Of a stretch of 64,000 bases of DNA, positions 1-64,000 are shown piece by piece. Source of the stretch: an uncultured Clostridia bacterium (GTDB taxonomy: Bacteria > Bacillota > Clostridia > Christensenellales > Borkfalkiaceae). The stretch is taken from assembly GCA_904419075.1 (NCBI GenBank), contig CAJFQM010000013.1:1-64000 (forward strand), in the 5' to 3' direction. The stretch's first letter is position 1; each line of letters starts with the position of its first letter. Made by a program: the position numbers and the translations under genes. The notes beneath the pieces are model-generated. The model searched no databases. It was given only the letters and a program-made list of their open reading frames with translations, and had not been told where the DNA came from.

Positions 1-60
1 CCCTCGCTTTTTCGCATATTCCTCTAAGTATTCGTAAAGTTTTCTTTCGCTCGGTTTCAT
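1..60 (-). CDS. 5' end of an unidentified gene (partial)
   Basis: Only the first 20 codons are in the window. The peptide begins MKPSERKLYEYLEEYAKKRG, and the ATG at 58-60 follows an AGAGGAAAGAG ribosome site. A short charged helix of this kind is seen at the start of LexA-like and other winged-helix regulators, but 20 residues do not allow an assignment. It lies directly downstream of the MBOAT remnant and could belong to the same transcript as the response regulator at 155-889. Confidence 0.45.
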   Translation of the reverse strand, partial: MKPSERKLYEYLEEYAKKRG

Positions 61-72
61 CTCTTTCCTCTA

Positions 73-147
73 CTAAAATTGAAAATATTCAAAGCCGCTC
101 ACGTCGCCCGACGATAACAGACCTACCCAAAACATTACTACCGCAAA
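73..147 (-). pseudogene. remnant C-terminus of a second MBOAT O-acyltransferase
   Basis: Right after the stop of the response regulator at 155, an open frame reads FAVVMFWVGLLSSGDVSGF then EYFQF and a stop. It resembles the end of the intact MBOAT protein encoded at 900-2384, which ends ...CWIALLSDNSLSDFTYFQF. Sixteen bases around the stop are identical at both places (CTAAAATTGAAAATAT). There is no start codon and no upstream MBOAT sequence in this frame. I infer either a tandem MBOAT-regulator unit of which one copy was deleted, or insertion of the regulator into the 3' end of an MBOAT gene. Confidence 0.55.
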
Positions 148-154
148 TATTCGG

Positions 155-889
155 CTATAAATTCAGATTGCCCTTGGAACAAATATACCTGAGATATTCC
201 TCCCGCACCTCGTTTGCGCGGTTGCGGCTCAGGGGAATGCTCTCTCCCACGGTCAATTTCAATTCCGTACGATCGATTCTCGAAATGTAACGATAATTGA
301 CCAAATAACTCCTGTGAACGGATTTTATGGGGCTTCCGCGCAGCTTTTCTTCCAGCTCTGCCATGTTGGAATGAATTTCCACCGTCCTGTTTCCGACAAG
401 ATGCACGTATTGGACGCGCTTACAGCTCTCGATATACACGATCTCGCTATATTTGAAAATCAAGATTTCTTTTTCCGCGGCAGGCACTTCTAACGTCTGA
501 CCGTGGTCGAAATAGTCTTCTATGAACCAACTCAAAACCATATCGATATCTTCGTCGAGTTTGTTCTTGCGGATAAAAGCAAAGGGACTGACCTGAAAAG
601 TCGAAAATACGTTCTCCTCCTGTCCCGACACGAAAATGATGTTCGGACAATTTTTCGACGAACGCAAGCGTTTCGCAAGCTGTATTCCGTTCATCTTCGG
701 CATGTTCATATCGATGAGAATCGCCGCATAATTATGCCCGCCGATATACTCCAACAGCTTCCCGCCCGAATCATAACCGTCCACAATCGCCAAAATATCG
801 TGCTGCTTGCAGACCTTTACGACCAAGTCACTCAATATTTCCAAACTGATTTCATCGTCGTCGCATATCGCAAACCTGACGGATTTCAT
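155..889 (-). CDS. LytTR-family response regulator
   Basis: A 244-residue two-component regulator of the AgrA/LytR type. The receiver domain covers about residues 1-120, with the acidic pocket CDDDE near residue 10 and the phospho-acceptor Asp60 in ILIDMNMP. The LytTR DNA-binding domain covers about residues 145-240 (VHRSYLVNYRYI motif). LytTR proteins bind short direct repeats upstream of surface and quorum-controlled genes. The ATG at 887-889 comes ten bases after the MBOAT stop, and the ribosome site lies in a run of six G, so translation is probably coupled to the MBOAT gene. It is a paralogue of the regulator at 14480-15214, has no kinase beside it, and is the last intact gene of this transcript. 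Confidence 0.93.
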   Translation of the reverse strand: MKSVRFAICDDDEISLEILSDLVVKVCKQHDILAIVDGYDSGGKLLEYIGGHNYAAILIDMNMPKMNGIQLAKRLRSSKNCPNIIFVSGQEENVFSTFQVSPFAFIRKNKLDEDIDMVLSWFIEDYFDHGQTLEVPAAEKEILIFKYSEIVYIESCKRVQYVHLVGNRTVEIHSNMAELEEKLRGSPIKSVHRSYLVNYRYISRIDRTELKLTVGESIPLSRNRANEVREEYLRYICSKGNLNL

Positions 890-899
890 CTCTGCCCCC

Positions 900-2384
900 C
901 TAAAATTGAAAATATGTAAAGTCGCTCAAACTATTGTCCGACAAAAGCGCTATCCAACACAGCGCAACGCATACCGCCATAAACAAAAACGTCAATGTAC
1001 GGCGCGAGGCTTCCGTTTCGGTCAGCTCCCGAGAAACGCCCGCTTTCTCCCAATCGGGATACAGATTGTTTAATCGGCTCATCGCAAACAATGAAACGCC
1101 GACGAACATAAATTGCAGACCGTTCATTCCCAACGACTCGAACGAAGATTCAAAATAACCGTTCCCGAATCCGAAGGCCGTGAAAATTTTTCCGAACGCT
1201 TCGCAAAACTCCCCGATGGATTGCGCTCTGAACAATAAGAGAGAAGGAATCATGAATAGGTAGACGATAAATATTCTGAAAAAACGCACCGTTTTCCCTT
1301 CAAAGTCCACATTTTTCCTTTGAAAAACTGCGGATATCCGAGGTAATAACACGCTCTCCAAACTTACCATAATCCCCGCGTAGAGCCCCCAAAAGACATA
1401 GGTCCAATTCGCGCCGTGCCAGAGACCGCACAATGTAAATACGATTAAAGTATTTAAGATCTTTCTCGCTTTGCCTTTCCGATTGCCGCCAAGCGGGATA
1501 TATACATATTGCGTAAACCACTGATTGAGCGTAATGTGCCAGCGACGGAAAAATTCCGTATAGCTCGCCGAAAGCAGCGGTTTATTGAAATTGCGGGAAA
1601 GGCTCATTCCCATCAGCCGCGCCGAACCCATCGCAATTTCCGAATACCCCGCAAAATCGCAGTAAATCTGGACGAAAAACAGCAGCGCCGCCAAGGTTAC
1701 AGACAATGCGTTCGCCTGCGATAAATCCGCAAAGACATGGTTCACGAACACCCCGCACATATCCGCGATTACACATTTCCGAAAAAAGCCGATCAGCAGA
1801 AATTCCATTCCTTCCGTAAAGTATTCCTTTCGGAATTTCCGTTCCTCTTTCAGTTGGGGGAGAAGTTTGCCGGGACGCTCGATGGGACCCGCGACGAGTT
1901 GGGGAAAAAACGAAACGAACAGCGCGAAATAGCCGAAGTGTTTCTCCGCCTCGAAATCCCCGCGATAGACGTCGATGACATACGACAGCGTCTGAAACGT
2001 ATAAAACGAGATTCCGACGGGCAGGAGAATATTCAGGGAAATATCGTCTATCTCTCCGCCGAACAGCCGAATTACGCCCGTCAGGTTCTCCAACAGGAAA
2101 TTGATGTATTTGAAAAAGATCAAAACGCCCAGACAAAAGACGACCGCTATCGCAAGCCCCAGCTTCTTGACCTTCTTTTTCTCCGTTCGGGAAATCAAAA
2201 GCGAACAGAGATACGCCACCAGACACGTCACGAACATGAGAAAACCCAGCCAGACGTTCCAGCTCATATAGAAAAAGTACGACGCAATGAGAAGCATTAT
2301 CCAACGGAAACGATGCGGAAGAACCCAATACAGAAAGACCGTTATCGGTAAAAATATCAAAAAGGACAAAGAATTGAAATTCAT
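900..2384 (-). CDS. MBOAT-family membrane O-acyltransferase (AlgI/DltB-like)
   Basis: A 494-residue polytopic membrane protein with about ten hydrophobic segments. It has the AlgI-like sequence YCDFAGYSEIAMGSARLMG, the FFRRWHITLNQWF segment and the probable active-site His in GLWHGANWTYVFWG. Proteins of this family move an acyl group, usually acetyl, across the membrane to an extracellular polysaccharide or teichoic acid, working with an SGNH/DltD/AlgX-type partner. Two such partners lie upstream at 11073-14334, which supports surface glycan acylation as its role; the substrate is unknown. The start overlaps the stop of the small membrane gene at 2381-2635 in an ATGA arrangement, and a response regulator follows immediately. 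Confidence 0.93.
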   Translation of the reverse strand: MNFNSLSFLIFLPITVFLYWVLPHRFRWIMLLIASYFFYMSWNVWLGFLMFVTCLVAYLCSLLISRTEKKKVKKLGLAIAVVFCLGVLIFFKYINFLLENLTGVIRLFGGEIDDISLNILLPVGISFYTFQTLSYVIDVYRGDFEAEKHFGYFALFVSFFPQLVAGPIERPGKLLPQLKEERKFRKEYFTEGMEFLLIGFFRKCVIADMCGVFVNHVFADLSQANALSVTLAALLFFVQIYCDFAGYSEIAMGSARLMGMSLSRNFNKPLLSASYTEFFRRWHITLNQWFTQYVYIPLGGNRKGKARKILNTLIVFTLCGLWHGANWTYVFWGLYAGIMVSLESVLLPRISAVFQRKNVDFEGKTVRFFRIFIVYLFMIPSLLLFRAQSIGEFCEAFGKIFTAFGFGNGYFESSFESLGMNGLQFMFVGVSLFAMSRLNNLYPDWEKAGVSRELTETEASRRTLTFLFMAVCVALCWIALLSDNSLSDFTYFQF

Positions 2385-2635
2385 TTGTTTTTACCGCCGA
2401 ATGATTGAGGATCGAAAACCGTCGTCAAAAAATAGAGAAGCGCAAAAATACAGATTTCCAGATATTCCGCTCCGCTTAAAAAAGAATAAATTTCTCCGAA
2501 CACGAAAACCGCCACCGAACAAAACAAAAAAAAGTACCGCGCCTTGTCCGTCCGCTCCGCAAAGGCATGAAGCAGAAAAGAAATCAAAAAAATCAACAGC
2601 AGTATCGGCGAAGAAAATATGATTGCATCTTCCAT
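2381..2635 (-). CDS. small three-helix membrane protein upstream of MBOAT
   Basis: An 84-residue protein with three hydrophobic segments (starting SSPILLLIFLISFLLHAF, YFFLFCSVAVFVFGEIYSFL and EYLEICIFALLYFL). I chose the ATG at 2633-2635 (MEDAIIF) over the longer frame because a GGGAGGG ribosome site sits six bases before it. It overlaps the MBOAT start by four bases, so it is translationally coupled. Tiny membrane proteins accompany MBOAT enzymes in other systems (DltX with DltB), and a similar accessory role is a reasonable inference, but I recognise no named family. Confidence 0.72.
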   Translation of the reverse strand: MEDAIIFSSPILLLIFLISFLLHAFAERTDKARYFFLFCSVAVFVFGEIYSFLSGAEYLEICIFALLYFLTTVFDPQSFGGKNK

Positions 2636-2655
2636 GTTTTCCCTCCCACAAATAC

Positions 2656-2684
2656 ATTTTATCACCCTCTGTCCGCGGATTCAA
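2656..2684 (-). promoter_or_regulatory. promoter of the small membrane protein-MBOAT-regulator operon
   Basis: On the minus strand TTGAAT (2679-2684) and TAAAAT (2656-2661) are separated by 17 nt, about 20 nt upstream of the start at 2635. This gives the MBOAT genes a transcript separate from the GH3 gene, whose terminator is at 2758-2785. Confidence 0.6.
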
Positions 2685-2757
2685 GATTTCCGCGTCAAAC
2701 GGTATTTCTGGAAGGACAAAAGGCATGAAAATTTTGAAGAGGCGCCGAGAATAAAAC

Positions 2758-2785
2758 AGAGAGGCGCTTTTTACCGCGCCTCTCT
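2758..2785 (-). terminator. terminator after the first GH3 gene
   Basis: Ten-base stem AGAGAGGCGC / GCGCCTCTCT with an 8-nt loop, followed on the minus strand by TGTTTTATT. It lies 23 nt beyond the stop of the GH3 gene at 2808. Confidence 0.75.
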
Positions 2786-2807
2786 TCCCTTCATGCAAAG
2801 AAGTCCG

Positions 2808-5800
2808 TCAATTTTCCTTCTTGCGAAGCAGCAGGACTGCGCCCAAACCGATTGCCAACGTTCCCGCCAAAGCGAGCGCTCCGCCGTTCAGGGCTGAACC
2901 GCAGCCGCTCTCCGCAGCCGTCGAAGCAACGGGAGCCACCCACTTCGCGTACAGGGTGATGTCCCCGTCTACCGCGTTGCCCAAATCCGCCACGGCGGTG
3001 CAGGCTTCGTCGTAATACCAGCCGCCGAATTCATAACCGTCCTTGGTCGGAGCTGCGGGAATGGTAACTTTTTCGCCAGCCGCTACCGACTGGGAGCTCA
3101 CCGCGCTGCCGCCCTGCGTATTGAACGTCACCGTATAAGTGAACTCCTGCGGGGCCACCGTCACCGTAAATTCACGGGTCAGAACATCCTCCGTAACCGT
3201 CGCGCTAGTGCCTTCGCCTTCCGTCTTGGTCGCCTTGACCTGCACGGTGAACGTATAATCGCCCGCCGCCGTCGGCGTGCCGTATACCAGCCCTTGGGAG
3301 TTGATCTGCATGCCCTCCGGCAATGCACCCGCCGTCACAGTATATACAACTTCATCGTAATTCGCCGCGTCGATACCCGCCGCAATCTGGAATTCGGAGT
3401 CCGTTCCCGCCGTCAGGCCCGCCAGGGACGATTCGTCGATCGTCAGCGCTTCCTCGACGGTAATGGAATAATCGGCCGTCTTGGTAACCCAAAGGTCGCA
3501 GTTTACCTGAACGGTAAAGGTGTACGTCTTTGCTTCCGCGTTCGTCACTTTCCCCGAAATCGTTCCGTCGGAGGAAAGCGTCAAGCCTTCGGGAAGCGCT
3601 CCGTCCACGATCGAATACGACTGAATCGAAACACCCGAAAGTTTTGTTCCCACCGAAGCGTTATAGCTCACGCCTTTCTGCGCGACGGCAAGCGTTTTAT
3701 CCGCAAACGCGCTCAAATCATAGCCGTTCTTCATGGCGTTGGAATTGATCGTGCTGTAAATGACGCGCTGCGCGTTGCTTCTCACCGCATACCACTGGGT
3801 ATAGCTTGCGACCTGCGTCGTGTCGGAAGCGGATTTATTGACGGTTACATATTGATTCGCCGAATCCCACGTTCCGCTGATCCTGCCCGTTCTGTCGGTC
3901 AAAGGCAGCGAGTTGCCCGCGCGAAGGTTATGATCCATAACGTGCCAATTTTCCGCTTCCACGTCCTCCATGAAGAGCGCGTTGCCCGCTCCCCACTCGC
4001 CGCGAATGAGTTCCGTAAGGAATGCGTAATTGTTCGCAGAGGCCACGACGCCCGTACGGGTCGTACACGTCATCGCGCCGTTGCATTTGCCTTCCGTGAA
4101 GGCAAGCTCGAAACACTTATAATAAATTTGCCTCAAAGCCTGTTCGGTGGCGACCGTAGCGTTATTCGGTTCGGCTCTCAGATTTTCCTGTTCGTTCGCG
4201 CCGAGATGTTTGATAAATACCTGTACGCCCTTCTTCTGTACTCCCTTCATGACCGCTGCCGCAATCTTTCCGCCCTGCAAGCCGTCCTGAGAATAATACT
4301 CGAAGTTTCTCCCGCCGAAGGGGGTGCGGTGAATGTTCGCGCCGGGTCCCCACCAGCCTTCCGTTCCAAGATAGAGGGATTCATTTCCGATGATCTGCCC
4401 CTGCTTCTCCGCCAAATCCGTGTTCCATGTGGAGGCTATGACTACATGGCTGACATAATAAGTTCCGTAATCGCCCGTCTTTGTGCTATTTCCGCCACCC
4501 TTCAACTGCCCGGGACCGTCGTTATAGTCCGCATTGGGAAGATTGATGGATTCGAGTGCCACGGCTCCGTTTTGGCCGTTACTTACGAGCGTCACGAGGT
4601 CGTTCCAGCTCATCTTGTTCAGGAATTCTTCCCAAGCCTTCGTGTCTTCGTCGTCCGACTCCGTCCATGTCTTGGTTTCAGGGTCGTATGTAGGCGCCGT
4701 GTAGTTCTTTCCCGCAAGCGTGCTCACGTCGAGCCCTTCCGCCGTCTCGTCGGCCTGCGTCCAGCTCGCGGGCTTGCTTTCGCGAACCCACTTCTCGGCG
4801 CCGATCGCCGTATTCGCGCTGCCGTCTGCCGCGTAATCCTCGTCGGGAGTAAACTCGTTCGTCAAATCCATGTATTCGAGATATTTCTTGTCATAGGTCA
4901 AATCAGCCTTGCTCGCCGTAGTCGGGAGACCGAATTTTCCGCCCGCGCGGGTCACAAAGCCCATGTCGGAGGCGTCTTTCCCGAGGAGCGAATCATAGAT
5001 ATCGCCCTGAGAGAACATCGCGTAGACCTTCGTTCCGTCCGTCGCGCCCTCTCCGTCCGCCGTCATCAGCTTTCCGTCCACGGTATATTCGTAACAAATA
5101 TCGTCGTCTATGCTCCATTCATATTTGAGCGGCTTGCCTTCCGCGTCCGTCTTGACGGTGTGGGAATCCGTGCGAAGCGTAAGGTTATACGCCTCCTCCG
5201 CGCCGTCGATTTCATACACCGACTTACCGTTCTTATTCGCGTCCTCGGAGTCGAACTGCGCGAGCACGCTGTATTCAAAGGTAATGGTAAGCGTCTGGGA
5301 TTCGCCCGGTTCGAGAAGGTCGGTCTTATCGAATGCGACGAGGTCTACGTCCGATTTCTCGATTTCTCCCTCGATGTAAGGGGAATGCGCGTATACCTGA
5401 ACGACATCCTTGCCCGCGACGTCACCCGTGTTCGTTACCGTCACGGTCACGGTTATGTCGCCGTTCGCATCTTCGGGAATATCGACCGTATAATCGCTCC
5501 AAGCAAAGCTCGTATAGCTCATGCCGTAACCGAAGGGATAAATGACGCCCGTATCCCTGTTATAGTACGCGTCGCCGTCGTACTTTTCGGGGATCGTGCC
5601 GATTTTCGCATCGTACTTGCCTTCGGCAAAATAGCCCTCTGCCGCCGCCGTTTCATAGAAACGATAGCCCATGTAGATGCCCTCTTTATACACCAGCGCG
5701 TTATATTGGTCATATTGCGTATTGGAGGGAGCATACAGGCCCTCGGACGTATACATGGCGCTCGTTCCGCCTTCGATGTGCGTCAGGTCGCCCGAATTGA

Positions 5801-6677
5801 ACCAAGTGGGATCCTTCTTCAAATCCGCCATGTAGATGTCCACGAGTTTGCCCGAAGGATTTACTTCGCCGCTCAAAATCTTCCCGACGCCGACCGTGCC
5901 CGTCGTACCCGTGCCGCCGATCCAAAGTATACTGTCTACCTTTTCGTTGTCTTCCAGCCAGCCGAGTTCCATTACGTTGGAGCTGTTGATCAGCACGACT
6001 ACCTTTTCAAAGTGCTGCGTCACATAGTCGATCAACGCCTTTTCGTTGTCGCAAAGTTCCAGATAGTGTTTTCCGATCGGGTCTTCCTCGGTCGTATCGT
6101 AACCGCTTCTCGCGCGGTCGCTCATCTCGGCGCCCGTACGGCCGATCACCACGATGGCCGCGTCGTTATACATCTTGAAGGAATCCTCATAGGTCTTTAA
6201 TCCGTCGAGACTGGTCTGGTCCACCTCGTTCGTATTCGACTGCGCATCATAAAATGCCTTGACGGCTTTATTCGTCTCAAAGCCTGCCATTTCCAAACCT
6301 TCGTGCAGGTCGTAATCGTTCATCTTGTCGGTTATCGTTCCGCCGCCGGAACCGCCGCCGCCCGTGACGATATGGCTGCTGCAAATGCCGAAAAGGGTGA
6401 CTTTCCTTTCCGACGACGTAAGGGGCAGAGCGTCGTTATTGTTTTTCAACAATACGCTGCCTTCGCTTTGAAGCTCGACGTTGAGGTCTTCGCCCGCCCG
6501 AAGCGTTTCTTCGTAGGACGTATAATCCGCCGAAATCTTCTTGACGCCCGACGACGATTCGGCAAACGCCGAAACATAATCGGTCATCACAGACGTTCCC
6601 GCCACGCAGGCGGCCAGGGACAGCGCCGCCGCCAAAACGGGGACTGCCCTGAACTTCTTGCTTTGTGTTTTTGACAT
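2808..6677 (-). CDS. secreted domain-permuted GH3 glycosidase with InlB repeat and GCGS tail
   Basis: A 1289-residue exported protein. The order is: signal peptide (about 1-40), the GH3 C-terminal domain first (about 70-400, GSVLLKNNNDALPL), a fibronectin-III-like segment (about 410-515), then the GH3 barrel (about 690-920; KHLGANEQE and the GGRNFEYYSQD loop). After these come two putative-Ig-like modules (about 1010-1180), one InlB-type repeat ending in WYYDEACTAV...LYAKW, and a C-terminal helix. This swapped order is known from rumen beta-glucosidases of Ruminococcus albus and Butyrivibrio. The nucleophile position is Asp905, but it sits in FMEDVEAENW rather than the usual SDW/SDF. The last residues (SGCGS, hydrophobic stretch, LLRKKEN) match two other proteins in the window. 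A GGGAGG ribosome site supports the ATG at 6677. Substrate unknown. Confidence 0.92.
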   Translation of the reverse strand: MSKTQSKKFRAVPVLAAALSLAACVAGTSVMTDYVSAFAESSSGVKKISADYTSYEETLRAGEDLNVELQSEGSVLLKNNNDALPLTSSERKVTLFGICSSHIVTGGGGSGGGTITDKMNDYDLHEGLEMAGFETNKAVKAFYDAQSNTNEVDQTSLDGLKTYEDSFKMYNDAAIVVIGRTGAEMSDRARSGYDTTEEDPIGKHYLELCDNEKALIDYVTQHFEKVVVLINSSNVMELGWLEDNEKVDSILWIGGTGTTGTVGVGKILSGEVNPSGKLVDIYMADLKKDPTWFNSGDLTHIEGGTSAMYTSEGLYAPSNTQYDQYNALVYKEGIYMGYRFYETAAAEGYFAEGKYDAKIGTIPEKYDGDAYYNRDTGVIYPFGYGMSYTSFAWSDYTVDIPEDANGDITVTVTVTNTGDVAGKDVVQVYAHSPYIEGEIEKSDVDLVAFDKTDLLEPGESQTLTITFEYSVLAQFDSEDANKNGKSVYEIDGAEEAYNLTLRTDSHTVKTDAEGKPLKYEWSIDDDICYEYTVDGKLMTADGEGATDGTKVYAMFSQGDIYDSLLGKDASDMGFVTRAGGKFGLPTTASKADLTYDKKYLEYMDLTNEFTPDEDYAADGSANTAIGAEKWVRESKPASWTQADETAEGLDVSTLAGKNYTAPTYDPETKTWTESDDEDTKAWEEFLNKMSWNDLVTLVSNGQNGAVALESINLPNADYNDGPGQLKGGGNSTKTGDYGTYYVSHVVIASTWNTDLAEKQGQIIGNESLYLGTEGWWGPGANIHRTPFGGRNFEYYSQDGLQGGKIAAAVMKGVQKKGVQVFIKHLGANEQENLRAEPNNATVATEQALRQIYYKCFELAFTEGKCNGAMTCTTRTGVVASANNYAFLTELIRGEWGAGNALFMEDVEAENWHVMDHNLRAGNSLPLTDRTGRISGTWDSANQYVTVNKSASDTTQVASYTQWYAVRSNAQRVIYSTINSNAMKNGYDLSAFADKTLAVAQKGVSYNASVGTKLSGVSIQSYSIVDGALPEGLTLSSDGTISGKVTNAEAKTYTFTVQVNCDLWVTKTADYSITVEEALTIDESSLAGLTAGTDSEFQIAAGIDAANYDEVVYTVTAGALPEGMQINSQGLVYGTPTAAGDYTFTVQVKATKTEGEGTSATVTEDVLTREFTVTVAPQEFTYTVTFNTQGGSAVSSQSVAAGEKVTIPAAPTKDGYEFGGWYYDEACTAVADLGNAVDGDITLYAKWVAPVASTAAESGCGSALNGGALALAGTLAIGLGAVLLLRKKEN

Positions 6678-6763
6678 ACTTTTCCTCCCGGATTTATTTT
6701 ATTCTTTCAACATGACGTCGATTGAATCTGATTGATTTTCCGCGGAAATTCTTTCCGCCGCTC

Positions 6764-6792
6764 CCGCAAAAGGGCGAATTCCCCTTTTGCGG
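6764..6792 (-). terminator. hairpin between the two GH3 genes
   Basis: Perfect 11-base inverted repeat CCGCAAAAGGG / CCCTTTTGCGG with a 7-nt loop, 27 nt beyond the stop of the GH3 gene at 6819. No T-run follows on the minus strand, so it may stabilise the upstream message or attenuate read-through and not terminate fully. Confidence 0.5.
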
Positions 6793-6818
6793 AAGCGTGT
6801 GTACCGACCATGGGCGCG

Positions 6819-9791
6819 TTACCCTTGTTCGGAAGAGTCCGCACCCTCCGCGGGCGTATCGTCGGGCGAGTCCGCCTTGCGTTTCCTGGCGGCGCGCACG
6901 AACACGAAGATACCCGTGCCGACTGCGATTCCGCCCAAAATGCTTTCCACCGTTATGGCGATGACCTGCCATATCGGCATTTTATAGCCGATAATGTTTC
7001 CGTTCATCGCGTTGGAGTTCACGACGGCATACAGAATGTTCTTCGCCGCCTTCCGAAGCACCGTGACGTCGGCGGCGCTGCTCGCGTTCTCCGCGCCGTT
7101 CCAGAACCGCGTGCTGGACAAATTGAGATCTCCGCCCGCATACGCCATTTGCTTACAGTTCATGTAATAATTCGTATTGAAATCGGAGATGACGAAGCCG
7201 TTGAAGCCCCATTCGTCCCTTAAAACCGTCGTCAGAAGGCGATAGTCGCCGCCCGCCCAGACCGTTCCGATTCTCGTGAACGAGCTCATGACCGCGCTCG
7301 CTTTTCCGTCGCTTTCCTTTATGGCGATTTCAAACGCTTTCAGATACAATTCCCGCAGGGACTGTTCGTCCAGCCAATTCACGAGCCCCGAGACGGAACG
7401 CTTGGTCTCCTGCTCGTTTACGGCAAAGTGCTTTATCGTCATATATACGCCCTTATCCGCCGCGCCTTCGATTTCCTTCGCCGCGCAAATGCCCGTCAGG
7501 TAGCTGTCCTCCGAGAAATATTCTCCGTTTCTGCCGCCGAAGGGGCTTCTGTGAATGTTCGCCCCGGGAGCGTACAGTCCCGAATAGGGATAGCCGCCCG
7601 ACTCCATATTGCCCCAAATTCCTTCGTCGCCGATGGAGGAGCCCATCTGATAGAGAACTTCTTTATTCCAGCTACTCGAAAGAACCACTTCGCTGCAATA
7701 CACGCAGGTTTTCGTCACGAGGTCTTTCTGAATGAAGTTTGTAAAGCCCGCGGGACCGTCCGTGTCTATCGTCAGCGGCTTCCCGATTCCGAGCACCGCC
7801 ACGCTGTGGAAACACCCGTCGTTGAATAAATTTCCGAGGTCGGAGACCGTGAGCTGATTCAAGAGCTGCTCCCAGCGAGGGTCGTCGTAGCTTACCCTGC
7901 CGACGAATTTCCCGTCCTCGTCATAGAGCAAATCGCGGAGCGTCAACGGCGTTTCGGAAACGACGCCCTGTTCGGGCATGGTATAGGAATCCGATTCGGG
8001 ATTGTTGCTCTTTGTGGACGTCAGCGACGAGATGAGTTCGTCGGAAGCGGTCTTGTCCGCGTCGGTCGCCTTCTGAGGCCACGTGCCCGCAAAGTCCGAA
8101 CGGGACAGTCTCTCCGTGACCAATCCCTCCTCCGCGTCGGAGAAAAGATTTTCGATTTTCGTATCCGTGTCGGGATCGTTTTCATAGCGGATTCCGTCCG
8201 CGCCGACCGTAAACGGGATTTCCGCGAAATCGTCGTGCGCGTCGAAGGAAACGAACATCGTATAATTTCCGCTATCCAGCTCGTAACCGACAAAGCCGTT
8301 TTCGTTCGCGTCCGAATAGTCGTAAGACGCCACGTCGTACGGCGTAAAAGTGAGCGTGATTTCACAGGAATTCGGCTTATCCTTTCCGTCCGCCGCGTCC
8401 TCGGGGTGTGCGGCATTCTCCGATGCGGGATAAAGCTCGGGAGTCTTTTCAAAGCCGCACAATACCTTATACGCCTTTTCGATTCCGCCTTTCGTATAGG
8501 GCGCGCCGCAATACATCTGCACGACGTCTTTGCCCGGGTATCTGCCCGTATTCGTCACTTTCACCGTGACGGTATAGGAGCCGTCCTCCGATATTTCCTT
8601 GCCGTTCAGCGAGGAATCGTCCACGATTTCCCACGAAAACGACGTATAGGACAGGCCGTAGCCGAAGGGATAGACGACCGCGGAATCGTAATCGAAGTCC
8701 GCATAATTCCCCTGTTCCGCTTCGTACCACGCCGTTTCGTAATAGCGATAGCCGACGTAGATGCCCTCCTCGTACTGGCTGAACCAATAGGATCTGTCCG
8801 AGGAATCCTTCTTATCGTACACATTGGCCGTATAGCCGAAATTGTTATAAGACGGGTCTTTCGTGAAATCCGCCGCGTACGTATCCGCGGTATGCCCCGA
8901 AGGCGTGACCTCCCCGCTTAAAATTCTGCCGAGAGACATGATTCCCGAAGCGCCCGGCGCACCGATCCAAAGACAGGCGTCGATGTCGCCGTATGTACCG
9001 TCTTCCACGAAATTTAGCTCCATCGCGTGCGAACTGTTGATGACCACCACTACTTTTTCAAACACGTTCGTCACCTGTCTCAGCAATTCCTGCTCGTTGG
9101 GATCGAGTTCGAGATAATGGCGGTCGGGATCGTCCGAAGAGGTTTTCGGAAGGTCGAAGCCCTCCCCGCCCGCACGGGAAAAGACTACGATTGCCGCGTC
9201 GGAATATCCCGCATACGACGCCGTTATATTGTTGGAAACATAGGAGCTGTACGGCGTTTCTCCCGTACTCATCATGACTTCTTCTCCGTTGTCCAGATCG
9301 TCCGAGTTCTCTTCTCTGCCGCTTCCGGATTTCTTATCGTCGTCATAAAAGCTCTTCAAGGTCGGATTGTATTCAAACCCCGCCGCCTCCAAGCTCTCAT
9401 ACAGCGTCTTTGCATTCGAAAGGTTGCCCGCGCTCGAACCCGTCCCCCCGTAAACGAGGTTTACAGAGCTCTTTCCGAATACGCTCACCTTGCTGCCCTC
9501 CGCGAGCGGAAGGGCATTATTCGCGTTCTTCAACAGCACCGAGCCTTCTTCGCAAAACCACTCGTTATAGCTGTTCGCAAGGTCATAGGCTTCCTGTTTG
9601 CTCTTCGCCTCGGGAACATACGGAGAATCCACGTCGTCGCCGTAGACGGGACGCTCAGAACCAAGCGCCATGACGATCGGCTTATAAAATACCCCGAAGG
9701 CCAAAACGTCTACGACGATCACCAAAACCACAAACGTCACCGCCGATATGAACCAAGCCTTTATACTCTTGAATGAAAACCATTTTTTCAT
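6819..9791 (-). CDS. membrane-anchored domain-permuted GH3 glycosidase
   Basis: A 990-residue GH3 enzyme with a membrane segment at each end: an N-terminal anchor (about 13-35, WFISAVTFVVLVIVVDVLAF) and a C-terminal helix (about 935-965) followed by a basic, acidic tail. Between them the order is GH3 C-domain (about 80-380), a fibronectin-III-like segment (about 390-540) and GH3 barrel (about 620-890). Asp870 in GFNGFVISDFNTN is the expected nucleophile, and KHFAVNEQE and GGRNGEYFSED match the substrate-binding loops. It is a divergent paralogue of the neighbouring GH3 protein and keeps the canonical motif that the neighbour has lost. The two anchors place the catalytic part outside the cell. 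Beta-glucosidase or beta-xylosidase activity is likely but unproven. Confidence 0.92.
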   Translation of the reverse strand: MKKWFSFKSIKAWFISAVTFVVLVIVVDVLAFGVFYKPIVMALGSERPVYGDDVDSPYVPEAKSKQEAYDLANSYNEWFCEEGSVLLKNANNALPLAEGSKVSVFGKSSVNLVYGGTGSSAGNLSNAKTLYESLEAAGFEYNPTLKSFYDDDKKSGSGREENSDDLDNGEEVMMSTGETPYSSYVSNNITASYAGYSDAAIVVFSRAGGEGFDLPKTSSDDPDRHYLELDPNEQELLRQVTNVFEKVVVVINSSHAMELNFVEDGTYGDIDACLWIGAPGASGIMSLGRILSGEVTPSGHTADTYAADFTKDPSYNNFGYTANVYDKKDSSDRSYWFSQYEEGIYVGYRYYETAWYEAEQGNYADFDYDSAVVYPFGYGLSYTSFSWEIVDDSSLNGKEISEDGSYTVTVKVTNTGRYPGKDVVQMYCGAPYTKGGIEKAYKVLCGFEKTPELYPASENAAHPEDAADGKDKPNSCEITLTFTPYDVASYDYSDANENGFVGYELDSGNYTMFVSFDAHDDFAEIPFTVGADGIRYENDPDTDTKIENLFSDAEEGLVTERLSRSDFAGTWPQKATDADKTASDELISSLTSTKSNNPESDSYTMPEQGVVSETPLTLRDLLYDEDGKFVGRVSYDDPRWEQLLNQLTVSDLGNLFNDGCFHSVAVLGIGKPLTIDTDGPAGFTNFIQKDLVTKTCVYCSEVVLSSSWNKEVLYQMGSSIGDEGIWGNMESGGYPYSGLYAPGANIHRSPFGGRNGEYFSEDSYLTGICAAKEIEGAADKGVYMTIKHFAVNEQETKRSVSGLVNWLDEQSLRELYLKAFEIAIKESDGKASAVMSSFTRIGTVWAGGDYRLLTTVLRDEWGFNGFVISDFNTNYYMNCKQMAYAGGDLNLSSTRFWNGAENASSAADVTVLRKAAKNILYAVVNSNAMNGNIIGYKMPIWQVIAITVESILGGIAVGTGIFVFVRAARKRKADSPDDTPAEGADSSEQG

Positions 9792-9816
9792 GATACATTT
9801 CCCTGTTCAGAAACTT

Positions 9817-10923
9817 TTATTCGTCATAATTCCCCGAAACCGGATAGCCTTCGCCCCAGGAAAGTTCTCCGTCCGCCGTCGCAACCTTGATGCAATCCAC
9901 GCAGGGGCCGAAGGCTTTCGTCGTTCCGCCCATGGACGTCGAATTGTTCACGATGAGCTTTATCACGTTATCGCCCTCTTTCAGATTTACCTTGGAAGAA
10001 ATGAGATAATCTTCAAACGGAAGGTAGGCAGAATAGCTGTCCACGCCCTGCGCCGCGTTTTCAAACGTAATGTCGCTGTAATTGTACAGCGTGCCGTTTA
10101 CGGAAACCTGATAGGTGTCTCCGTTGATGGTAAACCCGCCGTATGCGGCCGAAAGACGAAGATACAGCGTCGCGTCGCTCGTCGCCTCCGTCGCATTGAT
10201 GTGAAATTCCAGCGTCGTCTGATATTCCCCGCCGTCCTTCGCATACTGGCCCATTACATAGTAACCGTTGCTGGCGCCGTTGCCGCGGCGGTCATAAACG
10301 ATGAAATCCGTCCCCGTGACCGTCCCCGAATAGACGGGACTTCTCAAACCTCTAAAATTTATGTCTTCCGCTTCAAACGCGGTGAGCGTCGCCCAACGCG
10401 CATACAGCGTCACGTTCCCCTCGATTTTATGGCCGAACACGTATTCCTCCGTAAATTCCGCGTCCGAATACCAGCCGTAAAACACATAGCCTTCCCATTC
10501 GGGCTGCTCGGGTTCGTTGACGCGCTTTCCTTCTTCCAGCTCGCGCTCGAACGCTTCTTCGCCGTTATTGTAATTATAGGTGACCGTATAGTACGTCTTG
10601 CTCAAATCTTTCCAATCCGCGTATACCGTGATGTCTTCCGTGACCGCGCCGAAGTCGTAAAGATTTACCAATTCCTCGTCCGTATACCAGCCCAAAAGCT
10701 CGAAACCGCTGCGCTCGACTTCGGGGGCCGTGGCCTTTTCGCCCGCTTTCACCGACTGCGTTATGTTTTCTCCGCCTTCGTAGTTGACGTCGAACGTGAC
10801 GGTGTAACTGTCGGAGGGCGTCTCCGAGCTTTCCTCCCCTTCGCCGCAACCCGCAAGGCAGACAATTCCGATGGACAACGTCATGACCAGCGCCATCAAT
10901 ACGTCAAAAAACTTCTTCCGCAT
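9817..10923 (-). CDS. lipoprotein with two InlB-type repeats and a CBM6/35-like domain
   Basis: A 368-residue lipoprotein with signal peptide and lipobox SIGIVCLAGC, then an acidic linker. Two InlB (Listeria-Bacteroides) repeats follow at about residues 38-110 and 112-180, each ending in the typical GWYTDEEL/GWYSDAEF and LYARW pattern. The C-terminal half (about 185-360) has the rhythm of a beta-sandwich carbohydrate-binding module of the CBM6/CBM35 type, with LKEGDNVIKLIVNN and a final DCIKV. It probably holds the cell surface near a glycan. Its gene is the first of the transcript that continues into the GH3 gene at 9791, with 25 nt between them. Confidence 0.82.
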   Translation of the reverse strand: MRKKFFDVLMALVMTLSIGIVCLAGCGEGEESSETPSDSYTVTFDVNYEGGENITQSVKAGEKATAPEVERSGFELLGWYTDEELVNLYDFGAVTEDITVYADWKDLSKTYYTVTYNYNNGEEAFERELEEGKRVNEPEQPEWEGYVFYGWYSDAEFTEEYVFGHKIEGNVTLYARWATLTAFEAEDINFRGLRSPVYSGTVTGTDFIVYDRRGNGASNGYYVMGQYAKDGGEYQTTLEFHINATEATSDATLYLRLSAAYGGFTINGDTYQVSVNGTLYNYSDITFENAAQGVDSYSAYLPFEDYLISSKVNLKEGDNVIKLIVNNSTSMGGTTKAFGPCVDCIKVATADGELSWGEGYPVSGNYDE

Positions 10924-10981
10924 CTTTTAACTCCTTATTTAGTGATTGAATTTCGGCACGACTCCTGCCGATGCTACGCAA

Positions 10982-11010
10982 ATTATAAAACAAAACCCCT
11001 ACCGATTCAA
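10982..11010 (-). promoter_or_regulatory. promoter of the lipoprotein-GH3 transcript
   Basis: TTGAAT (11005-11010) and TATAAT (10982-10987) on the minus strand with exactly 17 nt between them, about 60 nt upstream of the ATG at 10923. A GGAG ribosome site follows. Confidence 0.65.
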
Positions 11011-11072
11011 TATTTCGGTAACGGACTGCTCATTCAAAGGACAAACGGATTTCCGACTGCACGAAATGTCTC

Positions 11073-12896
11073 TCAACCGCTACAAACGGCAGTATGACAA
11101 AAGGGAGCAGATTCTTCTGCTCCCTTTTGTTCCCCATCTCCGCTTTCCCGAAAATATCGCTCGATGTCGCCGATCAGCCGTTCCGTCCTGACCGCAACGC
11201 CGCGGTCGTTCAGATGATAGTTCGTATCGTAAAAATATTCGCCCGTAAAGAGATAATCCTCCGCGCGGGAAATCACCGGTATATCGGGACTAATCCCCGC
11301 ACGGATTTTTCCCTCAAAGCCCTCCCACACGCGAGCGCTCTTTTCCTCCGCGCTTAATCCGCGGAGATTGACGGGGGAAAACGAAAACAGCACTCTTCCG
11401 CCGTTCGATTCGATTTTTCCGTAATATTCTTTCAGATTCCCGCAGGAAACGTCCGTCACGTACTCCGTGCAATACGTATAACCTTCCGTATAGCTCACGT
11501 CTTTCCCGCCGGGACGGACTCTCGCAATGTCTCCGAATTCGTTATAGGCGTCGATATAATCTTCGTAGCTCCCCTCCTCCATTTCCATTCGGCCCTTATT
11601 GTACGTACAAAACGCCGTCAGAAGTCCGCCGATCGATTCCGCGTCCGCATACGAAATCAGATCGTAATTGCCCTCCGCCATCACGAACATCCTGTGCTCC
11701 GCGCGCAAAACGTACATCAGCTGGTAAAAGCCCGCCACCTCCGGCGCGTGAACGAAGACGTCGCCTTCCCCGATAAACCGAGAAATACAGTCGAATTGAA
11801 ACGCCGCGTTCGTGCCTCCGATGACTCCCATGTTCAGCACGGTGTATTCGCCGCCGAAAAATTCATATACCGTTCGGGAATCGAGGCCGTAAGAAAAACT
11901 GCACCCCGAAAAAAATATCATCTTCTTTTCGTCCGCAGACAAAATGAGGCGGTCCATCATGTCCGCAAACCACGCGATTTCGTTTCCCGTCTGATACCGC
12001 GGCTTTTCGACCGCATTGATATATACCCTCGAAAACGTATTGTCGCGGAACGTCTCGTCGGAAATTTCCGTCACTCCGTCCGAAAAATACAGATTCTCAA
12101 AACGACAATTCCGAAAACTGTCGGCCGCCGCCCGTTTCAGCGTATACGGAAGCACGACCATAGAAGCAGAAAGCCCGTCAGCAAAGCCCGAAGAAAGCCC
12201 GACGACTTCCTTTCCGTCTATCTCCCAAGGAATGACAAAACTATCCCGATTTTTTTCTCCCGAATATCCCGTCAGCGAGATTCCGCCTTCCGTAGCTTCC
12301 CAAAAATATTCCCCTTCCGACCATTCCGCCCACTCCGCATACAGAACCAATGTCGAATCGCCCGGCGTCGCGCGGCTCCCGAGACCGATATGCTCCCCGC
12401 TTCCGTCCGCCCGCGTATTCCAGCCGATTTGGGAATATCCCTCCCGATAAATTCGGTCCGTCCCAAGCTCCGTATTCGCGCGGAGGTGATGTTCCAGCGT
12501 ATAGTTCTCTATATAATAGTCCTCCTCTGAGCCGTCCAGAAATTTCCCGCCGTTCAGATCGTAACGAATACTCCCTGCCAGCCCCGCCGTTTCAATGTGC
12601 ACGAACGCGGGATAGCGGATATTCCTCAAAGTCAAAACCGTGATGTCTCCTTCCGTCGTATAAGAATAATCCCTATAATCGCAGGATTGAAAGGAAAATC
12701 CCTCTAAAATGCGAAGCTCGACCCGTAAGTTTTCCCCGCGCTTTACCGTGAAAAAATTTTGCTCGGTCTCGTATTCTGCCCCCGATTCAATTGTGACCGA
12801 TACGGCTGCGTTTATACCGCTCGCACCGTTACAGCCGCATAAAAATATCAAGGGCAAAAGAATTGCCGCCGCGAGCGAAATAAGGCGCTTAATCAT
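11073..12896 (-). CDS. lipoprotein with InlB repeat, BspA-type LRR and SGNH-like domain
   Basis: A 607-residue lipoprotein (signal peptide with lipobox FLCGC near residue 22). It carries an InlB-type repeat (about 110-190), BspA-type leucine-rich repeats (about 205-310) and a C-terminal SGNH/DltD-like domain (about 325-590). The SGNH block I is FSGCSFSYGLDS and the block V is YDTNYHLND, giving a Ser and a His of the expected triad. Such proteins take an acyl group passed by an MBOAT enzyme and put it on an exported glycan; the MBOAT at 900-2384 is the likely partner. It overlaps the next upstream gene by eight bases. The last 20 codons contain a strong hairpin (11099-11128). Confidence 0.8.
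   Translation of the reverse strand: MIKRLISLAAAILLPLIFLCGCNGASGINAAVSVTIESGAEYETEQNFFTVKRGENLRVELRILEGFSFQSCDYRDYSYTTEGDITVLTLRNIRYPAFVHIETAGLAGSIRYDLNGGKFLDGSEEDYYIENYTLEHHLRANTELGTDRIYREGYSQIGWNTRADGSGEHIGLGSRATPGDSTLVLYAEWAEWSEGEYFWEATEGGISLTGYSGEKNRDSFVIPWEIDGKEVVGLSSGFADGLSASMVVLPYTLKRAAADSFRNCRFENLYFSDGVTEISDETFRDNTFSRVYINAVEKPRYQTGNEIAWFADMMDRLILSADEKKMIFFSGCSFSYGLDSRTVYEFFGGEYTVLNMGVIGGTNAAFQFDCISRFIGEGDVFVHAPEVAGFYQLMYVLRAEHRMFVMAEGNYDLISYADAESIGGLLTAFCTYNKGRMEMEEGSYEDYIDAYNEFGDIARVRPGGKDVSYTEGYTYCTEYVTDVSCGNLKEYYGKIESNGGRVLFSFSPVNLRGLSAEEKSARVWEGFEGKIRAGISPDIPVISRAEDYLFTGEYFYDTNYHLNDRGVAVRTERLIGDIERYFRESGDGEQKGAEESAPFCHTAVCSG
11099..11128 (-). terminator. terminator hairpin lying inside the 3' end of the SGNH lipoprotein gene
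   Basis: Perfect 12-base inverted repeat AAAAGGGAGCAG / CTGCTCCCTTTT with a 6-nt loop, 24 nt before the annotated stop. On the minus strand the 3' arm ends in TTTTG. The stem is read as the C-terminal residues of the protein. Confidence 0.6.
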
Positions 12897-14334
12897 ATTT
12901 TTTCAGTCTCCCGTCATTATAGTAACTCCAAAAATAGTTCCCCGCATATTTTCCATAGGCAGACGACGGGACATAAATTTTACACTCGTCCGCCCCCTCC
13001 AATAATCCGTATCCGACGCTTATCCTCGTGGGGTCTTCGTTCTCGATAATCAATTTTTCGAGCGCGGTGCACCCGAAAAACGAACGGTCGGGAACAGAGG
13101 TAATATTCTCTTGCAGCGTCACGCTGACTAAATTTCTATTTCCCGAAAAAACCTCCGCCGTAAAAGACGAGACCTTTATTCCGTTCACCGAATACGGGAC
13201 GATTACCTCTTTCAGCTTTTTTCCCGCCTCCGTCATTCCCGTTATCCGATAACATCCGTCCTCGTCGATTTCATACAAAAACGCGGACGCATAGTCGTTA
13301 TTCCCCTCGCCCGAAATTTCGTCCTCGGGAATCTCCGGCTTTTCCGGCAGGGGAATTTCCGTCGGAGCGGAAATTTTCAAAAGATTTTTGATATCTTCCA
13401 AAAGCTGCACGCTCCTGATCGTCATTCCCGACGCATTCAGATGAAAATTTGAGTCGTAAAACCATTCGGCGTCCATGATATAATCGTGCGGGTCGCTGAT
13501 GATTTCAAAACTTAATTCCTCCGCCAAAAAGTCGTAAAACTCCTCCACACTTTCTGCGGAAGAATCGGAAATCCCCAGCCTGTTCATCGGCGAAAAGGAA
13601 AAATACATCGTTGCTCCCTTGCGCGAAACCGACTCGGAATAGTCGTTTACATATTCCAAAAAATCCGCGGTGAACAGACTCGCGTCGAGCCGAATCGGAT
13701 TATTCGCGTCGTACAGTCCTTTCATGACGTTATATTCCCTGCCCTCTGCCCGCATTACGCAATCTTCGTCGAACGACGCTTTTGCGTAAACGCCGCTCGG
13801 CGCGGCGCCCTCTCCGCTCACAAAATAAGAATACTTCTCCTGCACGTAACCCGGAAAACAACCTATCATCGACTCGATGTCCTCCGACTTTATCCCCTTT
13901 AACAACGATATGTCGCCATCCACGCACCGCCACATCTCCTGTCCCGAAAAATACGTGCTCAAAGACTGAGGATAAAGCTCGGGAGATAAAATCACGAGGT
14001 CGCCCGCTTCTATTTCATCAAGGGCGAGATCCAGCATCGCTTTTGTCCCGATTGCTCCGTACAGCCCGAAATTACAGACCGTATAATCCGCTCCGCAGCG
14101 GGAAAGTTCTTCCTTTATCAATGCGGAATCGACTCCGAAGGCAATATTGGAGGTTCCGATTATGACAATCTTTTTCCCCTCCGTCTCTTTGAGCCTTGAA
14201 TACATCGCTCCGAGCTCGGCATAATACGTATCCGAAAATTGAGAGGGCAAAATAAAGCCCATCAACAAAAAAAACAACGGGACGCAAAGAAAACATAACA
14301 CAATTGCTCCCGCGGTAAAAATTTTTCTCTTCAT
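12889..14334 (-). CDS. SGNH-hydrolase-like membrane protein with C-terminal BspA-type LRR
   Basis: A 481-residue protein with an N-terminal signal anchor (about 5-28), an SGNH/DltD-like domain (about 45-320) and BspA-type leucine-rich repeats (about 365-480). The active-site-like motifs are IIGTSNIAFGVDS (Ser) and YDSNFHLNASG (His). It has the same two modules as the downstream lipoprotein, but in reverse order (SGNH then LRR here, LRR then SGNH there). The two genes overlap and form a transcript with its own promoter. Together with the MBOAT they look like a glycan O-acylation apparatus; the LRR parts may hold the target or the wall. Confidence 0.8.
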   Translation of the reverse strand: MKRKIFTAGAIVLCFLCVPLFFLLMGFILPSQFSDTYYAELGAMYSRLKETEGKKIVIIGTSNIAFGVDSALIKEELSRCGADYTVCNFGLYGAIGTKAMLDLALDEIEAGDLVILSPELYPQSLSTYFSGQEMWRCVDGDISLLKGIKSEDIESMIGCFPGYVQEKYSYFVSGEGAAPSGVYAKASFDEDCVMRAEGREYNVMKGLYDANNPIRLDASLFTADFLEYVNDYSESVSRKGATMYFSFSPMNRLGISDSSAESVEEFYDFLAEELSFEIISDPHDYIMDAEWFYDSNFHLNASGMTIRSVQLLEDIKNLLKISAPTEIPLPEKPEIPEDEISGEGNNDYASAFLYEIDEDGCYRITGMTEAGKKLKEVIVPYSVNGIKVSSFTAEVFSGNRNLVSVTLQENITSVPDRSFFGCTALEKLIIENEDPTRISVGYGLLEGADECKIYVPSSAYGKYAGNYFWSYYNDGRLKKYD

Positions 14335-14387
14335 ACCGCCTCCGCAAGCCAGAATTTCGGCATACTTTCTCCGTTCTTTCTCCTTCT

Positions 14388-14415
14388 ATTGTAAAAGAGG
14401 AAAAATAAACGTCAA
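14388..14415 (-). promoter_or_regulatory. promoter of the SGNH gene pair
   Basis: TTGACG (14410-14415) and TACAAT (14388-14393), 16 nt apart on the minus strand, about 55 nt upstream of the ATG at 14334. Confidence 0.6.
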
Positions 14416-14454
14416 GAACTTTTTCCCGAACGGGCGTTAATCGCGGACGAACGG

Positions 14455-14491
14455 CACAAAAAAGAGGCACGATTCTGCTTCATGCCTCTTT
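14455..14491 (-). terminator. terminator of the kinase-regulator operon
   Basis: Stem AAAGAGGCA / TGCCTCTTT with a 13-nt loop that contains the regulator's stop codon, followed on the minus strand by a T-run. Confidence 0.75.
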
Positions 14492-15214
14492 CCCTTTCCG
14501 ATTGAGAAATTTCAAAAACGACTTCTTTACTTCCTGCGCCTTTCGGCGGCTGATCAAAAGCCGATCACCCGTCGTCGTCAATACTTCTTCCTTGTCTATC
14601 CTTCGGATATAACGCATATTTACCAAATAACTCTTATGGACGCGGATGATGTCGTAATTCTTAAAATTTTCCTCCAATTCGTCCATGGTCATGCTTAAAC
14701 CCACGGGTTCTCTTTCCTCCGCTATATGGATATATTGATTGTTCTTGAAACTCTCTATATAGACGATATCGTTCAGACGTATGTTTACGATGGAAGAATT
14801 TTTATTGATTCTGAACGTTACCGCTTTGTCATTGTCGAGCCGTTCCCGTATATACGCATATACGGCCTCCGTTATCTCCGTATTGAATCTGCCTTTCCTG
14901 ACAAATCGGAAAGGCGTCACTACAAAGCTGTCGAATACCTTTTCTTCCCTCGACGATACAAAAACGATCGTCGGCGGAGCTTTTTGTTCGCGGAGCTTTT
15001 TCGCCAGACTGATTCCGTCCGTACCCGGCATGTCGATGTCGAGAAAGACGAGATCGTAGTCCGAATTTTCCGACGCCGCACAAAATTTTTCCGAACCGAG
15101 ATATTTATCCGTCCTTGCCTCTATCCCGCACTGCTCAAACGTCTTTGTGATTTTGCCGCATATTGCTTCCAACGCAATCCGTTCATCATCGCAGACTGCA
15201 ATTTTAATGACCAT
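14480..15214 (-). CDS. LytTR-family response regulator paired with a histidine kinase
   Basis: A 244-residue regulator with a receiver domain (about 1-120; Asp59 in LVFLDIDMPG as phospho-acceptor) and a LytTR DNA-binding domain (about 140-238; VHKSYLVNMRYI). It follows the kinase gene directly and is surely its partner. The ATG at 15212-15214 lies six bases after a run of ten G that serves as the only visible ribosome site. It closely resembles the regulator at 155-889, so both may act on the surface-glycan genes between them; that control is inferred from position only. Confidence 0.94.
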   Translation of the reverse strand: MVIKIAVCDDERIALEAICGKITKTFEQCGIEARTDKYLGSEKFCAASENSDYDLVFLDIDMPGTDGISLAKKLREQKAPPTIVFVSSREEKVFDSFVVTPFRFVRKGRFNTEITEAVYAYIRERLDNDKAVTFRINKNSSIVNIRLNDIVYIESFKNNQYIHIAEEREPVGLSMTMDELEENFKNYDIIRVHKSYLVNMRYIRRIDKEEVLTTTGDRLLISRRKAQEVKKSFLKFLNRKGKEA

Positions 15215-16566
15215 TTAATACCCCCCCCCCATCTCATATCCAGCATCAGCTGTACGACAAATTCGTTTTCGCGAATCTCGTAATTTACGACGCCGTTATA
15301 TTTCTTTACCGTCTTTTCGACAATTTTATGCCCGAGGCCGTGATTGTTTCCGCCTCCCTTTCGGCTGCGGAGCAACAGCGTTTCCCCGCGTTCCTCTTCG
15401 TTCATTTCTCCGAGAAAGTTACGGCAACATACGACAAGATAATCCTGTTTTACCGCCATTTCAAAAAGAATGGGCCTTTGAGTGCTCTCCCTGCGGACAC
15501 ACGCCTCCATCGCATTGTCGATGATATTCGTCAGCAGACTGCAAATATCGTTCGGCGCGAACGGCAACTGCGGCGGCACGTTTACTTTACAATCCAGGAC
15601 AATCCGATTTACCTTGCATTTCTGCATCTCCATGTTCAAAATCGCACTGATTTCTTTATTTCCGCAGTCGATATACAATAATTTATCCGATACCGTAACG
15701 GCAAGATTCGAGAAATACTCCTTCAATTTATCATACTTCCCGTTTTCAAGCAAAATACTCATCGTCGTCAGCTGATTCTTGATGTCGTGCCTCAGCTCCC
15801 GCATATCGATAATCGATTGCTCCGATAACTTCATCATGGAATTCGAGGCCATCAAAAATTCATTCTCTTTCTGCAATATCGTTTGCTGCATTCGTTCGTT
15901 ACAGGCACTCCTCCATAAAAAATAATTTTCAAGAACAATGACATATATCGCCACGAGTACCGCAACATAAAAACGATTCTCCGAAGCGGGATCCCCCGGC
16001 CCCATACTCGCCGTATGAAAATAAATCAAAAAAGCCGCGGCAAATACCGGAACTTCTATCATTCCGACAAAACTTATCGAAATATCCTCGAGCTGCTTAA
16101 TCGAATATTTATACAGAAAAAATACACACAACAATATCAAAAGATAACTGACCAACGTCCAAGGACTCATGTGACCGGGAATGTGACCGCCCGAAACAAG
16201 TTCCACGAACCTCGCGCCCAGCTCCGTCACCGTGATGATCGTACAATATAAAACCGAAGACATGATCAGCCGCTGATACAAGCCGAATTTGCAGAAAAAT
16301 ATACAATAAACGGAAAGAACCAAAAGATGCGAAATAAAAAATCCGATTCCGTTTAACCCTGGAAAAATCTTTGCCAAAAGAATAAAAACGGTATTCACCA
16401 ATAATTCCGCGATAAACAAAACGACCGTCTTTCCGAAAAATATCGCCAAAGATTTTCCGTCTCGCGCAGGAGGACTTAAAATAAAGGCTATGGAAAATGC
16501 CACTACTACAAATTGGACAACAAAGGTATAATTCGTTAAAAACTTTAACAACTCTTCTAAAAACAT
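15121..16566 (-). CDS. GHKL-type sensor histidine kinase (AgrC/LytS class)
   Basis: A 481-residue kinase with six or seven membrane segments in the first 220 residues, then the H-box LRHDIKNQLTTM, the N-box LLTNIIDNAMEAC and the G-box NNHGLGHKIVEKTV. It lacks a periplasmic domain, as AgrC-type kinases do, so the signal is likely a membrane-active molecule. The natural end of the catalytic domain is QLMLDMRW. Because of the ten-G run at 15221-15230 the frame then continues 94 bases into the response regulator gene, adding about 31 residues of no family resemblance. One more G would give a stop immediately before the regulator's ATG. Confidence 0.9.
   Translation of the reverse strand: MFLEELLKFLTNYTFVVQFVVVAFSIAFILSPPARDGKSLAIFFGKTVVLFIAELLVNTVFILLAKIFPGLNGIGFFISHLLVLSVYCIFFCKFGLYQRLIMSSVLYCTIITVTELGARFVELVSGGHIPGHMSPWTLVSYLLILLCVFFLYKYSIKQLEDISISFVGMIEVPVFAAAFLIYFHTASMGPGDPASENRFYVAVLVAIYVIVLENYFLWRSACNERMQQTILQKENEFLMASNSMMKLSEQSIIDMRELRHDIKNQLTTMSILLENGKYDKLKEYFSNLAVTVSDKLLYIDCGNKEISAILNMEMQKCKVNRIVLDCKVNVPPQLPFAPNDICSLLTNIIDNAMEACVRRESTQRPILFEMAVKQDYLVVCCRNFLGEMNEEERGETLLLRSRKGGGNNHGLGHKIVEKTVKKYNGVVNYEIRENEFVVQLMLDMRWGGGIKWSLKLQSAMMNGLRWKQYAAKSQRRLSSAG
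15221..15230 (-). repeat. ten-G homopolymer at the kinase/regulator junction
   Basis: Ten consecutive C on the plus strand (G in the message). It lies at the end of the kinase frame and just before the regulator's start, where it also supplies the ribosome site. With 11 G the kinase would stop at TAT-TAA directly before the ATG. With 9 G it would stop eight codons further on. Confidence 0.9.
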
Positions 16567-16605
16567 TTTATCCCCTATCTTTGGCTTTTGTATTTGATAT
16601 GTTGT

Positions 16606-16634
16606 ATTATATCCTGATACGGGAAAAAAGTCAA
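16606..16634 (-). promoter_or_regulatory. promoter of the histidine kinase operon
   Basis: TTGACT (16629-16634) and TATAAT (16606-16611) on the minus strand with 17 nt between them, about 40 nt upstream of the kinase ATG at 16566. Confidence 0.72.
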
Positions 16635-17075
16635 GTCTTATCTTAAAATAAAAGCTCCGAAACTACGCGCCCCTTTACGGATAGGTCTAAAAATATTCCT
16701 GCTCCAATACCGTTTCTTCAAATTCGCTCGCGACGAATCCATGGTCGCTACAATGGTATAGATTTTATAAATAGAACTATAATTTTATCTTCCAAATGTC
16801 TTAAACCTAACAAAAACTGTATCTGTCTTTTATTGGTTATCAGATATTTTTGTATACTTTTTTGGTATTTTAACGCGTATATTCGGCCGTTTCATTTAAC
16901 ATATATGTATATTTTTTTCCTGTACTCTTAAAATACTCATCAACTGTAACTTTATAAATTTTTTGAAACTATCATTTACTTCTATCATTTAATTATAATA
17001 TAAGCATTAAAAAGAAGACCTATCTCATAACCTATATTTTTAATTTTATATGGTTGAACTTTTTTTCCATATGGT
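16635..17075. other. AT-rich stretch without a recognisable gene
   Basis: About 440 bases rich in A and T between the kinase promoter and the broken response regulator. No frame here resembles a known family. It may hold degraded sequence from the lost 3' part of that regulator, but I could not see any in the translation. Confidence 0.5.
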
Positions 17076-17375
17076 TTAATGGTATTTACATATAAGACCT
17101 TTACGCGCATCAGATGTCCGCAATAATGAATCTCCCCGTAGTTTCTTCCAATGCACCTCTCGGATTTTCTTTGCCGCGGAAAGTCCGTCGTAAAGCAGCA
17201 TTTCCACGTCTAAAAATACGACGTCGCAATCCGCCTTATAGTCGCTTACAAAATCCATTCCGTTCTTATAGGCGATAATTTCGATTTCCTCTCCGTTTTC
17301 CTTTCCGAATCTGTCTATGTACGAAATAAGGGTATCCCTATATCCTCTATCGTCATCTACTACGGCTACTTTCAT
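17076..17375 (-). pseudogene. truncated response regulator (receiver domain only)
   Basis: The first 75 residues are a normal receiver: MKVAVVDDDR at the start and DVVFLDVEM with Asp56 as phospho-acceptor, then GLSAAKKIRE. After this the sequence departs from the family (VHWKKLRGDS...) and stops at residue 99. The second half of the receiver and the whole output domain are missing. Its promoter and start are intact, so a short protein could still be made, but it is most likely a dead copy of a third LytTR-type regulator. Confidence 0.75.
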
Positions 17376-17412
17376 TTTTTCCCCTCGAAATTTTTTTATC
17401 TCTATATTTTTT

Positions 17413-17440
17413 ATTTTACACCTATTTTTCGTTTTGTCAA
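17413..17440 (-). promoter_or_regulatory. promoter of the truncated response regulator
   Basis: TTGACA (17435-17440) and TAAAAT (17413-17418) with 16 nt between them on the minus strand, about 38 nt before the ATG at 17375. Confidence 0.55.
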
Positions 17441-17584
17441 GTAGTTTTTTTAATTTTATTTTTGTACGCTCACTGAAAAGTTTACAAAAAAACGGCTTTT
17501 TTCAGTACTCGCAGCCCTCGTCCCGGTATTGTTTGTCCGCTCCGCGGGACGAACTTCTATGATACCGGCCACTCCCCGGCAAGA

Positions 17585-18042
17585 ACATTGAGGTCTGCCA
17601 TTTGCACATTACTCCTTGAACGGGCTCTCCGTAGCTGTTCCCCCGAGTTTATCTCCTCTCAACTGATTTCCTATATGCGCTTTCAGTTTTTGCATGTTTT
17701 TTCCGAATACATCGACATAGTAGCCTTTGCAGTAAAATTCGAGATTTCGGCATATAAATTTCATATTCCATATTAATTTGAAAGGTCGGAAAAGATTTCT
17801 CTTCTCCGACCGCGAATTTGCTGTTCTGATATATTTTAATCTCTTTTTTATCCCCAAGAACATTTACCTTGTGCTAAACTATATGTGTCGTTATCTTGGT
17901 TTTTCATTTAACGTCCTCCTTTGTGCTTTTCTTTGTGCGGTTGGTAGCCTCACATATAGTTTAGCACAAAGGAGCTTTTTCGTATAGCACGCAAATGCCT
18001 GAAGCTAAAGCTCTTAAGTTTTTCCGCCGGCATAGCCGGTGG
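17585..18042 (-). mobile_element. degenerate IS200/IS605-type element
   Basis: The strip holds a broken tnpA: an intact-looking start (MKNQDNDTYSLAQGKCSWG then stop, ATG at 17905-17907 with GGAGG) and the C-terminal part on the same strand (CKGYYVDVFGKNMQKLKAHI...NQLRGD). The C-terminal part matches GYYVDTVGRN...YIKRQLEED of the intact copy at 25627. The middle, with the HUH motif, is gone, and the catalytic tyrosine position reads His. A hairpin CCGCCGGC/GCCGGTGG (18024-18042) resembles the end hairpin of such elements. It cannot move by itself. Limits are approximate. Confidence 0.65.
17869..17969 (-). repeat. 19-bp inverted repeat enclosing the tnpA ribosome site
   Basis: TTGTGCTAAACTATATGTG (17869-17887) and its exact complement (17951-17969) flank the ribosome site and start codon of the remnant tnpA. 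In the message they would fold into a long stem with the GGAGG and ATG in the loop. IS200 of Salmonella is known to limit transposase translation by RNA structure over the ribosome site, and this looks like the same type of control. Confidence 0.75.
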
Positions 18043-18048
18043 GTTTCT

Positions 18049-18075
18049 ACGGAACTACGCAAAACGTAGTTCCGT
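18049..18075 (+). terminator. terminator-like hairpin beside the IS remnant
   Basis: Perfect 11-base inverted repeat ACGGAACTACG / CGTAGTTCCGT with a 5-nt loop, followed by TTTTCC on the plus strand. It could insulate the region, but no plus-strand gene precedes it. Confidence 0.45.
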
Positions 18076-18089
18076 TTTCCTTACAGTAA

Positions 18090-18119
18090 AAAACGGCGGA
18101 TCTTTCGATCCGCCGTTTT
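18090..18119 (-). terminator. terminator of the Cys-rich protein gene
   Basis: Perfect 13-base stem (AAAACGGCGGATC and its complement) with a TTTC loop; the 3' arm on the minus strand ends in TTTT. It begins 17 nt after the stop at 18136. Confidence 0.85.
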
Positions 18120-18135
18120 ATCGGAGACAAAGAGT

Positions 18136-18555
18136 TCAGTTGCCGCAACCGCAGCTGTTGGTCGTATTGTAAGGATACAGACCGTACTGCCGGGCATAAT
18201 ATGCGTCAAAACCGCCGTTTCCGACACTGAGCCCCGTAACGGACGAATTATAAGCCGTACAGCCGTTCGTATTTGCAACGGAAGTCTCGGAGGCCGTCTG
18301 AGCAGCGGCCAAGGGCAAATCGAAATAAATCCTGCCCGTAATAGGCACCGAAACTCTTCTTCTACAATTACAGCCACAACCGCAGCCGCAACCGCCCATA
18401 TTTACGGTATTCGCAGCATTGCCGCAGGTATTTGCAGTATTTACGGCGTTGCAGCCACAACGATTGCAAGAATTTCCGAACAACGTCGAAAAAAGCCCGC
18501 CGCAGGGATTGCAGCAGTTACAGGGATTGCACATATTACAACAAGTATTGCACAT
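18136..18555 (-). CDS. small Cys/Asn/Gly-rich protein, unrecognised
   Basis: A 139-residue protein with an extremely Cys-rich first half (CNTCCNMCNPCNCCNPCGG, then CGCGCGCNCRRR). A less biased part follows (VSVPITGRIYFDLPLAAAQT), ending in SCGCGN. There is no signal peptide or membrane segment. The pattern recalls cross-linked spore-coat and other structural proteins of clostridia, or a metal-binding protein, but I recognise no family and do not claim one. The ATG follows AAGAGGAAATTACGTT, the gene has its own strong terminator, and neighbours are transcribed separately, so it is a real single-gene unit. Confidence 0.72.
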   Translation of the reverse strand: MCNTCCNMCNPCNCCNPCGGLFSTLFGNSCNRCGCNAVNTANTCGNAANTVNMGGCGCGCGCNCRRRVSVPITGRIYFDLPLAAAQTASETSVANTNGCTAYNSSVTGLSVGNGGFDAYYARQYGLYPYNTTNSCGCGN

Positions 18556-18690
18556 AAACGTAATTTCCTCTTGTGTATTTGAGGACGAACCTCATATTAC
18601 ATTATATGCGAAAGCTCCGTCGGTGTGCTATTTATGTTTACATTCTGTCTTTCATGAAAAAGACAGAACCTATCTCTGCCTATTTGAAAC

Positions 18691-18721
18691 AAGCCGATGC
18701 AGAAATTCTGCATCGGCTTTT
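18691..18721 (-). terminator. terminator of the YjbR-family gene
   Basis: Perfect 14-base stem AAGCCGATGCAGAA / TTCTGCATCGGCTT, with the plus-strand arm ending in TTTT and an A-run on the other side. It lies 24 nt beyond the stop of the gene at 18745 on the minus strand. Confidence 0.7.
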
Positions 18722-18744
18722 GGATATGTTTTATAATAAGGACC

Positions 18745-19089
18745 TCATTCCCTTTTTCCGCCTTTCAAGGTCAGAAGGTAACTTTCTTCGAGCATACGGA
18801 AAATTTCCCCGTCGGGAACGCTTCCGTCTAAAATAACGGAATTCCAATGCTCTTTATTCATGTGATACGCCGGAAGAACGGAAGAATAAACCCGACGGAA
18901 AAAATCGAGTTCGGCGGGCAACCCTTTCAGATTGATCCAAATATGTCCCCGCCGCTCAAAAATGAAAGCAAAAATTTTCTTGTTTTCCCGATGCCTCGCC
19001 ACCGTCCAATTCGGATCGTCGAAAGGCTGATCCGCATAGACATTTTCAAATTCAAGACATCGGGAAAGTGCTTCTTCCCTAGTATGCAT
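18745..19089 (-). CDS. YjbR/MmcQ-family protein
   Basis: A small protein of the YjbR (MmcQ-like, CyaY-fold) family, recognised by NKKIFAFIFERRGHIWINLKG and the end AYHMNKEHWNSVIL...EESYLLT. The family has a DNA-binding-like fold but no settled role. I take the ATG at 19087-19089 (MHTREEALSR, 114 residues), which has AAAGAG eight bases before it and begins where the family begins; the frame is open up to 19128. It lies between guaA and the Cys-rich gene. Confidence 0.82.
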   Translation of the reverse strand: MHTREEALSRCLEFENVYADQPFDDPNWTVARHRENKKIFAFIFERRGHIWINLKGLPAELDFFRRVYSSVLPAYHMNKEHWNSVILDGSVPDGEIFRMLEESYLLTLKGGKRE

Positions 19090-19165
19090 GCCCGTATCTC
19101 TTTCACCCATTTCATCCATTGAATTCAAAGCCGAATGAATCCGACAGCGTTAAAATATAATTTTG

Positions 19166-20710
19166 TTACTCCCACTCGATCGTTGCCGGCGGTTTGGACG
19201 TAATGTCGTATACGATTCGATTCGCGTGTTTGACTTCGTTTACGATTCGGGTGCTGATTTTTTCCAAAACGTCGTAGGGAATCCTCGCCCAGTCCGCCGT
19301 CATGGCGTCTACGCTGGTCACGGCGCGAAGCGCTATGACGTTTTCATAGGTTCTGAAATCCCCCATGACGCCCACCGTCGGGCTGTTGGTGATTACAGCA
19401 AAATATTGCCAGATTTCCTCGTCCAAGCCCGCCTTCGCGATTTCGTCGCGCAGGATGAAATCCGCGTCGCGCAGGGTTTCCAGCTTTTCTTTCGTTACTT
19501 CGCCCATAATGCGTATCGCAAGGCCAGGCCCCGGGAAGGGCTGGCGCATGACTACTTTTCGGGGCAGCCCCAATTCAAAGCCCACGCGGCGGACCTCGTC
19601 CTTAAACAAGTCGCGGAGCGGCTCTATAATTTCCTTGAAATCGACGACGGAAGGAAGCCCCCCGACGTTATGATGGCTCTTGATGACGGCGGATTTTCCT
19701 TTGCCGCTCTCAATGACGTCGGGATAAATGGTACCCTGTACGAGATAGTCCACCGCACCGATTTTCTTTGCTTCCTTTTCAAAGGTGCGGATAAACTCTT
19801 CACCGATAATTTTGCGCTTTTTCTCGGGATCGGAAACGCCCGCCAGCTTTTCGAGGAACACTTCCCCCGCATCCGCTTTGACGAGATTCATGCCCAGCTT
19901 ATCCCTGAACACCTCCATGACCTCGTCTGCTTCGTATTTACGCAAAAGGCCGTGGTCCACAAATACACAGATGAGCTGATTTCCGACCGCTTTATGAATG
20001 AGCGTCGCGGCCACCGCGGAATCGACGCCGCCGCTCATGGCACACAGCACCTTCTTATCCCCGATTTTTTCCTTCAATTTCTTTACCTGTTCCGCGACGA
20101 ATCCGCTCATGGTCCAATCGCCCTTCGCCTTACAGACTTCGTACAGGAAATTTTTCAAAATCTGATTTCCGTATTCGGTATGCACGACCTCGGGGTGAAA
20201 CTGTACCCCGTAAATTTTCCGTTTTTCGTCCGCAAACGCCGCGACGGGACAGGTCCCCGCTTCCGTATCCGCCAAAACATCGAATCCGTTCGGAGCTTCG
20301 GAGACATAGTCGGTATGGCTCATCCAGCTGACGCTCTTTTCGGGGACATCCTTAAAGAGCTTTCCCGATTTCAAAACGCGGATCTCCCGTTTGCCGTACT
20401 CGCTCGTTTCGGCGTGCGTAACGGTACCGCCCAGCGTATATGCAATGAGCTGGCAGCCATAGCAGATTCCGAGCACGGGTATGCCGAGCGAAAATATCTC
20501 GGGGGAGACATGGGGAGACGTTTCCTCATAGACGCTGTTGGGACCGCCCGTGAAGATGATGCCGATGGGATTATATTCCTTGATTTCCTCTATCGTCATA
20601 TCGCAGTTTTTCAAATCGCAATACACATTGAGGTCGCGCACGCGCCGCGCGATGAGCTGATTGTATTGTCCGCCGAAATCGAGGACGAGGACTTTTTCGT
20701 GTTGAGTCAT
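19166..20710 (-). CDS. guaA: GMP synthase (glutamine-hydrolysing)
   Basis: A 514-residue full-length enzyme that converts XMP, ATP and glutamine to GMP, the last step of guanine nucleotide synthesis. The class I glutamine amidotransferase domain (about 1-190) has the nucleophile in [11 protein letters not shown] and the His/Glu pair in [14 protein letters not shown]. The ATP-pyrophosphatase domain has the P-loop [12 protein letters not shown] near residue 225, and the dimerisation domain ends in the standard KPPATIEWE. The gene lies next to guaB, which makes XMP, in the same direction with about 107 nt between. Confidence 0.98.
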
Positions 20711-20817
20711 GACTTTTCTTCCTTAATCCGTAATAATTTATTTGTCTGTAAAAGCCGAAAAATCGGCACTCATAAATGAAGCGAGCGCCGTTTTCGTATT
20801 TCTGCCTTAATTCCGCC

Positions 20818-22320
<1,503 letters not shown>

Positions 22321-22331
22321 TGTAAAGAAAA

Positions 22332-22356
22332 CGGACGGGCTCACTTCTCCTGTCCG
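22332..22356 (-). terminator. terminator of the membrane protein gene at 22366
   Basis: Stem CGGACGGG / CCTGTCCG (one G-T pair) followed on the minus strand by TTTTCTTT. It separates this gene from guaB. Confidence 0.65.
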
Positions 22357-22365
22357 AATTTGTTT

Positions 22366-23016
22366 TCAAGAGAGTTCATCCATCCGTTCCGCGGTCAGAT
22401 TAATGAGCGCGTTGAGATAATCGAGGTCTTCGGCCGGGAAGTCCGTCGCTTGCGTTTTAAGCTCCTGCATCCCTTCCAAAAGGAGTCCCATAGTCTCTAT
22501 GTCCCCTCCGTGGCCGTCGTCCATCGCGGCAAACAATATCGCCACTACCGCATTGTTTCTCGGGAAACCGTCGCGATTGACCGCAAACGCGGCTTCTACC
22601 GCTTCCGTCTTTTTTCCGAGCCGATATTTTGCGGCATATACCTGTCCGTAAATATACTGGGCATAACTTCCGGTAAGCCCCTCTTCCGCCGAACTCTCGT
22701 CCATCTCCGCGCAATACTTCGGGAACTGCTCGTCCGCGATAAATTTTTCGCCGTATTTTTCGATTGCTTCGGGCTCGGGATCTTTCGCGCCGATTGCCAC
22801 TTCTGTCGCATATCCGATATAATAAATGTTGTCCGACTGATTATAAGCGCGGTCGGCAAACCAAGCACTGGCGCTGTCCATTCCGACGTTATAGGAAATT
22901 TCCATCAATGTGGACGGATAAAGGAAGACGAGAGCCGTCACCATGACGCCGCAAAGCACAAGTATTGCCAGCAACGTACTCAATACGGCTTTCAAAATTA
23001 CTTTATCGATCCGCAC
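22366..23016 (-). CDS. unidentified protein with one N-terminal membrane segment
   Basis: I place the start at the GTG at 23014-23016 because GGAGG lies eight bases before it; this gives 216 residues. One membrane segment (about 8-32, LSTLLAILVLCGVMVTALVF) is followed by a mostly helical outside part, with helix pairs of the TPR kind (YNQSDNIYYIGYATEVAIG, YIYGQVYAAKYRLGKKTEAV). No family is recognised. It is transcribed away from the lipoprotein gene at 23134, so the two share a divergent promoter region. Confidence 0.72.
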   Translation of the reverse strand: MRIDKVILKAVLSTLLAILVLCGVMVTALVFLYPSTLMEISYNVGMDSASAWFADRAYNQSDNIYYIGYATEVAIGAKDPEPEAIEKYGEKFIADEQFPKYCAEMDESSAEEGLTGSYAQYIYGQVYAAKYRLGKKTEAVEAAFAVNRDGFPRNNAVVAILFAAMDDGHGGDIETMGLLLEGMQELKTQATDFPAEDLDYLNALINLTAERMDELS

Positions 23017-23133
23017 TTTTCTTTCCTCCGATTTCCGATTATTATCTATTTTATCACATTCCTTCGCAAAAATCAACTGTATGAAAGAGATTTGTCCGTC
23101 ATGTTTTGCACCTTTTTTTAATATAATGTTACC

Positions 23134-23871
23134 ATGAAAAAGTTTTCAAAGAAAAAGAATCTCGTTTCCACTCCCGATACTTCGGCCGTCAGCGTTCGGC
23201 CGCATAAGATTTTCCGACTCGGAAGCGCCTGCGCGCTCATATTCGCGCCCGTCCTTTTGGTTTCGCTCGGAGCCTGCGGTAAAACCGTCGATTATTTCGA
23301 TTACGTATCCGAGCTCAGAAGCAACATTCTCCTTGCGGAACAAGAAGATTTCTCGCTCAGAGTCTATGCGACGGAAAAAGAATCCCCCTATACGGCCGAC
23401 GGCATAAAGCACACGGTTTCTCCGCGCGCGGAAATCTATCTCACCGGCCCCGTCGTTACCGAGTCCTGCGAGATTTCCTTTACTTACGACGGCAAGGAAT
23501 ACGGAGGCGATATGTCTTTCGACAACGTCAAATTGGAATATTTTTACTCCTGTACGTTGGACATCTCCGCGGCCTCCTCTATTTCTTTCAACATTACAAT
23601 CGAAGAAACTTCGCTCGAAATGACCGCAACCACGGTATGCACGGATAATATGCTTTCCCCTAAGGAGGTCGTAGAAAAGGTTCAGGCGGCGGAAAGCGAA
23701 AAATTTAAATCCATGACCGATTCCAAGGGATTTGCGGGAGAAATTTATCTCAGATTGATTTATGAGGATGCGCCCTATTACTATATCGGCATCATCGACC
23801 GCGAGGGATCCATTTTCGCCCTTCTCGCCGATTCCGAAAGCGGAAAAATTTTGGCAAAACGGGAAATGTAA
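23134..23871 (+). CDS. unidentified lipoprotein
   Basis: A 245-residue protein with an unusually long, basic start (MKKFSKKKNLVS...), then a hydrophobic stretch with a lipobox-like LVSLGAC near residue 48. The mature part has alternating strand-like segments (SFTYDGKEYGGDMSF, SFNITIEETSLEMTA), suggesting a beta-rich envelope protein. I recognise no family. No ribosome site precedes the ATG, and a TATAAT at 23122-23127 is only six bases away, so the message may be leaderless. It is divergent from the membrane protein gene at 22366-23016. Confidence 0.65.
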   Translation: MKKFSKKKNLVSTPDTSAVSVRPHKIFRLGSACALIFAPVLLVSLGACGKTVDYFDYVSELRSNILLAEQEDFSLRVYATEKESPYTADGIKHTVSPRAEIYLTGPVVTESCEISFTYDGKEYGGDMSFDNVKLEYFYSCTLDISAASSISFNITIEETSLEMTATTVCTDNMLSPKEVVEKVQAAESEKFKSMTDSKGFAGEIYLRLIYEDAPYYYIGIIDREGSIFALLADSESGKILAKREM

Positions 23872-23959
23872 ATTTCCCGTTTTCCAAAATCCGCCTCTTC
23901 TTCGTTCTTGATTTTTCCAAACAAGTATGTTATAATGTATCAAAAGGAAGGTGGACGAG

Positions 23960-24526
23960 ATGAAGAAGCTGGAAACCGAAAGACTTATTTTAAGGGAATG
24001 GAAAGAGACGGACGCCGACGATTTATACGCCTATGCAAAAAGCGACAAAGTCGGCCCCATGTGCGGCTGGAAACCTCATAAAGACATTCTCGAAACAAAA
24101 GAAATTTTGAAATTGTTTTCCGAGGAGGACGAAACCTGGGCACTCGAACTCAAAGAGACGGGCAGAGTTATAGGCTCCTTAGGACTGCATAAAACAAAAA
24201 AGGAAAAACTTCTTCTGAATTATGATTTCGAACTCGGATATGCCCTGTCCGAAGAATATTGGGGCAGAGGCCTTATACCCGAAGCGGCGGCCCGCGCCAT
24301 AAAATTTGCCTTTCTGGAACGGGATGCAAAGGCGATCATCGTCTCGCACTTCCCCTTTAATTTTCAGTCCAAAAAGGTCATTGAAAAATTGGGTTTTCAG
24401 TATTGCGCCCGACTCGAAAAAATCTGGAAAAGATACGACGGACTCGTTCTCGATGAAATCGTATACGTCATGACGCGGGAACGTTATCTTCTTCTCGCCG
24501 AAGCCCGATCCTCCTCATCACAATAA
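23960..24526 (+). CDS. GNAT-family acetyltransferase (RimJ/RimL type)
   Basis: A 188-residue acetyl-CoA-dependent N-acetyltransferase, recognised by the start LETERLILREWKETDADDLY, the ELGYALSEEYWGRGLIPEAA acetyl-CoA loop and SKKVIEKLGFQYCARLEK. The RimJ/RimL branch modifies ribosomal proteins or small amines, but the substrate here is open. I chose the ATG at 23960 over the GTG at 23951 because AGGAAGG is correctly spaced only for the former. It follows the lipoprotein gene by about 90 nt. Confidence 0.88.
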   Translation: MKKLETERLILREWKETDADDLYAYAKSDKVGPMCGWKPHKDILETKEILKLFSEEDETWALELKETGRVIGSLGLHKTKKEKLLLNYDFELGYALSEEYWGRGLIPEAAARAIKFAFLERDAKAIIVSHFPFNFQSKKVIEKLGFQYCARLEKIWKRYDGLVLDEIVYVMTRERYLLLAEARSSSSQ

Positions 24527-24560
24527 AAAAGTTTTACGGAAGACATCTCCTTCTTTGAAC

Positions 24561-24588
24561 GCGCTCCGTCCCGGAGCGCAATTTTTAT
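24561..24588 (+). terminator. terminator of the acetyltransferase gene
   Basis: Stem GCGCTCCG / CGGAGCGC with a 3-nt loop followed by AATTTTT, 35 nt after the stop. Confidence 0.65.
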
Positions 24589-24823
24589 CGGAAAACGACT
24601 TTGTTTCAGGAACCGTTTTCCTTTATCGATTTCTTTTTCTTTGCCTGAAAATCAGCGGTTCCGTGCCCGAGGCCTTTCGTCTCCGATAATTGCCAAAAGT
24701 CCTTTCTGTTGTACATATTTATCTTTTGAATTTTAAGGAAAAATCATAAACACCGATAAAAGACGGCGCATATACTGTTATTGCGGGTATGGCGCTCGCG
24801 TAAATCACTTTCAGGAGAATTTT
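24589..24823. other. intergenic region without visible gene
   Basis: About 235 bases before the DUF11-type gene. No credible reading frame; it presumably contains that gene's promoter, but no hexamer pair is convincing. Confidence 0.4.
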
Positions 24824-25216
24824 ATGGCAAAAGTTACATTGACCAACCAGGCAGATTTCGCAGGGACGTACGGCGCGGCGGAAAATCCCGTCACGTTTTC
24901 CAGCAATCAGGTCAGCACCACAATTATTCAAGGTCTGACCGCGACCAAGACGGCCGATAAAGAATTTTGGGTAGACGGCCCCCTCCTTTATACGATTCGG
25001 ATTCAAAACAGTTCCGGGGATACCTTCTCGAAGGGCGTCCTGAAAGATACCCTCGACTCTATCGTCACCTTAGATACAACTTTCGGAGTCAAAATCAATG
25101 ATTCCGCGACCTCTGATTTTACGTTTAACGGCGGCGTTTTGAGCGTAAATCTGCCGGACATGGCGGACGGAGGAACGCTCACCGTCACCTTTCAGGTTAT
25201 TCAAACCACTCCGTAA
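24824..25216 (+). CDS. DUF11-type conserved-repeat protein
   Basis: A 130-residue protein with a single domain of the DUF11 kind (surface-protein repeat): TATKTADKEFWVDGPLLYTI then RIQNSSGDTFSKGVLKDTL and a final GGTLTVTFQVIQTTP. A CAGGAG ribosome site precedes the ATG. Curiously there is no signal peptide and no anchor, unlike most proteins with this domain. It may be a fragment of a longer surface protein or an internal structural protein. Confidence 0.72.
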   Translation: MAKVTLTNQADFAGTYGAAENPVTFSSNQVSTTIIQGLTATKTADKEFWVDGPLLYTIRIQNSSGDTFSKGVLKDTLDSIVTLDTTFGVKINDSATSDFTFNGGVLSVNLPDMADGGTLTVTFQVIQTTP

Positions 25217-25452
25217 ACGATATATCAAAGATTCGGAGGGAAAAAATACCGTCGAATGTCATTGCAACGCTTATTCTTGCGACTGTCAATTCGTCTTTCG
25301 TCACCCTTCCGGCTCGTACCGATTTTTCGATTACGGCTACGAACGTTGGCGTTGCATGAGGAGTCGGGTTCACATAGTATTTGAAAACGGAGCGGAAATT
25401 TATACGAATTTCGTCGAAGTAAAGGCGCGTATACAATAAAATATTCTGAATG
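25217..25452 (+). other. possible broken reading frame after the DUF11-type gene
   Basis: From 25217 to the TAA at 25437-25439 the frame one base off from the DUF11-type gene stays open and reads a Cys-rich stretch (VECHCNAYSCDCQFVFRH) and VHIVFENGAEIYTNFVEV. It has no start codon of its own. A terminator follows on the same strand. It could be a frameshifted extension of the preceding gene or a decayed small gene; an antisense frame of 79 codons also exists. I cannot decide. Confidence 0.3.
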
Positions 25453-25487
25453 AAAAAAGACTGCGGAATTTTTCCTCAGTCTTTTTT
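25453..25487 (+). terminator. terminator before the IS element
   Basis: Stem AAAAAAGACTG / CAGTCTTTTTT enclosing a second short stem (CGG/CCT), ending in a T-run on both strands; probably bidirectional. Confidence 0.75.
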
Positions 25488-25512
25488 CGCTTGGCGCTTT
25501 AGCATGAATAAA

Positions 25513-25531
25513 CCCCCAGTTTTACTGGGGG
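25513..25531. repeat. left-end hairpin of the IS element
   Basis: Perfect 8-base stem with a TTT loop. In this family TnpA recognises such hairpins as single-stranded DNA. Confidence 0.85.
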
Positions 25532-25626
25532 AAGTAAAAAACACTTCAGTAAATAAAAACCTCTGTGTTATAATCAGTGAAGGTTTGGCGACCGCATCAC
25601 TAAAAATAACAGGAGGTTTTTATCAA

Positions 25627-26094
25627 ATGAAAAATGAAATAAAACACACGGCACATTCAACATACAGATGTGAATACCATATAGTCTTTGCGCCCAAATA
25701 TAGGCGGAAAGAAATATATGGACAGCTTAAAAAAGATATAGGAGAGATAATCAGGAAACTCTGCAACGAGAAGAAAGTGGAAATTATCGAGGCAGAAGCA
25801 TGTCCGGACCATATCCATATGCTGGTAAGCGTGCCACCGTATTTAAGTATAGCACAGTTTGTAGGATTTCTCAAGGGAAAAAGCACATTGATGATATTCG
25901 ACAGACATGCAAACTTAAAATACAAGTACGGTAGCAGAAACTTTTGGTGCAGGGGCTACTATGTTGACACGGTAGGGCGTAACGAGCGAGTGATCCAAGA
26001 ATATATCAAAAGACAATTGGAAGAAGACCATATGCACGACCAAATCAGCATGAGCGAATACATAGACCCGTTCACGGGTATCAAGAATAAATAG
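25627..26094 (+). CDS. tnpA: IS200/IS605 single-strand transposase TnpA
   Basis: A 155-residue Y1 HUH transposase of normal length. It has YHIVFAPKYRRKEIY near the start, the HUH motif in CPDHIHMLVSVPP, and the catalytic Tyr in RNERVIQEYIKRQL. It cuts and joins single-stranded DNA at the element's ends. I take the ATG at 25627 because AGGAGG lies ten bases before it; the longer open frame from 25450 begins outside the element. A short hairpin (26106-26125) follows the gene. Confidence 0.95.
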   Translation: MKNEIKHTAHSTYRCEYHIVFAPKYRRKEIYGQLKKDIGEIIRKLCNEKKVEIIEAEACPDHIHMLVSVPPYLSIAQFVGFLKGKSTLMIFDRHANLKYKYGSRNFWCRGYYVDTVGRNERVIQEYIKRQLEEDHMHDQISMSEYIDPFTGIKNK

Positions 26095-26204
26095 GGCAAA
26101 AAAGACAGCCGCGACATAGCGGCTGCCGGAGAAAAGTGATGCGTTGCCAAATTTCGGTACCCGTTGACGGGTGCGCCGGTATTATACCCTTTTAGGGTCT
26201 GTGC

Positions 26205-26228
26205 AAACCACCAGTTTACTGGTGGTTT
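26205..26228. repeat. right-end hairpin of the IS element
   Basis: Palindrome with 11-base arms (AAACCACCAGT and its complement) around TT. The stop codon of the YD-repeat gene (26216-26218) is in the middle of it. Confidence 0.88.
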
Positions 26229-29200
26229 TGACTATACTTCCCTACCAGCGTCCCCGCTTCGTTGTAAATCTCCGTTACGTCTCCGAATACGTTCTTTCGG
26301 TATAAATACTTCTCGCTTCCTATTTTGATTCCGATTATCCCGTCCTCTCCGTACAGATAATCTATCTTCTCGCTTCCCCTTATCTCACGGATCAGTTTCC
26401 CTTTCTCGTATACGTAACTTGTTTCCGTTCCTCCCGCTGTCTTGCTTCTTCTTATTCCGAACGCGTCGTACGTATATGTCACACTTTCACTTCCGTTACT
26501 CGCACTCTTTAACCGACGGCCTTTCTCCCACGTCAGCGTCAGTTCACAATACTTCAACGGATTCCCGATTGCATCATACTCGAATTTCTCTTCTCCGTAT
26601 CCGATCAGTCGATCCGTTCCTTCTTCGTATTTATACTCTTTTACGCTTCCGTTTATGCTCTTCGTTTCAATATTTCCTTTATCGTCGTAAGTATAACATA
26701 TTTCTTCATTTTTGTCAAGATTTTTTTCAAAAGTCAGTCTCCCTAATTTATCATATCCATATTTCTTCTTCTGTACTCCATTTTTATTCACCGATACGAT
26801 ATTTCCCATTTCGTCGTACGTGTACGTTTCTTTTCCGTCCGTTTCACCGTTCTTTCCATAAAATATCGTATTGATTCGGTTCGTCGCATGGTCCCCGACC
26901 TTATAATATCCGTATCTCTCGCTATATGTCTGTGTCCCCAGCTTCTGTGTAGTCTTCTTCTTTCTTCCCAGCGCATCTCTCTCGTAACTCTCTTCTACTT
27001 CCGATACGCTTATCTTTTTCAGTTCCTTCGCACTGTCGTTCGTGTATTCGTATCCGTATGTCACCGTGTCTCCGCTTCCGTATGTCAGCGTTTCCACAGT
27101 CACCTCTCCGTAGTCTCCGTAGCTCGTCTCTCTGCTCTTCCCTCCGAAGCTGTGTTTCGTCTCTCGATTCAAACCGTCGTATTCATAACTGTGGGTTTCG
27201 TTCGTCTCTTTATCCTCTATCCCTGTCAGTTTTCCTTCCGTATACGTATATACCGCCTGCTCCGTTCCGTTATATTTTGTCTTAACGACTCTTCCGCTCT
27301 TGTCTTTTATCGTCATGAACTTCTCGCCTTTCGCGTTCGTCAGCTCCGCTTTGTCCACCTTTCCGCTCACTCCGCTTTCCGTCGTGTCGTCCGTGTATTC
27401 GATACTTTCATACGCTTCGACTCCGTTCAGATCGATTTGCTTGATTCGGCGTTTCCCGTCATATGTATATTTTACTACCGTATCTCCGCTTCTTACCTCT
27501 ATAACTTCTCCCGCGACGTACTTTTTACTCGTGCTGTTCTCTTCTCCGTCTTCCGTGCTCTGCGTGATACTCGTCACCGTATCGGAAAAATCATGTCCAT
27601 ATGCGACTTTGCTCCCGTTCGGCAGGATTTCCTTTCTCACGATATTTGTATCGTCTGCATATTCGTATTTCACCTTATTCTCGCCCGTTTCGTCGTACTC
27701 GGAAACCACTTGCCCATTTTCCGAATACTCGTTTTCCGTGTAGAACTTGGATGCACTGTCAAGGCTGTTGTACGTATATCTCCGCTTTATGTTTCCTTTT
27801 TCGTCGTATTCCGTCTCTTCGATTTCTCTTCCTCTTGTCTGTTCTTCTCCTTCTACCCAGCTTTCCGTTCGGATTACGTTTCCCTGTGCGTTATAGTAAT
27901 ACTTCTTATGGCTCGTTTCCGCTTTCGCTCCCGACTTACTGTACGTCACTTTCTCCGTCTCCGATATCAGTTTCTGATTCTCGTCATATTCGTACTCCGT
28001 TTCGTACGTCGCCTTATTCGTTCCTTCCGAAGTCAGTTTTACTCCGCTCGTCGTCACCTCCGATACTTTTTCATACTCATTCAGCTTCGCCGTTTCCGTA
28101 TAATCCGCCGTAAAGATGAAACTTTCCAACGATTTCTTATTCAGGTCTTCGAGCCTTGCCTGCTTTACCGTCCTGTGAGGATTGCTTTGTTTCACCGTCC
28201 CTTTCCAGTACGGCTCGTATTCGTACTGCTCCGCTTCCGTCACCACTCCGCCTTCTTCTTTTCGGTATTCCGTGCAATTCCCGTCCGAATCGAAAATATA
28301 TTTCTCTCGATTCCCACTCTTTCCCGTAATCAGTGTACTGCTTACTTTTACATTTCCCGATGCGAAAGTGTAAGCAAATGCTGTCGAATCGATTTCCTGT
28401 GCCGTCTGCGTTTCCACTCCTTCCGAAGATATCTTTTTGACTGTCGATTGTGTCGTGATTTTGTCGATTTTTCCTCCGTTATAGGTGAAAACCGCCTGTT
28501 CTTTCCCGGCACTGTCCAATACTTTCTGCAATCTTCCGTCGCTGCACACAAGCTCCGTTTCTCTTCCGTCGCCATAGCAGATTTTCGTCAGTTCCGCGCC
28601 TCTATAATCATAACTTACTCTGCGGCCGCGCGTGTCCGTTATACTTTCCAAAAGATTATCCGAATCGCGATAGGAGAATCTTACCTGCTTATTCGTATTG
28701 TCGTAAAGGCTCCTTATTCGATATTCCGTCGTCGAGGCGGTCTTTCTGTACGCTTCGTATTCCACCACCGCATAATTTTCGTAATTATCATATACCGCTA
28801 CCAGTTTCCCGTCTTCGTTATAGCCTTTGATTATCCGACCGTCCGTCAGAAAATTCACCGGCATTTGGCGTTTCATTTGCTCCAATTCTTCCGATTTGTT
28901 TTTGTATTCTTTATAATAGTTCTGAACCTGGTATATATATTGATTCTTTTTGTCCGAAATCAGTTTCATTTGATCTTTAACCAGCTCTTCTTGATTTTCC
29001 AATTCCTCGGTTTGGGTAGCCAATTGCAAAACCAGCAGGTTTCTCTGACGGAACATTTCATGGATTGCCGCACCTGACTGTTTGGGGGTTCCCGATACTT
29101 CCTCTCTGTTCGCATCTCTGAATTCCGGGTATTCACAATGATCCGCCGTAAATAATTGATAGTTATCGGGGGAAACAGTATTCGTATCTTCTGCAAGAAG

Positions 29201-31405
29201 ACTGCAAATAGCATTTTTCTCATCAATAAAACTGTCTCTTGTACAATTATTTGTATAACGGATTAATCTTTCTGAAAGTTCTGCTATCGAAGTTTTTAAA
29301 CTTGCAATCGCACTGTCTACGCTTCCTGTCAATGGAACCAAATTATTTTTATCATTTGCTTCCGTCTTTGGAACCATGATATCGGCATTGAGATATGTTT
29401 GATTCAGCGATTCAAACTGTTTTTTCAAAGATTTATATTGTAAGGCCTCCGCTTTCGGGATCGGCATTTGAAAACTTTCATAATTTCCGAATATACTTCC
29501 TTCACTGAGAGGCGTATTTTCCCCGCTGCTCGTATCCAGCAATACAAATTCCTTATATGCGTTTTTGTAGCTTTCGACCTGTTCTTCCAGCTGTTTATAC
29601 TCGTCGCTCCGCTGTTCCAGAAGTTCGACTTTCTTTATGTCTTCCATTTCCGTAACGGCTTTTAAGCCCGTCTGCGAACGATATTCCGCCGTTACGTTAT
29701 AACCGTCATATTTTAGCGTCCCGTCCGTTTCCACCGATACGGAAGATTTTGCTATATATGTCTTTTGGCCACTTGTATTGATGTAATAGTAATATTCCTT
29801 AAACCCGTGTTTTTCTCCTTTTGCGTCCGTGTAGACGTAAGTCGTATCCAAAGCGCTGTTGCCGTTTTTGACAAAATTTTCGTTGAGGCTCAACCGAAAA
29901 TTTTCTCCCGCCAAGCAATTTTCCGCGCTCTTTTTATAAACGTGCGCTACTTCCAGTCCCATCACGGAGTTCTCCGCCGATACGTCGCAAAATCCCGCGA
30001 CCATATCTCCGTTCGAAAGATCCACCTCGGCCGTTCCCGCGCCCGCAAGCGTAAAGGTCTTTCGGGTAGGAATCACATCTTCGTTGGTAATGTACTCGAT
30101 TTCCAGAATCGGCGGATAGGCACTCCCCGGAGCATAGAAATTGCCGAGGCTCGTTCCCGTCAACATAAATTCAATATTCTGCGTGCCTACATTTTTTAAT
30201 TCGGAAGTAACGTCCGCGTACAGCATTTCTTCCGAGACTCGCATTGTTCTGTAATTTATACTGAAGCTTCCAATTACGCTTCCGATCGCTTTCAATATCA
30301 ACGTGGCTTTTACGATTTTATAGTTCAGGAACGACAATTCCGAGCCCTTGACCGTCAGTTCTGTTCGATATGAGTATGCGCCACTCGTTCCCGCTTTTAT
30401 ATTCGTCTCGGTTACGTTTACCCAATTCGTTCCCGAACCAGATGACGACGATACCATTTTCCTTTGTACCTGTTTTGTGATCACAGAACCACTGTCCGTC
30501 ACGATCTGCGGATCGATGACTACGGGGAACGCTCTTTCAGGAGCATTGATCCAATCCGCGTCCGCCACCACCGCAAACACGTATTTTCCCTCCGTTTCCA
30601 GTTCCAGTTCGTAATACACCTCTTCGCTCGACTCTCCGTTCGAGTCGTACATGTACGGCGTAGGAACAGTAAACTCCAGCGTTTCTTCCTTTTCTCCGTC
30701 CTCTTTCACCTTTTCCGAATACAGTTCCAAATTAGCGTTATCCTCCGACAACCGCAGTTTCAGTCCTTGCGTATCCAGTTTGAACAAATAACGGTATGTT
30801 TCGGATTTTTCCTTTACCACGATATTTTCTTTGACGTTATTACCGTTAAAACGGTATTCCAAATCAAGCTCCGGGCTTGCATTCTCGTAAACCGCTCTGC
30901 TTCCTTTGCTTCCCGCCGCGTTTTTTTCGCTTTCCCCGACTGAAAGCGTCGTTTCGGGAATTTCTTCCGTCGGTCCTTCGCTCATAGCTTTTACGTTGAC
31001 AGGCATACTCGCACCCAAATACGTCCACGACAAATTAATGCCTTTACCCGACAGTGAAATCCTTTTCACTGATGAAACCTTATCTAATGATGCCGTAAAT
31101 TTTCCCAAATTCGCCTCATAGCAATCTGCCTTTTCCGAAAACGTATTATCGATAGGACGCCACCGACCCGTTTCTTCCTCCCGATAATTGACAGGGGAAG
31201 CTCCGATGATACTTTTTGCCGTTCCGTTGTTCAAAAAGTAATGCCGCGAATACATATCGGTGTTCGTTTTATCCTCGCCGAGTATGGTGGGATCTTCCCA
31301 TTCCGCCACATCATTGTCCGCCGCGACCGCTTTTGGTTCTTCCGATACGATTGTTTGTACTTTCGTATTTTCCGTTTTTTCTTTTTTTAATCTGATGATA
31401 CCCAT
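26216..31405 (-). CDS. YD-repeat (RHS/WapA-like) protein with DNRLRE-like domain, 3' end cut by an IS element
   Basis: A 1729-residue protein without a signal peptide. In order: a charged start, beta-rich modules (about 50-310), a DNRLRE-like domain (about 320-445), a long helical, probably coiled-coil part (about 600-850), then about 850 residues of YD repeats (GRRVSYDYRGAELTKICYGD, YTYDEMGNIVSVNKNG and many more). The last repeat reads FGDVTEIYNEAGTLVGKYS, then QNHQ and a stop that come from the IS element. In complete RHS/WapA proteins this point is followed by a conserved closing segment of the shell and a variable toxin domain. Both are absent, so the protein is probably disarmed or altered. 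It is the last gene of the operon that begins at 39434. Confidence 0.85.
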   Translation of the reverse strand: MGIIRLKKEKTENTKVQTIVSEEPKAVAADNDVAEWEDPTILGEDKTNTDMYSRHYFLNNGTAKSIIGASPVNYREEETGRWRPIDNTFSEKADCYEANLGKFTASLDKVSSVKRISLSGKGINLSWTYLGASMPVNVKAMSEGPTEEIPETTLSVGESEKNAAGSKGSRAVYENASPELDLEYRFNGNNVKENIVVKEKSETYRYLFKLDTQGLKLRLSEDNANLELYSEKVKEDGEKEETLEFTVPTPYMYDSNGESSEEVYYELELETEGKYVFAVVADADWINAPERAFPVVIDPQIVTDSGSVITKQVQRKMVSSSSGSGTNWVNVTETNIKAGTSGAYSYRTELTVKGSELSFLNYKIVKATLILKAIGSVIGSFSINYRTMRVSEEMLYADVTSELKNVGTQNIEFMLTGTSLGNFYAPGSAYPPILEIEYITNEDVIPTRKTFTLAGAGTAEVDLSNGDMVAGFCDVSAENSVMGLEVAHVYKKSAENCLAGENFRLSLNENFVKNGNSALDTTYVYTDAKGEKHGFKEYYYYINTSGQKTYIAKSSVSVETDGTLKYDGYNVTAEYRSQTGLKAVTEMEDIKKVELLEQRSDEYKQLEEQVESYKNAYKEFVLLDTSSGENTPLSEGSIFGNYESFQMPIPKAEALQYKSLKKQFESLNQTYLNADIMVPKTEANDKNNLVPLTGSVDSAIASLKTSIAELSERLIRYTNNCTRDSFIDEKNAICSLLAEDTNTVSPDNYQLFTADHCEYPEFRDANREEVSGTPKQSGAAIHEMFRQRNLLVLQLATQTEELENQEELVKDQMKLISDKKNQYIYQVQNYYKEYKNKSEELEQMKRQMPVNFLTDGRIIKGYNEDGKLVAVYDNYENYAVVEYEAYRKTASTTEYRIRSLYDNTNKQVRFSYRDSDNLLESITDTRGRRVSYDYRGAELTKICYGDGRETELVCSDGRLQKVLDSAGKEQAVFTYNGGKIDKITTQSTVKKISSEGVETQTAQEIDSTAFAYTFASGNVKVSSTLITGKSGNREKYIFDSDGNCTEYRKEEGGVVTEAEQYEYEPYWKGTVKQSNPHRTVKQARLEDLNKKSLESFIFTADYTETAKLNEYEKVSEVTTSGVKLTSEGTNKATYETEYEYDENQKLISETEKVTYSKSGAKAETSHKKYYYNAQGNVIRTESWVEGEEQTRGREIEETEYDEKGNIKRRYTYNSLDSASKFYTENEYSENGQVVSEYDETGENKVKYEYADDTNIVRKEILPNGSKVAYGHDFSDTVTSITQSTEDGEENSTSKKYVAGEVIEVRSGDTVVKYTYDGKRRIKQIDLNGVEAYESIEYTDDTTESGVSGKVDKAELTNAKGEKFMTIKDKSGRVVKTKYNGTEQAVYTYTEGKLTGIEDKETNETHSYEYDGLNRETKHSFGGKSRETSYGDYGEVTVETLTYGSGDTVTYGYEYTNDSAKELKKISVSEVEESYERDALGRKKKTTQKLGTQTYSERYGYYKVGDHATNRINTIFYGKNGETDGKETYTYDEMGNIVSVNKNGVQKKKYGYDKLGRLTFEKNLDKNEEICYTYDDKGNIETKSINGSVKEYKYEEGTDRLIGYGEEKFEYDAIGNPLKYCELTLTWEKGRRLKSASNGSESVTYTYDAFGIRRSKTAGGTETSYVYEKGKLIREIRGSEKIDYLYGEDGIIGIKIGSEKYLYRKNVFGDVTEIYNEAGTLVGKYSQNHQ

Positions 31406-31443
31406 CTTTTTTCTCCTTGTTTTTTATATTTTGATTTTTGTTT

Positions 31444-32013
31444 TTATATATTTTCGATCTCTGTCTCGAGCGTGATTGCAAAAATATGCGTAAACATATT
31501 ATCCGGAAAAATCAATTTCCGGATGGGTTCTTTCATTCCCGTTTCGGCGATACAATGATGAAAATAGACGAGATGGCAAGCTCGACCCGACGATTTTACG
31601 ATTTTGACCGTAGTTATTTTTTCTCCCTTAAAAAATTCTCTGGTAAAAGTATCTTCATCCGAGGGGTGAGCCCAATCGGCAAGGCTGATCTGCACTTGTT
31701 TTTCCCGTTCTTTTTCATCGAGGATACGTACATATTCATGGATATCTCCCCAATATGAAAAGCCGATGATATGTAATTTATCGACCCGTTTCCCGATTCC
31801 GAGCGTTTGTCCTTCACAGACTACGTTATCGCAAGCTCCGAAACGGAAAGCAAAGTCTATCCCGTCTATTTGTTCGATTTCTTTGAGTCTGTTATCTTCT
31901 TTCAGAATGTATATATTGTCCAATCCGGCCTCTTTCTCGTCCGTCGGCGGAACATCATAAACCAATTTATGGTTCATAATCGCAGAAAGGTCCAGCGTTT
32001 CAAATTTTTTCAT
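31444..32013 (-). CDS. unidentified beta-sandwich-like protein
   Basis: A 189-residue cytoplasmic protein. The order DLSAIMNHKLVYD..., IDGIDFAFRFGACDNVVCEG, QTLGIGKRVDKLHIIGFSYW, then LADWAHP resembles a beta-sandwich module attached to some glycoside hydrolases, in which a conserved phrase with GQT and LH(L/I) recurs. Alone, with no catalytic domain, its job is unclear; binding of a sugar-containing compound is one possibility. It overlaps the gene at 32000-32956 by 14 bases and lies just upstream of the YD-repeat gene. Confidence 0.62.
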   Translation of the reverse strand: MKKFETLDLSAIMNHKLVYDVPPTDEKEAGLDNIYILKEDNRLKEIEQIDGIDFAFRFGACDNVVCEGQTLGIGKRVDKLHIIGFSYWGDIHEYVRILDEKEREKQVQISLADWAHPSDEDTFTREFFKGEKITTVKIVKSSGRACHLVYFHHCIAETGMKEPIRKLIFPDNMFTHIFAITLETEIENI

Positions 32014-32956
32014 TTCCCGTCTCCGTCAATAAATCATATACGATTTTTTCCAATCTTTCTATTTCGTCCAATTTTCTGAGAACATTGTTTTTGCACTTAT
32101 TGACATATTCAAAATTATTCTGAGCCCGCATTTTCCAAAACAGCGACAAGATAACCGCATAACCGTTTCTCAATTCCGAAACCGCGACTTTATTATTCTC
32201 GTTTTCGGAAAACAATTCCGCTTTCGCGAGCGATGCCAACGATGTTTTCATTTTTTCCAAATACAGAATAATTTTTCCCGATTTTTCTTCCAATTCCCCG
32301 ATATTTTCGTCAATCATGCGTCGCAATTCCCGTAAATTTTTTTCGGAGTTCTGTTTCCAGCCCTTCGCCCTATCCCGATCGATTGCTTCAAGAACATTCC
32401 CCGTACCGCATCTTTTCGTCGGATATAATACCCGACTCGTGAGTCGTATGCGGCGGATATATTTTTTATACATCCGATTCGCCAACAGCACATTGTCCAG
32501 CGAGACGACTTTTTTGGCAAAATCAAATCCGTTTCGGTAATTATGATCCACGATATATGCCAATCGTTTTTCCGTGTCGTATCCATAGCACAGCACGAAA
32601 TGCGGATCGTGCAGTTTCCGATACGTATCCCCCCGGCTTTCGAGGAAAAAACAATCCACCCCCACGATAACGGGACACCCCTTATCGATTCTCTTTTTCA
32701 ACGATCGTTCCGACAACCCGCAAGGCTTACAGCGATACCCGAAAAAGCGTTCAAATTCCTTGGCGGATAAAATCCCGCTTTCGTCTGATTCAAAATCATT
32801 TTTCGGAAGCGCCATATAATTGATGAGCACTTCTTTCGCCTCAACTCCTAAGCAAGATACCCCCGCAATCAACTGATGCCAGAAACAATTTCTGAAAAAA
32901 AACTCGTTAAACGGTTTTACGCCCTCTATTTCATGCTTCCTTTCTTTTGATTTCAT
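32000..32956 (-). CDS. BtrH-like papain-fold acyltransferase/peptidase homologue (first)
   Basis: A 318-residue protein. Its first 190 residues have the layout of the BtrH N-terminal domain: Cys24 in FFFRNCFWHQLIAGVSCLG, a core VGVDCFFLES, His119 in DPHFVLCYGYD and Asp137 in YIVDHNY. These give a papain-like Cys-His-Asp set. In butirosin synthesis BtrH moves an acyl group from an acyl carrier protein onto an aminoglycoside. The last 130 residues are helical and likely coiled coil. The gene overlaps an acyl carrier protein gene by 26 bases, which supports a carrier-dependent acyl transfer. A peptidase role cannot be excluded. Confidence 0.68.
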   Translation of the reverse strand: MKSKERKHEIEGVKPFNEFFFRNCFWHQLIAGVSCLGVEAKEVLINYMALPKNDFESDESGILSAKEFERFFGYRCKPCGLSERSLKKRIDKGCPVIVGVDCFFLESRGDTYRKLHDPHFVLCYGYDTEKRLAYIVDHNYRNGFDFAKKVVSLDNVLLANRMYKKYIRRIRLTSRVLYPTKRCGTGNVLEAIDRDRAKGWKQNSEKNLRELRRMIDENIGELEEKSGKIILYLEKMKTSLASLAKAELFSENENNKVAVSELRNGYAVILSLFWKMRAQNNFEYVNKCKNNVLRKLDEIERLEKIVYDLLTETGNEKI

Positions 32957-33188
32957 TGCTCTTTTCTTCCGCTCCTTTTATGAAATCCCCGACAGTCTCC
33001 CAATTGTCCATGTTCAGTTCCTCCAATTCAAATTCCAGCCCCGTCTCGTCCTCGATACGCACAAGCGCCGAAATAAACGACAGGCTGTCCAGACTTAATT
33101 CCTTCAATCTGCTTTCTTCCGTCACGTTCTCATCCAATGCGCAGGCTTCCCCAAAAATCCGCACAATCTCTTCCCCGACTTCCGTCAT
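32931..33188 (-). CDS. acyl carrier protein (first)
   Basis: An 85-residue protein with the four-helix carrier layout and the phosphopantetheine site Ser35 in LSLDSLSFISALVRIEDE. Such proteins hold an activated acyl or aminoacyl group as a thioester. It shares ATGA with the AMP-ligase gene upstream and overlaps the BtrH-like gene downstream, so the three are translated together. It differs from the housekeeping fatty-acid AcpP in its surface and context, and the cargo is unknown. Confidence 0.88.
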   Translation of the reverse strand: MTEVGEEIVRIFGEACALDENVTEESRLKELSLDSLSFISALVRIEDETGLEFELEELNMDNWETVGDFIKGAEEKSNEIKRKEA

Positions 33189-34453
33189 TTCTTCCTCCGT
33201 ATCAGCTTTCCGCCCGACGTATATTCAAACGTTTCCGTTTTTTTATATTCGTTCGGCAGCAAATGCGGCGCAAGTTTTTCTCGGGCAAACCTTTGAAGCT
33301 CCGTCAGCTCTGCCCTGCCTTTTACTTCTGCACAAATCTTTTCCCCGAACCGCTCGTCTCTCTCTCCGTATACGAGACATTCCTCCACCCCGGGACATTC
33401 CTTTAATACCGCCTCGATCTCTTCGGGAAAAATATTCACTCCGCCGCGGATGATCATATCGTCCTTTCTTCCGTCTATGTAGTAATATCCATCTTCGTCC
33501 TCGTGTGCCATGTCCCCCGTATGCAACCAGCCGCCTTTGAGCTTCTTTTCCGTCATTTCCTCCGCCCCGTAATATCCTTTCATCATGCAAGGGGATTTCA
33601 CCAAAAGCTCGCCGTCTTCGATTTTCATGTGCACGTTCCCGATCGGTTTTCCGATACTTCCCGCCTTTCTCAAAAAATCCTCGGGCGGCAGCGCGCTTAC
33701 TCTCGGACTGTGTTCCGTCAACCCGTACACGTTGTAAAACTTTGTTTCGGGAAACGCTTTCGCTATTTTTATCGCCTGTCCTTCCGTCAGGCGTTCTCCG
33801 CTGATTGCCGCTGTCTTTAACGGAATTTCCGCCTTATCCGCATATCTCGAAAGGCTCCCGAATACCGTCGGCGTGGCGCAATATACCTCCGCTTCCGTCT
33901 CCCGCAGAAACTTCATCAATCGCTGCGGTATGAATGCTTCTTCATAAAAATATATCGTCATTCCGTTACATATTCCATACAGCAGTTCGCCCGTCACCCC
34001 CGATATATGCGTGAGGGAACGGGAAATACATAATCGATTCATCCCCGCTACATCGAAATATCCCGAAATGTATTCCAGATTTTCTATAATGTTTTCATCC
34101 GTCAGCATCACGCCTTTGGGTTCGCCGGTCGTCCCGCTTGTAAACATGAGCAACGCCACATCTTCCAGCCCGGCTTCTCCCGATTCCGCTTTTTCCACTA
34201 CCGAACGGATATATTCATACCGACCTTGTCCGTATTCTCTTGACACGGGTACCGCGATATCTCCCTCGGCAAGGCATTTGATCACTGCTGCCGCCTGTTG
34301 CGCGCGCGTGGTTCCTTCGCATAATCTCAGCCGACGAAAAGGCTTCTCCGTATATTCCGGCAGGTCGCGATATGTCTGCCCGCTCCCCGATATCACCTCC
34401 CTTTTTCCGGCACCATCCATCGCCCTTTTACGGACATACTCCCATACTCTCAT
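33185..34453 (-). CDS. AMP-forming acyl/aminoacyl ligase, compact
   Basis: A 422-residue adenylate-forming enzyme. It has the P-loop-like LLMFTSGTTGEPKG (about 102-114), NVYGLTEHSPR, the LHTGDMAHEDEDGYYYIDGR region with RKDDMIIRGG and the catalytic Lys near the end (GGKLIRRKK). These are the core motifs of acyl-CoA synthetases and NRPS adenylation domains. The N-terminal part is much shorter than in the usual 500-residue members. It probably activates a carboxylic acid and loads it onto one or both carrier proteins that flank it. The substrate cannot be read from the sequence by eye. Confidence 0.9.
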   Translation of the reverse strand: MRVWEYVRKRAMDGAGKREVISGSGQTYRDLPEYTEKPFRRLRLCEGTTRAQQAAAVIKCLAEGDIAVPVSREYGQGRYEYIRSVVEKAESGEAGLEDVALLMFTSGTTGEPKGVMLTDENIIENLEYISGYFDVAGMNRLCISRSLTHISGVTGELLYGICNGMTIYFYEEAFIPQRLMKFLRETEAEVYCATPTVFGSLSRYADKAEIPLKTAAISGERLTEGQAIKIAKAFPETKFYNVYGLTEHSPRVSALPPEDFLRKAGSIGKPIGNVHMKIEDGELLVKSPCMMKGYYGAEEMTEKKLKGGWLHTGDMAHEDEDGYYYIDGRKDDMIIRGGVNIFPEEIEAVLKECPGVEECLVYGERDERFGEKICAEVKGRAELTELQRFAREKLAPHLLPNEYKKTETFEYTSGGKLIRRKK

Positions 34454-34683
34454 AAATATTTCTCCGTCAGGCTCACCAATTCTCCCAAGGTCTTCAATTT
34501 ATCCGGCTCCAAATCGTTGTCCCGAAAAAAGAAGCCGAACGTTTCTTCTATTCCCGCGATTACCGCCACCAACGACAGACTGTCCAAACCGCGCTCTTTC
34601 AACGTGCCCTCTTCCGTCAAGTCCGTACCAGTGCTTTCCTTCGCGATTTCCTTAATTTTTTCCGTCAGTTGTTCTTTCGTCAT
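34450..34683 (-). CDS. acyl carrier protein (second)
   Basis: A 77-residue carrier protein with the modification site Ser35 in RGLDSLSLVAVIAG. It overlaps the AMP-ligase start by four bases (ATGA) and the second BtrH-like gene by 32 bases. Two different carriers on either side of a ligase suggest two loading or transfer steps, each with its own BtrH-like partner. Confidence 0.88.
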   Translation of the reverse strand: MTKEQLTEKIKEIAKESTGTDLTEEGTLKERGLDSLSLVAVIAGIEETFGFFFRDNDLEPDKLKTLGELVSLTEKYL

Positions 34684-35488
34684 TTAACGCCTCCGCTATC
34701 TGTTTTTCCTGTTTTACTATTTCCGCCAGCTCCTCTTTTGTTGTAAAATGCTCCGTTGCCTTCGTACTACCCGCTCTCCGACGTTCTTCTTTCAGCCGTG
34801 CACGAATATACAGCTTATCCAAAATCCCGAGCTCTTCCGTCAACACTCCCTTTACACGCTCCGAAGCATAATATTCCCGCATCCGACGCCGCGTCGTTCT
34901 AAGTACGCCGATCGCTCCTTCAAAACTTCCGATTTTCAGTTCCGGCAGTTCCGCAAAGTTCTGGGTTATGATCCTTTCCGTCATTTCGTCCGATGCTTCT
35001 GACGTTAAATCCGAAATCTCATATACACACAGCGCACCGTCATATACCTCCGCAAATTCCTCTTCCGTAAACTCACCTTCCGACAACGGATATTCGTTTA
35101 ACCAATGCAGATTTTTATCTACGCACACATAGTGATCCTCACGCCACGACGAACGTTTGAATTTCAGAAAAAAACGCGTATTCACCCGAATCAGACTCAA
35201 TTTGTCATCCCGCTGCTTCCGTAACGTCTCTATCGCCGAACTTGCTTTGCAGGGTAAAAATTCGTGTTTCACGATTCCGTATTCTTCCGCCACGTCCTGC
35301 AGTCTCGGCAAAGCATAATAGTTTTCGTACGTCGCTCCCCTTCGAAAATCGTCAAATACCTGTCCCAAGCCTATGAACCCGCTCCCGTATAATTTCCGTA
35401 TGTCGTAGCTCTTCGACAGCCACGCCATAAAATATTTTTCCACACACGACATTCCCAAAGTTTCAGACAATTCCTTACGTCCGATCAT
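34652..35488 (-). CDS. BtrH-like papain-fold acyltransferase/peptidase homologue (second)
   Basis: A 278-residue protein. Cys15 in LGMSCVEKYFMAWLSKSYDI, His119 in REDHYVCVDKNLHWLNEYP and an Asn/Glu after it give the same spacing as in the first BtrH-like protein of this operon (Cys24/His119), although the sequences have diverged greatly. About 130 helical, charged residues follow. I infer a carrier-dependent acyltransferase or a cysteine peptidase of the C39/BtrH group. The start ATG at 35488 lies 14 bases inside the preceding gene. Confidence 0.6.
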   Translation of the reverse strand: MIGRKELSETLGMSCVEKYFMAWLSKSYDIRKLYGSGFIGLGQVFDDFRRGATYENYYALPRLQDVAEEYGIVKHEFLPCKASSAIETLRKQRDDKLSLIRVNTRFFLKFKRSSWREDHYVCVDKNLHWLNEYPLSEGEFTEEEFAEVYDGALCVYEISDLTSEASDEMTERIITQNFAELPELKIGSFEGAIGVLRTTRRRMREYYASERVKGVLTEELGILDKLYIRARLKEERRRAGSTKATEHFTTKEELAEIVKQEKQIAEALNDERTTDGKN

Positions 35489-36545
35489 CCTTTATTTCCT
35501 CCAATAAATACCTCGTATCCGCATTACACAACCGCATTCGTTCATCTGCCGTCCAACGATATTTCTTATTTTGCATGTAATCCGTAACTTCCGGTACGAT
35601 TTTTCCGTATTCTCCCGCTGCAAGCAACATATCTTCATCATGAAATACCCGACCGACTTGACCCAGTACCGCCCCCGCCGCTTCTTCTGCTCCGTTTTCG
35701 CGCAATTGTCGTTCCAGTTCCTCCATCTTCACCTGTCCGCTGTGCCAATAATAATAAATGTCCGCCAGTTTATATAAATCCAGGTCTTTTCCCTTTCCGA
35801 CCATGAACATCGTCCTGCTTTCCTTATATTGGTGCAGCAGCAAATGAATGAAAAATGCCGTCTCCGACGCCGAATACAACCCGATTTTTCCTTCATATTT
35901 CTTCCGTCCGCACAGCATTTCTTCTCGCAATCCGATATATTCCGACGGCGTCGCCCCAAGGGAAAAATTGATATCCGTTTCTATATACGGTATTTCCGAA
36001 TTTCCCGTCAATTTCAGAAACGGCGCCGTCTCGCCCCGATTCATTCGCCGGCTCAGAATTTCCGACCGCTCGAAACCCTGAATTTTTCTGCTTTCGGGAT
36101 CATATCTGCCTTGTACATATCCCAGCCGTTTCAGTATCTCCGAAACTTCCGTCAGATTCTCCGATCTTACCAAAATATCTATATCGTTGGACGACCTTTC
36201 GCCCGATCCGTAAAACGCCGGACGACCGTCTCGCCCCATGGCGTTGCTCAATACGCTCCCTTTCAAAAATATATGCTCCGTACCCGATTCTTCCAGCGCC
36301 GACGAAAGTTCGCGCAGATAACGCCTCATGAAACGTACCCGCCTCGCCTGATTTTCATATTCCCGACTCAGTATCTTTTCCATCTTCGGCGGAAAACGTA
36401 CCCATGACGGCTTTCGCGAATAAAACAACCCCGCTATTCGGTGGGCTATCAGAAAACCTATCGTTTCATAACTTTCCGGATAATATCCTCGCCATTCTTC
36501 CCCCTTCAACACCTTCACGACATACTCCAACGTCCTGCCTTTCAT
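35475..36545 (-). CDS. nucleotidyltransferase-family protein (NTP_transf_5 type)
   Basis: A 356-residue protein. The motifs IFLKGSVLSNAM (about 92-103) and SSNDIDILV (about 118-126, two Asp for metal) are those of the uncharacterised nucleotidyltransferase family that often sits in peptide natural-product clusters such as lasso peptides. Such enzymes transfer a nucleotide to a hydroxyl or similar group. I start it at the ATG 36543-36545 because GGAGG is correctly placed; the frame is open further upstream, but that part is the kinase gene in another frame. Start and stop of the two genes overlap (ATGA). Confidence 0.82.
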   Translation of the reverse strand: MKGRTLEYVVKVLKGEEWRGYYPESYETIGFLIAHRIAGLFYSRKPSWVRFPPKMEKILSREYENQARRVRFMRRYLRELSSALEESGTEHIFLKGSVLSNAMGRDGRPAFYGSGERSSNDIDILVRSENLTEVSEILKRLGYVQGRYDPESRKIQGFERSEILSRRMNRGETAPFLKLTGNSEIPYIETDINFSLGATPSEYIGLREEMLCGRKKYEGKIGLYSASETAFFIHLLLHQYKESRTMFMVGKGKDLDLYKLADIYYYWHSGQVKMEELERQLRENGAEEAAGAVLGQVGRVFHDEDMLLAAGEYGKIVPEVTDYMQNKKYRWTADERMRLCNADTRYLLEEIKDDRT

Positions 36546-37195
36546 ATCACTCCTCCGCGATACAACTCCGCTTTCACCATAGAAAACGCTTTTTCCTCCG
36601 CTCCGCTCGTGTCCAACACTACAAATCCTTCCCGCTTCGACAGCTTCATGAACTCGTCCGATACTTTCCTTAAAAGCTCTTCGTCCAAATATCGCTCCTT
36701 TTCCTCCGGACGGCTTTTGATCCGCTCGATCGCCTGCCACGGCGGAACATTCGCCAAAAAGACTATATCCGGTTTCAATATGTATTTCGCCGCTTCGTAA
36801 AACCATTTCTCTTTCTTATATCCTCTCGCCAACATGTTCGCCAGCGAAGTATAAATATATCGATCGCACAACAACGTCTTTCCCCTCCTTAACATCGGTT
36901 CTATCACTTCGTAACCGTGTTGGATCCGATCCGACATCGTCAAAAGCTGCACCGCTCGGTAATCGATCGTTTCGTGATTCGCACTATACATCATCTTTTG
37001 GAACAGCCTTGTCTTCCTCGATAAATCCGTCGGCTGCTTTATGCTCAATACCTGCTCCCTTCCCTGTCTCTCTTCCAAAAATTTTTCCGTCAGTTTCAAC
37101 AGCGTCGTTTTCCCGGCTCCGTCCGTTCCTTCGAATACGATCAGCTTTCCCTTATCTTCTTTGTCCCGTTCTTTCAGCCTGAGTCTACGTTCCAT
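36542..37195 (-). CDS. thymidylate-kinase-like P-loop kinase
   Basis: A 217-residue protein of the dTMP kinase fold: P-loop FEGTDGAGKTT (about 21-31), the DR(Y) motif LLCDRYIYTSLANM, and a lid with RPEEKERYLDE. It begins with an extra basic stretch (MERRLRLKERDKEDKGK). Because it is embedded in an operon of a nucleotidyltransferase and carrier proteins, it may be a dedicated kinase for an unusual nucleotide or substrate. Whether it can be the cell's thymidylate kinase cannot be judged here. Confidence 0.88.
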   Translation of the reverse strand: MERRLRLKERDKEDKGKLIVFEGTDGAGKTTLLKLTEKFLEERQGREQVLSIKQPTDLSRKTRLFQKMMYSANHETIDYRAVQLLTMSDRIQHGYEVIEPMLRRGKTLLCDRYIYTSLANMLARGYKKEKWFYEAAKYILKPDIVFLANVPPWQAIERIKSRPEEKERYLDEELLRKVSDEFMKLSKREGFVVLDTSGAEEKAFSMVKAELYRGGVI

Positions 37196-37727
37196 TTCTT
37201 CTCCCTCTCAACAAGATTTTTCCGCCGTTCTTTCTTTCCTCTGTTTCCGCAACGCTTTTCTCCCCTGAAACCGATTTCTCGACCTCCCTCGTTTCAGGAT
37301 CTTTTACCGGTTTCTCCTCGGCTTCCGTTTCCGACTCCGATCCCGTTAATCGGCGGATCGCTTCCAGCAGTTTTTCGTTCTCTTCAACGATATACTCCTT
37401 CTTCAGTTTTTCTTTTGTGGGAAACAACTTTTCCCACAGCGCATAAAATGTCAGGCTCAGGCTACTCGACGAAAGCCATAACGTTATGAATTCTTTCGTC
37501 ATATCGATTTCACCTTTTGTCGCCGCCATATATCCCAACGTCAGACAAAAACCCAGAATTATCGGCAAAAATACCAGATATCGCGTTACCTTGCTTCCGT
37601 CTTCCAGCTTCTTCGTAAATGTTTTGATCGGAATTTTCAACAACCCCGTCAAAACATTGATCACCAAGCCCAATATTACCGCTTCCAATCCGTATTCGCC
37701 TATTATGTTTATGATTTCTTCCTCCAT
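37185..37727 (-). CDS. holin-like small membrane protein
   Basis: A 180-residue protein with three hydrophobic segments in the first 110 residues (LEAVILGLVINVLTGLL, YLVFLPIILGFCLTLGYMAA, FITLWLSSSSLSLTFYALW). A long charged cytoplasmic tail follows (KLKKEYIVEENEKLLEAIRR, then Glu/Lys rich). The layout is that of phage holins of clostridia, and the ArpU-like gene upstream fits a phage origin. No endolysin is seen in the operon. It could make a pore that exports the signal-less YD-repeat protein; this is inference only. Confidence 0.62.
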   Translation of the reverse strand: MEEEIINIIGEYGLEAVILGLVINVLTGLLKIPIKTFTKKLEDGSKVTRYLVFLPIILGFCLTLGYMAATKGEIDMTKEFITLWLSSSSLSLTFYALWEKLFPTKEKLKKEYIVEENEKLLEAIRRLTGSESETEAEEKPVKDPETREVEKSVSGEKSVAETEERKNGGKILLRGRRNGT

Positions 37728-37791
37728 TCCTCTTTCCCTCCGTTTATGTTTTTCACCGTTCTCTTCAAAAAACGTCTTTTACTTTTACTTT

Positions 37792-39039
37792 TTATTCGTA
37801 TATCGAACGGATCCGCTCTTCCCTCAGGCGATTCGTCAACTCTACGTTCTGCGCGCCTCCGCTCTCTATCGTTCCTTCATAACTTTCCACTATATTGTCT
37901 TTTACAATCCCGATTTCTCTTCCCCCATAGATCCCGCAATCCCTCACGTTTCGGATCAGGTTCCCCGTTATTATGTTCCCTTTCGCTTCTACTCCTCCCG
38001 CATAGATCCCGCAGCCGCTTTGACATTCTTCTTTCGCCATCAGTACTTCCATTACGTTTCCAGATATGATACAGCTTCCCGCTTTTTGCTCTAAAATCCG
38101 CGCGTTTCGGCTCGTTGAGGTCAGTATATTCCCCTCGATACTGCTGTTATTTCCGTAATTTCGGATACTCCTCCCGCAGATTGTATGCGTCGATAAAATT
38201 TTGTTCGACGATACTTTCGTATACTCCCCGTGGTTTTCCAACCCTACGCACATTCCCGCCCATTCCCCGACAAGATTGTTCGACGTTATAATCGTATACA
38301 ATCCTTCGTTAATGAATCCGAACGCATGCGCCTGTTCTTTCTCCTTCCCGATATTATGCGTCCCGTTTGCCTTGATGTTGTTGCCCACAAACCGCCCGAA
38401 ACGACCGTTCGTGTATACGCCCACCGCTTTCTGCCTTTCCCCTTCTCCACGGTTTTCCGCATATATATATGTATTCTGCACCGAAATGCTGTTCGACAGA
38501 TTGTTATATATTCCGTATACCGTATTCGCCTTCGGATACTCTTCCGAAAGACAGGATACTTTGATAAGACTGTTATCCACTACCAGATTATCCGCCCGCG
38601 TCTCTAAATGCGTGTCCAGATTTCCGTTGTTGTATATCCCCGACAGCGTTATCTGCTTATCCGCATACATCTCTATCCGACAGTTCTCTATTTTCAGCCC
38701 GAAGGCCGTATTGTAAATCCCCGACAGCATTCTCATGCTATGCGTCGGATTTTTTACGGAAACGCGCATATACAAATTACGCAACGTTACATTCCGCGCC
38801 GACGGATGTACAAATATAATTGCCCAGTCGCTCCCCGTGCTGTCCTCTACCTCCGTTTCCAATACCGCGTCGCTTCCGTCTATCACCACTTCCGACTCTC
38901 GAAGATTCACCAATCCTTTCATGCACGTCTTCCCGATCGTGAAACTTTGGCCCTGACTCAGGTTGAGTCGTACCACCCCTTTTAATCGGATTTCCCGACT
39001 TGTCCCGTTCGCTTCAAACATTGTTTCCTGCTCTTTCAT
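37792..39039 (-). CDS. right-handed beta-helix protein, not secreted
   Basis: A 415-residue protein made of about 15 short beta-helix turns, each with a GIYNN or N-N-I type corner (LSGIYNTAFGLKIENCRIEM, GIYNNLSNSISVQNTYIYA, GCGIYAGGVEAKGNIITGN). The fold occurs in phage tail fibres and in polysaccharide lyases. No catalytic residues of a known lyase stand out. There is no signal peptide, which fits a phage-type fibre or assembly protein better than a secreted enzyme. Confidence 0.72.
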   Translation of the reverse strand: MKEQETMFEANGTSREIRLKGVVRLNLSQGQSFTIGKTCMKGLVNLRESEVVIDGSDAVLETEVEDSTGSDWAIIFVHPSARNVTLRNLYMRVSVKNPTHSMRMLSGIYNTAFGLKIENCRIEMYADKQITLSGIYNNGNLDTHLETRADNLVVDNSLIKVSCLSEEYPKANTVYGIYNNLSNSISVQNTYIYAENRGEGERQKAVGVYTNGRFGRFVGNNIKANGTHNIGKEKEQAHAFGFINEGLYTIITSNNLVGEWAGMCVGLENHGEYTKVSSNKILSTHTICGRSIRNYGNNSSIEGNILTSTSRNARILEQKAGSCIISGNVMEVLMAKEECQSGCGIYAGGVEAKGNIITGNLIRNVRDCGIYGGREIGIVKDNIVESYEGTIESGGAQNVELTNRLREERIRSIYE

Positions 39040-39059
39040 CTCTTTTCTCCTTTCCTTGT

Positions 39060-39434
39060 TTATTCCGTTATTCCTTCACTCAGTATTTCGTCCCGCTTCA
39101 AATATCCGTCATATATGTACAATTCGTATATCTTCTCTACGATCATCTGTTTGATATGATAGTAGTTCCCTTCCGATATCGGCAGTTTCATCATTACTTC
39201 CCGATCCCGCTTTCCGAAAATTATGCTCTCTCGGATTACTTTTTTTACTACCTCATCTCTTTCTTTTTCCATCACTTCATGAATATATTCCTTCAATTTT
39301 TTCGTCCATTCCGGCAGCTCTTTCCGTTGGGGACTCCTGTCTCGCCCCACGATTATTTCTTTTTCTCCCGTCGCAATTGCCTGCTCTACTTTCCTGTAAT
39401 TTTTTATATAATACTTTAATTCTTTCTTTTCCAT
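39060..39434 (-). CDS. ArpU-like phage-type transcriptional regulator
   Basis: A 124-residue protein of the ArpU/RinA-like group, which resembles sigma-70 region 4 and activates late genes in phages of Gram-positive bacteria. It shows the start ELKYYIKNYRKVEQAIATGE and a C-terminal helix-turn-helix-like part (DREVMMKLPISEGNYYHIKQ). It is the first gene of the operon that runs to 26216, so it may control the operon itself. ATG at 39434; no strong ribosome site, only GGGAAAG about 15 bases upstream. Confidence 0.75.
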   Translation of the reverse strand: MEKKELKYYIKNYRKVEQAIATGEKEIIVGRDRSPQRKELPEWTKKLKEYIHEVMEKERDEVVKKVIRESIIFGKRDREVMMKLPISEGNYYHIKQMIVEKIYELYIYDGYLKRDEILSEGITE

Positions 39435-39463
39435 TTGTTTTACTACTTTCCCTTACACTGAAC

Positions 39464-39536
39464 AGTCAACCCCGCCCTTTGATTTCCCCTTATAAATCAA
39501 AGGGCGGGGTTGACTTTTACAGTCAACCCCGCCCTT
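39464..39536 (-). promoter_or_regulatory. triple-repeat leader with two mutually exclusive hairpins
   Basis: A 16-base element (AGTCAACCCCGCCCTT) occurs at 39464 (extended to 22 bases), inverted at 39494-39515, and again direct at 39521-39536. The middle copy can pair with either neighbour: 22 bp with the left one or 16 bp with the right one. In the minus-strand message the leader begins in the right copy. On the plus strand the right-hand hairpin is followed by GCTTTTTTATT, a good terminator. It may be an attenuator for the operon, a bidirectional insulator, or both. Confidence 0.8.
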
Positions 39537-39544
39537 GCTTTTTT

Positions 39545-39574
39545 ATTATATCACATCTTCCTTTCTTTTGTCTT
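39545..39574 (-). promoter_or_regulatory. promoter of the ArpU-to-RHS operon
   Basis: Perfect TATAAT (39545-39550) with AAGACA (39569-39574) 18 nt upstream on the minus strand. Transcription would begin near 39538, at the edge of the triple-repeat leader. Confidence 0.6.
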
Positions 39575-39659
39575 TAAAGTTTTTGGATTTTTTTAATTTT
39601 TTTATTTTTTTACATATTGTAAAAAATTCAGCTTTATGTTTTCTGAAGACATAAAACAT

Positions 39660-39688
39660 ATTGAGGCGAAGTCTCCTTACGCCTCAAT
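39660..39688 (-). terminator. probable terminator of the GH28-like operon
   Basis: Stem ATTGAGGCG / CGCCTCAAT with an 11-nt loop, followed on the minus strand by ATGTTTTATG. It ends the long transcript that begins near 51960. Confidence 0.55.
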
Positions 39689-39736
39689 ATTATCAATATT
39701 ATTATCTATGCAAGTGCTTTCTGAGTCAACGCACCG

Positions 39737-41329
39737 TCATTGCGGGAATTCGCCCATGACATGGAGGTCATTTTCCGCATTAAAAACTTGTGTATTTATA
39801 TCATATAAAGTTTTATCCTCCACAGATTTTTGAAGGAATTTTTTTCCGTTAGACACAATATTCTCAAAACAAATACTCTTCACCTCACTGTATTCGTTTT
39901 CAAATGTTTGTATATAAAGTACCAATCCACGATTGTTTTCGGCTTCAATGTCACGGAAAAGAATATTTTTGACCTTTCCCCAACCTTCTCCCCTGCCGCC
40001 GCTGCCTCCGATATAAATATTACAGATTGCCTGATTGTAGCTCATATAAATTTCTGTACCGACAAACTGAATATCGTGCATGGTGGCTTCGGGGTTATCC
40101 CCCATTTGTATGACATTACAACCGAGATGCTTTGACCAAGTTCCCAACGCAAAGCCTACCGAATTGTTTTCAAAGCGCACATTTTCCGTATCGTGATTGG
40201 ATTCGTAAATACATCCGTAAGCAACGGCTTTATCCGTCCATGCCGCATTGTTTCTGAACAAAATATTATTGGTATAGCCCGACTTTGTGGTTGATTTTGT
40301 TTCAAACGCATCGTCACCCGTACGGACAAAACAATTTTCCACAATCCCGTCGCGGCAGTCCGAAAGCATGACACCGTCGGAAAACACGCGGTAGCCCATG
40401 ATAAAAACATCGGAAACATATACGTCCTCACAATTATAAAAGCAAAGAGACCATGACTGAGCGTTTATAATCGACAATCCGCGTACGGATGCACCCATAA
40501 CTTCAGAAAAGGCAATACCGGATTTGTTATTTGTATAACCTTGAAATGTTTCTCCTCCGCAACAAGCGGAAAAATCGATAATACCTCTGCCTTCAAAACG
40601 AATGTTTTTATCCCCGCAGGCAAATACGGCGTTCTCTACCGAATTGTCGGGAGAAGGAGTCACTGTGATATAAACACCGCGTTCCAGATAGAACACACTG
40701 TTTGCAGGAAGACGAATTGTATCCGTTTCGTAACGTCCCTTTTCAAAATAATAAACGGTATTCTCCTGCGTAAAATTTGTTTCCGCCGCGACATAATTGT
40801 TCGGCTCGATTCTTTTTATCGTATAACCTTCCGGCACGGAAAAGGGTTCAAAACGTTTTATAATCAAGGTAAGGGGTTCAATATAATTTCCGTTAAACGC
40901 AAAGGAATAGCTGCCGTATGTATCTATTTTCGCAGTCGCTTTTCCTTTACGCACCTCGGCAATAACTCCGCGGCTTCGCGGAAGTACAACGGCAAAAGCA
41001 TCCTCCCTTCGCAATGCCGTGGAGTTTTCCGTCGCGCTTATCTCCGTTTTCAGCTGCAAACATCCCTCCTCTCCTCCTTCTATATCTACATAGACAAAAG
41101 AATGAATTCCGTTTGCACTGCGGGCGGCATATACGGGTATCGCCTTCCCGTTAATTTTCATTGTGTAATAGGGAGAAAGAATGACGCCGTCCCTAACGGG
41201 TAGATTCGTACATACTTCATGTTCATAAACGCCAATCTCCGCGCCCTGCAGAGATCTGATTCCTTCGTACACGGAAGGATGCAGTATCAGTTTTTCGTCT
41301 TTGCTTTTTGCTGAAATCTTATTTCCCAT
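39737..41329 (-). CDS. GH28-like beta-helix glycosidase, cytoplasmic form
   Basis: A 530-residue protein, mainly a right-handed beta-helix of the polygalacturonase (GH28) type. It shows FSDGVMLSDCRDGIVENCFV, then RTGDDAFETKS with the Asp pair seen in GH28, and YIGGSGGRGEGWGKVKNILF. The usual GH28 GHG is not evident. I take the ATG at 41327-41329 (MGNKISAK), preceded by AGAGGG; the frame is open much further, but only as a shadow of the neighbour gene. It is about as long as the mature part of the lipoprotein at 41385 and clearly its paralogue, yet has no signal peptide. It may act on imported oligosaccharides. Confidence 0.85.
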   Translation of the reverse strand: MGNKISAKSKDEKLILHPSVYEGIRSLQGAEIGVYEHEVCTNLPVRDGVILSPYYTMKINGKAIPVYAARSANGIHSFVYVDIEGGEEGCLQLKTEISATENSTALRREDAFAVVLPRSRGVIAEVRKGKATAKIDTYGSYSFAFNGNYIEPLTLIIKRFEPFSVPEGYTIKRIEPNNYVAAETNFTQENTVYYFEKGRYETDTIRLPANSVFYLERGVYITVTPSPDNSVENAVFACGDKNIRFEGRGIIDFSACCGGETFQGYTNNKSGIAFSEVMGASVRGLSIINAQSWSLCFYNCEDVYVSDVFIMGYRVFSDGVMLSDCRDGIVENCFVRTGDDAFETKSTTKSGYTNNILFRNNAAWTDKAVAYGCIYESNHDTENVRFENNSVGFALGTWSKHLGCNVIQMGDNPEATMHDIQFVGTEIYMSYNQAICNIYIGGSGGRGEGWGKVKNILFRDIEAENNRGLVLYIQTFENEYSEVKSICFENIVSNGKKFLQKSVEDKTLYDINTQVFNAENDLHVMGEFPQ

Positions 41330-41384
41330 ATTGAACCCTCTATTTTCATTTTCTCGTACAGTTTCTTCCTGCACGTCCATCTTT

Positions 41385-43046
41385 TTATTGTTCATCCAGT
41401 GTATTAATATACAACGACATCGAGTAGAAAACGCCTTCCTGTGTGGAGTCTTTGAAATAAGCGTCGTCCGACACGAGTTCCTTCGTAAAGAGCGTGCCGT
41501 TAGACACCACGTTATCGAGGTAAATATTTTTAATTTCGGTATTCTCCTGCGTATAACTGCGCAGATTGAGAACGAGCCCGTAATTCCGTTTCGCCGTGAT
41601 ATCTCTGAAATAGATTTTATTGACCTTTCCCCAACCTTCACCCCTGCCGCCGCTGCCGCCGATATAAATATTACAGATTGCCTGATTGTAGCTGGTATAA
41701 ATTTCCGTACCGACAAATTGAATATCGTGCATGGTAGCCTGTGGATTATTTCCCATTTGTATGACATTACAACCAAGATGCGATGACCACGTTCCGAGCG
41801 CAAAACCCACAGAATTATTTAAAAAAGTGACGTTCTGCGTATCTTTGCTGGACTCATAAATGCAACCGTAAGCAACCGCTTTGTCCGTCCATGCGGCATT
41901 GTTCTGAAACAGAATGTTATCGGTATATTTTCCGTTGTTTGCGGAAGTCGTCGATTTGGTTTCGAAGGCGTCGTCACCCGTACGGATAAAACAATCCTCC
42001 ACAATCCCGTCGGCACAATCGGAAAGCATGATGCCGTCGGCAAAAGTACGATAGCCGAAATTGATAATATCCTTTACATGCACCTCCTCACAGGCATTAA
42101 AACACATTGTCCAAGTCTGCGAATTAATAACGCTGAGCCCCGAGAGAGAAACGTTCTTCACTTCGTTGAATACAATCCCCGATTTGTTGCCGTTGCTGCC
42201 ACCGTTACAATCGGAAAAATCGACAAGTCCCCGCCCCGCGATACTGATATTCTCCGTCCCTGCGTTTGTAATGGCATTCTCCACCGCGCCTTCTTCGGAC
42301 GGTTGCACGGCTATATATGCTCCCCGTTCCAGGTAAAGCATACTGTTGGAAGGCAAACGAATACAATCCGTCTCATATACACCCTGACCGAAATAATAAA
42401 CCGTATTCTCAGCGGTAAAATTCGTCTGTTCTGCCGTATACGAGCCGGGTTCCACATTTTGTACGACATACCCCTCGGGAGCGGAAAATTCCTCATATTC
42501 CTTCACCATCAGCGTAAGAGGCTCAATATAATTTTTATTAAAGGCAAAAGAAAAACTGCCAAATTTGTCAATCGTAGCGCTGACAGTCTCGCCTTCGATT
42601 TCCGCCGTGACGCCGTTCCGTTCCGGAAGTACGACGACTTCGGGAGAAGAATCATTCAATACCGTAGACAAATTCGTCGGAGAAAGCTCCACATTCAACG
42701 AAAAAGAACCGTCTTCTTCTCCGCTCTTTACGTCGAGATACGCAAAAGAATGGATACCGTTTGCACTGCGAGCGGCATATACGGGTATTTCCTTTCCGTT
42801 TACCTTCATCGTATAATAAGGAGAAACGCAAATCCCTTCGTCGACGGGATTGTCGGAAAGATCACCCGTAAAAGCACTGACGGCAGCGCTGTCGGAAAGT
42901 TTTACGGCATCGGTATACTCGGCGGGAAAAACTTCGCATGAAGCCCCGCCGCCCGAGGATTGTCCCTCCGAAGAGGTACACGCCGAAAAAATCGTCGTTA
43001 AAAAACATAAACTTATAAATATTGCAGATATTTTGAATTTTTTCAT
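41385..43046 (-). CDS. GH28-like beta-helix glycosidase, lipoprotein form
   Basis: A 553-residue lipoprotein (signal peptide with lipobox TTIFSAC near residue 23, then a Ser/Gly linker). Its GH28-like beta-helix resembles the downstream paralogue throughout, including TFADGIMLSDCADGIVEDCF, RTGDDAFETKS and YIGGSGGRGEGWGKVNKIYF. It would sit on the outer face of the membrane and cut a galacturonan-like or related glycan for uptake by the permeases encoded directly upstream. Substrate inferred from the family only. Confidence 0.88.
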   Translation of the reverse strand: MKKFKISAIFISLCFLTTIFSACTSSEGQSSGGGASCEVFPAEYTDAVKLSDSAAVSAFTGDLSDNPVDEGICVSPYYTMKVNGKEIPVYAARSANGIHSFAYLDVKSGEEDGSFSLNVELSPTNLSTVLNDSSPEVVVLPERNGVTAEIEGETVSATIDKFGSFSFAFNKNYIEPLTLMVKEYEEFSAPEGYVVQNVEPGSYTAEQTNFTAENTVYYFGQGVYETDCIRLPSNSMLYLERGAYIAVQPSEEGAVENAITNAGTENISIAGRGLVDFSDCNGGSNGNKSGIVFNEVKNVSLSGLSVINSQTWTMCFNACEEVHVKDIINFGYRTFADGIMLSDCADGIVEDCFIRTGDDAFETKSTTSANNGKYTDNILFQNNAAWTDKAVAYGCIYESSKDTQNVTFLNNSVGFALGTWSSHLGCNVIQMGNNPQATMHDIQFVGTEIYTSYNQAICNIYIGGSGGRGEGWGKVNKIYFRDITAKRNYGLVLNLRSYTQENTEIKNIYLDNVVSNGTLFTKELVSDDAYFKDSTQEGVFYSMSLYINTLDEQ

Positions 43047-43064
43047 CTTCTTTCTCCCTGAAAA

Positions 43065-44036
43065 TCAAGATTTAACAGAACCGATCATGACACCCTTAAC
43101 GAAATATTTTTGTAACCAAGGATATATACAGAGAATGGGGAGTATCGATACGACAATCATTGCCGCATTCTGCCCCTGAGCGAATAACAGCGTAGGATCC
43201 ACTTGTATGCCGCCGTCGCCACCGTATCCTTCCGACTGTGAATTATTGAGTACGTTGCGCAATTCAAGGGCAAGAGGATAAAGATCGTCACGGCGGGTCA
43301 GCAAAATAGAAGGCCAGTACCAATCGTCCCATTTCGCAACGATATAGAAAAGGCTGACCGTGGCAATGCCCGCTTTGCTCAACGGAACGACGAACTGCCA
43401 AAGGACCCGGAAATCACTGGCCCCGTCGAGATAGCACGATTCGATGAGTTCCTTGGGCACCTGATTAAAAAAGTTACGCAAAACGATCATATTGAACGTA
43501 TTGATGCCAAAAGGTATGATGAGTGACGCGAGATTATTCAATCCCACAACGTCGCGCACGGTGAAATAAAAGGGAATCAATCCGCCGCTGAAAAACATCG
43601 TAATGATAATGAAAGTAAAGATACCGCGCAATCCCGGTACTTCTTTCTTTGTAAAAGCATACGCACCGAGCGAGGTAAGGATCATGGAATACAACGTCCC
43701 GACAATCGTCACAAACAAGCTGATAAGGAAAGCAATGCCGACGCGTCCCTGATTGAAAATGATTTTATACGCTTCAAAGTTGAAATGTTTCGGAATTACC
43801 ATAAAAGCCGAATTGAGATAATCCGCTTTGGAAGAAAAGCTCAATAAGAACACGTATACTACGGGGAATAAACAAAAGAGCGAAAAAAGAGTTATCAATA
43901 TATAGTTGACGACATCAAATACATAAACTTTTTTCTTCTTCCTCAGTTTTGGTTCTACGGGAGACACATTTTTATCCTGAGGCTTTTTCTGCAATGCTTC
44001 TTCCTCTGTCATTGTAACCGTTACATTTTCTGCCAT
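43065..44036 (-). CDS. carbohydrate ABC transporter permease (LplC/YtcP type)
   Basis: A 323-residue inner-membrane permease with six membrane segments and the ATPase-contact loop ELIESCYLDGASDFRVLWQF. The CUT1 family imports oligosaccharides. The N-terminus has a long acidic/basic extension (MTEEEALQKKPQDKNVSPVE). It is paired with the permease at 44050; no ATPase gene is present in the locus, as is common when one ATPase serves several CUT1 systems. Confidence 0.94.
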   Translation of the reverse strand: MAENVTVTMTEEEALQKKPQDKNVSPVEPKLRKKKKVYVFDVVNYILITLFSLFCLFPVVYVFLLSFSSKADYLNSAFMVIPKHFNFEAYKIIFNQGRVGIAFLISLFVTIVGTLYSMILTSLGAYAFTKKEVPGLRGIFTFIIITMFFSGGLIPFYFTVRDVVGLNNLASLIIPFGINTFNMIVLRNFFNQVPKELIESCYLDGASDFRVLWQFVVPLSKAGIATVSLFYIVAKWDDWYWPSILLTRRDDLYPLALELRNVLNNSQSEGYGGDGGIQVDPTLLFAQGQNAAMIVVSILPILCIYPWLQKYFVKGVMIGSVKS

Positions 44037-44049
44037 TGCAAAACCTCCT

Positions 44050-45006
44050 TCAATCCAAAGAATACATGCTGTATCCGCACATCCGCTTCGTAAGATAATT
44101 TCCCGTAATCAACAAAATAAAGTTAATTACGTTTTTGAAAAGTCCGACCGCTGTGGATTGCTCATACTTGCCGTCCGTGACGCCCAGTCTGTATACAAGC
44201 GTATCTATAATATCCGCGACATCGTAAACGGTAGTATTATATAAATTGTAAACGGAATCGAATCCTGCATTCATGATATTGGAAATCTGCATAATGAGCA
44301 TGACCGCAATAATCGGTAAAATGCACGGAAAAGTAATATGACGAACGAGTCCGAAACGTTTACACCCGTCTATTTTCGCCGCTTCGTACAAGGTGGGATC
44401 TATTCCCGCTATCGCCGCTATATAGATAACGGTCCCCCAACCTGTACTCTTCCATATTTCACTGCCGATAAGCAGCAGATAAAAATATCGAGAATCGCGT
44501 AAAAAATTAATTCTGCCGATCCCCATTGCTTCAAGGGCATTATTTACGAGCCCGTCATCCGTGGCAAACATGGTCTTGACAAGTCCGCCTATGATGACCC
44601 ATGAAATGAAGTTGGGAAGATAGACTATTGTCTGCGCTCCGCGCTTGAATTCTTTCAACGTCACTTCGTTGAGGAGGAATGCAAGAATGATAGGCGCAGG
44701 AAAACAAAATACCAGTTTGAGAAGACTGATAACGATGGTATTACGAATTGCGGGAAGCATGCCCGCATTTTTAAAAACGATTTCAAAATTTGACCAGCCG
44801 ACCCAGGGGCTGCCCAAAATTCCCATCGTATGTCTGTAATCTTTCCATGCGAGCACGACACCATACATCGGTACGTAACTAAAAATCACATAAAAAGCAA
44901 CGACGGGCAACAACATCAAATATATGTATCTATTTTTAACAATTCGGCGTTGCAGGTTTTTTCTCCGCTGCCCCCTTGCCTGTTTTGCCAAAATGGACGA
45001 TTTCAT
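44050..45006 (-). CDS. carbohydrate ABC transporter permease (LplB type)
   Basis: A 318-residue permease of the LplB/YteP group with six membrane segments and the EAA loop LYEAAKIDGCKRFGLVRHIT. It is encoded 13 nt upstream of its partner permease. LplB/LplC-type pairs with a large solute-binding lipoprotein are often tied to plant pectin or host-glycan use; the GH28-like genes agree with this. Confidence 0.95.
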   Translation of the reverse strand: MKSSILAKQARGQRRKNLQRRIVKNRYIYLMLLPVVAFYVIFSYVPMYGVVLAWKDYRHTMGILGSPWVGWSNFEIVFKNAGMLPAIRNTIVISLLKLVFCFPAPIILAFLLNEVTLKEFKRGAQTIVYLPNFISWVIIGGLVKTMFATDDGLVNNALEAMGIGRINFLRDSRYFYLLLIGSEIWKSTGWGTVIYIAAIAGIDPTLYEAAKIDGCKRFGLVRHITFPCILPIIAVMLIMQISNIMNAGFDSVYNLYNTTVYDVADIIDTLVYRLGVTDGKYEQSTAVGLFKNVINFILLITGNYLTKRMCGYSMYSLD

Positions 45007-45249
45007 TCGGTCTCCTTTCGCCGTCGGATATCCAAGGCGTATTTACTTCACATTTTTTTGCCGTGCAGGCGGTTGCGTCGACAATATCGGAAACAATCCA
45101 CGGGATTTTGCCGAACGCAACCTTCCCCATAGCTCACAACTTCCGGAGAAGTTCAGATAACTACCGTTTCCTACATAACGTCCTACGGATAAAAGTTATC
45201 TGTTTTATTTGCAGGGAGCGGTTTTTTCCGCTCCCTGTCATCTTTTCGG
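45007..45249 (-). promoter_or_regulatory. intergenic hairpin between the LamG-like gene and the permeases
   Basis: About 240 bases. A perfect ten-base stem CAGGGAGCGG / CCGCTCCCTG with a 6-nt loop lies at 45212-45237, just after the stop of the gene at 45250. No T-run follows on the minus strand, so it probably tunes or protects the upstream message. Nothing else is recognised. Confidence 0.5.
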
Positions 45250-46977
45250 TCAAGGTCTCTTTTTACGCATCATTACGGTACAGGCGCTTGCCAACACAGG
45301 CAACACGAGTACGAGGGAACCGCCCGCAACGCTTCCGCAACCATCTGTGTCCTTATTGTCTCCGGCTGCATTTTTCGTCGTCTTCGCGTACAATGTCAGA
45401 TCGGCGGGATTATTGCGGTCAAACCCGGTAAATTTCTGCGTAAGCTCGGCATCGAGATACCATCCCTCAAAGGTATATCCCTCTTTTTCATACGTTTTCG
45501 CGTCCTCAGAACCGCTTACCGTATAGGTACTTGTAAACAGCTTCTCTTCGCCGTCATAGTAGGTTACTTCATATTCGATTTCGCCGGCGTCAATCACAAT
45601 ATGAGCGCCGTTATTGAACGTAACGGCATAATCGTTGCCGCCTTCTTCGATGGGAATCTGAGCAATCTCATAATAGAACACGTCGTTGAGCTCACAACCT
45701 TCCAATACGGTTACCGTAAAGGAAACGGTATGATTGCCCGCGGTAATTTCAGTTCCCGGCGTATATGCCTGCCCGTCGAGCTTGACGCCGGTAACGGCGA
45801 CGGCATTGCTGTCATACTCGAATTTTACGGTATATCCATATTCCGCCGAAACAGAAAGCTGTTTCACGTTTGCGTAATCGGATTGAATGTAGCCGAACAG
45901 CTTTCCGTCTCCCTTGTCTATCCAATAGACGTTTACGGGAACGGTAACCCCTGTGCTGAGCGTGACATTCACGTTTTGGGGAAGAACGTTATTTATAATA
46001 TTATCGATCGTATTCGCATCGGTAACAAAGAGATCGAGCGCTTCGGTATCGAGTTCCTCGACACCTTCGATATAATCTCCGTCATAGGTTACCGTCTCCC
46101 CCTCATACAACTGCGATGCGTTTTCGGCAGAAAGCGCACAGTCAAATACTTTGCAATCTTTGATATCGACCGTGGAATATCCTTCCTGCGAACCGCCGTT
46201 GATATTACATTGAGAACCGAGGGAAAAGGCATAATCGTCCGGCTTATAGGTCATCTCGACATGCTTTACCTGTTTTGTCAGTTTAAGTTCACCGTTGATA
46301 TAAATATTGAAAGTATTTGTTTCCGCGTCCCCCGAAACGAGCAGTGTTGTCCACTCGTTCGTGTCGCAGGTAATAAATGCCGTATTCTTTTCCATCCAGG
46401 ACTGCTTTTCCTCATCGGATGCACCTTCGGCATCGTCTTTATGATTGATTTGAATTTCGATTCCCTCTTTCCAGGGCGTAATTTGGAATGCATTGTTATA
46501 ACGCCCGCACGCAAGCACATAGTGATCTCCTACCATAGTCGAGTTATCGCGGCGGAAAGTAAGTTCCACGGAAAAGGAACCGCTGAGCAAATCGGAAAAA
46601 TCGTAAGCGCTCGTTCCCAATCTGGAAGCGTACAAATTCGCGCCGATTTTAGACTTCAATTGTCCGTCATCCCCGCGGTTACTGACAAATTTCGCATATT
46701 TTTCGCCGTCGGTATCCTCTTCTTGCGTAAGGCACGTAACTTCCTCCGAGGTCTCGGAATCGATAAAATGACCGATGTTTGAAGTGAGATCGAAATTGCC
46801 CATGGTGTCTTTGCCCATATTTTCCGCATCTTCAAATTCATACCATACGAGCGGTTCGATTTCGGGCAACGCCTCCTCGGCGGCGGCCTGCGGCATCGCG
46901 ACGCAAAACATTCCCGCAGACATCACCAATCCCGTAAAAGCCGCAAGCACGTATTTAAATTTTTTCAGTATCATCAT
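45250..46977 (-). CDS. secreted LamG-like protein with InlB repeat and GCGS tail
   Basis: A 575-residue protein: signal peptide (about 1-33), a LamG/concanavalin-like domain (about 40-290; ADIWYEF-like start EPLVWYEFEDAENMGKDTMG, WTTLLVSGDAETNTFNIYIN), a beta-rich middle, and one InlB-type repeat (about 480-540, GWYLDAELTQKF...LYAKT). The tail is DGCGS, a hydrophobic stretch and MRKKRP. It probably binds a glycan at the cell surface for the transporter. It lies between the solute-binding protein gene and the permease genes. Confidence 0.84.
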   Translation of the reverse strand: MMILKKFKYVLAAFTGLVMSAGMFCVAMPQAAAEEALPEIEPLVWYEFEDAENMGKDTMGNFDLTSNIGHFIDSETSEEVTCLTQEEDTDGEKYAKFVSNRGDDGQLKSKIGANLYASRLGTSAYDFSDLLSGSFSVELTFRRDNSTMVGDHYVLACGRYNNAFQITPWKEGIEIQINHKDDAEGASDEEKQSWMEKNTAFITCDTNEWTTLLVSGDAETNTFNIYINGELKLTKQVKHVEMTYKPDDYAFSLGSQCNINGGSQEGYSTVDIKDCKVFDCALSAENASQLYEGETVTYDGDYIEGVEELDTEALDLFVTDANTIDNIINNVLPQNVNVTLSTGVTVPVNVYWIDKGDGKLFGYIQSDYANVKQLSVSAEYGYTVKFEYDSNAVAVTGVKLDGQAYTPGTEITAGNHTVSFTVTVLEGCELNDVFYYEIAQIPIEEGGNDYAVTFNNGAHIVIDAGEIEYEVTYYDGEEKLFTSTYTVSGSEDAKTYEKEGYTFEGWYLDAELTQKFTGFDRNNPADLTLYAKTTKNAAGDNKDTDGCGSVAGGSLVLVLPVLASACTVMMRKKRP

Positions 46978-46989
46978 ACTTCCTCCTTT

Positions 46990-48741
46990 TTAAGAAACGT
47001 TATTTACTTTTTGAGCTTTGCCCGACGCAATATACTCGTTGTACTCGTCAATCATGTCTTGTCCGTAATAATCTTCCTTGTACTCCTTTACGAAAGTGCG
47101 CCACTTGCCTTGCAGATTCGAGCTGACCGTATACAACTGATCCCAACCGAACGTCTTTGCATCATAGGTCCAGTCCGCAGCGAACAGACCGTTTGAATCG
47201 TTTTCGATGTTGCTGATGGTCGTCCAGAAATAGTCGTAAGCGCCTTCCCGATAGTTAATCGTCGCCTCTGTCTGCAAATCGGGATAATCTTCTTTATGCC
47301 GATTTGCGGCGGACTTCTCCATCGCTTCGGCGCAAATATCGCCGTTCGTAATCGTCTCGACGCCGTAATGTCCCGTCCAATTTACCAGCCCGTATAACTG
47401 CGTCGCCTGATCGAACGACTGTATATTCGTGTAGAATCCCTTGTCGTTCGCTTCGAGCAACGTGGTTTTGTTGCCGTCAGCATCTTCGGTATAGTGTACT
47501 CCCTCTACTCCGTAAAGGATCAGTTCCATTCCTTCGTCGCTATACAGGTAATCGAACAGTTTGAGACACTTTTCGATCCGCGCCTCACTCATGCGGGCAT
47601 TAATGCAGTATCCCTGCCAATATCCGTTCTGTCCCGCGCCGCCGTAGCATCCGTCTCTTCCCGCAGGCGGCTCGACCATGGCTATCATATCCGTTGCCTC
47701 TTCGAGAGAACAATTATACACGTCCATGAGTCCGGAAACGAAAGTGTTCAACCAGTTCTGCGCATAAATCATGCCCACTTTGCCCTGCATGAACCGATCC
47801 TGCTTGGTACCGTTGTCCGCTGTAATAGAGTCCTGCGACATGTATCCGTCTGCCATTAGTTTATTGATGAACGCCGTCGCATACATAGATTCGTCCGTGA
47901 GCTCTGCGGGAATATAGCAGCCTTCATCTTCGTCATATACCCATTCGTTCCAGCCCGTACCGTAGGCGACATACACCCAGCAATCCATATCCTTATTCTC
48001 TTCCGAGAAATATCCCGTCGTATCCTTTTGGCCGTTATTGTCGGGATCGTAAAGAGTAAAGGCCCGAGCGAGGCGATAAAATTCGAGAAGATCTTTTGGA
48101 ACGGTGAATTTCCACTGTTCGTACAAATCGTCCGTCATTTCCGATTCGCTGGAAATAACACCGTCGGCGACCAGAATAGAAGCAAGTTTCCCGTTGAGAT
48201 TATCTATCCAATCCTGCCGCACGTACAGAGACTTCTCGTTTTCCCACTTGGTAGGAATAAACCATGTTTTCCCATCCGAATAGGAAATGTTTTTCTTCAT
48301 GTAGTCGAATTGCTGCATATGTTCATATAAATTGGGATAGTCATTTTTCGTGTCCTCGTTTATATAGTCGCTGATGGCGATAATATCTCCCTCGGTGATG
48401 AGACTTTCGAAAAATTCGGGAGACTGCGGACCTTCCGTAAGAAATATTTCGGGCAAATCCCCGTCTGCCTGCCGCAATTGAAGTTGAGTCATCCACGTTT
48501 CTCCCGAGCCGGATTCCGCAACGATATCGAACCCCACGTTTTTCTTTACTTCCGCATAGACGGGCGAATTTGACTGCCGAGCGGAATTGAAAGACGCCCA
48601 ATCGTTTTTGAACACCGTAATACTCTTGACGTCTTCGGGGGTTTCATTTATGTCAAACCCGCCTCTGTCTCCGCATGAAGTAAAGGGAAGAAAGAAACAC
48701 GTCCCTAAAACAACCGTCGCCGCTTTGATAAATTTATTCAT
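46990..48741 (-). CDS. extracellular solute-binding lipoprotein (LipO type)
   Basis: A 583-residue lipoprotein with lipobox FLPFTSC near residue 23 and the large two-lobe layout of CUT1 binding proteins (ITVFKNDWASFN near the start, then GDIIAISDYINEDTK, TWFIPTKWENEKSLYVRQDW). It should deliver an oligosaccharide to the permeases at 43065-45006, although a LamG-like gene lies between them. A hairpin (48778-48799) lies upstream of its start. Confidence 0.94.
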   Translation of the reverse strand: MNKFIKAATVVLGTCFFLPFTSCGDRGGFDINETPEDVKSITVFKNDWASFNSARQSNSPVYAEVKKNVGFDIVAESGSGETWMTQLQLRQADGDLPEIFLTEGPQSPEFFESLITEGDIIAISDYINEDTKNDYPNLYEHMQQFDYMKKNISYSDGKTWFIPTKWENEKSLYVRQDWIDNLNGKLASILVADGVISSESEMTDDLYEQWKFTVPKDLLEFYRLARAFTLYDPDNNGQKDTTGYFSEENKDMDCWVYVAYGTGWNEWVYDEDEGCYIPAELTDESMYATAFINKLMADGYMSQDSITADNGTKQDRFMQGKVGMIYAQNWLNTFVSGLMDVYNCSLEEATDMIAMVEPPAGRDGCYGGAGQNGYWQGYCINARMSEARIEKCLKLFDYLYSDEGMELILYGVEGVHYTEDADGNKTTLLEANDKGFYTNIQSFDQATQLYGLVNWTGHYGVETITNGDICAEAMEKSAANRHKEDYPDLQTEATINYREGAYDYFWTTISNIENDSNGLFAADWTYDAKTFGWDQLYTVSSNLQGKWRTFVKEYKEDYYGQDMIDEYNEYIASGKAQKVNNVS

Positions 48742-48777
48742 TTTTACCTCCGTTTTTGAATATAGTTCCTACGGTTA

Positions 48778-48799
48778 CCGCGGACGGTTTCGTCCGCGG
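48778..48799 (-). promoter_or_regulatory. hairpin upstream of the solute-binding protein gene
   Basis: Perfect nine-base stem CCGCGGACG / CGTCCGCGG with a GTTT loop, between the LamG-like gene and the binding-protein gene; no T-run. It may mark a processing site that allows different levels of the two products. Confidence 0.5.
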
Positions 48800-48811
48800 C
48801 GTTCCGTTTAA

Positions 48812-51784
48812 TCAGTCTTGTTTTTTCCTGCGGATAACCGCCGCACTTATGCATACGAGTATCACAGCCGTCCCCACGGAAGTCCCGACGAGCATACTGC
48901 CGCAACCGCCGCTTTCCGACTCGGACGAGCCGCTTTCCTCAGAAGAGGAGTCCTCGGCATCCGAACCGTTCGGGCCGTCGGAATCCTGTTCAAACGTCGC
49001 CTGAATGACGCTGTCTTCCTGAATCTCAAAAGTATACTTTCCGTTCGAATCGGCAGTAATTGCCGTTCCGTTGACGGTTACGGATTTGACGACGTATCCC
49101 TCAGCCGGAGTCACGGTAATCGTAACGGTATCCCCGTAAATCCCGGAGGTTTTGTCCGCTTCGACCGTTCCGTTTCGGGATTGTATGACATCCACGTTAT
49201 AGACGGCCGCTTCAAAAGTAGCGGAAACGGTAGTTTCGCCTTCTACCGTAAAGGTATATTTTCCGCCTTCGGGCTGAATGACCGTATCGTTCACCATAAC
49301 CTCAGTCAGGACATAATGCGCATCCGGCGTGGCCGTTATTTCCACTGTCGTACCGTATACGGCCTTTTCGGCTGAGAGAGAAATGGTTCCGCCCGTGACG
49401 CTTCCGACGGTCAGAGTATATTCCGTTTGGACAAATTCCGCAGTCACTATAACGTCCTTTTCGGCGAGCTTAAAGCTGTAAACGCCGTTTACAGGCTGCA
49501 ACTCTACGCCGTCCACCTTGATCGACTCGATACGGTAATGTGCGGCGGGTGTCGGAGTAATGATTATTTCGGCGCCCGGGATGCCGCCGGAAGCATTGGC
49601 GGAAATAGTTCCGTTTTCACTCTGCTGCAAAGCTACTTTATAGCCTTTCTCTACACTGACTTCCGTCTTTACATTTACAGCGCCGACCGCCGAAGGTATC
49701 CCGTAACCAAGGCCGCCCGCCATACCGTAAGCATACCACTTACCGTCCTCATCCTTTTCGACCGCCAGCCAATTCACTGCCAGGTTCTGCTTCGTTCCGT
49801 CGGAAAGCGTTGCGGAAACGGTAGCATTGTTAAGGTTTGCGAGCATTTCGCTCTGAGGCATAGAGGTAAGAAGCTGCGTTTTCGCAGGCTGATTTTCTCC
49901 GAAATCGACTTCCGTACCCATAGCCGAAATATATGTATCCACACTGTTGGACCGCAATTTGTCCGCTTTGTTCAGTTTTTCGATCTGCGCGTCGGTCATT
50001 GCAAAATCGTAAATCTTTACGGATGCAAAAGTAACGGAAGAGGTCTCTCCGTCGTATATGACAGGCGTTCCGTTATTGTAAAGGCCGCCGATCCCCATAC
50101 CGGTGTTTTCCGTTTTCTGATAAGCAAATTCCCCGGGCTTTACCGAATTTCCGGCTGCATCCGTGCCGCTTAAAGGAACGGGAATGAGGTTACTTTGATT
50201 GATTTTGTTGCCGTTTACATAGACGTATACCATCGGAGCACCTTTTGCGTCGAATCTTCCCTCAAAGTCGAACACACAGTCTACCTGATACCATTTTCCC
50301 TCCGTTACGGCTCCGAGCTCGCCTCCCCACCAGCTGTCATGCATGCCTGTATCGATACGCAGCATCGAATTGCCCTGTATGAGCAAATTAAATCCGGCGG
50401 AACGATCCGTTTCGTCGATGTCCCCCGTACTGAACAGGAACCACCAATCGGCGGCGGCAAAACTGTCGATACGGAATTTTACCGAATACGTGGCACTTTT
50501 GAGATATTCCACACTATCTTTTCCCGCTTTATTTCCCGCGTCGTACAGCATATCGCCTTTCGTAAGAGTAACTCCGTCCTCCGACCATTTCGGTTCCCCG
50601 ACCGCGGTGAGGTCGAACCCGTTCACTCCGTCTTTGAGCATGGTCTCTTCGGAGCTAAAATCATAGGATACTGCGGGAAGGATATCTACCAATTCTCCCA
50701 TCGTAATCTCTGCCCGCGCTTTGATCCCCTTCGGATTTGCGATATCGGTGATGGTTCCTTCGACGAAAATGCCTTCCTCCGACCTGTCGACCTTTTCCCA
50801 ACGTACCGTACCCTTGCGGATGCTCTCATCGGACATCGTAACATCGATGGGAGCCGACGGCATTTCTTTGAGAATTTCCTCGTCGCTTGCCTCTACGGGT
50901 ACACATACGCTTTCGGTCATATCGATTTCCGCGGAAACGGGCGTACAGGTCAAGTCGCTTTCCGTAATTTGTCCCGCTTTCTCATAAGCCGAAATCTCCC
51001 CCGCCGTCATCGCGAAATCGTAAATTTTAACGTCGGAAATTTTTCCTTTGAACCCTTCATACAAATATCCCCACGTGCAATCTCCGCCGATCGCGAAGCG
51101 CATATTTACGTCTTTCAGATTCCAATCCACAGGCACGTCAAAGTTATAATCCGTGGCGACCCCGTCGATGTATACGGTTATTTTGCCGCCAAGCTGCACC
51201 GAAAGCGCGAGACTGTATTCGGTATCGGCCGCAATGTCATTTTTCAGCTCATAACCATAATCTCTTCCGCTCGAACCGTCCCCGACTCCGTGTGCGGAGA
51301 AGCGCAAAGGATTCAATCCGTCATGTTTTTCCCCCTGCGATTCCTGTCCCAGCGTAAACCAGCCGTATTTCGTCGATTCCCAGCCATTCCAACCGAAGCC
51401 CGCAATCACGCCGCGGTTCCCTTGATCCGCTTCGGGAATCATCTTCAAAAGGAGTGTAAAACTCGTAAGAGATTCCGACACGTCCTGTTCCTCACTTGCG
51501 CCTGCCAAAGAAGCCGTCCCGTTAAACGTTGCCCATCCTTTTTCAACCGCGACGACTCCCGAATCCGCCGAAGCTCCGGCCGGAACGATCTTGGTCAGAT
51601 TGTAATTGCCCATCGCATCTTTTCCGGGATCGGAAGGGTCGTCGAACTTGTACCATACGAGCGGATCGATTTGTGTATCCGCCGCCTGTACCGTAAAAGT
51701 GAACATACTCAGCCCGAGCGCCGTAAACGCGATCACGAGGGCGAGAAGAAACACTTTCAGTCTGTTGAACATAGTTTTTGTCAT
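48812..51784 (-). CDS. secreted protein with two LamG-like domains, divergent InlB repeats and GCGS tail
   Basis: A 990-residue exported protein. I start it at the ATG at 51782-51784 (MTKTMFNRLK), which has GGGAGG before it. Order: signal peptide (about 1-34), a first LamG-like domain (about 38-270), a linker, a second LamG-like domain (about 360-610), then about three divergent InlB-type repeats (about 690-930; KVDGVELQPVNGVYSFKLAE and similar). An acidic Ser/Glu stretch follows, then GGCGS, a hydrophobic segment and RRKKQD. It is the first gene of the sugar locus and likely captures glycan at the surface. Confidence 0.84.
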   Translation of the reverse strand: MTKTMFNRLKVFLLALVIAFTALGLSMFTFTVQAADTQIDPLVWYKFDDPSDPGKDAMGNYNLTKIVPAGASADSGVVAVEKGWATFNGTASLAGASEEQDVSESLTSFTLLLKMIPEADQGNRGVIAGFGWNGWESTKYGWFTLGQESQGEKHDGLNPLRFSAHGVGDGSSGRDYGYELKNDIAADTEYSLALSVQLGGKITVYIDGVATDYNFDVPVDWNLKDVNMRFAIGGDCTWGYLYEGFKGKISDVKIYDFAMTAGEISAYEKAGQITESDLTCTPVSAEIDMTESVCVPVEASDEEILKEMPSAPIDVTMSDESIRKGTVRWEKVDRSEEGIFVEGTITDIANPKGIKARAEITMGELVDILPAVSYDFSSEETMLKDGVNGFDLTAVGEPKWSEDGVTLTKGDMLYDAGNKAGKDSVEYLKSATYSVKFRIDSFAAADWWFLFSTGDIDETDRSAGFNLLIQGNSMLRIDTGMHDSWWGGELGAVTEGKWYQVDCVFDFEGRFDAKGAPMVYVYVNGNKINQSNLIPVPLSGTDAAGNSVKPGEFAYQKTENTGMGIGGLYNNGTPVIYDGETSSVTFASVKIYDFAMTDAQIEKLNKADKLRSNSVDTYISAMGTEVDFGENQPAKTQLLTSMPQSEMLANLNNATVSATLSDGTKQNLAVNWLAVEKDEDGKWYAYGMAGGLGYGIPSAVGAVNVKTEVSVEKGYKVALQQSENGTISANASGGIPGAEIIITPTPAAHYRIESIKVDGVELQPVNGVYSFKLAEKDVIVTAEFVQTEYTLTVGSVTGGTISLSAEKAVYGTTVEITATPDAHYVLTEVMVNDTVIQPEGGKYTFTVEGETTVSATFEAAVYNVDVIQSRNGTVEADKTSGIYGDTVTITVTPAEGYVVKSVTVNGTAITADSNGKYTFEIQEDSVIQATFEQDSDGPNGSDAEDSSSEESGSSESESGGCGSMLVGTSVGTAVILVCISAAVIRRKKQD

Positions 51785-51966
51785 TGAATTCTCCTCCCTT
51801 AAATTGAGCACTTTCCGTAACCCAAGCGACACGAAAGCAGTATGGACGCAGAGAGCGGGGATCCTGCACTCACCACTTTTCCGTTTTCGCTAAAACATAC
51901 GGTTTTCTGCCCGAAAATCATTTTTCTTCCCTTTGTCTGAAACGGTACCGACAAATTTCATGCTTA

Positions 51967-51995
51967 TTTTTATCACAAAAACGACATACTGTCAA
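51967..51995 (-). promoter_or_regulatory. promoter of the sugar-scavenging operon
   Basis: TTGACA (51990-51995) and TAAAAA (51967-51972) with 17 nt between, pointing left toward the gene starting at 51784, with a leader of about 175 nt. The divergent AraC promoter lies 64 nt away, so one regulator site could serve both. Confidence 0.6.
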
Positions 51996-52058
51996 TAACC
52001 TTTTTTTAAGTCAAGTCACTTTTTTTGTCCTTTTCGATAAAAAAACGATAATGAAATA

Positions 52059-52087
52059 TTGACTTTTCCATTTCGACCTGTTACAAT
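52059..52087 (+). promoter_or_regulatory. promoter of the AraC-type regulator
   Basis: TTGACT (52059-52064) and TACAAT (52082-52087) with 17 nt between; the start codon is at 52172. Confidence 0.65.
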
Positions 52088-52171
52088 ATCTCTGATCTTC
52101 GGGTAGCTCGGAAACACATTTTCCTCCCACCTTTTCTTCCCTGCGATTTTTGAAAAACAGAGGTCAAAAAC

Positions 52172-53173
52172 ATGAATTATTGTCCCTTCAATGAAATAAA
52201 AAATCTTACTTTGGAACCGATTTCCTTTTATTTCAAAACTTTCGATTATGATTTCCGAATGGGAATGCACCACCATCCCTATTTTGAAATTATGTATGCT
52301 TATCAGGGGTCGTTCGACATCTACATTCAATCCCCTTACCCTTACCAGTCGGTAAAAAAACTGACCGTACAACAAAGACAGTTTATTTTCCTCGATGCCA
52401 TGACCTATCACCGTCTCGTAATCCCCGACGAAAAACAGCGCATGATTTATAACGTGGAGTTAGAGCCTAAAAGGCCCTCCGACTATAATCCCTGCAACGT
52501 AAATACCGTGATGCCCGTCGATTATTATTCCATAATCCACAATTGCGGTCTCGAAAAACTGGGATACGAAACAAGCGGGGGGGGGGGGAAGTATACCCTC
52601 CTGACGGATACAGCACAGGTGGAATATGCGTTGAAAAACTTAATCGCGCTGCATAAGGAACCTATCCACACCCTTGACCGTGCCCTCGCAGCGCAATACT
52701 CCATCGTAAATTTGTTTCTCGAAATCTCCGAATGCCTGAAAACCGTTTCCTTCGGAGCCTTGTCCTACATCAAGAAGGCAAACGAATATATAGCGAACAA
52801 TTACGTTAAAAAAATATCCCTTGACGACATCGCGGAACATGTCGGAATCAATAAGTCATATTTGCAACGGCAATACAAAAAATATACCGGCTCCACGATA
52901 CTTAACGCAATCAATACTCTGCGCGTTAAAAACGCCACGTATTATCTGAAATCCACTCCCTATCCCGTCAAAAAGATAGCAGAAATAATCGGTTTTTCAA
53001 GCAAGCAGCAAATCGAATACGAATTTCAAAAGCGACTGGGCGTTTCTCCTTCCGATTACCGCAAGCAATTTGATAATATTTTTGTTGATCACTATCCGGA
53101 AATATATCGCTCCTCCTCCACCCCCTTTTCGCTTCCCGCATCTGCAAATGAAGAAAAAAACGATAAAAAATAA
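52172..53173 (+). CDS. AraC-family regulator with a 12-G tract in the reading frame
   Basis: A 333-residue regulator. A cupin-like sensor domain (about 20-110, MGMHHHPYFEIMYAYQGSFD) is followed by a linker and the AraC helix-turn-helix pair (about 200-300; ISLDDIAEHVGINKSYLQRQ and VKKIAEIIGFSSKQQIEYEF). It is divergent from the sugar locus and probably activates it when a sugar is bound. Codons 136-139 are four GGG codons in a run of 12 G (52577-52588). A loss or gain of one G stops translation soon after, before the DNA-binding domain. The family has no poly-Gly there that I know of. Confidence 0.92.
   Translation: MNYCPFNEIKNLTLEPISFYFKTFDYDFRMGMHHHPYFEIMYAYQGSFDIYIQSPYPYQSVKKLTVQQRQFIFLDAMTYHRLVIPDEKQRMIYNVELEPKRPSDYNPCNVNTVMPVDYYSIIHNCGLEKLGYETSGGGGKYTLLTDTAQVEYALKNLIALHKEPIHTLDRALAAQYSIVNLFLEISECLKTVSFGALSYIKKANEYIANNYVKKISLDDIAEHVGINKSYLQRQYKKYTGSTILNAINTLRVKNATYYLKSTPYPVKKIAEIIGFSSKQQIEYEFQKRLGVSPSDYRKQFDNIFVDHYPEIYRSSSTPFSLPASANEEKNDKK
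52577..52588 (+). repeat. twelve-G homopolymer inside the AraC gene
   Basis: Twelve G in a row in frame as four Gly codons. With 11 G the frame ends at a TGA six codons beyond the tract; with 13 G it ends at a TAA about 23 codons beyond it. Either product lacks the helix-turn-helix domain. Confidence 0.93.
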
Positions 53174-53184
53174 ATATTCGCAAT

Positions 53185-53228
53185 AAAGGGAGAAGGGAAC
53201 ACTCGTTTGAGTGTTCCCTTCTCCCTTT
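53185..53228. terminator. bidirectional terminator between the AraC and DUF4838 genes
   Basis: A 20-bp perfect stem with a GTTT loop (arms 53185-53204 and 53209-53228), T-rich at the end of both arms. It serves the plus-strand AraC gene and the minus-strand gene at 53239. Confidence 0.9.
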
Positions 53229-53238
53229 TGTCTTGTCA

Positions 53239-54183
53239 TTAAATTTCGCGCATGGCTTTTCCGCAACGCATAAGATCAGCCGTACCATACCGTTTGCGCC
53301 ATTCGTCATCCATAAATACCGCGAAAGTCGTAGTTCGTTCAACGCCCGCCGAACGATAAAATTCGAGATCACGACGCACGCGGGTTTCGTCGAACGGAAG
53401 CGCGGCGGCCTTTTCTCTGTCCCAATCGCAAAACAGAGAAACATCCAAAAAGTATTCGAGTACTCTTGTCGATTCCGCGGGAAATATTTTCAAAAGCTGA
53501 AGAAGCATTTCTCTGTTCGCTTTATTCTTTTCGTCGTCCCCGTCTATCGGTTGCAAGTGATTTCTGCGAATAGGGGCAAATTCGAGAAACATGTCCTTAT
53601 CCGGTTTTTCCGTGGGCAGAGCAAGAGAATCGTCATAGGCAAGAAAGCTCAGTTTCGCCTGCGCGTCATATCTTTTCAGCCCCCGCAAAATACTTTTCAT
53701 TATGCGCATATTTTGGTCGGCTCCGTTCAGATGGCGGCACTTGTCGCAATGACAGAGCATATCGCGCTTATCGTCGCTCCAAAGAAAATAATTGTGCGAA
53801 TTCTGCCGCAACAATAACGCGTATTTATAAGCGGAGAGTTCCACATATTCAAGCGCCTCCTCGTTGCTCACACAAAAATTCCAATCGCCCACTCTTTCTC
53901 CCTTCTCGTTCATACGGAACCACTCCGGATAGCAGGCAAAAAGAGAACGCGGTAAAAGCCAATCTACGGAATGCAATTCCTGTTCGACGGCGATACCTGC
54001 ATTTTCAAATTTATCGATGAGTTCGCGGGTTTGCTTTTTCAGCAACCAATTCATATGCCACTCCATTCCCCCGTACGGATAAAGCGAGTGCAGGCCGAGC
54101 TTGTTGTAGCCGCCTTCGAGCATCAGCGGCAACCATTGTTCATTAAACTCTCTGTTGAGAATGATGAGACCTCTTTCCTTCAT
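53239..54183 (-). CDS. DUF4838-type barrel protein
   Basis: A 314-residue protein without a signal peptide. It matches the DUF4838 family (glycosidase-like, PF16126), recognised by EKGERVGDWNFCVSNEEALEYV, NYFLWSDDKRDMLCHCDKCR and FLAYDDSLALP, with an ordered set of barrel strands. Family members occur in polysaccharide-use loci, and the catalytic action is not established. It is shorter than most members. Its place beside the AraC gene and the sugar operon suggests the same pathway, inside the cell. Confidence 0.75.
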   Translation of the reverse strand: MKERGLIILNREFNEQWLPLMLEGGYNKLGLHSLYPYGGMEWHMNWLLKKQTRELIDKFENAGIAVEQELHSVDWLLPRSLFACYPEWFRMNEKGERVGDWNFCVSNEEALEYVELSAYKYALLLRQNSHNYFLWSDDKRDMLCHCDKCRHLNGADQNMRIMKSILRGLKRYDAQAKLSFLAYDDSLALPTEKPDKDMFLEFAPIRRNHLQPIDGDDEKNKANREMLLQLLKIFPAESTRVLEYFLDVSLFCDWDREKAAALPFDETRVRRDLEFYRSAGVERTTTFAVFMDDEWRKRYGTADLMRCGKAMREI

Positions 54184-54783
54184 GTTCTTCTCCTTGCAAA
54201 AAAAAATTTGACCACATTATATCATACAAAATTTCCGTTTGCAATAGTTTTTCGTAAAAAAATTTTTATATATTTTTTGTCGGTTAAAAAATATTCTTTC
54301 CCAAACACCACTTTTTTTAAGTTTTTATTTTTTTTATAAAAAATATTTTATCATTTTTTTATTTTCCACTAAAATCTTTAAAGCAGAGAATTTTATTCTG
54401 AAATATATTTTATAAAGCCGCCAAGGGATTGTTGAGAAACGTTGCAATGTGTCCGATTTGTCCTGAGAAGACCAAAAATTATGTCTTTCCGTTTTGCCTC
54501 TATCCGAAAGTATTGTCTGTACCATACTTGAATTTTCGATTTTTTATTTTTTCTCCTTTTATTTTTCGTTTTTTCATTCAAAATTCAATCGTTAAGCCTT
54601 GAATTAATTTTATCCTTGTCTTTCCCCCTCACCCAAATTTTGAACGACGAGTCACATAATTTTCATATCGGTTACAAAAGTTCTGAATGCGCAAAACTCA
54701 TATTACAATCAGCAAAAAGGCACTCTGTATTTTCTGAAAATACAATACCTCTAAAAAGCGACAAAAAAACTGCTGTAAAAAGG
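54184..54783. other. AT-rich region without recognisable gene
   Basis: About 600 bases, very rich in A and T, between the DUF4838 gene and the SRP RNA promoter. It contains only short frames without ribosome sites. It must hold the promoter of the gene at 53239; no clear hexamer pair was found. Confidence 0.55.
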
Positions 54784-54812
54784 TTGCAAAAAAGCTGTAA
54801 ATAGTGTATAAT
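54784..54812 (+). promoter_or_regulatory. SRP RNA promoter
   Basis: TTGCAA (54784-54789) and TATAAT (54807-54812), 17 nt apart, ending eight bases before the RNA. Confidence 0.8.
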
Positions 54813-54819
54813 GATTAAG

Positions 54820-55083
54820 CTGTGCTAGGTGGGGAGTTAGCGGCACCCTGTATCTGCAATCCGCTATAGCAGAACCGAACGCCTTTCCCGGCGGTATTTA
54901 TGGAAGGCTGCGCACTGTAAGGAACGTTGATAGCAAGGTCTCATGCAACATAAAGCCGTGAACCGTGTCAGGACAGGAATGTAGCAGCACTAAGCGGATT
55001 TTTGTGTGTGCCATGAGGTAGCTTTGAAGGAGTCACCTACAGTGTTTCCGCTTCGGTAAATTCCGACAAAAAAGGCTGCACAG
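54820..55083 (+). ncRNA. ffs: signal recognition particle RNA, large Gram-positive type
   Basis: About 264 nt. The 5' part GTGCTAGGTGGGGAGTTAGC is nearly that of the Bacillus and Clostridium scRNA, and the Ffh-binding tip is GTGTCAGGACAGGAATGTAG followed by CAGCAC. The ends CTGTGC and GCACAG pair, which I used to set the limits. With Ffh and the Alu-like domain it directs nascent membrane proteins to the translocon. Confidence 0.93.
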
Positions 55084-55130
55084 TTTTATTTTACAAAAAT
55101 ATTTTCCTGTATATAGCATCTTTATCTTTG

Positions 55131-55160
55131 AGCCAACCTGATTTACAGGCAGGCTTTTTT
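55131..55160 (+). terminator. terminator downstream of the SRP RNA
   Basis: Stem AGCC-AA-CCTG / CAGG-CA-GGCT followed by six T. Confidence 0.8.
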
Positions 55161-55380
55161 ATTTGCTGATTTCTGTCTCCTATATTTCCGAAAATATCAC
55201 GACGCCTTTTTTCACAACAACTTTATACGGCTTATAAATCCCAAAACATCTACAAAATTTTTGCAGATCCATTGTGTCTATGAACAAATTGGATCGGTCC
55301 CGAAATAAACATAAAAGGATCAGGTATAATAATACCCTGAATTATTTGTTATACAAAATTATCCGCTATTATGAAACGAA
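55161..55380. other. intergenic region between SRP RNA and tmRNA terminators
   Basis: About 220 bases. A plus-strand frame beginning at 55274 has no ribosome site and runs through the tmRNA terminator, so I do not call it a gene. Confidence 0.5.
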
Positions 55381-55412
55381 AAAAGAGCAACGGAAAAAAC
55401 CGCTGCTCTTTT
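55381..55412 (-). terminator. tmRNA terminator
   Basis: Stem AAAAGAGCA-A-CGG / CCG-C-TGCTCTTTT with an A6 loop, and a T-run on the minus strand. Confidence 0.85.
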
Positions 55413-55492
55413 ATTACTTTTGTACTACAAAGCCCGAAACACCATTGACGAAAATATATTCCGTCTTTGCGGTATTCAAGCTTTGACGATAT

Positions 55493-55861
55493 TGGTGGAG
55501 GTGGTGAGAGTCGAACTCACGTCTTACTCGGCTGCCAAAAAACTTTCTACATACTTAGTTTATCTTTTTTTCTTAAAAACCGCAACGCGGATAAACACGC
55601 TTTACGTTTCGCAGGAAGCTGAATAATCCCGACGAACACTTCCCGATTCCTCCGAGATTTTTCCGTCTCTTTGACGCCGCACCCCCGACCGACGGATAAA
55701 TCGGGCGCGACGTTCGTTATAAAATAACGAGTTTACGCAGCAAGTGCGTAATCTGCATTGTTATCTGCATTTAAATTTAAGCGGAATGTTTTTTATGCGG
55801 GCACTCCGTCCGCAGTATGCTTATTTTCTCGCTCACCGGCAATCGAATCCGGTGCACCCCC
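55493..55861 (-). ncRNA. ssrA: transfer-messenger RNA (tmRNA), one-piece
   Basis: 369 nt. The 5' end GGGGGTG pairs with CACCTCC next to the 3' CCA, making the acceptor stem, and the T-arm reads GAGTTCGACTC. The tag frame (55733-55768) reads ADNNADYALAA and stop, with the usual ALAA end that proteases recognise. It rescues stalled ribosomes together with SmpB. Confidence 0.96.
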
Positions 55862-55911
55862 ATGGGACAGGAACAAAAGCGGAATTTGTCCTCTTTTGTT
55901 TCCTTATCATT

Positions 55912-55940
55912 ATTATACACGCTTTACGGGAAAAAGTAAA
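55912..55940 (-). promoter_or_regulatory. tmRNA promoter
   Basis: TTTACT (55935-55940) and TATAAT (55912-55917) on the minus strand, 17 nt apart. The start would be about 45 nt before the mature 5' end, giving a short 5' leader to be trimmed. The -35 box lies seven bases beyond the plsY stop. Confidence 0.7.
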
Positions 55941-55946
55941 CACTTT

Positions 55947-56672
55947 TTATGCTTTTTTCTTGCAATGAACCATTTTTTTGACGGAAGTATGATGTTCTTC
56001 TCCCGAAAGGAGACGCATAATATTCTTTCTGTGAGCCACCCAAGTCAAAACATTGATTGCCAAAATCAGCATAAACAATACGATGACATAAGGATTAGAA
56101 GGTTCCGAACGATAACGCAAAAAGAAGATGACGCCCTGCCAAAGTCCAAACCCCGCGACGCCGATCAAAGAGCCCATAGAGCCCCATTCCGTTGCCACGA
56201 TATAAAAAGCGATCAGCCAAAATGCAGCAAAACCTATAAGCAAAAACCAAGGATTTTCGCAGCCGAGGTTAATCCAAAAAAGCCCCAGCGTAGATGCAAT
56301 ACCCTTTCCGCCCTTGAATTTCATGGTGACGGGGAAAATATGTCCGATAATCACCCATACCCCGCAGAAATAACGAGTAAAGTCGGAAACGAGAACGTTC
56401 GTCCCCGCGAAGCAATATTTTCGATACACGAAATAACTGATGAGCGCAGGAATACCGCCTTTGAAAGCATCGCAAAAAAAGGTGATAATTCCCACTTTCA
56501 ACCCGAACTCGCGGGTCATATTCATAGTGCCGGGATTTCCGCTTCCGATTTTTGTGATATCTTTATGCTTGAATCTCGCAATCATTTTTGCGAAATTGAA
56601 ACATCCGATAAAATAGCAGACGACGGCGATAATGACAAACTCATACCACCTTTCCGAAAAGGACCACTCCAT
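55947..56672 (-). CDS. plsY: glycerol-3-phosphate acyltransferase PlsY
   Basis: A 241-residue membrane enzyme that moves an acyl group from acyl-phosphate to glycerol-3-phosphate, the first step of phospholipid synthesis. It shows the three conserved parts: KIGSGNPGTMNMTREFG, the KFKGGKGIASTLGLFW loop and a later WGSMGSLIG. It is longer than the usual 200 residues, mainly by a C-terminal extension ending in KKMVHCKKKA. It is encoded 12 nt after der, a frequent pair in Bacillota. Confidence 0.95.
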   Translation of the reverse strand: MEWSFSERWYEFVIIAVVCYFIGCFNFAKMIARFKHKDITKIGSGNPGTMNMTREFGLKVGIITFFCDAFKGGIPALISYFVYRKYCFAGTNVLVSDFTRYFCGVWVIIGHIFPVTMKFKGGKGIASTLGLFWINLGCENPWFLLIGFAAFWLIAFYIVATEWGSMGSLIGVAGFGLWQGVIFFLRYRSEPSNPYVIVLFMLILAINVLTWVAHRKNIMRLLSGEEHHTSVKKMVHCKKKA

Positions 56673-56684
56673 AGCCGCTCTCCT

Positions 56685-57998
56685 TTAAGCTTCTTCCTTT
56701 TTTTCGCGCGGAATAATCTTTATCGGCGTTCCCGAAAAGTCGTAAGCCGCGCGAATCGTGTTTTCGAGATACCTCTCATAGGAAAAATGCAGCAGTCCTT
56801 CGTCATTGACGAACAGGACAAACGTCGGCGGACAGACACCCACCTGAGAGGAAAAATATACCTTCATGCGGCGGCCGAGATAGGAAGGCGGTTCGTTGAG
56901 CCGTACGGCGTCGCCGATCAAATCATTGAGCGCCCCCGTGGGAATTCTGAACGTAGCATGCGCGTATACTTCCTCCGCCGCACGAAGAATTTTATCTACC
57001 CGCTGCCCCGTCTTGGCGGAAATATAAACGGATTTATAATAATTCATAAATTTCAGATCCTGCGCCAGCTTTTCCTCAAATTTATTGACGGTATGCGTAT
57101 CCTTCTCGATTAAATCCCATTTATTCATGAGAATGACGGAGGGCTTTCCCTGCTCGTGCACATAGCCGATAATTTTTACGTCCTGCTCGGTCAATCCCTC
57201 CGAACTGTCCACCACCAAAAGACAAACGTCGCTGCGCCGAACAGCGTCGAAGGCGCGCATATTACTGTAATATTCCACGCTGTCGTCCACATTCTTTTTT
57301 TTGCGGATTCCCGCCGTATCGATGAGCGTATACTTCTTTCCGTCCCGCTCAAACAGCGTATCGATGGCGTCCCGCGTCGTTCCCGCCATGGGCGTGACGA
57401 TGCTGCGCTCCGCCCCCAGAAGTCTGTTCACCAAGCTGGATTTTCCCGCATTGGGTTTCCCCACCACGGCAATTTTTAAGGATTCCACGGGTTCCGAAGT
57501 ATTTTCGGGGAAAAGAGAAACCGCTTCGTCGAGAACGTCCCCGATTCCCTGCGAATGTTCCGCGGAAACCGCAAACGGCTCTCCGAGTCCGAGAGAATAA
57601 AATTCAAATATTTTATCGGGGGAATATTCGTCGATTTTATTGACGACGAGAATCACGGGCTTTTTGCTGCGGCGGAGAATATCCGCGACGTCGTAATCGG
57701 AAGGCGTGAGCCCCTCCCGTCCGTCCGTGAGGAATAAAATGACGTCCGCCGTATCGATGGCGACGTCCGCCTGCTTTGCGATTTCCTTCCACATCACGTC
57801 ATCCGATTTGAGCTCGATGCCGCCCGTATCCACCATCGTGAAATGCTTGCCTCGCCATTCCCCGTCTGCATACAGCCTGTCGCGCGTGACGCCAGGACGG
57901 TTTTCCGTAATGGAGATTTTCCGTCCCGCCACTTTATTGAAAAATGTACTTTTTCCCACATTGGGCCGCCCCACAAGGGCAATCAGAGGGTTCGCCAT
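56685..57998 (-). CDS. der: ribosome assembly GTPase Der (EngA)
   Basis: A 437-residue protein with two GTPase domains and a KH-like C-terminal domain. The first G domain has GRPNVGKSTFF, VDTGGIE and NKID; the second (from about residue 175) has GKPNAGKSSLV, DTAGIRKK and NKWD. It acts in maturation of the large ribosomal subunit. Normal length. Confidence 0.98.
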   Translation of the reverse strand: MANPLIALVGRPNVGKSTFFNKVAGRKISITENRPGVTRDRLYADGEWRGKHFTMVDTGGIELKSDDVMWKEIAKQADVAIDTADVILFLTDGREGLTPSDYDVADILRRSKKPVILVVNKIDEYSPDKIFEFYSLGLGEPFAVSAEHSQGIGDVLDEAVSLFPENTSEPVESLKIAVVGKPNAGKSSLVNRLLGAERSIVTPMAGTTRDAIDTLFERDGKKYTLIDTAGIRKKKNVDDSVEYYSNMRAFDAVRRSDVCLLVVDSSEGLTEQDVKIIGYVHEQGKPSVILMNKWDLIEKDTHTVNKFEEKLAQDLKFMNYYKSVYISAKTGQRVDKILRAAEEVYAHATFRIPTGALNDLIGDAVRLNEPPSYLGRRMKVYFSSQVGVCPPTFVLFVNDEGLLHFSYERYLENTIRAAYDFSGTPIKIIPREKKEEA

Positions 57999-58053
57999 AA
58001 ATTCTCCTTTGTTTTACCAAATTATTATACCGTTTTTCGCGGCTTTTGTAAAG

Positions 58054-58090
58054 AAAAAAGCGGCAATTCCCGAAAGAATCCCGCTTTTCT
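58054..58090 (-). terminator. terminator of the small membrane protein gene
   Basis: Stem AAAAAAGCGG / CCGCTTTTCT with an interior loop, T-rich on the minus strand. It lies between the gene at 58108 and der, so der has its own promoter. Confidence 0.65.
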
Positions 58091-58107
58091 CTTGTTTTTT
58101 CGGATGC

Positions 58108-58416
58108 TCAGAACGCCTTTATGACGCCGAATACGCAGCCGAACACATAAATTGCAAGCGCAATCCAATAGACGACGCGCCAAGCAATTTTCTTACCGCG
58201 CGTATAATCGTAGGCGGGGATTCCGATACCCACGAGCATAAACAACTGACCGATTAAATTGAGAACGGATTTCGCGGCACCTGAAAAAATTCCGCCGAAT
58301 AAGAACATGAACGCCGCGACAACGAGCGCGAAATAGCTGCACGCACGGAGCAGCCAGCCCTTTCCCGTCGTAGTCGTTCTTCTGGTCGTCGTGGTCGTCG
58401 TTTTCTTTGTTGCCAT
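58108..58416 (-). CDS. small membrane protein with Thr-rich start
   Basis: A 102-residue protein starting with a Lys/Thr/Arg run (MATKKTTTTTTRRTTTTGKG), then three hydrophobic segments (FALVVAAFMFLFGGIFSG, LIGQLFMLVGIGIPAY, VVYWIALAIYVFGCVFGV). The Thr run is probably a floppy cytoplasmic tail. I recognise no family. AAGGAGG lies before the ATG, and there is a terminator after it, so it is a real single gene. Confidence 0.72.
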   Translation of the reverse strand: MATKKTTTTTTRRTTTTGKGWLLRACSYFALVVAAFMFLFGGIFSGAAKSVLNLIGQLFMLVGIGIPAYDYTRGKKIAWRVVYWIALAIYVFGCVFGVIKAF

Positions 58417-58516
58417 AGCTATGTACCTCCTTAAATTTTTATGTTATGAACATTTTTCCGTTTTACGGGAAAAATAATCACCGAATTTATCTGTTATCCG
58501 TCCGAAGTCACTCGCG

Positions 58517-59047
58517 TTATTCCGAAAGAAAAACGCCTTCTTCGCCGTCCGTTTCTGTAAAGCGGACAAACACCTTTTCTTTTTTCGACGTCGGAATGTT
58601 TTTGCCGATAAAGTCCGCCCGAAACGGCAGTTCCCTGTGGCCTCTGTCCACCACTTCGAGAAGCTGTATTTTTTTCGCTCTGCCCATCGTGCTGCAAAGA
58701 GCCATGACCGCCGAAATCGCCGCCCGCACCGTCCGTCCCGTGAACAGGACGTCGTCGCACAGGACAAGCGTTTTTCCCTTCGTCTCGAAATCGATTCTCG
58801 TTCCCTTTACCACTGCATCGCAGCTCAAAATATCGTCGCGGTAGAGCGTAATGTCGAGAATCCCCATGGGCAGAGTGACGCCCTCAGATTCCGCGATATA
58901 ACGGCGAATACGTTCCGCCACGATGACTCCGCGGGTGCGAATGCCAATGAGCGCCACATTTTCCAGCCCGTCGTTTTTCTCTTCAATTTCGTGAGAAAGT
59001 CTTTTCAAAGCGCGTTCCAACGCGGCGGCATCGAGAATTTCTTTCAT
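58517..59047 (-). CDS. pyrR: PyrR-type bifunctional regulator / uracil phosphoribosyltransferase
   Basis: A 176-residue protein of the PyrR family: PRPP motif LVLCDDVLFTGRTVRAAIS, GIRTRGVIVAERI and the end part VDRGHRELPFRADFIGKNIP. PyrR binds pyr messenger RNA when UMP is present and also makes UMP from uracil and PRPP. No pyr genes or PyrR-binding leader are in the window. It overlaps the pseudouridine synthase gene by four bases. Confidence 0.94.
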   Translation of the reverse strand: MKEILDAAALERALKRLSHEIEEKNDGLENVALIGIRTRGVIVAERIRRYIAESEGVTLPMGILDITLYRDDILSCDAVVKGTRIDFETKGKTLVLCDDVLFTGRTVRAAISAVMALCSTMGRAKKIQLLEVVDRGHRELPFRADFIGKNIPTSKKEKVFVRFTETDGEEGVFLSE

Positions 59048-59973
59048 ATAGTTACTCCGTATTGCCTGCCCAGCTTATCGAGCAGACCTTGAAAATAATC
59101 GGGCAGAGGCGCGGTGAATTCCATGCGTTCTCCCGTCGTCGGGTGTGTCAGAATCAGTTTATAGGCATGCAGAAGTTGTCCTTTCAAATCGAATTTCTGC
59201 CGATGAAACCCATAGAGCGGGTCGCCCACGACGGGGTGACCGATATATTTTGCATGTACGCGAATCTGATGCGTCCGCCCCGTCTGTAAAGTAAACCGAC
59301 AAAGCGTATAATCCGAACCGTAGCGCGCAATCACTTCATAGTCGGTAATCGCCGTTTTTCCCCGCCCGTCGGGCAGAACCGCCATTTTGAGACGGTCGGA
59401 AGGACTCCTTCCTATATCGGTGACAATCCGCCCCGAATCTGCCTTGACGGAGCTTTCGAGCAGCGCCAAATAAATGCGGTGACAGGTCTTTTCGGCAATC
59501 TGTTTGGCGAGGGAAACGTGTGCCTTGTCGTTTTTTGCGACGACCAAAAGCCCCGAAGTATCCTTGTCTATTCTATGCACGATTCCCGGCCGTAATACCC
59601 CGCCGATTCCGCTTAACGAATCGAGCGCGTACAAGAGCGCGTTGACGAGCGTACCCTCCGTATTTCCGTTTCCGATATGCACCGTCATGCCCTGCGGTTT
59701 ATTGACGACGGCAAAATCCGCGTCCTGATAGAGAATATCCAAGGGAATGTTTTCGGGCTTGACCGAATATTCCCTTGCTTCGGGAATTTCCGCCGCCACT
59801 TCGTCGCCGGGGCGGAGCTCCGCCCCCGCCTTTGCGCTTTTTCCGTTCAGTTCGACGTGCCCTTCGTCTATCAGTTTTTTGATGCGGGAACGGGTAAACT
59901 CTTCCATTCGCTCGCTCAAAAATACGTCGAGACGCTTGTAATTCTCCTCAGCGACAAAAAAACGTCTGTCCAT
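59044..59973 (-). CDS. RluA/RluD-family pseudouridine synthase
   Basis: A 309-residue enzyme with an N-terminal S4 RNA-binding domain (about 10-75, LDVFLSERMEEFTRSRIKKL) and the catalytic domain with Asp in HRIDKDTSGLLVVAKN and QTGRTHQIRVH. It makes pseudouridines in 23S rRNA. It is encoded two bases after lspA, as in many Bacillota where lspA, this gene and pyrR form a set. Confidence 0.96.
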   Translation of the reverse strand: MDRRFFVAEENYKRLDVFLSERMEEFTRSRIKKLIDEGHVELNGKSAKAGAELRPGDEVAAEIPEAREYSVKPENIPLDILYQDADFAVVNKPQGMTVHIGNGNTEGTLVNALLYALDSLSGIGGVLRPGIVHRIDKDTSGLLVVAKNDKAHVSLAKQIAEKTCHRIYLALLESSVKADSGRIVTDIGRSPSDRLKMAVLPDGRGKTAITDYEVIARYGSDYTLCRFTLQTGRTHQIRVHAKYIGHPVVGDPLYGFHRQKFDLKGQLLHAYKLILTHPTTGERMEFTAPLPDYFQGLLDKLGRQYGVTI

Positions 59974-59975
59974 TT

Positions 59976-60623
59976 TCAGTCTTTTTCCGGCGCGAAATTT
60001 TCGTCGGCCTGCGCTTCCTCTTCGGCTTTTTTCATCGCCTTATATTTCCCCACGGGCAGAAGCGCGTCCTTATCGAAAAACAGGAAAGACAGCACCAGCA
60101 TGATCGCACCTGCCGTAATAAAGAAATCCGCAAAGTTGCAGACGGCGAACCCGAAACGGCTGACGTCCACCATGTCCCGCACGCCGAGCGAGCCCGACGG
60201 CTCCCAAACCTTATAATAAACTCTGTCGATCAGATTCCCCACCCCGCCCGCGACGATGAACACAAAAGCGGTACGGATAAAGGAACGTTTTTTATCGACC
60301 TTGAAATAGAAAATCGTAATCGCGAGCATCATGACGGCAGTCGCCGCAATGACCGCGATTTTGACAGCCGGGGATGCGTCGTCGCCTAATCCGTAGGAAA
60401 TTCCGCGGTTATAGACGATCCGAATTTCCAGCCACCCCTCGACAATCGGGATAGAATCGGACGGGTCCAGATAGGCGGCTGCCGCAGCCTTGGTAATCTG
60501 ATCAATGAATATCAGCACGGCAAACAGCAAAATTCCCCAAAGGCAGGAATATTTCACTCCCGCCGATTTTCTTTCGTCCCGTCCCCGTATACTTTTCTTC
60601 TGAGCGGTATTTTTCATGCGCAC
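59976..60623 (-). CDS. lspA: signal peptidase II (lipoprotein signal peptidase)
   Basis: A 215-residue membrane aspartyl protease that cuts lipoprotein signal peptides after Lgt has acted. The catalytic Asp are in GNLIDRVYYKV and CNFADFFITAG; DQITKA and NRGISYGLGD are also conserved. It has a basic start of about 25 residues (MRMKNTAQKKS...) and an acidic end (EEEAQADENFAPEKD) beyond the usual 160 residues. The window's many lipoproteins depend on this step. Confidence 0.97.
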   Translation of the reverse strand: MRMKNTAQKKSIRGRDERKSAGVKYSCLWGILLFAVLIFIDQITKAAAAAYLDPSDSIPIVEGWLEIRIVYNRGISYGLGDDASPAVKIAVIAATAVMMLAITIFYFKVDKKRSFIRTAFVFIVAGGVGNLIDRVYYKVWEPSGSLGVRDMVDVSRFGFAVCNFADFFITAGAIMLVLSFLFFDKDALLPVGKYKAMKKAEEEAQADENFAPEKD

Positions 60624-60636
60624 TCCTTAAATTATG

Positions 60637-61176
60637 TCAATCATCCGAAAGTCCGAGCGTTTCCAAGACTTCCTTCAAGTCCCATTCCCCGTCCGCAGGC
60701 AGGGACGGCTCCTTAGAAAAAGCCAATTCCGTATGTACTTCGGATTCTTCCTCCGAAGAAATTTCAAGCGGCTGTTCTTCCGATTCCGAGGGCTCTTTCT
60801 CCCTCGGGAACAAAAGTGCGTTTAAGCGCCTTTCAAACGCCTTAAAACGCGAACCTGCCGCCTCGTCGGGATAAGATGCGCGGATGTCGTCCAAAAGCCT
60901 TTGCGCCTTTTCGGCGGCCTGCAAAGCCATGGCCTTTTGCGAAGCGAAATAGGCTTCCGTCTCTTCCTGCATCTCCTCGCGTTTTTCGCTCGCGGCGATC
61001 ATTGCTTCGGAGATGGATTGCTTTTGCGCTCTCAAAACGGAAACCTCCGCCGAAAGGCGGCGATTTTCCTCCTTCAACTCTGCCAGAGCGGCCTGCAAAT
61101 CTTTCAGCCGCCCGCCGTATTCCTCCGAAAGCGCGGAAATTTCCCGCTCGTGGCGGCGCGCGGAATACAGTTTCAT
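60637..61176 (-). CDS. coiled-coil protein, DivIVA-like in layout
   Basis: A 179-residue protein with long heptad-like helices (about 5-105, LKDLQAALAELKEENRRLSA, MIAASEKREEMQEETEAYFA) and a short acidic end. In other Bacillota a DivIVA-type protein gene often precedes the lspA region, and this one may be a divergent member, but the typical N-terminal membrane-binding Phe-Arg motif is not seen. It overlaps pncB by four bases. Confidence 0.66.
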   Translation of the reverse strand: MKLYSARRHEREISALSEEYGGRLKDLQAALAELKEENRRLSAEVSVLRAQKQSISEAMIAASEKREEMQEETEAYFASQKAMALQAAEKAQRLLDDIRASYPDEAAGSRFKAFERRLNALLFPREKEPSESEEQPLEISSEEESEVHTELAFSKEPSLPADGEWDLKEVLETLGLSDD

Positions 61177-62624
61177 TTTTCCGTCTCCCCGCCCGTTCCG
61201 CCGCGGATTTCGTCCAACATCCGGCTTTTCAGCGCGTGCAGCTTTTCGGAAAGGTCTACCTTATAGAGCTGCGGCATGTCGAGGCGGAGATATTCTTCCC
61301 AGAATTTGGAAAGCTCCGTCTTGGAAAATGCCCGTACGTCCATAAGAGAAGGGAAACGATAGACGAGCTTTCCCTTTTCCACGATCGTATGCAGGAGAGG
61401 CTCCGCGCGGAAGTTTCTGACCGTGGTTCGTTTCCATGTTTCGAGCGGGTGGAAAATCGTGAGCGGTTTGCTTTCGTCGATATGTTCGTCCCGCATGGTA
61501 ATCAGGTCGGCAATCGCCATTCCGCTTTCTTTATCGTACAGGCGGAAAAGATTTTTGAAGGAGGGATTGGTGATTTTCGCCGCATTGTCGGAGAGTTTGA
61601 TTTTCGGAATCATCTTTCCGTCCTTGAATACCGCCGCGAGCTTATATACTCCGCCGAGCGCGGGCATCTCCTCCGACGTGATGAGCTTCGTTCCCACTCC
61701 CCAGAGATCTATTTTCGCGTCCTGCTGCATTAGCGAAGAAATCGAATATTCGTCGAGGTCGCCGGAAGCGCAGATAATCGCATCGGGAAATCCCGCTTCG
61801 TCCAGCATTTTTCTCGCCTTTTTGGAAAGATAGGCAAAATCGCCGCTGTCGAGACGTATACCGCGGGGACGATACCCCTCCGCCGCAAGTTCCTTAAATA
61901 CCTTTATCGCATTGGGAACGCCGCTCCTGAGCGTGTCATAGGTATCGACGAGCAACAGGCAATTGTCGGGATAGCTTTTCGCATAGGCCTTGAAGGCTTC
62001 GTATTCGCTGTCGAAATCCATCACCCAGCTATGCGCCATGGTGCCGGAAACGGGAACGCCGAACATCTGTCCCGCGAGGACGTTGGACGTCGAAGAGCAA
62101 CCGCCGATGACTGCCGCCCGCGCGCCGTAAATGCCCGCATCGGGCGCCTGAGCGCGGCGCAGACCGAATTCCATCACCGAGCCTTTTCCCGCCGCTCGGC
62201 ATATTTTGGAGGACTTCGTCGCAATCAACGTCTGGTGATTGATGATATTGAGCAGCGCCGTCTCCGCAAACTGCGCCTGTATGAGAGGCGCTTTCACGGT
62301 CAGAATGGGTTCGCCGGGAAAGACAGGCTCCCCTTCCTTTACCGCATAGACGTCGCCCGTAAAGCGCATGTTTTCGAGATAGGCGAGGAAATCTTCGCCG
62401 AATAATCCCAAAGAACGGAGATACGCCATATCCTCCGGGGAAAAGCGCCAGTTGAGGAGATACTCCATCGCCTGTTCCAGCCCCGCCGCAAGGGAATAGG
62501 TTATAAGTTTATTCTGGCGGAAAAAAATATCGAATACCGCTTCTTCTTCATGCTTTCCATGCTTATAGAAGCCATAGGCCATGGTGAGTTCGTAAAGATC
62601 GGTCAAAAGGGTGAGATTTCTCAT
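61173..62624 (-). CDS. pncB: nicotinate phosphoribosyltransferase
   Basis: A 483-residue enzyme of NAD salvage that joins nicotinate to PRPP with ATP. It shows the phosphohistidine region VSGTMAHSWVMDF, EFGLRRAQAPDAG and IRLDSGDFAYLSKKARKM. I start it at the ATG at 62622-62624 (MRNLTLLTDLYE), where GAGGA is well placed and the family begins. Its start lies two bases before the lgt stop, so translation is coupled. Confidence 0.96.
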   Translation of the reverse strand: MRNLTLLTDLYELTMAYGFYKHGKHEEEAVFDIFFRQNKLITYSLAAGLEQAMEYLLNWRFSPEDMAYLRSLGLFGEDFLAYLENMRFTGDVYAVKEGEPVFPGEPILTVKAPLIQAQFAETALLNIINHQTLIATKSSKICRAAGKGSVMEFGLRRAQAPDAGIYGARAAVIGGCSSTSNVLAGQMFGVPVSGTMAHSWVMDFDSEYEAFKAYAKSYPDNCLLLVDTYDTLRSGVPNAIKVFKELAAEGYRPRGIRLDSGDFAYLSKKARKMLDEAGFPDAIICASGDLDEYSISSLMQQDAKIDLWGVGTKLITSEEMPALGGVYKLAAVFKDGKMIPKIKLSDNAAKITNPSFKNLFRLYDKESGMAIADLITMRDEHIDESKPLTIFHPLETWKRTTVRNFRAEPLLHTIVEKGKLVYRFPSLMDVRAFSKTELSKFWEEYLRLDMPQLYKVDLSEKLHALKSRMLDEIRGGTGGETEK

Positions 62625-62625
62625 T

Positions 62626-63780
62626 TTATTCCTCGTCCGCCCCCTTTCCGTCCTTTTTGCCGTTTTCGCCGATGCTGTGATTTTCCGGGCTTTCGCCAGC
62701 TCCGCCGTTCCCTTCAATCCCGTCGTTTTCCCCGAATTTTTGCTCTTCGTCGTTTTCTTCCGGGGCCTGGTCTCCTTCCGGTGCGGGTTTTACATAATTT
62801 TCGGGGAATATTTTGCACATCATATTGATTTTCGTCAGATATGCAACTTCCTTTTTGTTATCCTTGATATAGGCGGTAATGCCGTAAGGGTCGCCGACGG
62901 CCGAGCCGATATATTTTCCTTCTTTTTTCTTGTTGAGATACAGCAAGGTGAAAAACAGCGCAATTCCGCCGAACAGCATAAGGAGAGAGAAAACGAAAGA
63001 CCACTGCACTTTATCGCCCAAAATATACGACGGATCGCGCAAAGGTTCCATAATCGAACGGACAAGCCCGTAATTGATGAAATAGAAAGCGACGTTCAGA
63101 CCGTTGGGTTTTTTGGGATTCTTCCACGCGTGAACGAACAGGAGAATCGCGACGACGAGATTGATAAAACTTTCATAGAAAAAGAAAGCGTAGTGCCACG
63201 TTCCTCCGGAGATATCGCTGTTGCCGCCGAAGATTTTTTCAAAAGTGAGGACAAACGTCTGCAAGCAGCTTCCGCCGTCCGTCTTATTGATGTAGACGGC
63301 AAACGGGAAGAATTGCAGCGCCTCGTTGGTGACTTCCGCGCCGTAAACTTCCTGATTGGCGAAATTGCCCCAACGCCCGATTGCCTGTGCGAGCAGAAGC
63401 CCCACTACGATACAGTCCGCCGCGCGGAAGAAATTCACCTTTTTGAAATAACTGACCGCGAGCACGCTGATCGTTCCGCCCAAGATTCCGCCGATAATGG
63501 AAAGGCCTCCCTCGCGAATGGATTCCATGGAAAACCAATCCTTTAAGGGCAGTCCGTCGGTAATGCAGTAAAAGAGACGGGTAGTGATGAGCGCCACGGG
63601 CAAAGTGACGCAAAAGTAGGTCAGAAACAAATCCGAGGACATATTTCTGCGCTTAAAGAGCAGAGATATGACAAAAAAAGCCGCAACCATACCGCAGACG
63701 ATAATGATTGCATATGCGTAAATTTTGAATCCGAAAATAGAGATTCCGGGATTCTCGTACTGCAAAAGAGCGTTAGGCAT
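62626..63780 (-). CDS. lgt: prolipoprotein diacylglyceryl transferase
   Basis: A 384-residue membrane enzyme that attaches diacylglycerol to the lipobox Cys. It shows the Lgt signature AQAIGRWGNFANQEVYGAEV and other core parts (ESFINLVVAILLF, YGLVRSIMEPLRDPSY). It starts at the ATG 63778-63780 with GAGGAG upstream. Beyond the usual end it has about 65 extra residues rich in Glu, Gly and Asn (GENDGIEGNGGAGESPENHS), a cytoplasmic tail of unknown use. First gene of the lgt-pncB-coiled-coil-lspA-pseudouridine synthase-pyrR transcript. Confidence 0.97.
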   Translation of the reverse strand: MPNALLQYENPGISIFGFKIYAYAIIIVCGMVAAFFVISLLFKRRNMSSDLFLTYFCVTLPVALITTRLFYCITDGLPLKDWFSMESIREGGLSIIGGILGGTISVLAVSYFKKVNFFRAADCIVVGLLLAQAIGRWGNFANQEVYGAEVTNEALQFFPFAVYINKTDGGSCLQTFVLTFEKIFGGNSDISGGTWHYAFFFYESFINLVVAILLFVHAWKNPKKPNGLNVAFYFINYGLVRSIMEPLRDPSYILGDKVQWSFVFSLLMLFGGIALFFTLLYLNKKKEGKYIGSAVGDPYGITAYIKDNKKEVAYLTKINMMCKIFPENYVKPAPEGDQAPEENDEEQKFGENDGIEGNGGAGESPENHSIGENGKKDGKGADEE

Positions 63781-63817
63781 AGACCTATCTCCTCGTGTTC
63801 TCGATGTCGTTTTTATT

Positions 63818-63846
63818 ATTATACCACAACAAAAAAAAATCGTCAA
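63818..63846 (-). promoter_or_regulatory. promoter of the lgt operon
   Basis: TTGACG (63841-63846) and TATAAT (63818-63823) on the minus strand, 17 nt apart. The -35 box is inside the hairpin of the upstream terminator. Confidence 0.72.
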
Positions 63847-63866
63847 GGACTGCCCGACGATTTTTT
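63832..63866. terminator. terminator upstream of lgt
   Basis: Stem AAAATCGTC / GACGATTTT with an 11-nt loop and T-runs on both strands; it ends the gene entering the window from the right. Confidence 0.8.
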
Positions 63867-63890
63867 GAAGTTTCCGGAAGTTGTTACAGT

Positions 63891-64000
63891 TTACGAAATA
63901 TTGATTTTCAACGGTTTGATGTTATTGGCTAAAGGAATGACTGCAAACAGCAGAGCGAAATTGACCAAGCTGTTCCAAATTTGACCGCCGACAAACAGAC
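63891..64000 (-). CDS. 3' end of a membrane protein gene (partial)
   Basis: The last 35 codons of a gene on the minus strand read LFVGGQIWNSLVNFALLFAV then IPLANNIKPLKINIS and stop. The hydrophobic stretch is a likely membrane segment. The terminator just beyond supports the stop. Family not identifiable. Confidence 0.5.
   Translation of the reverse strand, partial: LFVGGQIWNSLVNFALLFAVIPLANNIKPLKINIS

What the first reader, a model, noticed from the sequence alone, without database searches (positions are those of the whole stretch)
26216..39574. Operon joining a YD-repeat (RHS) protein with two acyl carrier proteins, an AMP-ligase and two BtrH-like acyltransferases
Seen: ten genes from 39434 to 31444 in one direction, nearly all overlapping by 4-32 bases, then the YD-repeat gene 38 nt on, with one strong promoter. 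Order: ArpU-like regulator, beta-helix protein, holin-like protein, dTMP-kinase-like protein, nucleotidyltransferase, BtrH-like, ACP, ligase, ACP, BtrH-like, beta-sandwich, RHS. Known: BtrH and a carrier protein transfer an acyl group in butirosin synthesis; the nucleotidyltransferase family occurs in peptide natural-product loci; ArpU and holins are phage genes; RHS proteins carry toxins. I know of no described system with this set. Inference: a phage-derived unit that makes or modifies a small acylated, possibly nucleotidylated compound or the RHS protein itself, with holin-aided release.
Basis: partly seen in the sequence, partly recalled or inferred. Interest (0 to 1): 0.88.

Follow-up and report, generated by a model that had tools for sequence, protein, structure and literature searches.

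The report
RHS toxin operon with acyl-transfer pathway
A gut-type Clostridia genome carries an operon, preserved gene for gene in four other genomes, that joins a small carrier-protein assembly pathway for amide bonds to an RHS toxin-type protein, which suggests a toxin that is chemically tailored before release; this pairing has no described counterpart that I could find, but the chemistry is not proven.

Summary
Eleven of the twelve genes recur in the same order in four other Clostridia genomes (two database MAGs, G119, and G044 split over two contigs), so this is one conserved unit and not chance neighbours. The ArpU-like first gene is not part of it. The enzymes form an NRPS-independent, carrier-protein pathway: AMP-ligase, two ACPs with the DSL serine, and two C39/papain-type transferases (P0003 BtrH_N; P0007, no Pfam family, nearest solved fold the closthioamide peptidyl transferase CtaG). 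With them go an AziU2-like beta-sandwich, an NTP_transf_5 nucleotidyltransferase, and a dTMP-kinase relative lacking the housekeeping AYQ motif. A rearranged core recurs without RHS in at least two further loci, next to ABC transporters and once beside RiPP-type genes. The operon's RHS proteins lack a signal peptide and share an N-terminal MG[IT]I[KR] tag, seen in none of 11 relatives examined; in G119 an array of alternative RHS tips follows. My best reading is a post-translationally acyl-modified, leaderless RHS polymorphic toxin released through a holin-like protein; the rival is a separate small molecule. In this window an IS200 element has cut off the RHS toxin tip. No product, acceptor or export step was shown.

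The parts
39464..39536 (-). 5' leader with a perfect 16-bp inverted repeat (loop of 5) plus a third copy of the same arm, between the promoter-like site and the first gene
   Evidence: three exact copies of AAGGGCGGGGTTGACT, 0.02 expected by chance
39545..39574 (-). Promoter-like site AAGACA-18-TATAAT with TG before the -10
   Evidence: consensus match only
39060..39434 (-). P0012, small ArpU-like regulator; not part of the conserved unit
   Evidence: sub-threshold match; absent upstream of P0011 in G119
37792..39039 (-). P0011, leaderless beta-helix-like protein, 57% identical in G119
37185..37727 (-). P0010, holin-like membrane protein with a long tail ending in a conserved [KT]I[LIV]LRG
36542..37195 (-). 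P0009, dTMP-kinase-family P-loop kinase; AYQ motif replaced by ANM
   Evidence: the housekeeping tmk is at G000:C14
35475..36545 (-). P0008, NTP_transf_5 nucleotidyltransferase (likely start 36545)
   Evidence: invariant KG, D208, D210, D278
34652..35488 (-). P0007, C39/CtaG-like transferase, invariant C15, H119, N131
34450..34683 (-). P0006, acyl carrier protein 1 (GLDSL)
33185..34453 (-). P0005, compact AMP-dependent acyl ligase (422 aa), conserved TSGTTG.PK, YGLTE and C-terminal GK416
32931..33188 (-). P0004, acyl carrier protein 2 (LDSL)
32000..32956 (-). P0003, BtrH_N-family acyltransferase, invariant C24, H116, H119
31444..32013 (-). P0002, AziU2-like beta-sandwich protein; fused to a BtrH-type domain in L053
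26216..31405 (-). P0001, leaderless RHS/YD-repeat protein with N-terminal MGIIR tag; toxin tip lost
25450..26232 (.). IS200/IS605-type element (Y1 transposase 25450-26094, + strand) whose insertion truncates the RHS gene

Best explanation
A conserved polymorphic-toxin operon in which the RHS protein is chemically tailored before release. Shown by sequence: ligase P0005, carrier proteins P0006 and P0004, and the Cys-His transferases P0007 and P0003 (with partner P0002) form an NRPS-independent thiotemplate set; P0009 and P0008 are a kinase and a nucleotidyltransferase always placed just before it in the operon; RHS with an N-terminal MG[IT]I[KR] tag is the downstream effector wherever the contig reaches that far; P0010 is a holin-like membrane protein. 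Inferred: P0005 loads a carboxylic acid onto a carrier; P0009 and P0008 make or activate the building block; P0007 passes the acyl group between carriers or onto an amine (as CtaG is proposed to do); P0003 with P0002 transfers it to the final amine (as BtrH does). The acceptor is most likely the leaderless RHS protein, perhaps at its N-terminal tag, and the modified protein leaves or is displayed with the help of P0010 and the beta-helix protein P0011.
For: Same gene order in L057, L058, G119 and G044. RHS follows P0002 directly in three of the four operons that extend that far, and after one inserted nitroreductase gene in G119. Catalytic residues conserved. P0007 fold nearest CtaG and PCAT1 C39; P0002 fold nearest AziU2 and fused to a BtrH-type domain in L053. 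None of the five operons holds an ABC exporter in the stretch read, while all five non-RHS loci with related sets do. Tag present in 5/5 operon-linked RHS proteins (two in G119), absent from all 11 relatives whose start could be assigned, 8 of which have a signal-peptide-like N-terminus. In G119 two RHS proteins share the tag (78% over 36 aa) but only about 31% over the next 60. Leaderless RHS also sits behind other holin-like genes in G372 and G210. An Sfp-like PPTase exists in the genome.
Against: No acceptor, substrate or product was shown. The cassette core also occurs without RHS in L059 and G479, so RHS is not needed for its chemistry. The G119 tag similarity extends into non-coding DNA upstream, so it may reflect a recent duplication and not selection. 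The tag is only about five conserved residues over four genomes. The window's own RHS has lost its tip. The CtaG fold match is modest (E 2e-3, TM 0.41).
Confidence: 0.4

Rival explanations
1. The cassette makes a diffusible small molecule (an amide, perhaps phosphorylated or nucleotidylated) by a closthioamide/butirosin-like route, and the RHS protein and holin-like protein are a separate toxin or a non-covalent delivery vehicle released together with it.
For: The known relatives of these enzymes make small molecules (closthioamide, PMC6772006; BtrH acylates the antibiotic butirosin, PMC10318531). L059, G479, L052, L053 and L055 carry related gene sets beside ABC transporters.
Against: No small-molecule exporter in any of the five RHS operons in the stretch read; RHS position and tag conserved with the cassette.
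Confidence: 0.33
2. The cassette modifies another partner, such as the highly conserved beta-helix protein P0011 or a cell-surface polymer, to anchor, display or protect against the RHS effector.
For: P0011 (57%) and the kinase (60-64%) are among the best conserved proteins; P0011 is leaderless and is the gene before P0010 wherever that position is visible.
Against: P0011 is absent from the non-RHS loci that hold the cassette core; no direct sign of modification.
Confidence: 0.12
3. A biosynthetic operon and a polymorphic toxin operon that merely travel together in an accessory island, with no biochemical link.
For: Patchy distribution and different flanks (biotin genes in G119, GH28 and sugar-ABC genes here).
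Against: Tight overlapping genes, preserved order at 21-67% protein identity in five genomes, shared RHS tag.
Confidence: 0.12

Closest known systems
Closthioamide (Cta) NRPS-independent thiotemplate pathway
   Same: Acyl ligase (CtaI), two carrier proteins (CtaE, CtaH) and a peptidyl transferase (CtaG) whose solved fold is the best match of P0007
   Different: No ATP-grasp CtaD, thioamide synthetase CtaC or transglutaminase CtaJ here; kinase, NTP_transf_5, AziU2-like, RHS and holin-like genes added
Butirosin side-chain transfer (BtrI carrier protein and BtrH)
   Same: BtrH_N-domain transferase beside carrier proteins
   Different: No aminoglycoside genes; two transferases of different families; acceptor unknown
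RHS/YD-repeat polymorphic toxins (WapA-like, Sec-exported in Firmicutes)
   Same: DNRLRE-like N-terminal part, YD repeats, RHS core, variable tips and tip arrays (in G119)
   Different: No signal peptide; shared MG[IT]I[KR] tag; coupled to an acyl-transfer operon and a holin-like gene
HlyC/HlyA (ACP-dependent acylation of RTX toxins; from general knowledge)
   Same: Works-like analogy: an acyl group from a carrier protein placed on a toxin
   Different: HlyC is a GNAT-type enzyme using fatty-acyl-ACP; no homologue here, and acylation of RHS is not shown
AziU3/AziU2 (azinomycin aziridine synthase)
   Same: P0002 model matches AziU2 (E 7e-8, TM about 0.67)
   Different: Sequence similarity marginal; AziU3 partner not identified; aziridine chemistry not implied

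Membership tests
RHS polymorphic toxin | RHS/YD repeats | tested here: met
   PF05593 E 4.5e-12; TIGR01643
RHS polymorphic toxin | RHS core followed by a variable toxin tip | tested here: not met
   Window copy ends at the IS element; feature present in L057 and in G119 with extra tip cassettes
BtrH | BtrH_N domain above gathering score | tested here: met
   P0003 36.6 vs 29.7 bits; P0007 has no match
BtrH | Catalytic Cys and His | tested here: met
   P0003 C24, H119 invariant in 6 sequences; P0007 C15, H119 invariant
BtrH | Transfers acyl from a carrier protein to an aminoglycoside | not testable with these tools
   Carrier proteins are adjacent; acceptor unknown
CtaG-type peptidyl transferase (P0007) | CtaG fold | tested here: inconclusive
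   Top PDB hit, E 2.4e-3, prob 0.99, TM 0.41; model pLDDT 78
Closthioamide-type cluster | CtaC, CtaD, CtaJ homologues | tested here: not met
   None among the operon proteins' Pfam matches
dTMP kinase | TIGR00041 above cut-off | tested here: met
   104 vs 83 bits
dTMP kinase | AYQ motif of the housekeeping enzyme | tested here: not met
   SSFAYQ in the genomic tmk, TSLANM in P0009
AziU2 | Fold | tested here: met
   7wuw E 6.8e-8 with a model of mean pLDDT 71
AziU2 | AziU3 partner | not tested
   AziU3 sequence not at hand; P0003 profile does not hit it
Phage holin (P0010) | Match to a holin family | tested here: not met
   only relatives in prophages
ArpU (P0012) | TIGR01637 above cut-off | tested here: not met
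   13.5 vs 43.1 bits

The most novel reading that the evidence does not exclude
A new class of polymorphic toxin system in which a leaderless RHS protein receives, at a dedicated N-terminal tag, a non-peptidic group built by a carrier-protein (NRPS-independent) assembly line with nucleotidyltransferase and kinase steps, and is exported through a holin-like protein, the modified protein replacing the ABC exporter used by sister pathways.
Probability: 0.3. Interest if true: 0.92.

Novelty: new variant of a known kind. Interest (0 to 1): 0.74.

Why it matters
If true, it links two fields that are studied apart: polymorphic toxins and thiotemplated natural products. It would give a new way of arming or exporting leaderless toxins in Gram-positive anaerobes, and would assign roles to NTP_transf_5, CtaG-like and AziU2-like proteins that now have few or none. 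Even if the product is a free small molecule, the cassette marks an undescribed biosynthetic family in Clostridia with a simple marker gene (P0007).

Tried and rejected
Phage origin: viral-contig scans with the P0007 profile, P0001, P0008 and P0011 found nothing; plasmids gave no match for P0003 or P0007; the one phage-record hit (MT835751) has ABC-transporter and carrier-protein genes and no annotation. Known defence system: PADLOC gives only generic P-loop hits for the kinase. A single-sequence P0007 search of genome contigs failed and only the two-sequence profile worked. The ArpU-like gene as part of the system: rejected, absent in G119, and its paralogue at G000:C18 lies in another island. 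'LRG' at the P0010 C-terminus as a pure protein motif: doubtful, because it overlaps the ribosome-binding site of the next gene. Literature: no paper holds at least 4 of the 6 terms BtrH, RHS, acyl carrier protein, polymorphic toxin, holin, thymidylate kinase, and none mentions NTP_transf_5.

Full report
WHAT IS THERE. The window is contig C13 of a 2.33 Mb, 38-contig genome. Gaps are 20 and 64 nt after the first two genes, then overlaps of 4-32 nt, then 38 nt before the RHS gene (P0008's likely start, 36545, makes its overlap with P0009 4 nt). Both carrier proteins keep the DSL serine, the ligase keeps its core motifs and C-terminal GK, and the nucleotidyltransferase keeps its aspartates. The genome has an Sfp-like PPTase that could arm the carriers, and its own housekeeping tmk. 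P0009 is therefore a spare kinase, and it has ANM where the housekeeping enzyme has AYQ, so thymidylate is a doubtful substrate.

IS THE UNIT REAL. P0007 was the most specific marker. A profile of P0007 and a distant relative from G479 found four loci in about 85,000 species genomes. L057 holds P0011-P0010-P0009-P0008-P0007-ACP-ligase-ACP-P0003-P0002-RHS in that order, and L058 the same order from P0010 to P0002 as far as its contig goes. A P0010 profile found G119 (full operon, with a nitroreductase gene before RHS) and G044 (split over two contigs). Protein identities to the window run from 21% to 67%. G119's flanks are biotin genes, not those of the window. It is therefore one conserved, patchily distributed accessory operon: the P0007 profile hit 2 of 391 class genomes (one of them the window genome itself) and P0010 strongly hit 3 of 200 order genomes, again counting the window genome. 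P0012 is not part of it.

WHAT THE ENZYMES RESEMBLE. P0003 is a BtrH_N-family protein, a family placed close to C39 peptidases (PMC10318531). P0007 has no Pfam family; a model (pLDDT 78) matches CtaG and the C39 domain of PCAT1 best, and C15, H119 and N131 are invariant over seven sequences. CtaG is the proposed peptidyl transferase of closthioamide synthesis, where a ligase, an ATP-grasp enzyme and two carriers make amide bonds without an NRPS (PMC6772006). P0002 models onto AziU2; a weak sequence match supports it (E 0.003 with the fused relative). In L053 a P0002-like domain is fused to a BtrH-type domain, so P0002 and P0003 probably act together.

THE SAME CHEMISTRY ELSEWHERE. L059 has NTP_transf_5, kinase, P0007, ACP and ligase behind two ABC transporters; G479 has NTP_transf_5, ACP, P0007, ACP, ligase, ACP, a LamG-type protein and a P0003 relative, followed by an ABC transporter and near YcaO and radical-SAM genes. 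L052, L053 and L055 carry looser versions, also with ABC transporters. The five RHS operons have none in the stretch read, although L058 and G044 are limited by short contigs. I read this as RHS plus the holin-like protein standing where sister pathways have an exporter. This is inference from five against five loci.

THE RHS PROTEIN. It belongs to the DNRLRE-type RHS group. Of 11 relatives in other Clostridia whose start could be assigned, 8 have a hydrophobic leader and none begins MG[IT]I[KR]; all five operon-linked RHS proteins lack a leader and begin so. In G119 a second RHS gene follows with the same 36-residue start (78%) but a different body (31% over the next stretch), then several RHS tip cassettes with small ORFs between them: the usual look of a polymorphic toxin locus. 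Caution: the similarity of the two G119 genes runs into the DNA upstream. Other leaderless RHS genes also have a holin-like gene just before them (L106 in G372, with a marginal PHROG holin match; L081 in G210 with a P0010 relative). In the window the RHS frame ends inside an IS200/IS605-type element, so this copy has lost its tip and may be a degraded effector.

INTERPRETATION. The carrier-protein pathway is well supported from sequence. That its product ends on the RHS protein is my preferred reading (0.4), on the grounds of synteny, missing exporter and shared tag. A free small molecule is nearly as likely (0.33). Nothing here shows a substrate, a product or export.

Noticed in passing
window 39464-39536: Three exact copies of a 16-base arm (two forming a perfect hairpin) lie in the operon's 5' leader; the middle arm can pair with either neighbour, which looks like a possible switch or attenuator.
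   Followed up: partly
window 25450-26232: IS200/IS605-type element inserted into the RHS gene just before the RHS core end; the tip and any immunity gene are gone.
   Followed up: partly
L110 (G119:C9:1-13500): Second tagged RHS gene followed by an array of alternative RHS tip cassettes alternating with small ORFs, a typical polymorphic toxin reservoir.
   Followed up: partly
L041:8716-9774 (G000:C9): A second BtrH-type protein in the same genome, after a sigma-factor-like gene and not next to a carrier protein.
   Followed up: no
L055 (MT835751.1): A record deposited as 'Bacteriophage sp.' carries ABC transporter, NTP_transf_5, carrier protein, kinase-like and CYTH-like genes and looks like a bacterial biosynthetic cluster fragment.
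   Followed up: partly
L059:12396-12950; by eye also L053, L055, L106: CYTH-domain proteins recur beside the related cassettes and one leaderless RHS locus (Pfam-tested only in L059).
   Followed up: no
L081 (G210:C5): P0010 relative and leaderless RHS next to a DUF4422 gene and a baseplate Gp10_C-like protein: a different tailoring gene beside the same holin-like/RHS pair.
   Followed up: no
L106 and L107: Leaderless RHS genes preceded by a family of about 377-aa proteins without any Pfam match (tested for one of them), and once by a 94-aa holin-like protein.
   Followed up: no
L045/L046 (G479:C3): A YcaO plus radical-SAM RiPP-type cluster with a 69-aa candidate precursor lies beside the acyl-transfer cassette; possible acylated RiPP.
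   Followed up: no
P0010 C-terminus (window 37185-37230): [KT]I[LIV]LRG is conserved in five P0010 proteins after a variable linker; part of it is shared with the next gene's ribosome-binding site.
   Followed up: partly
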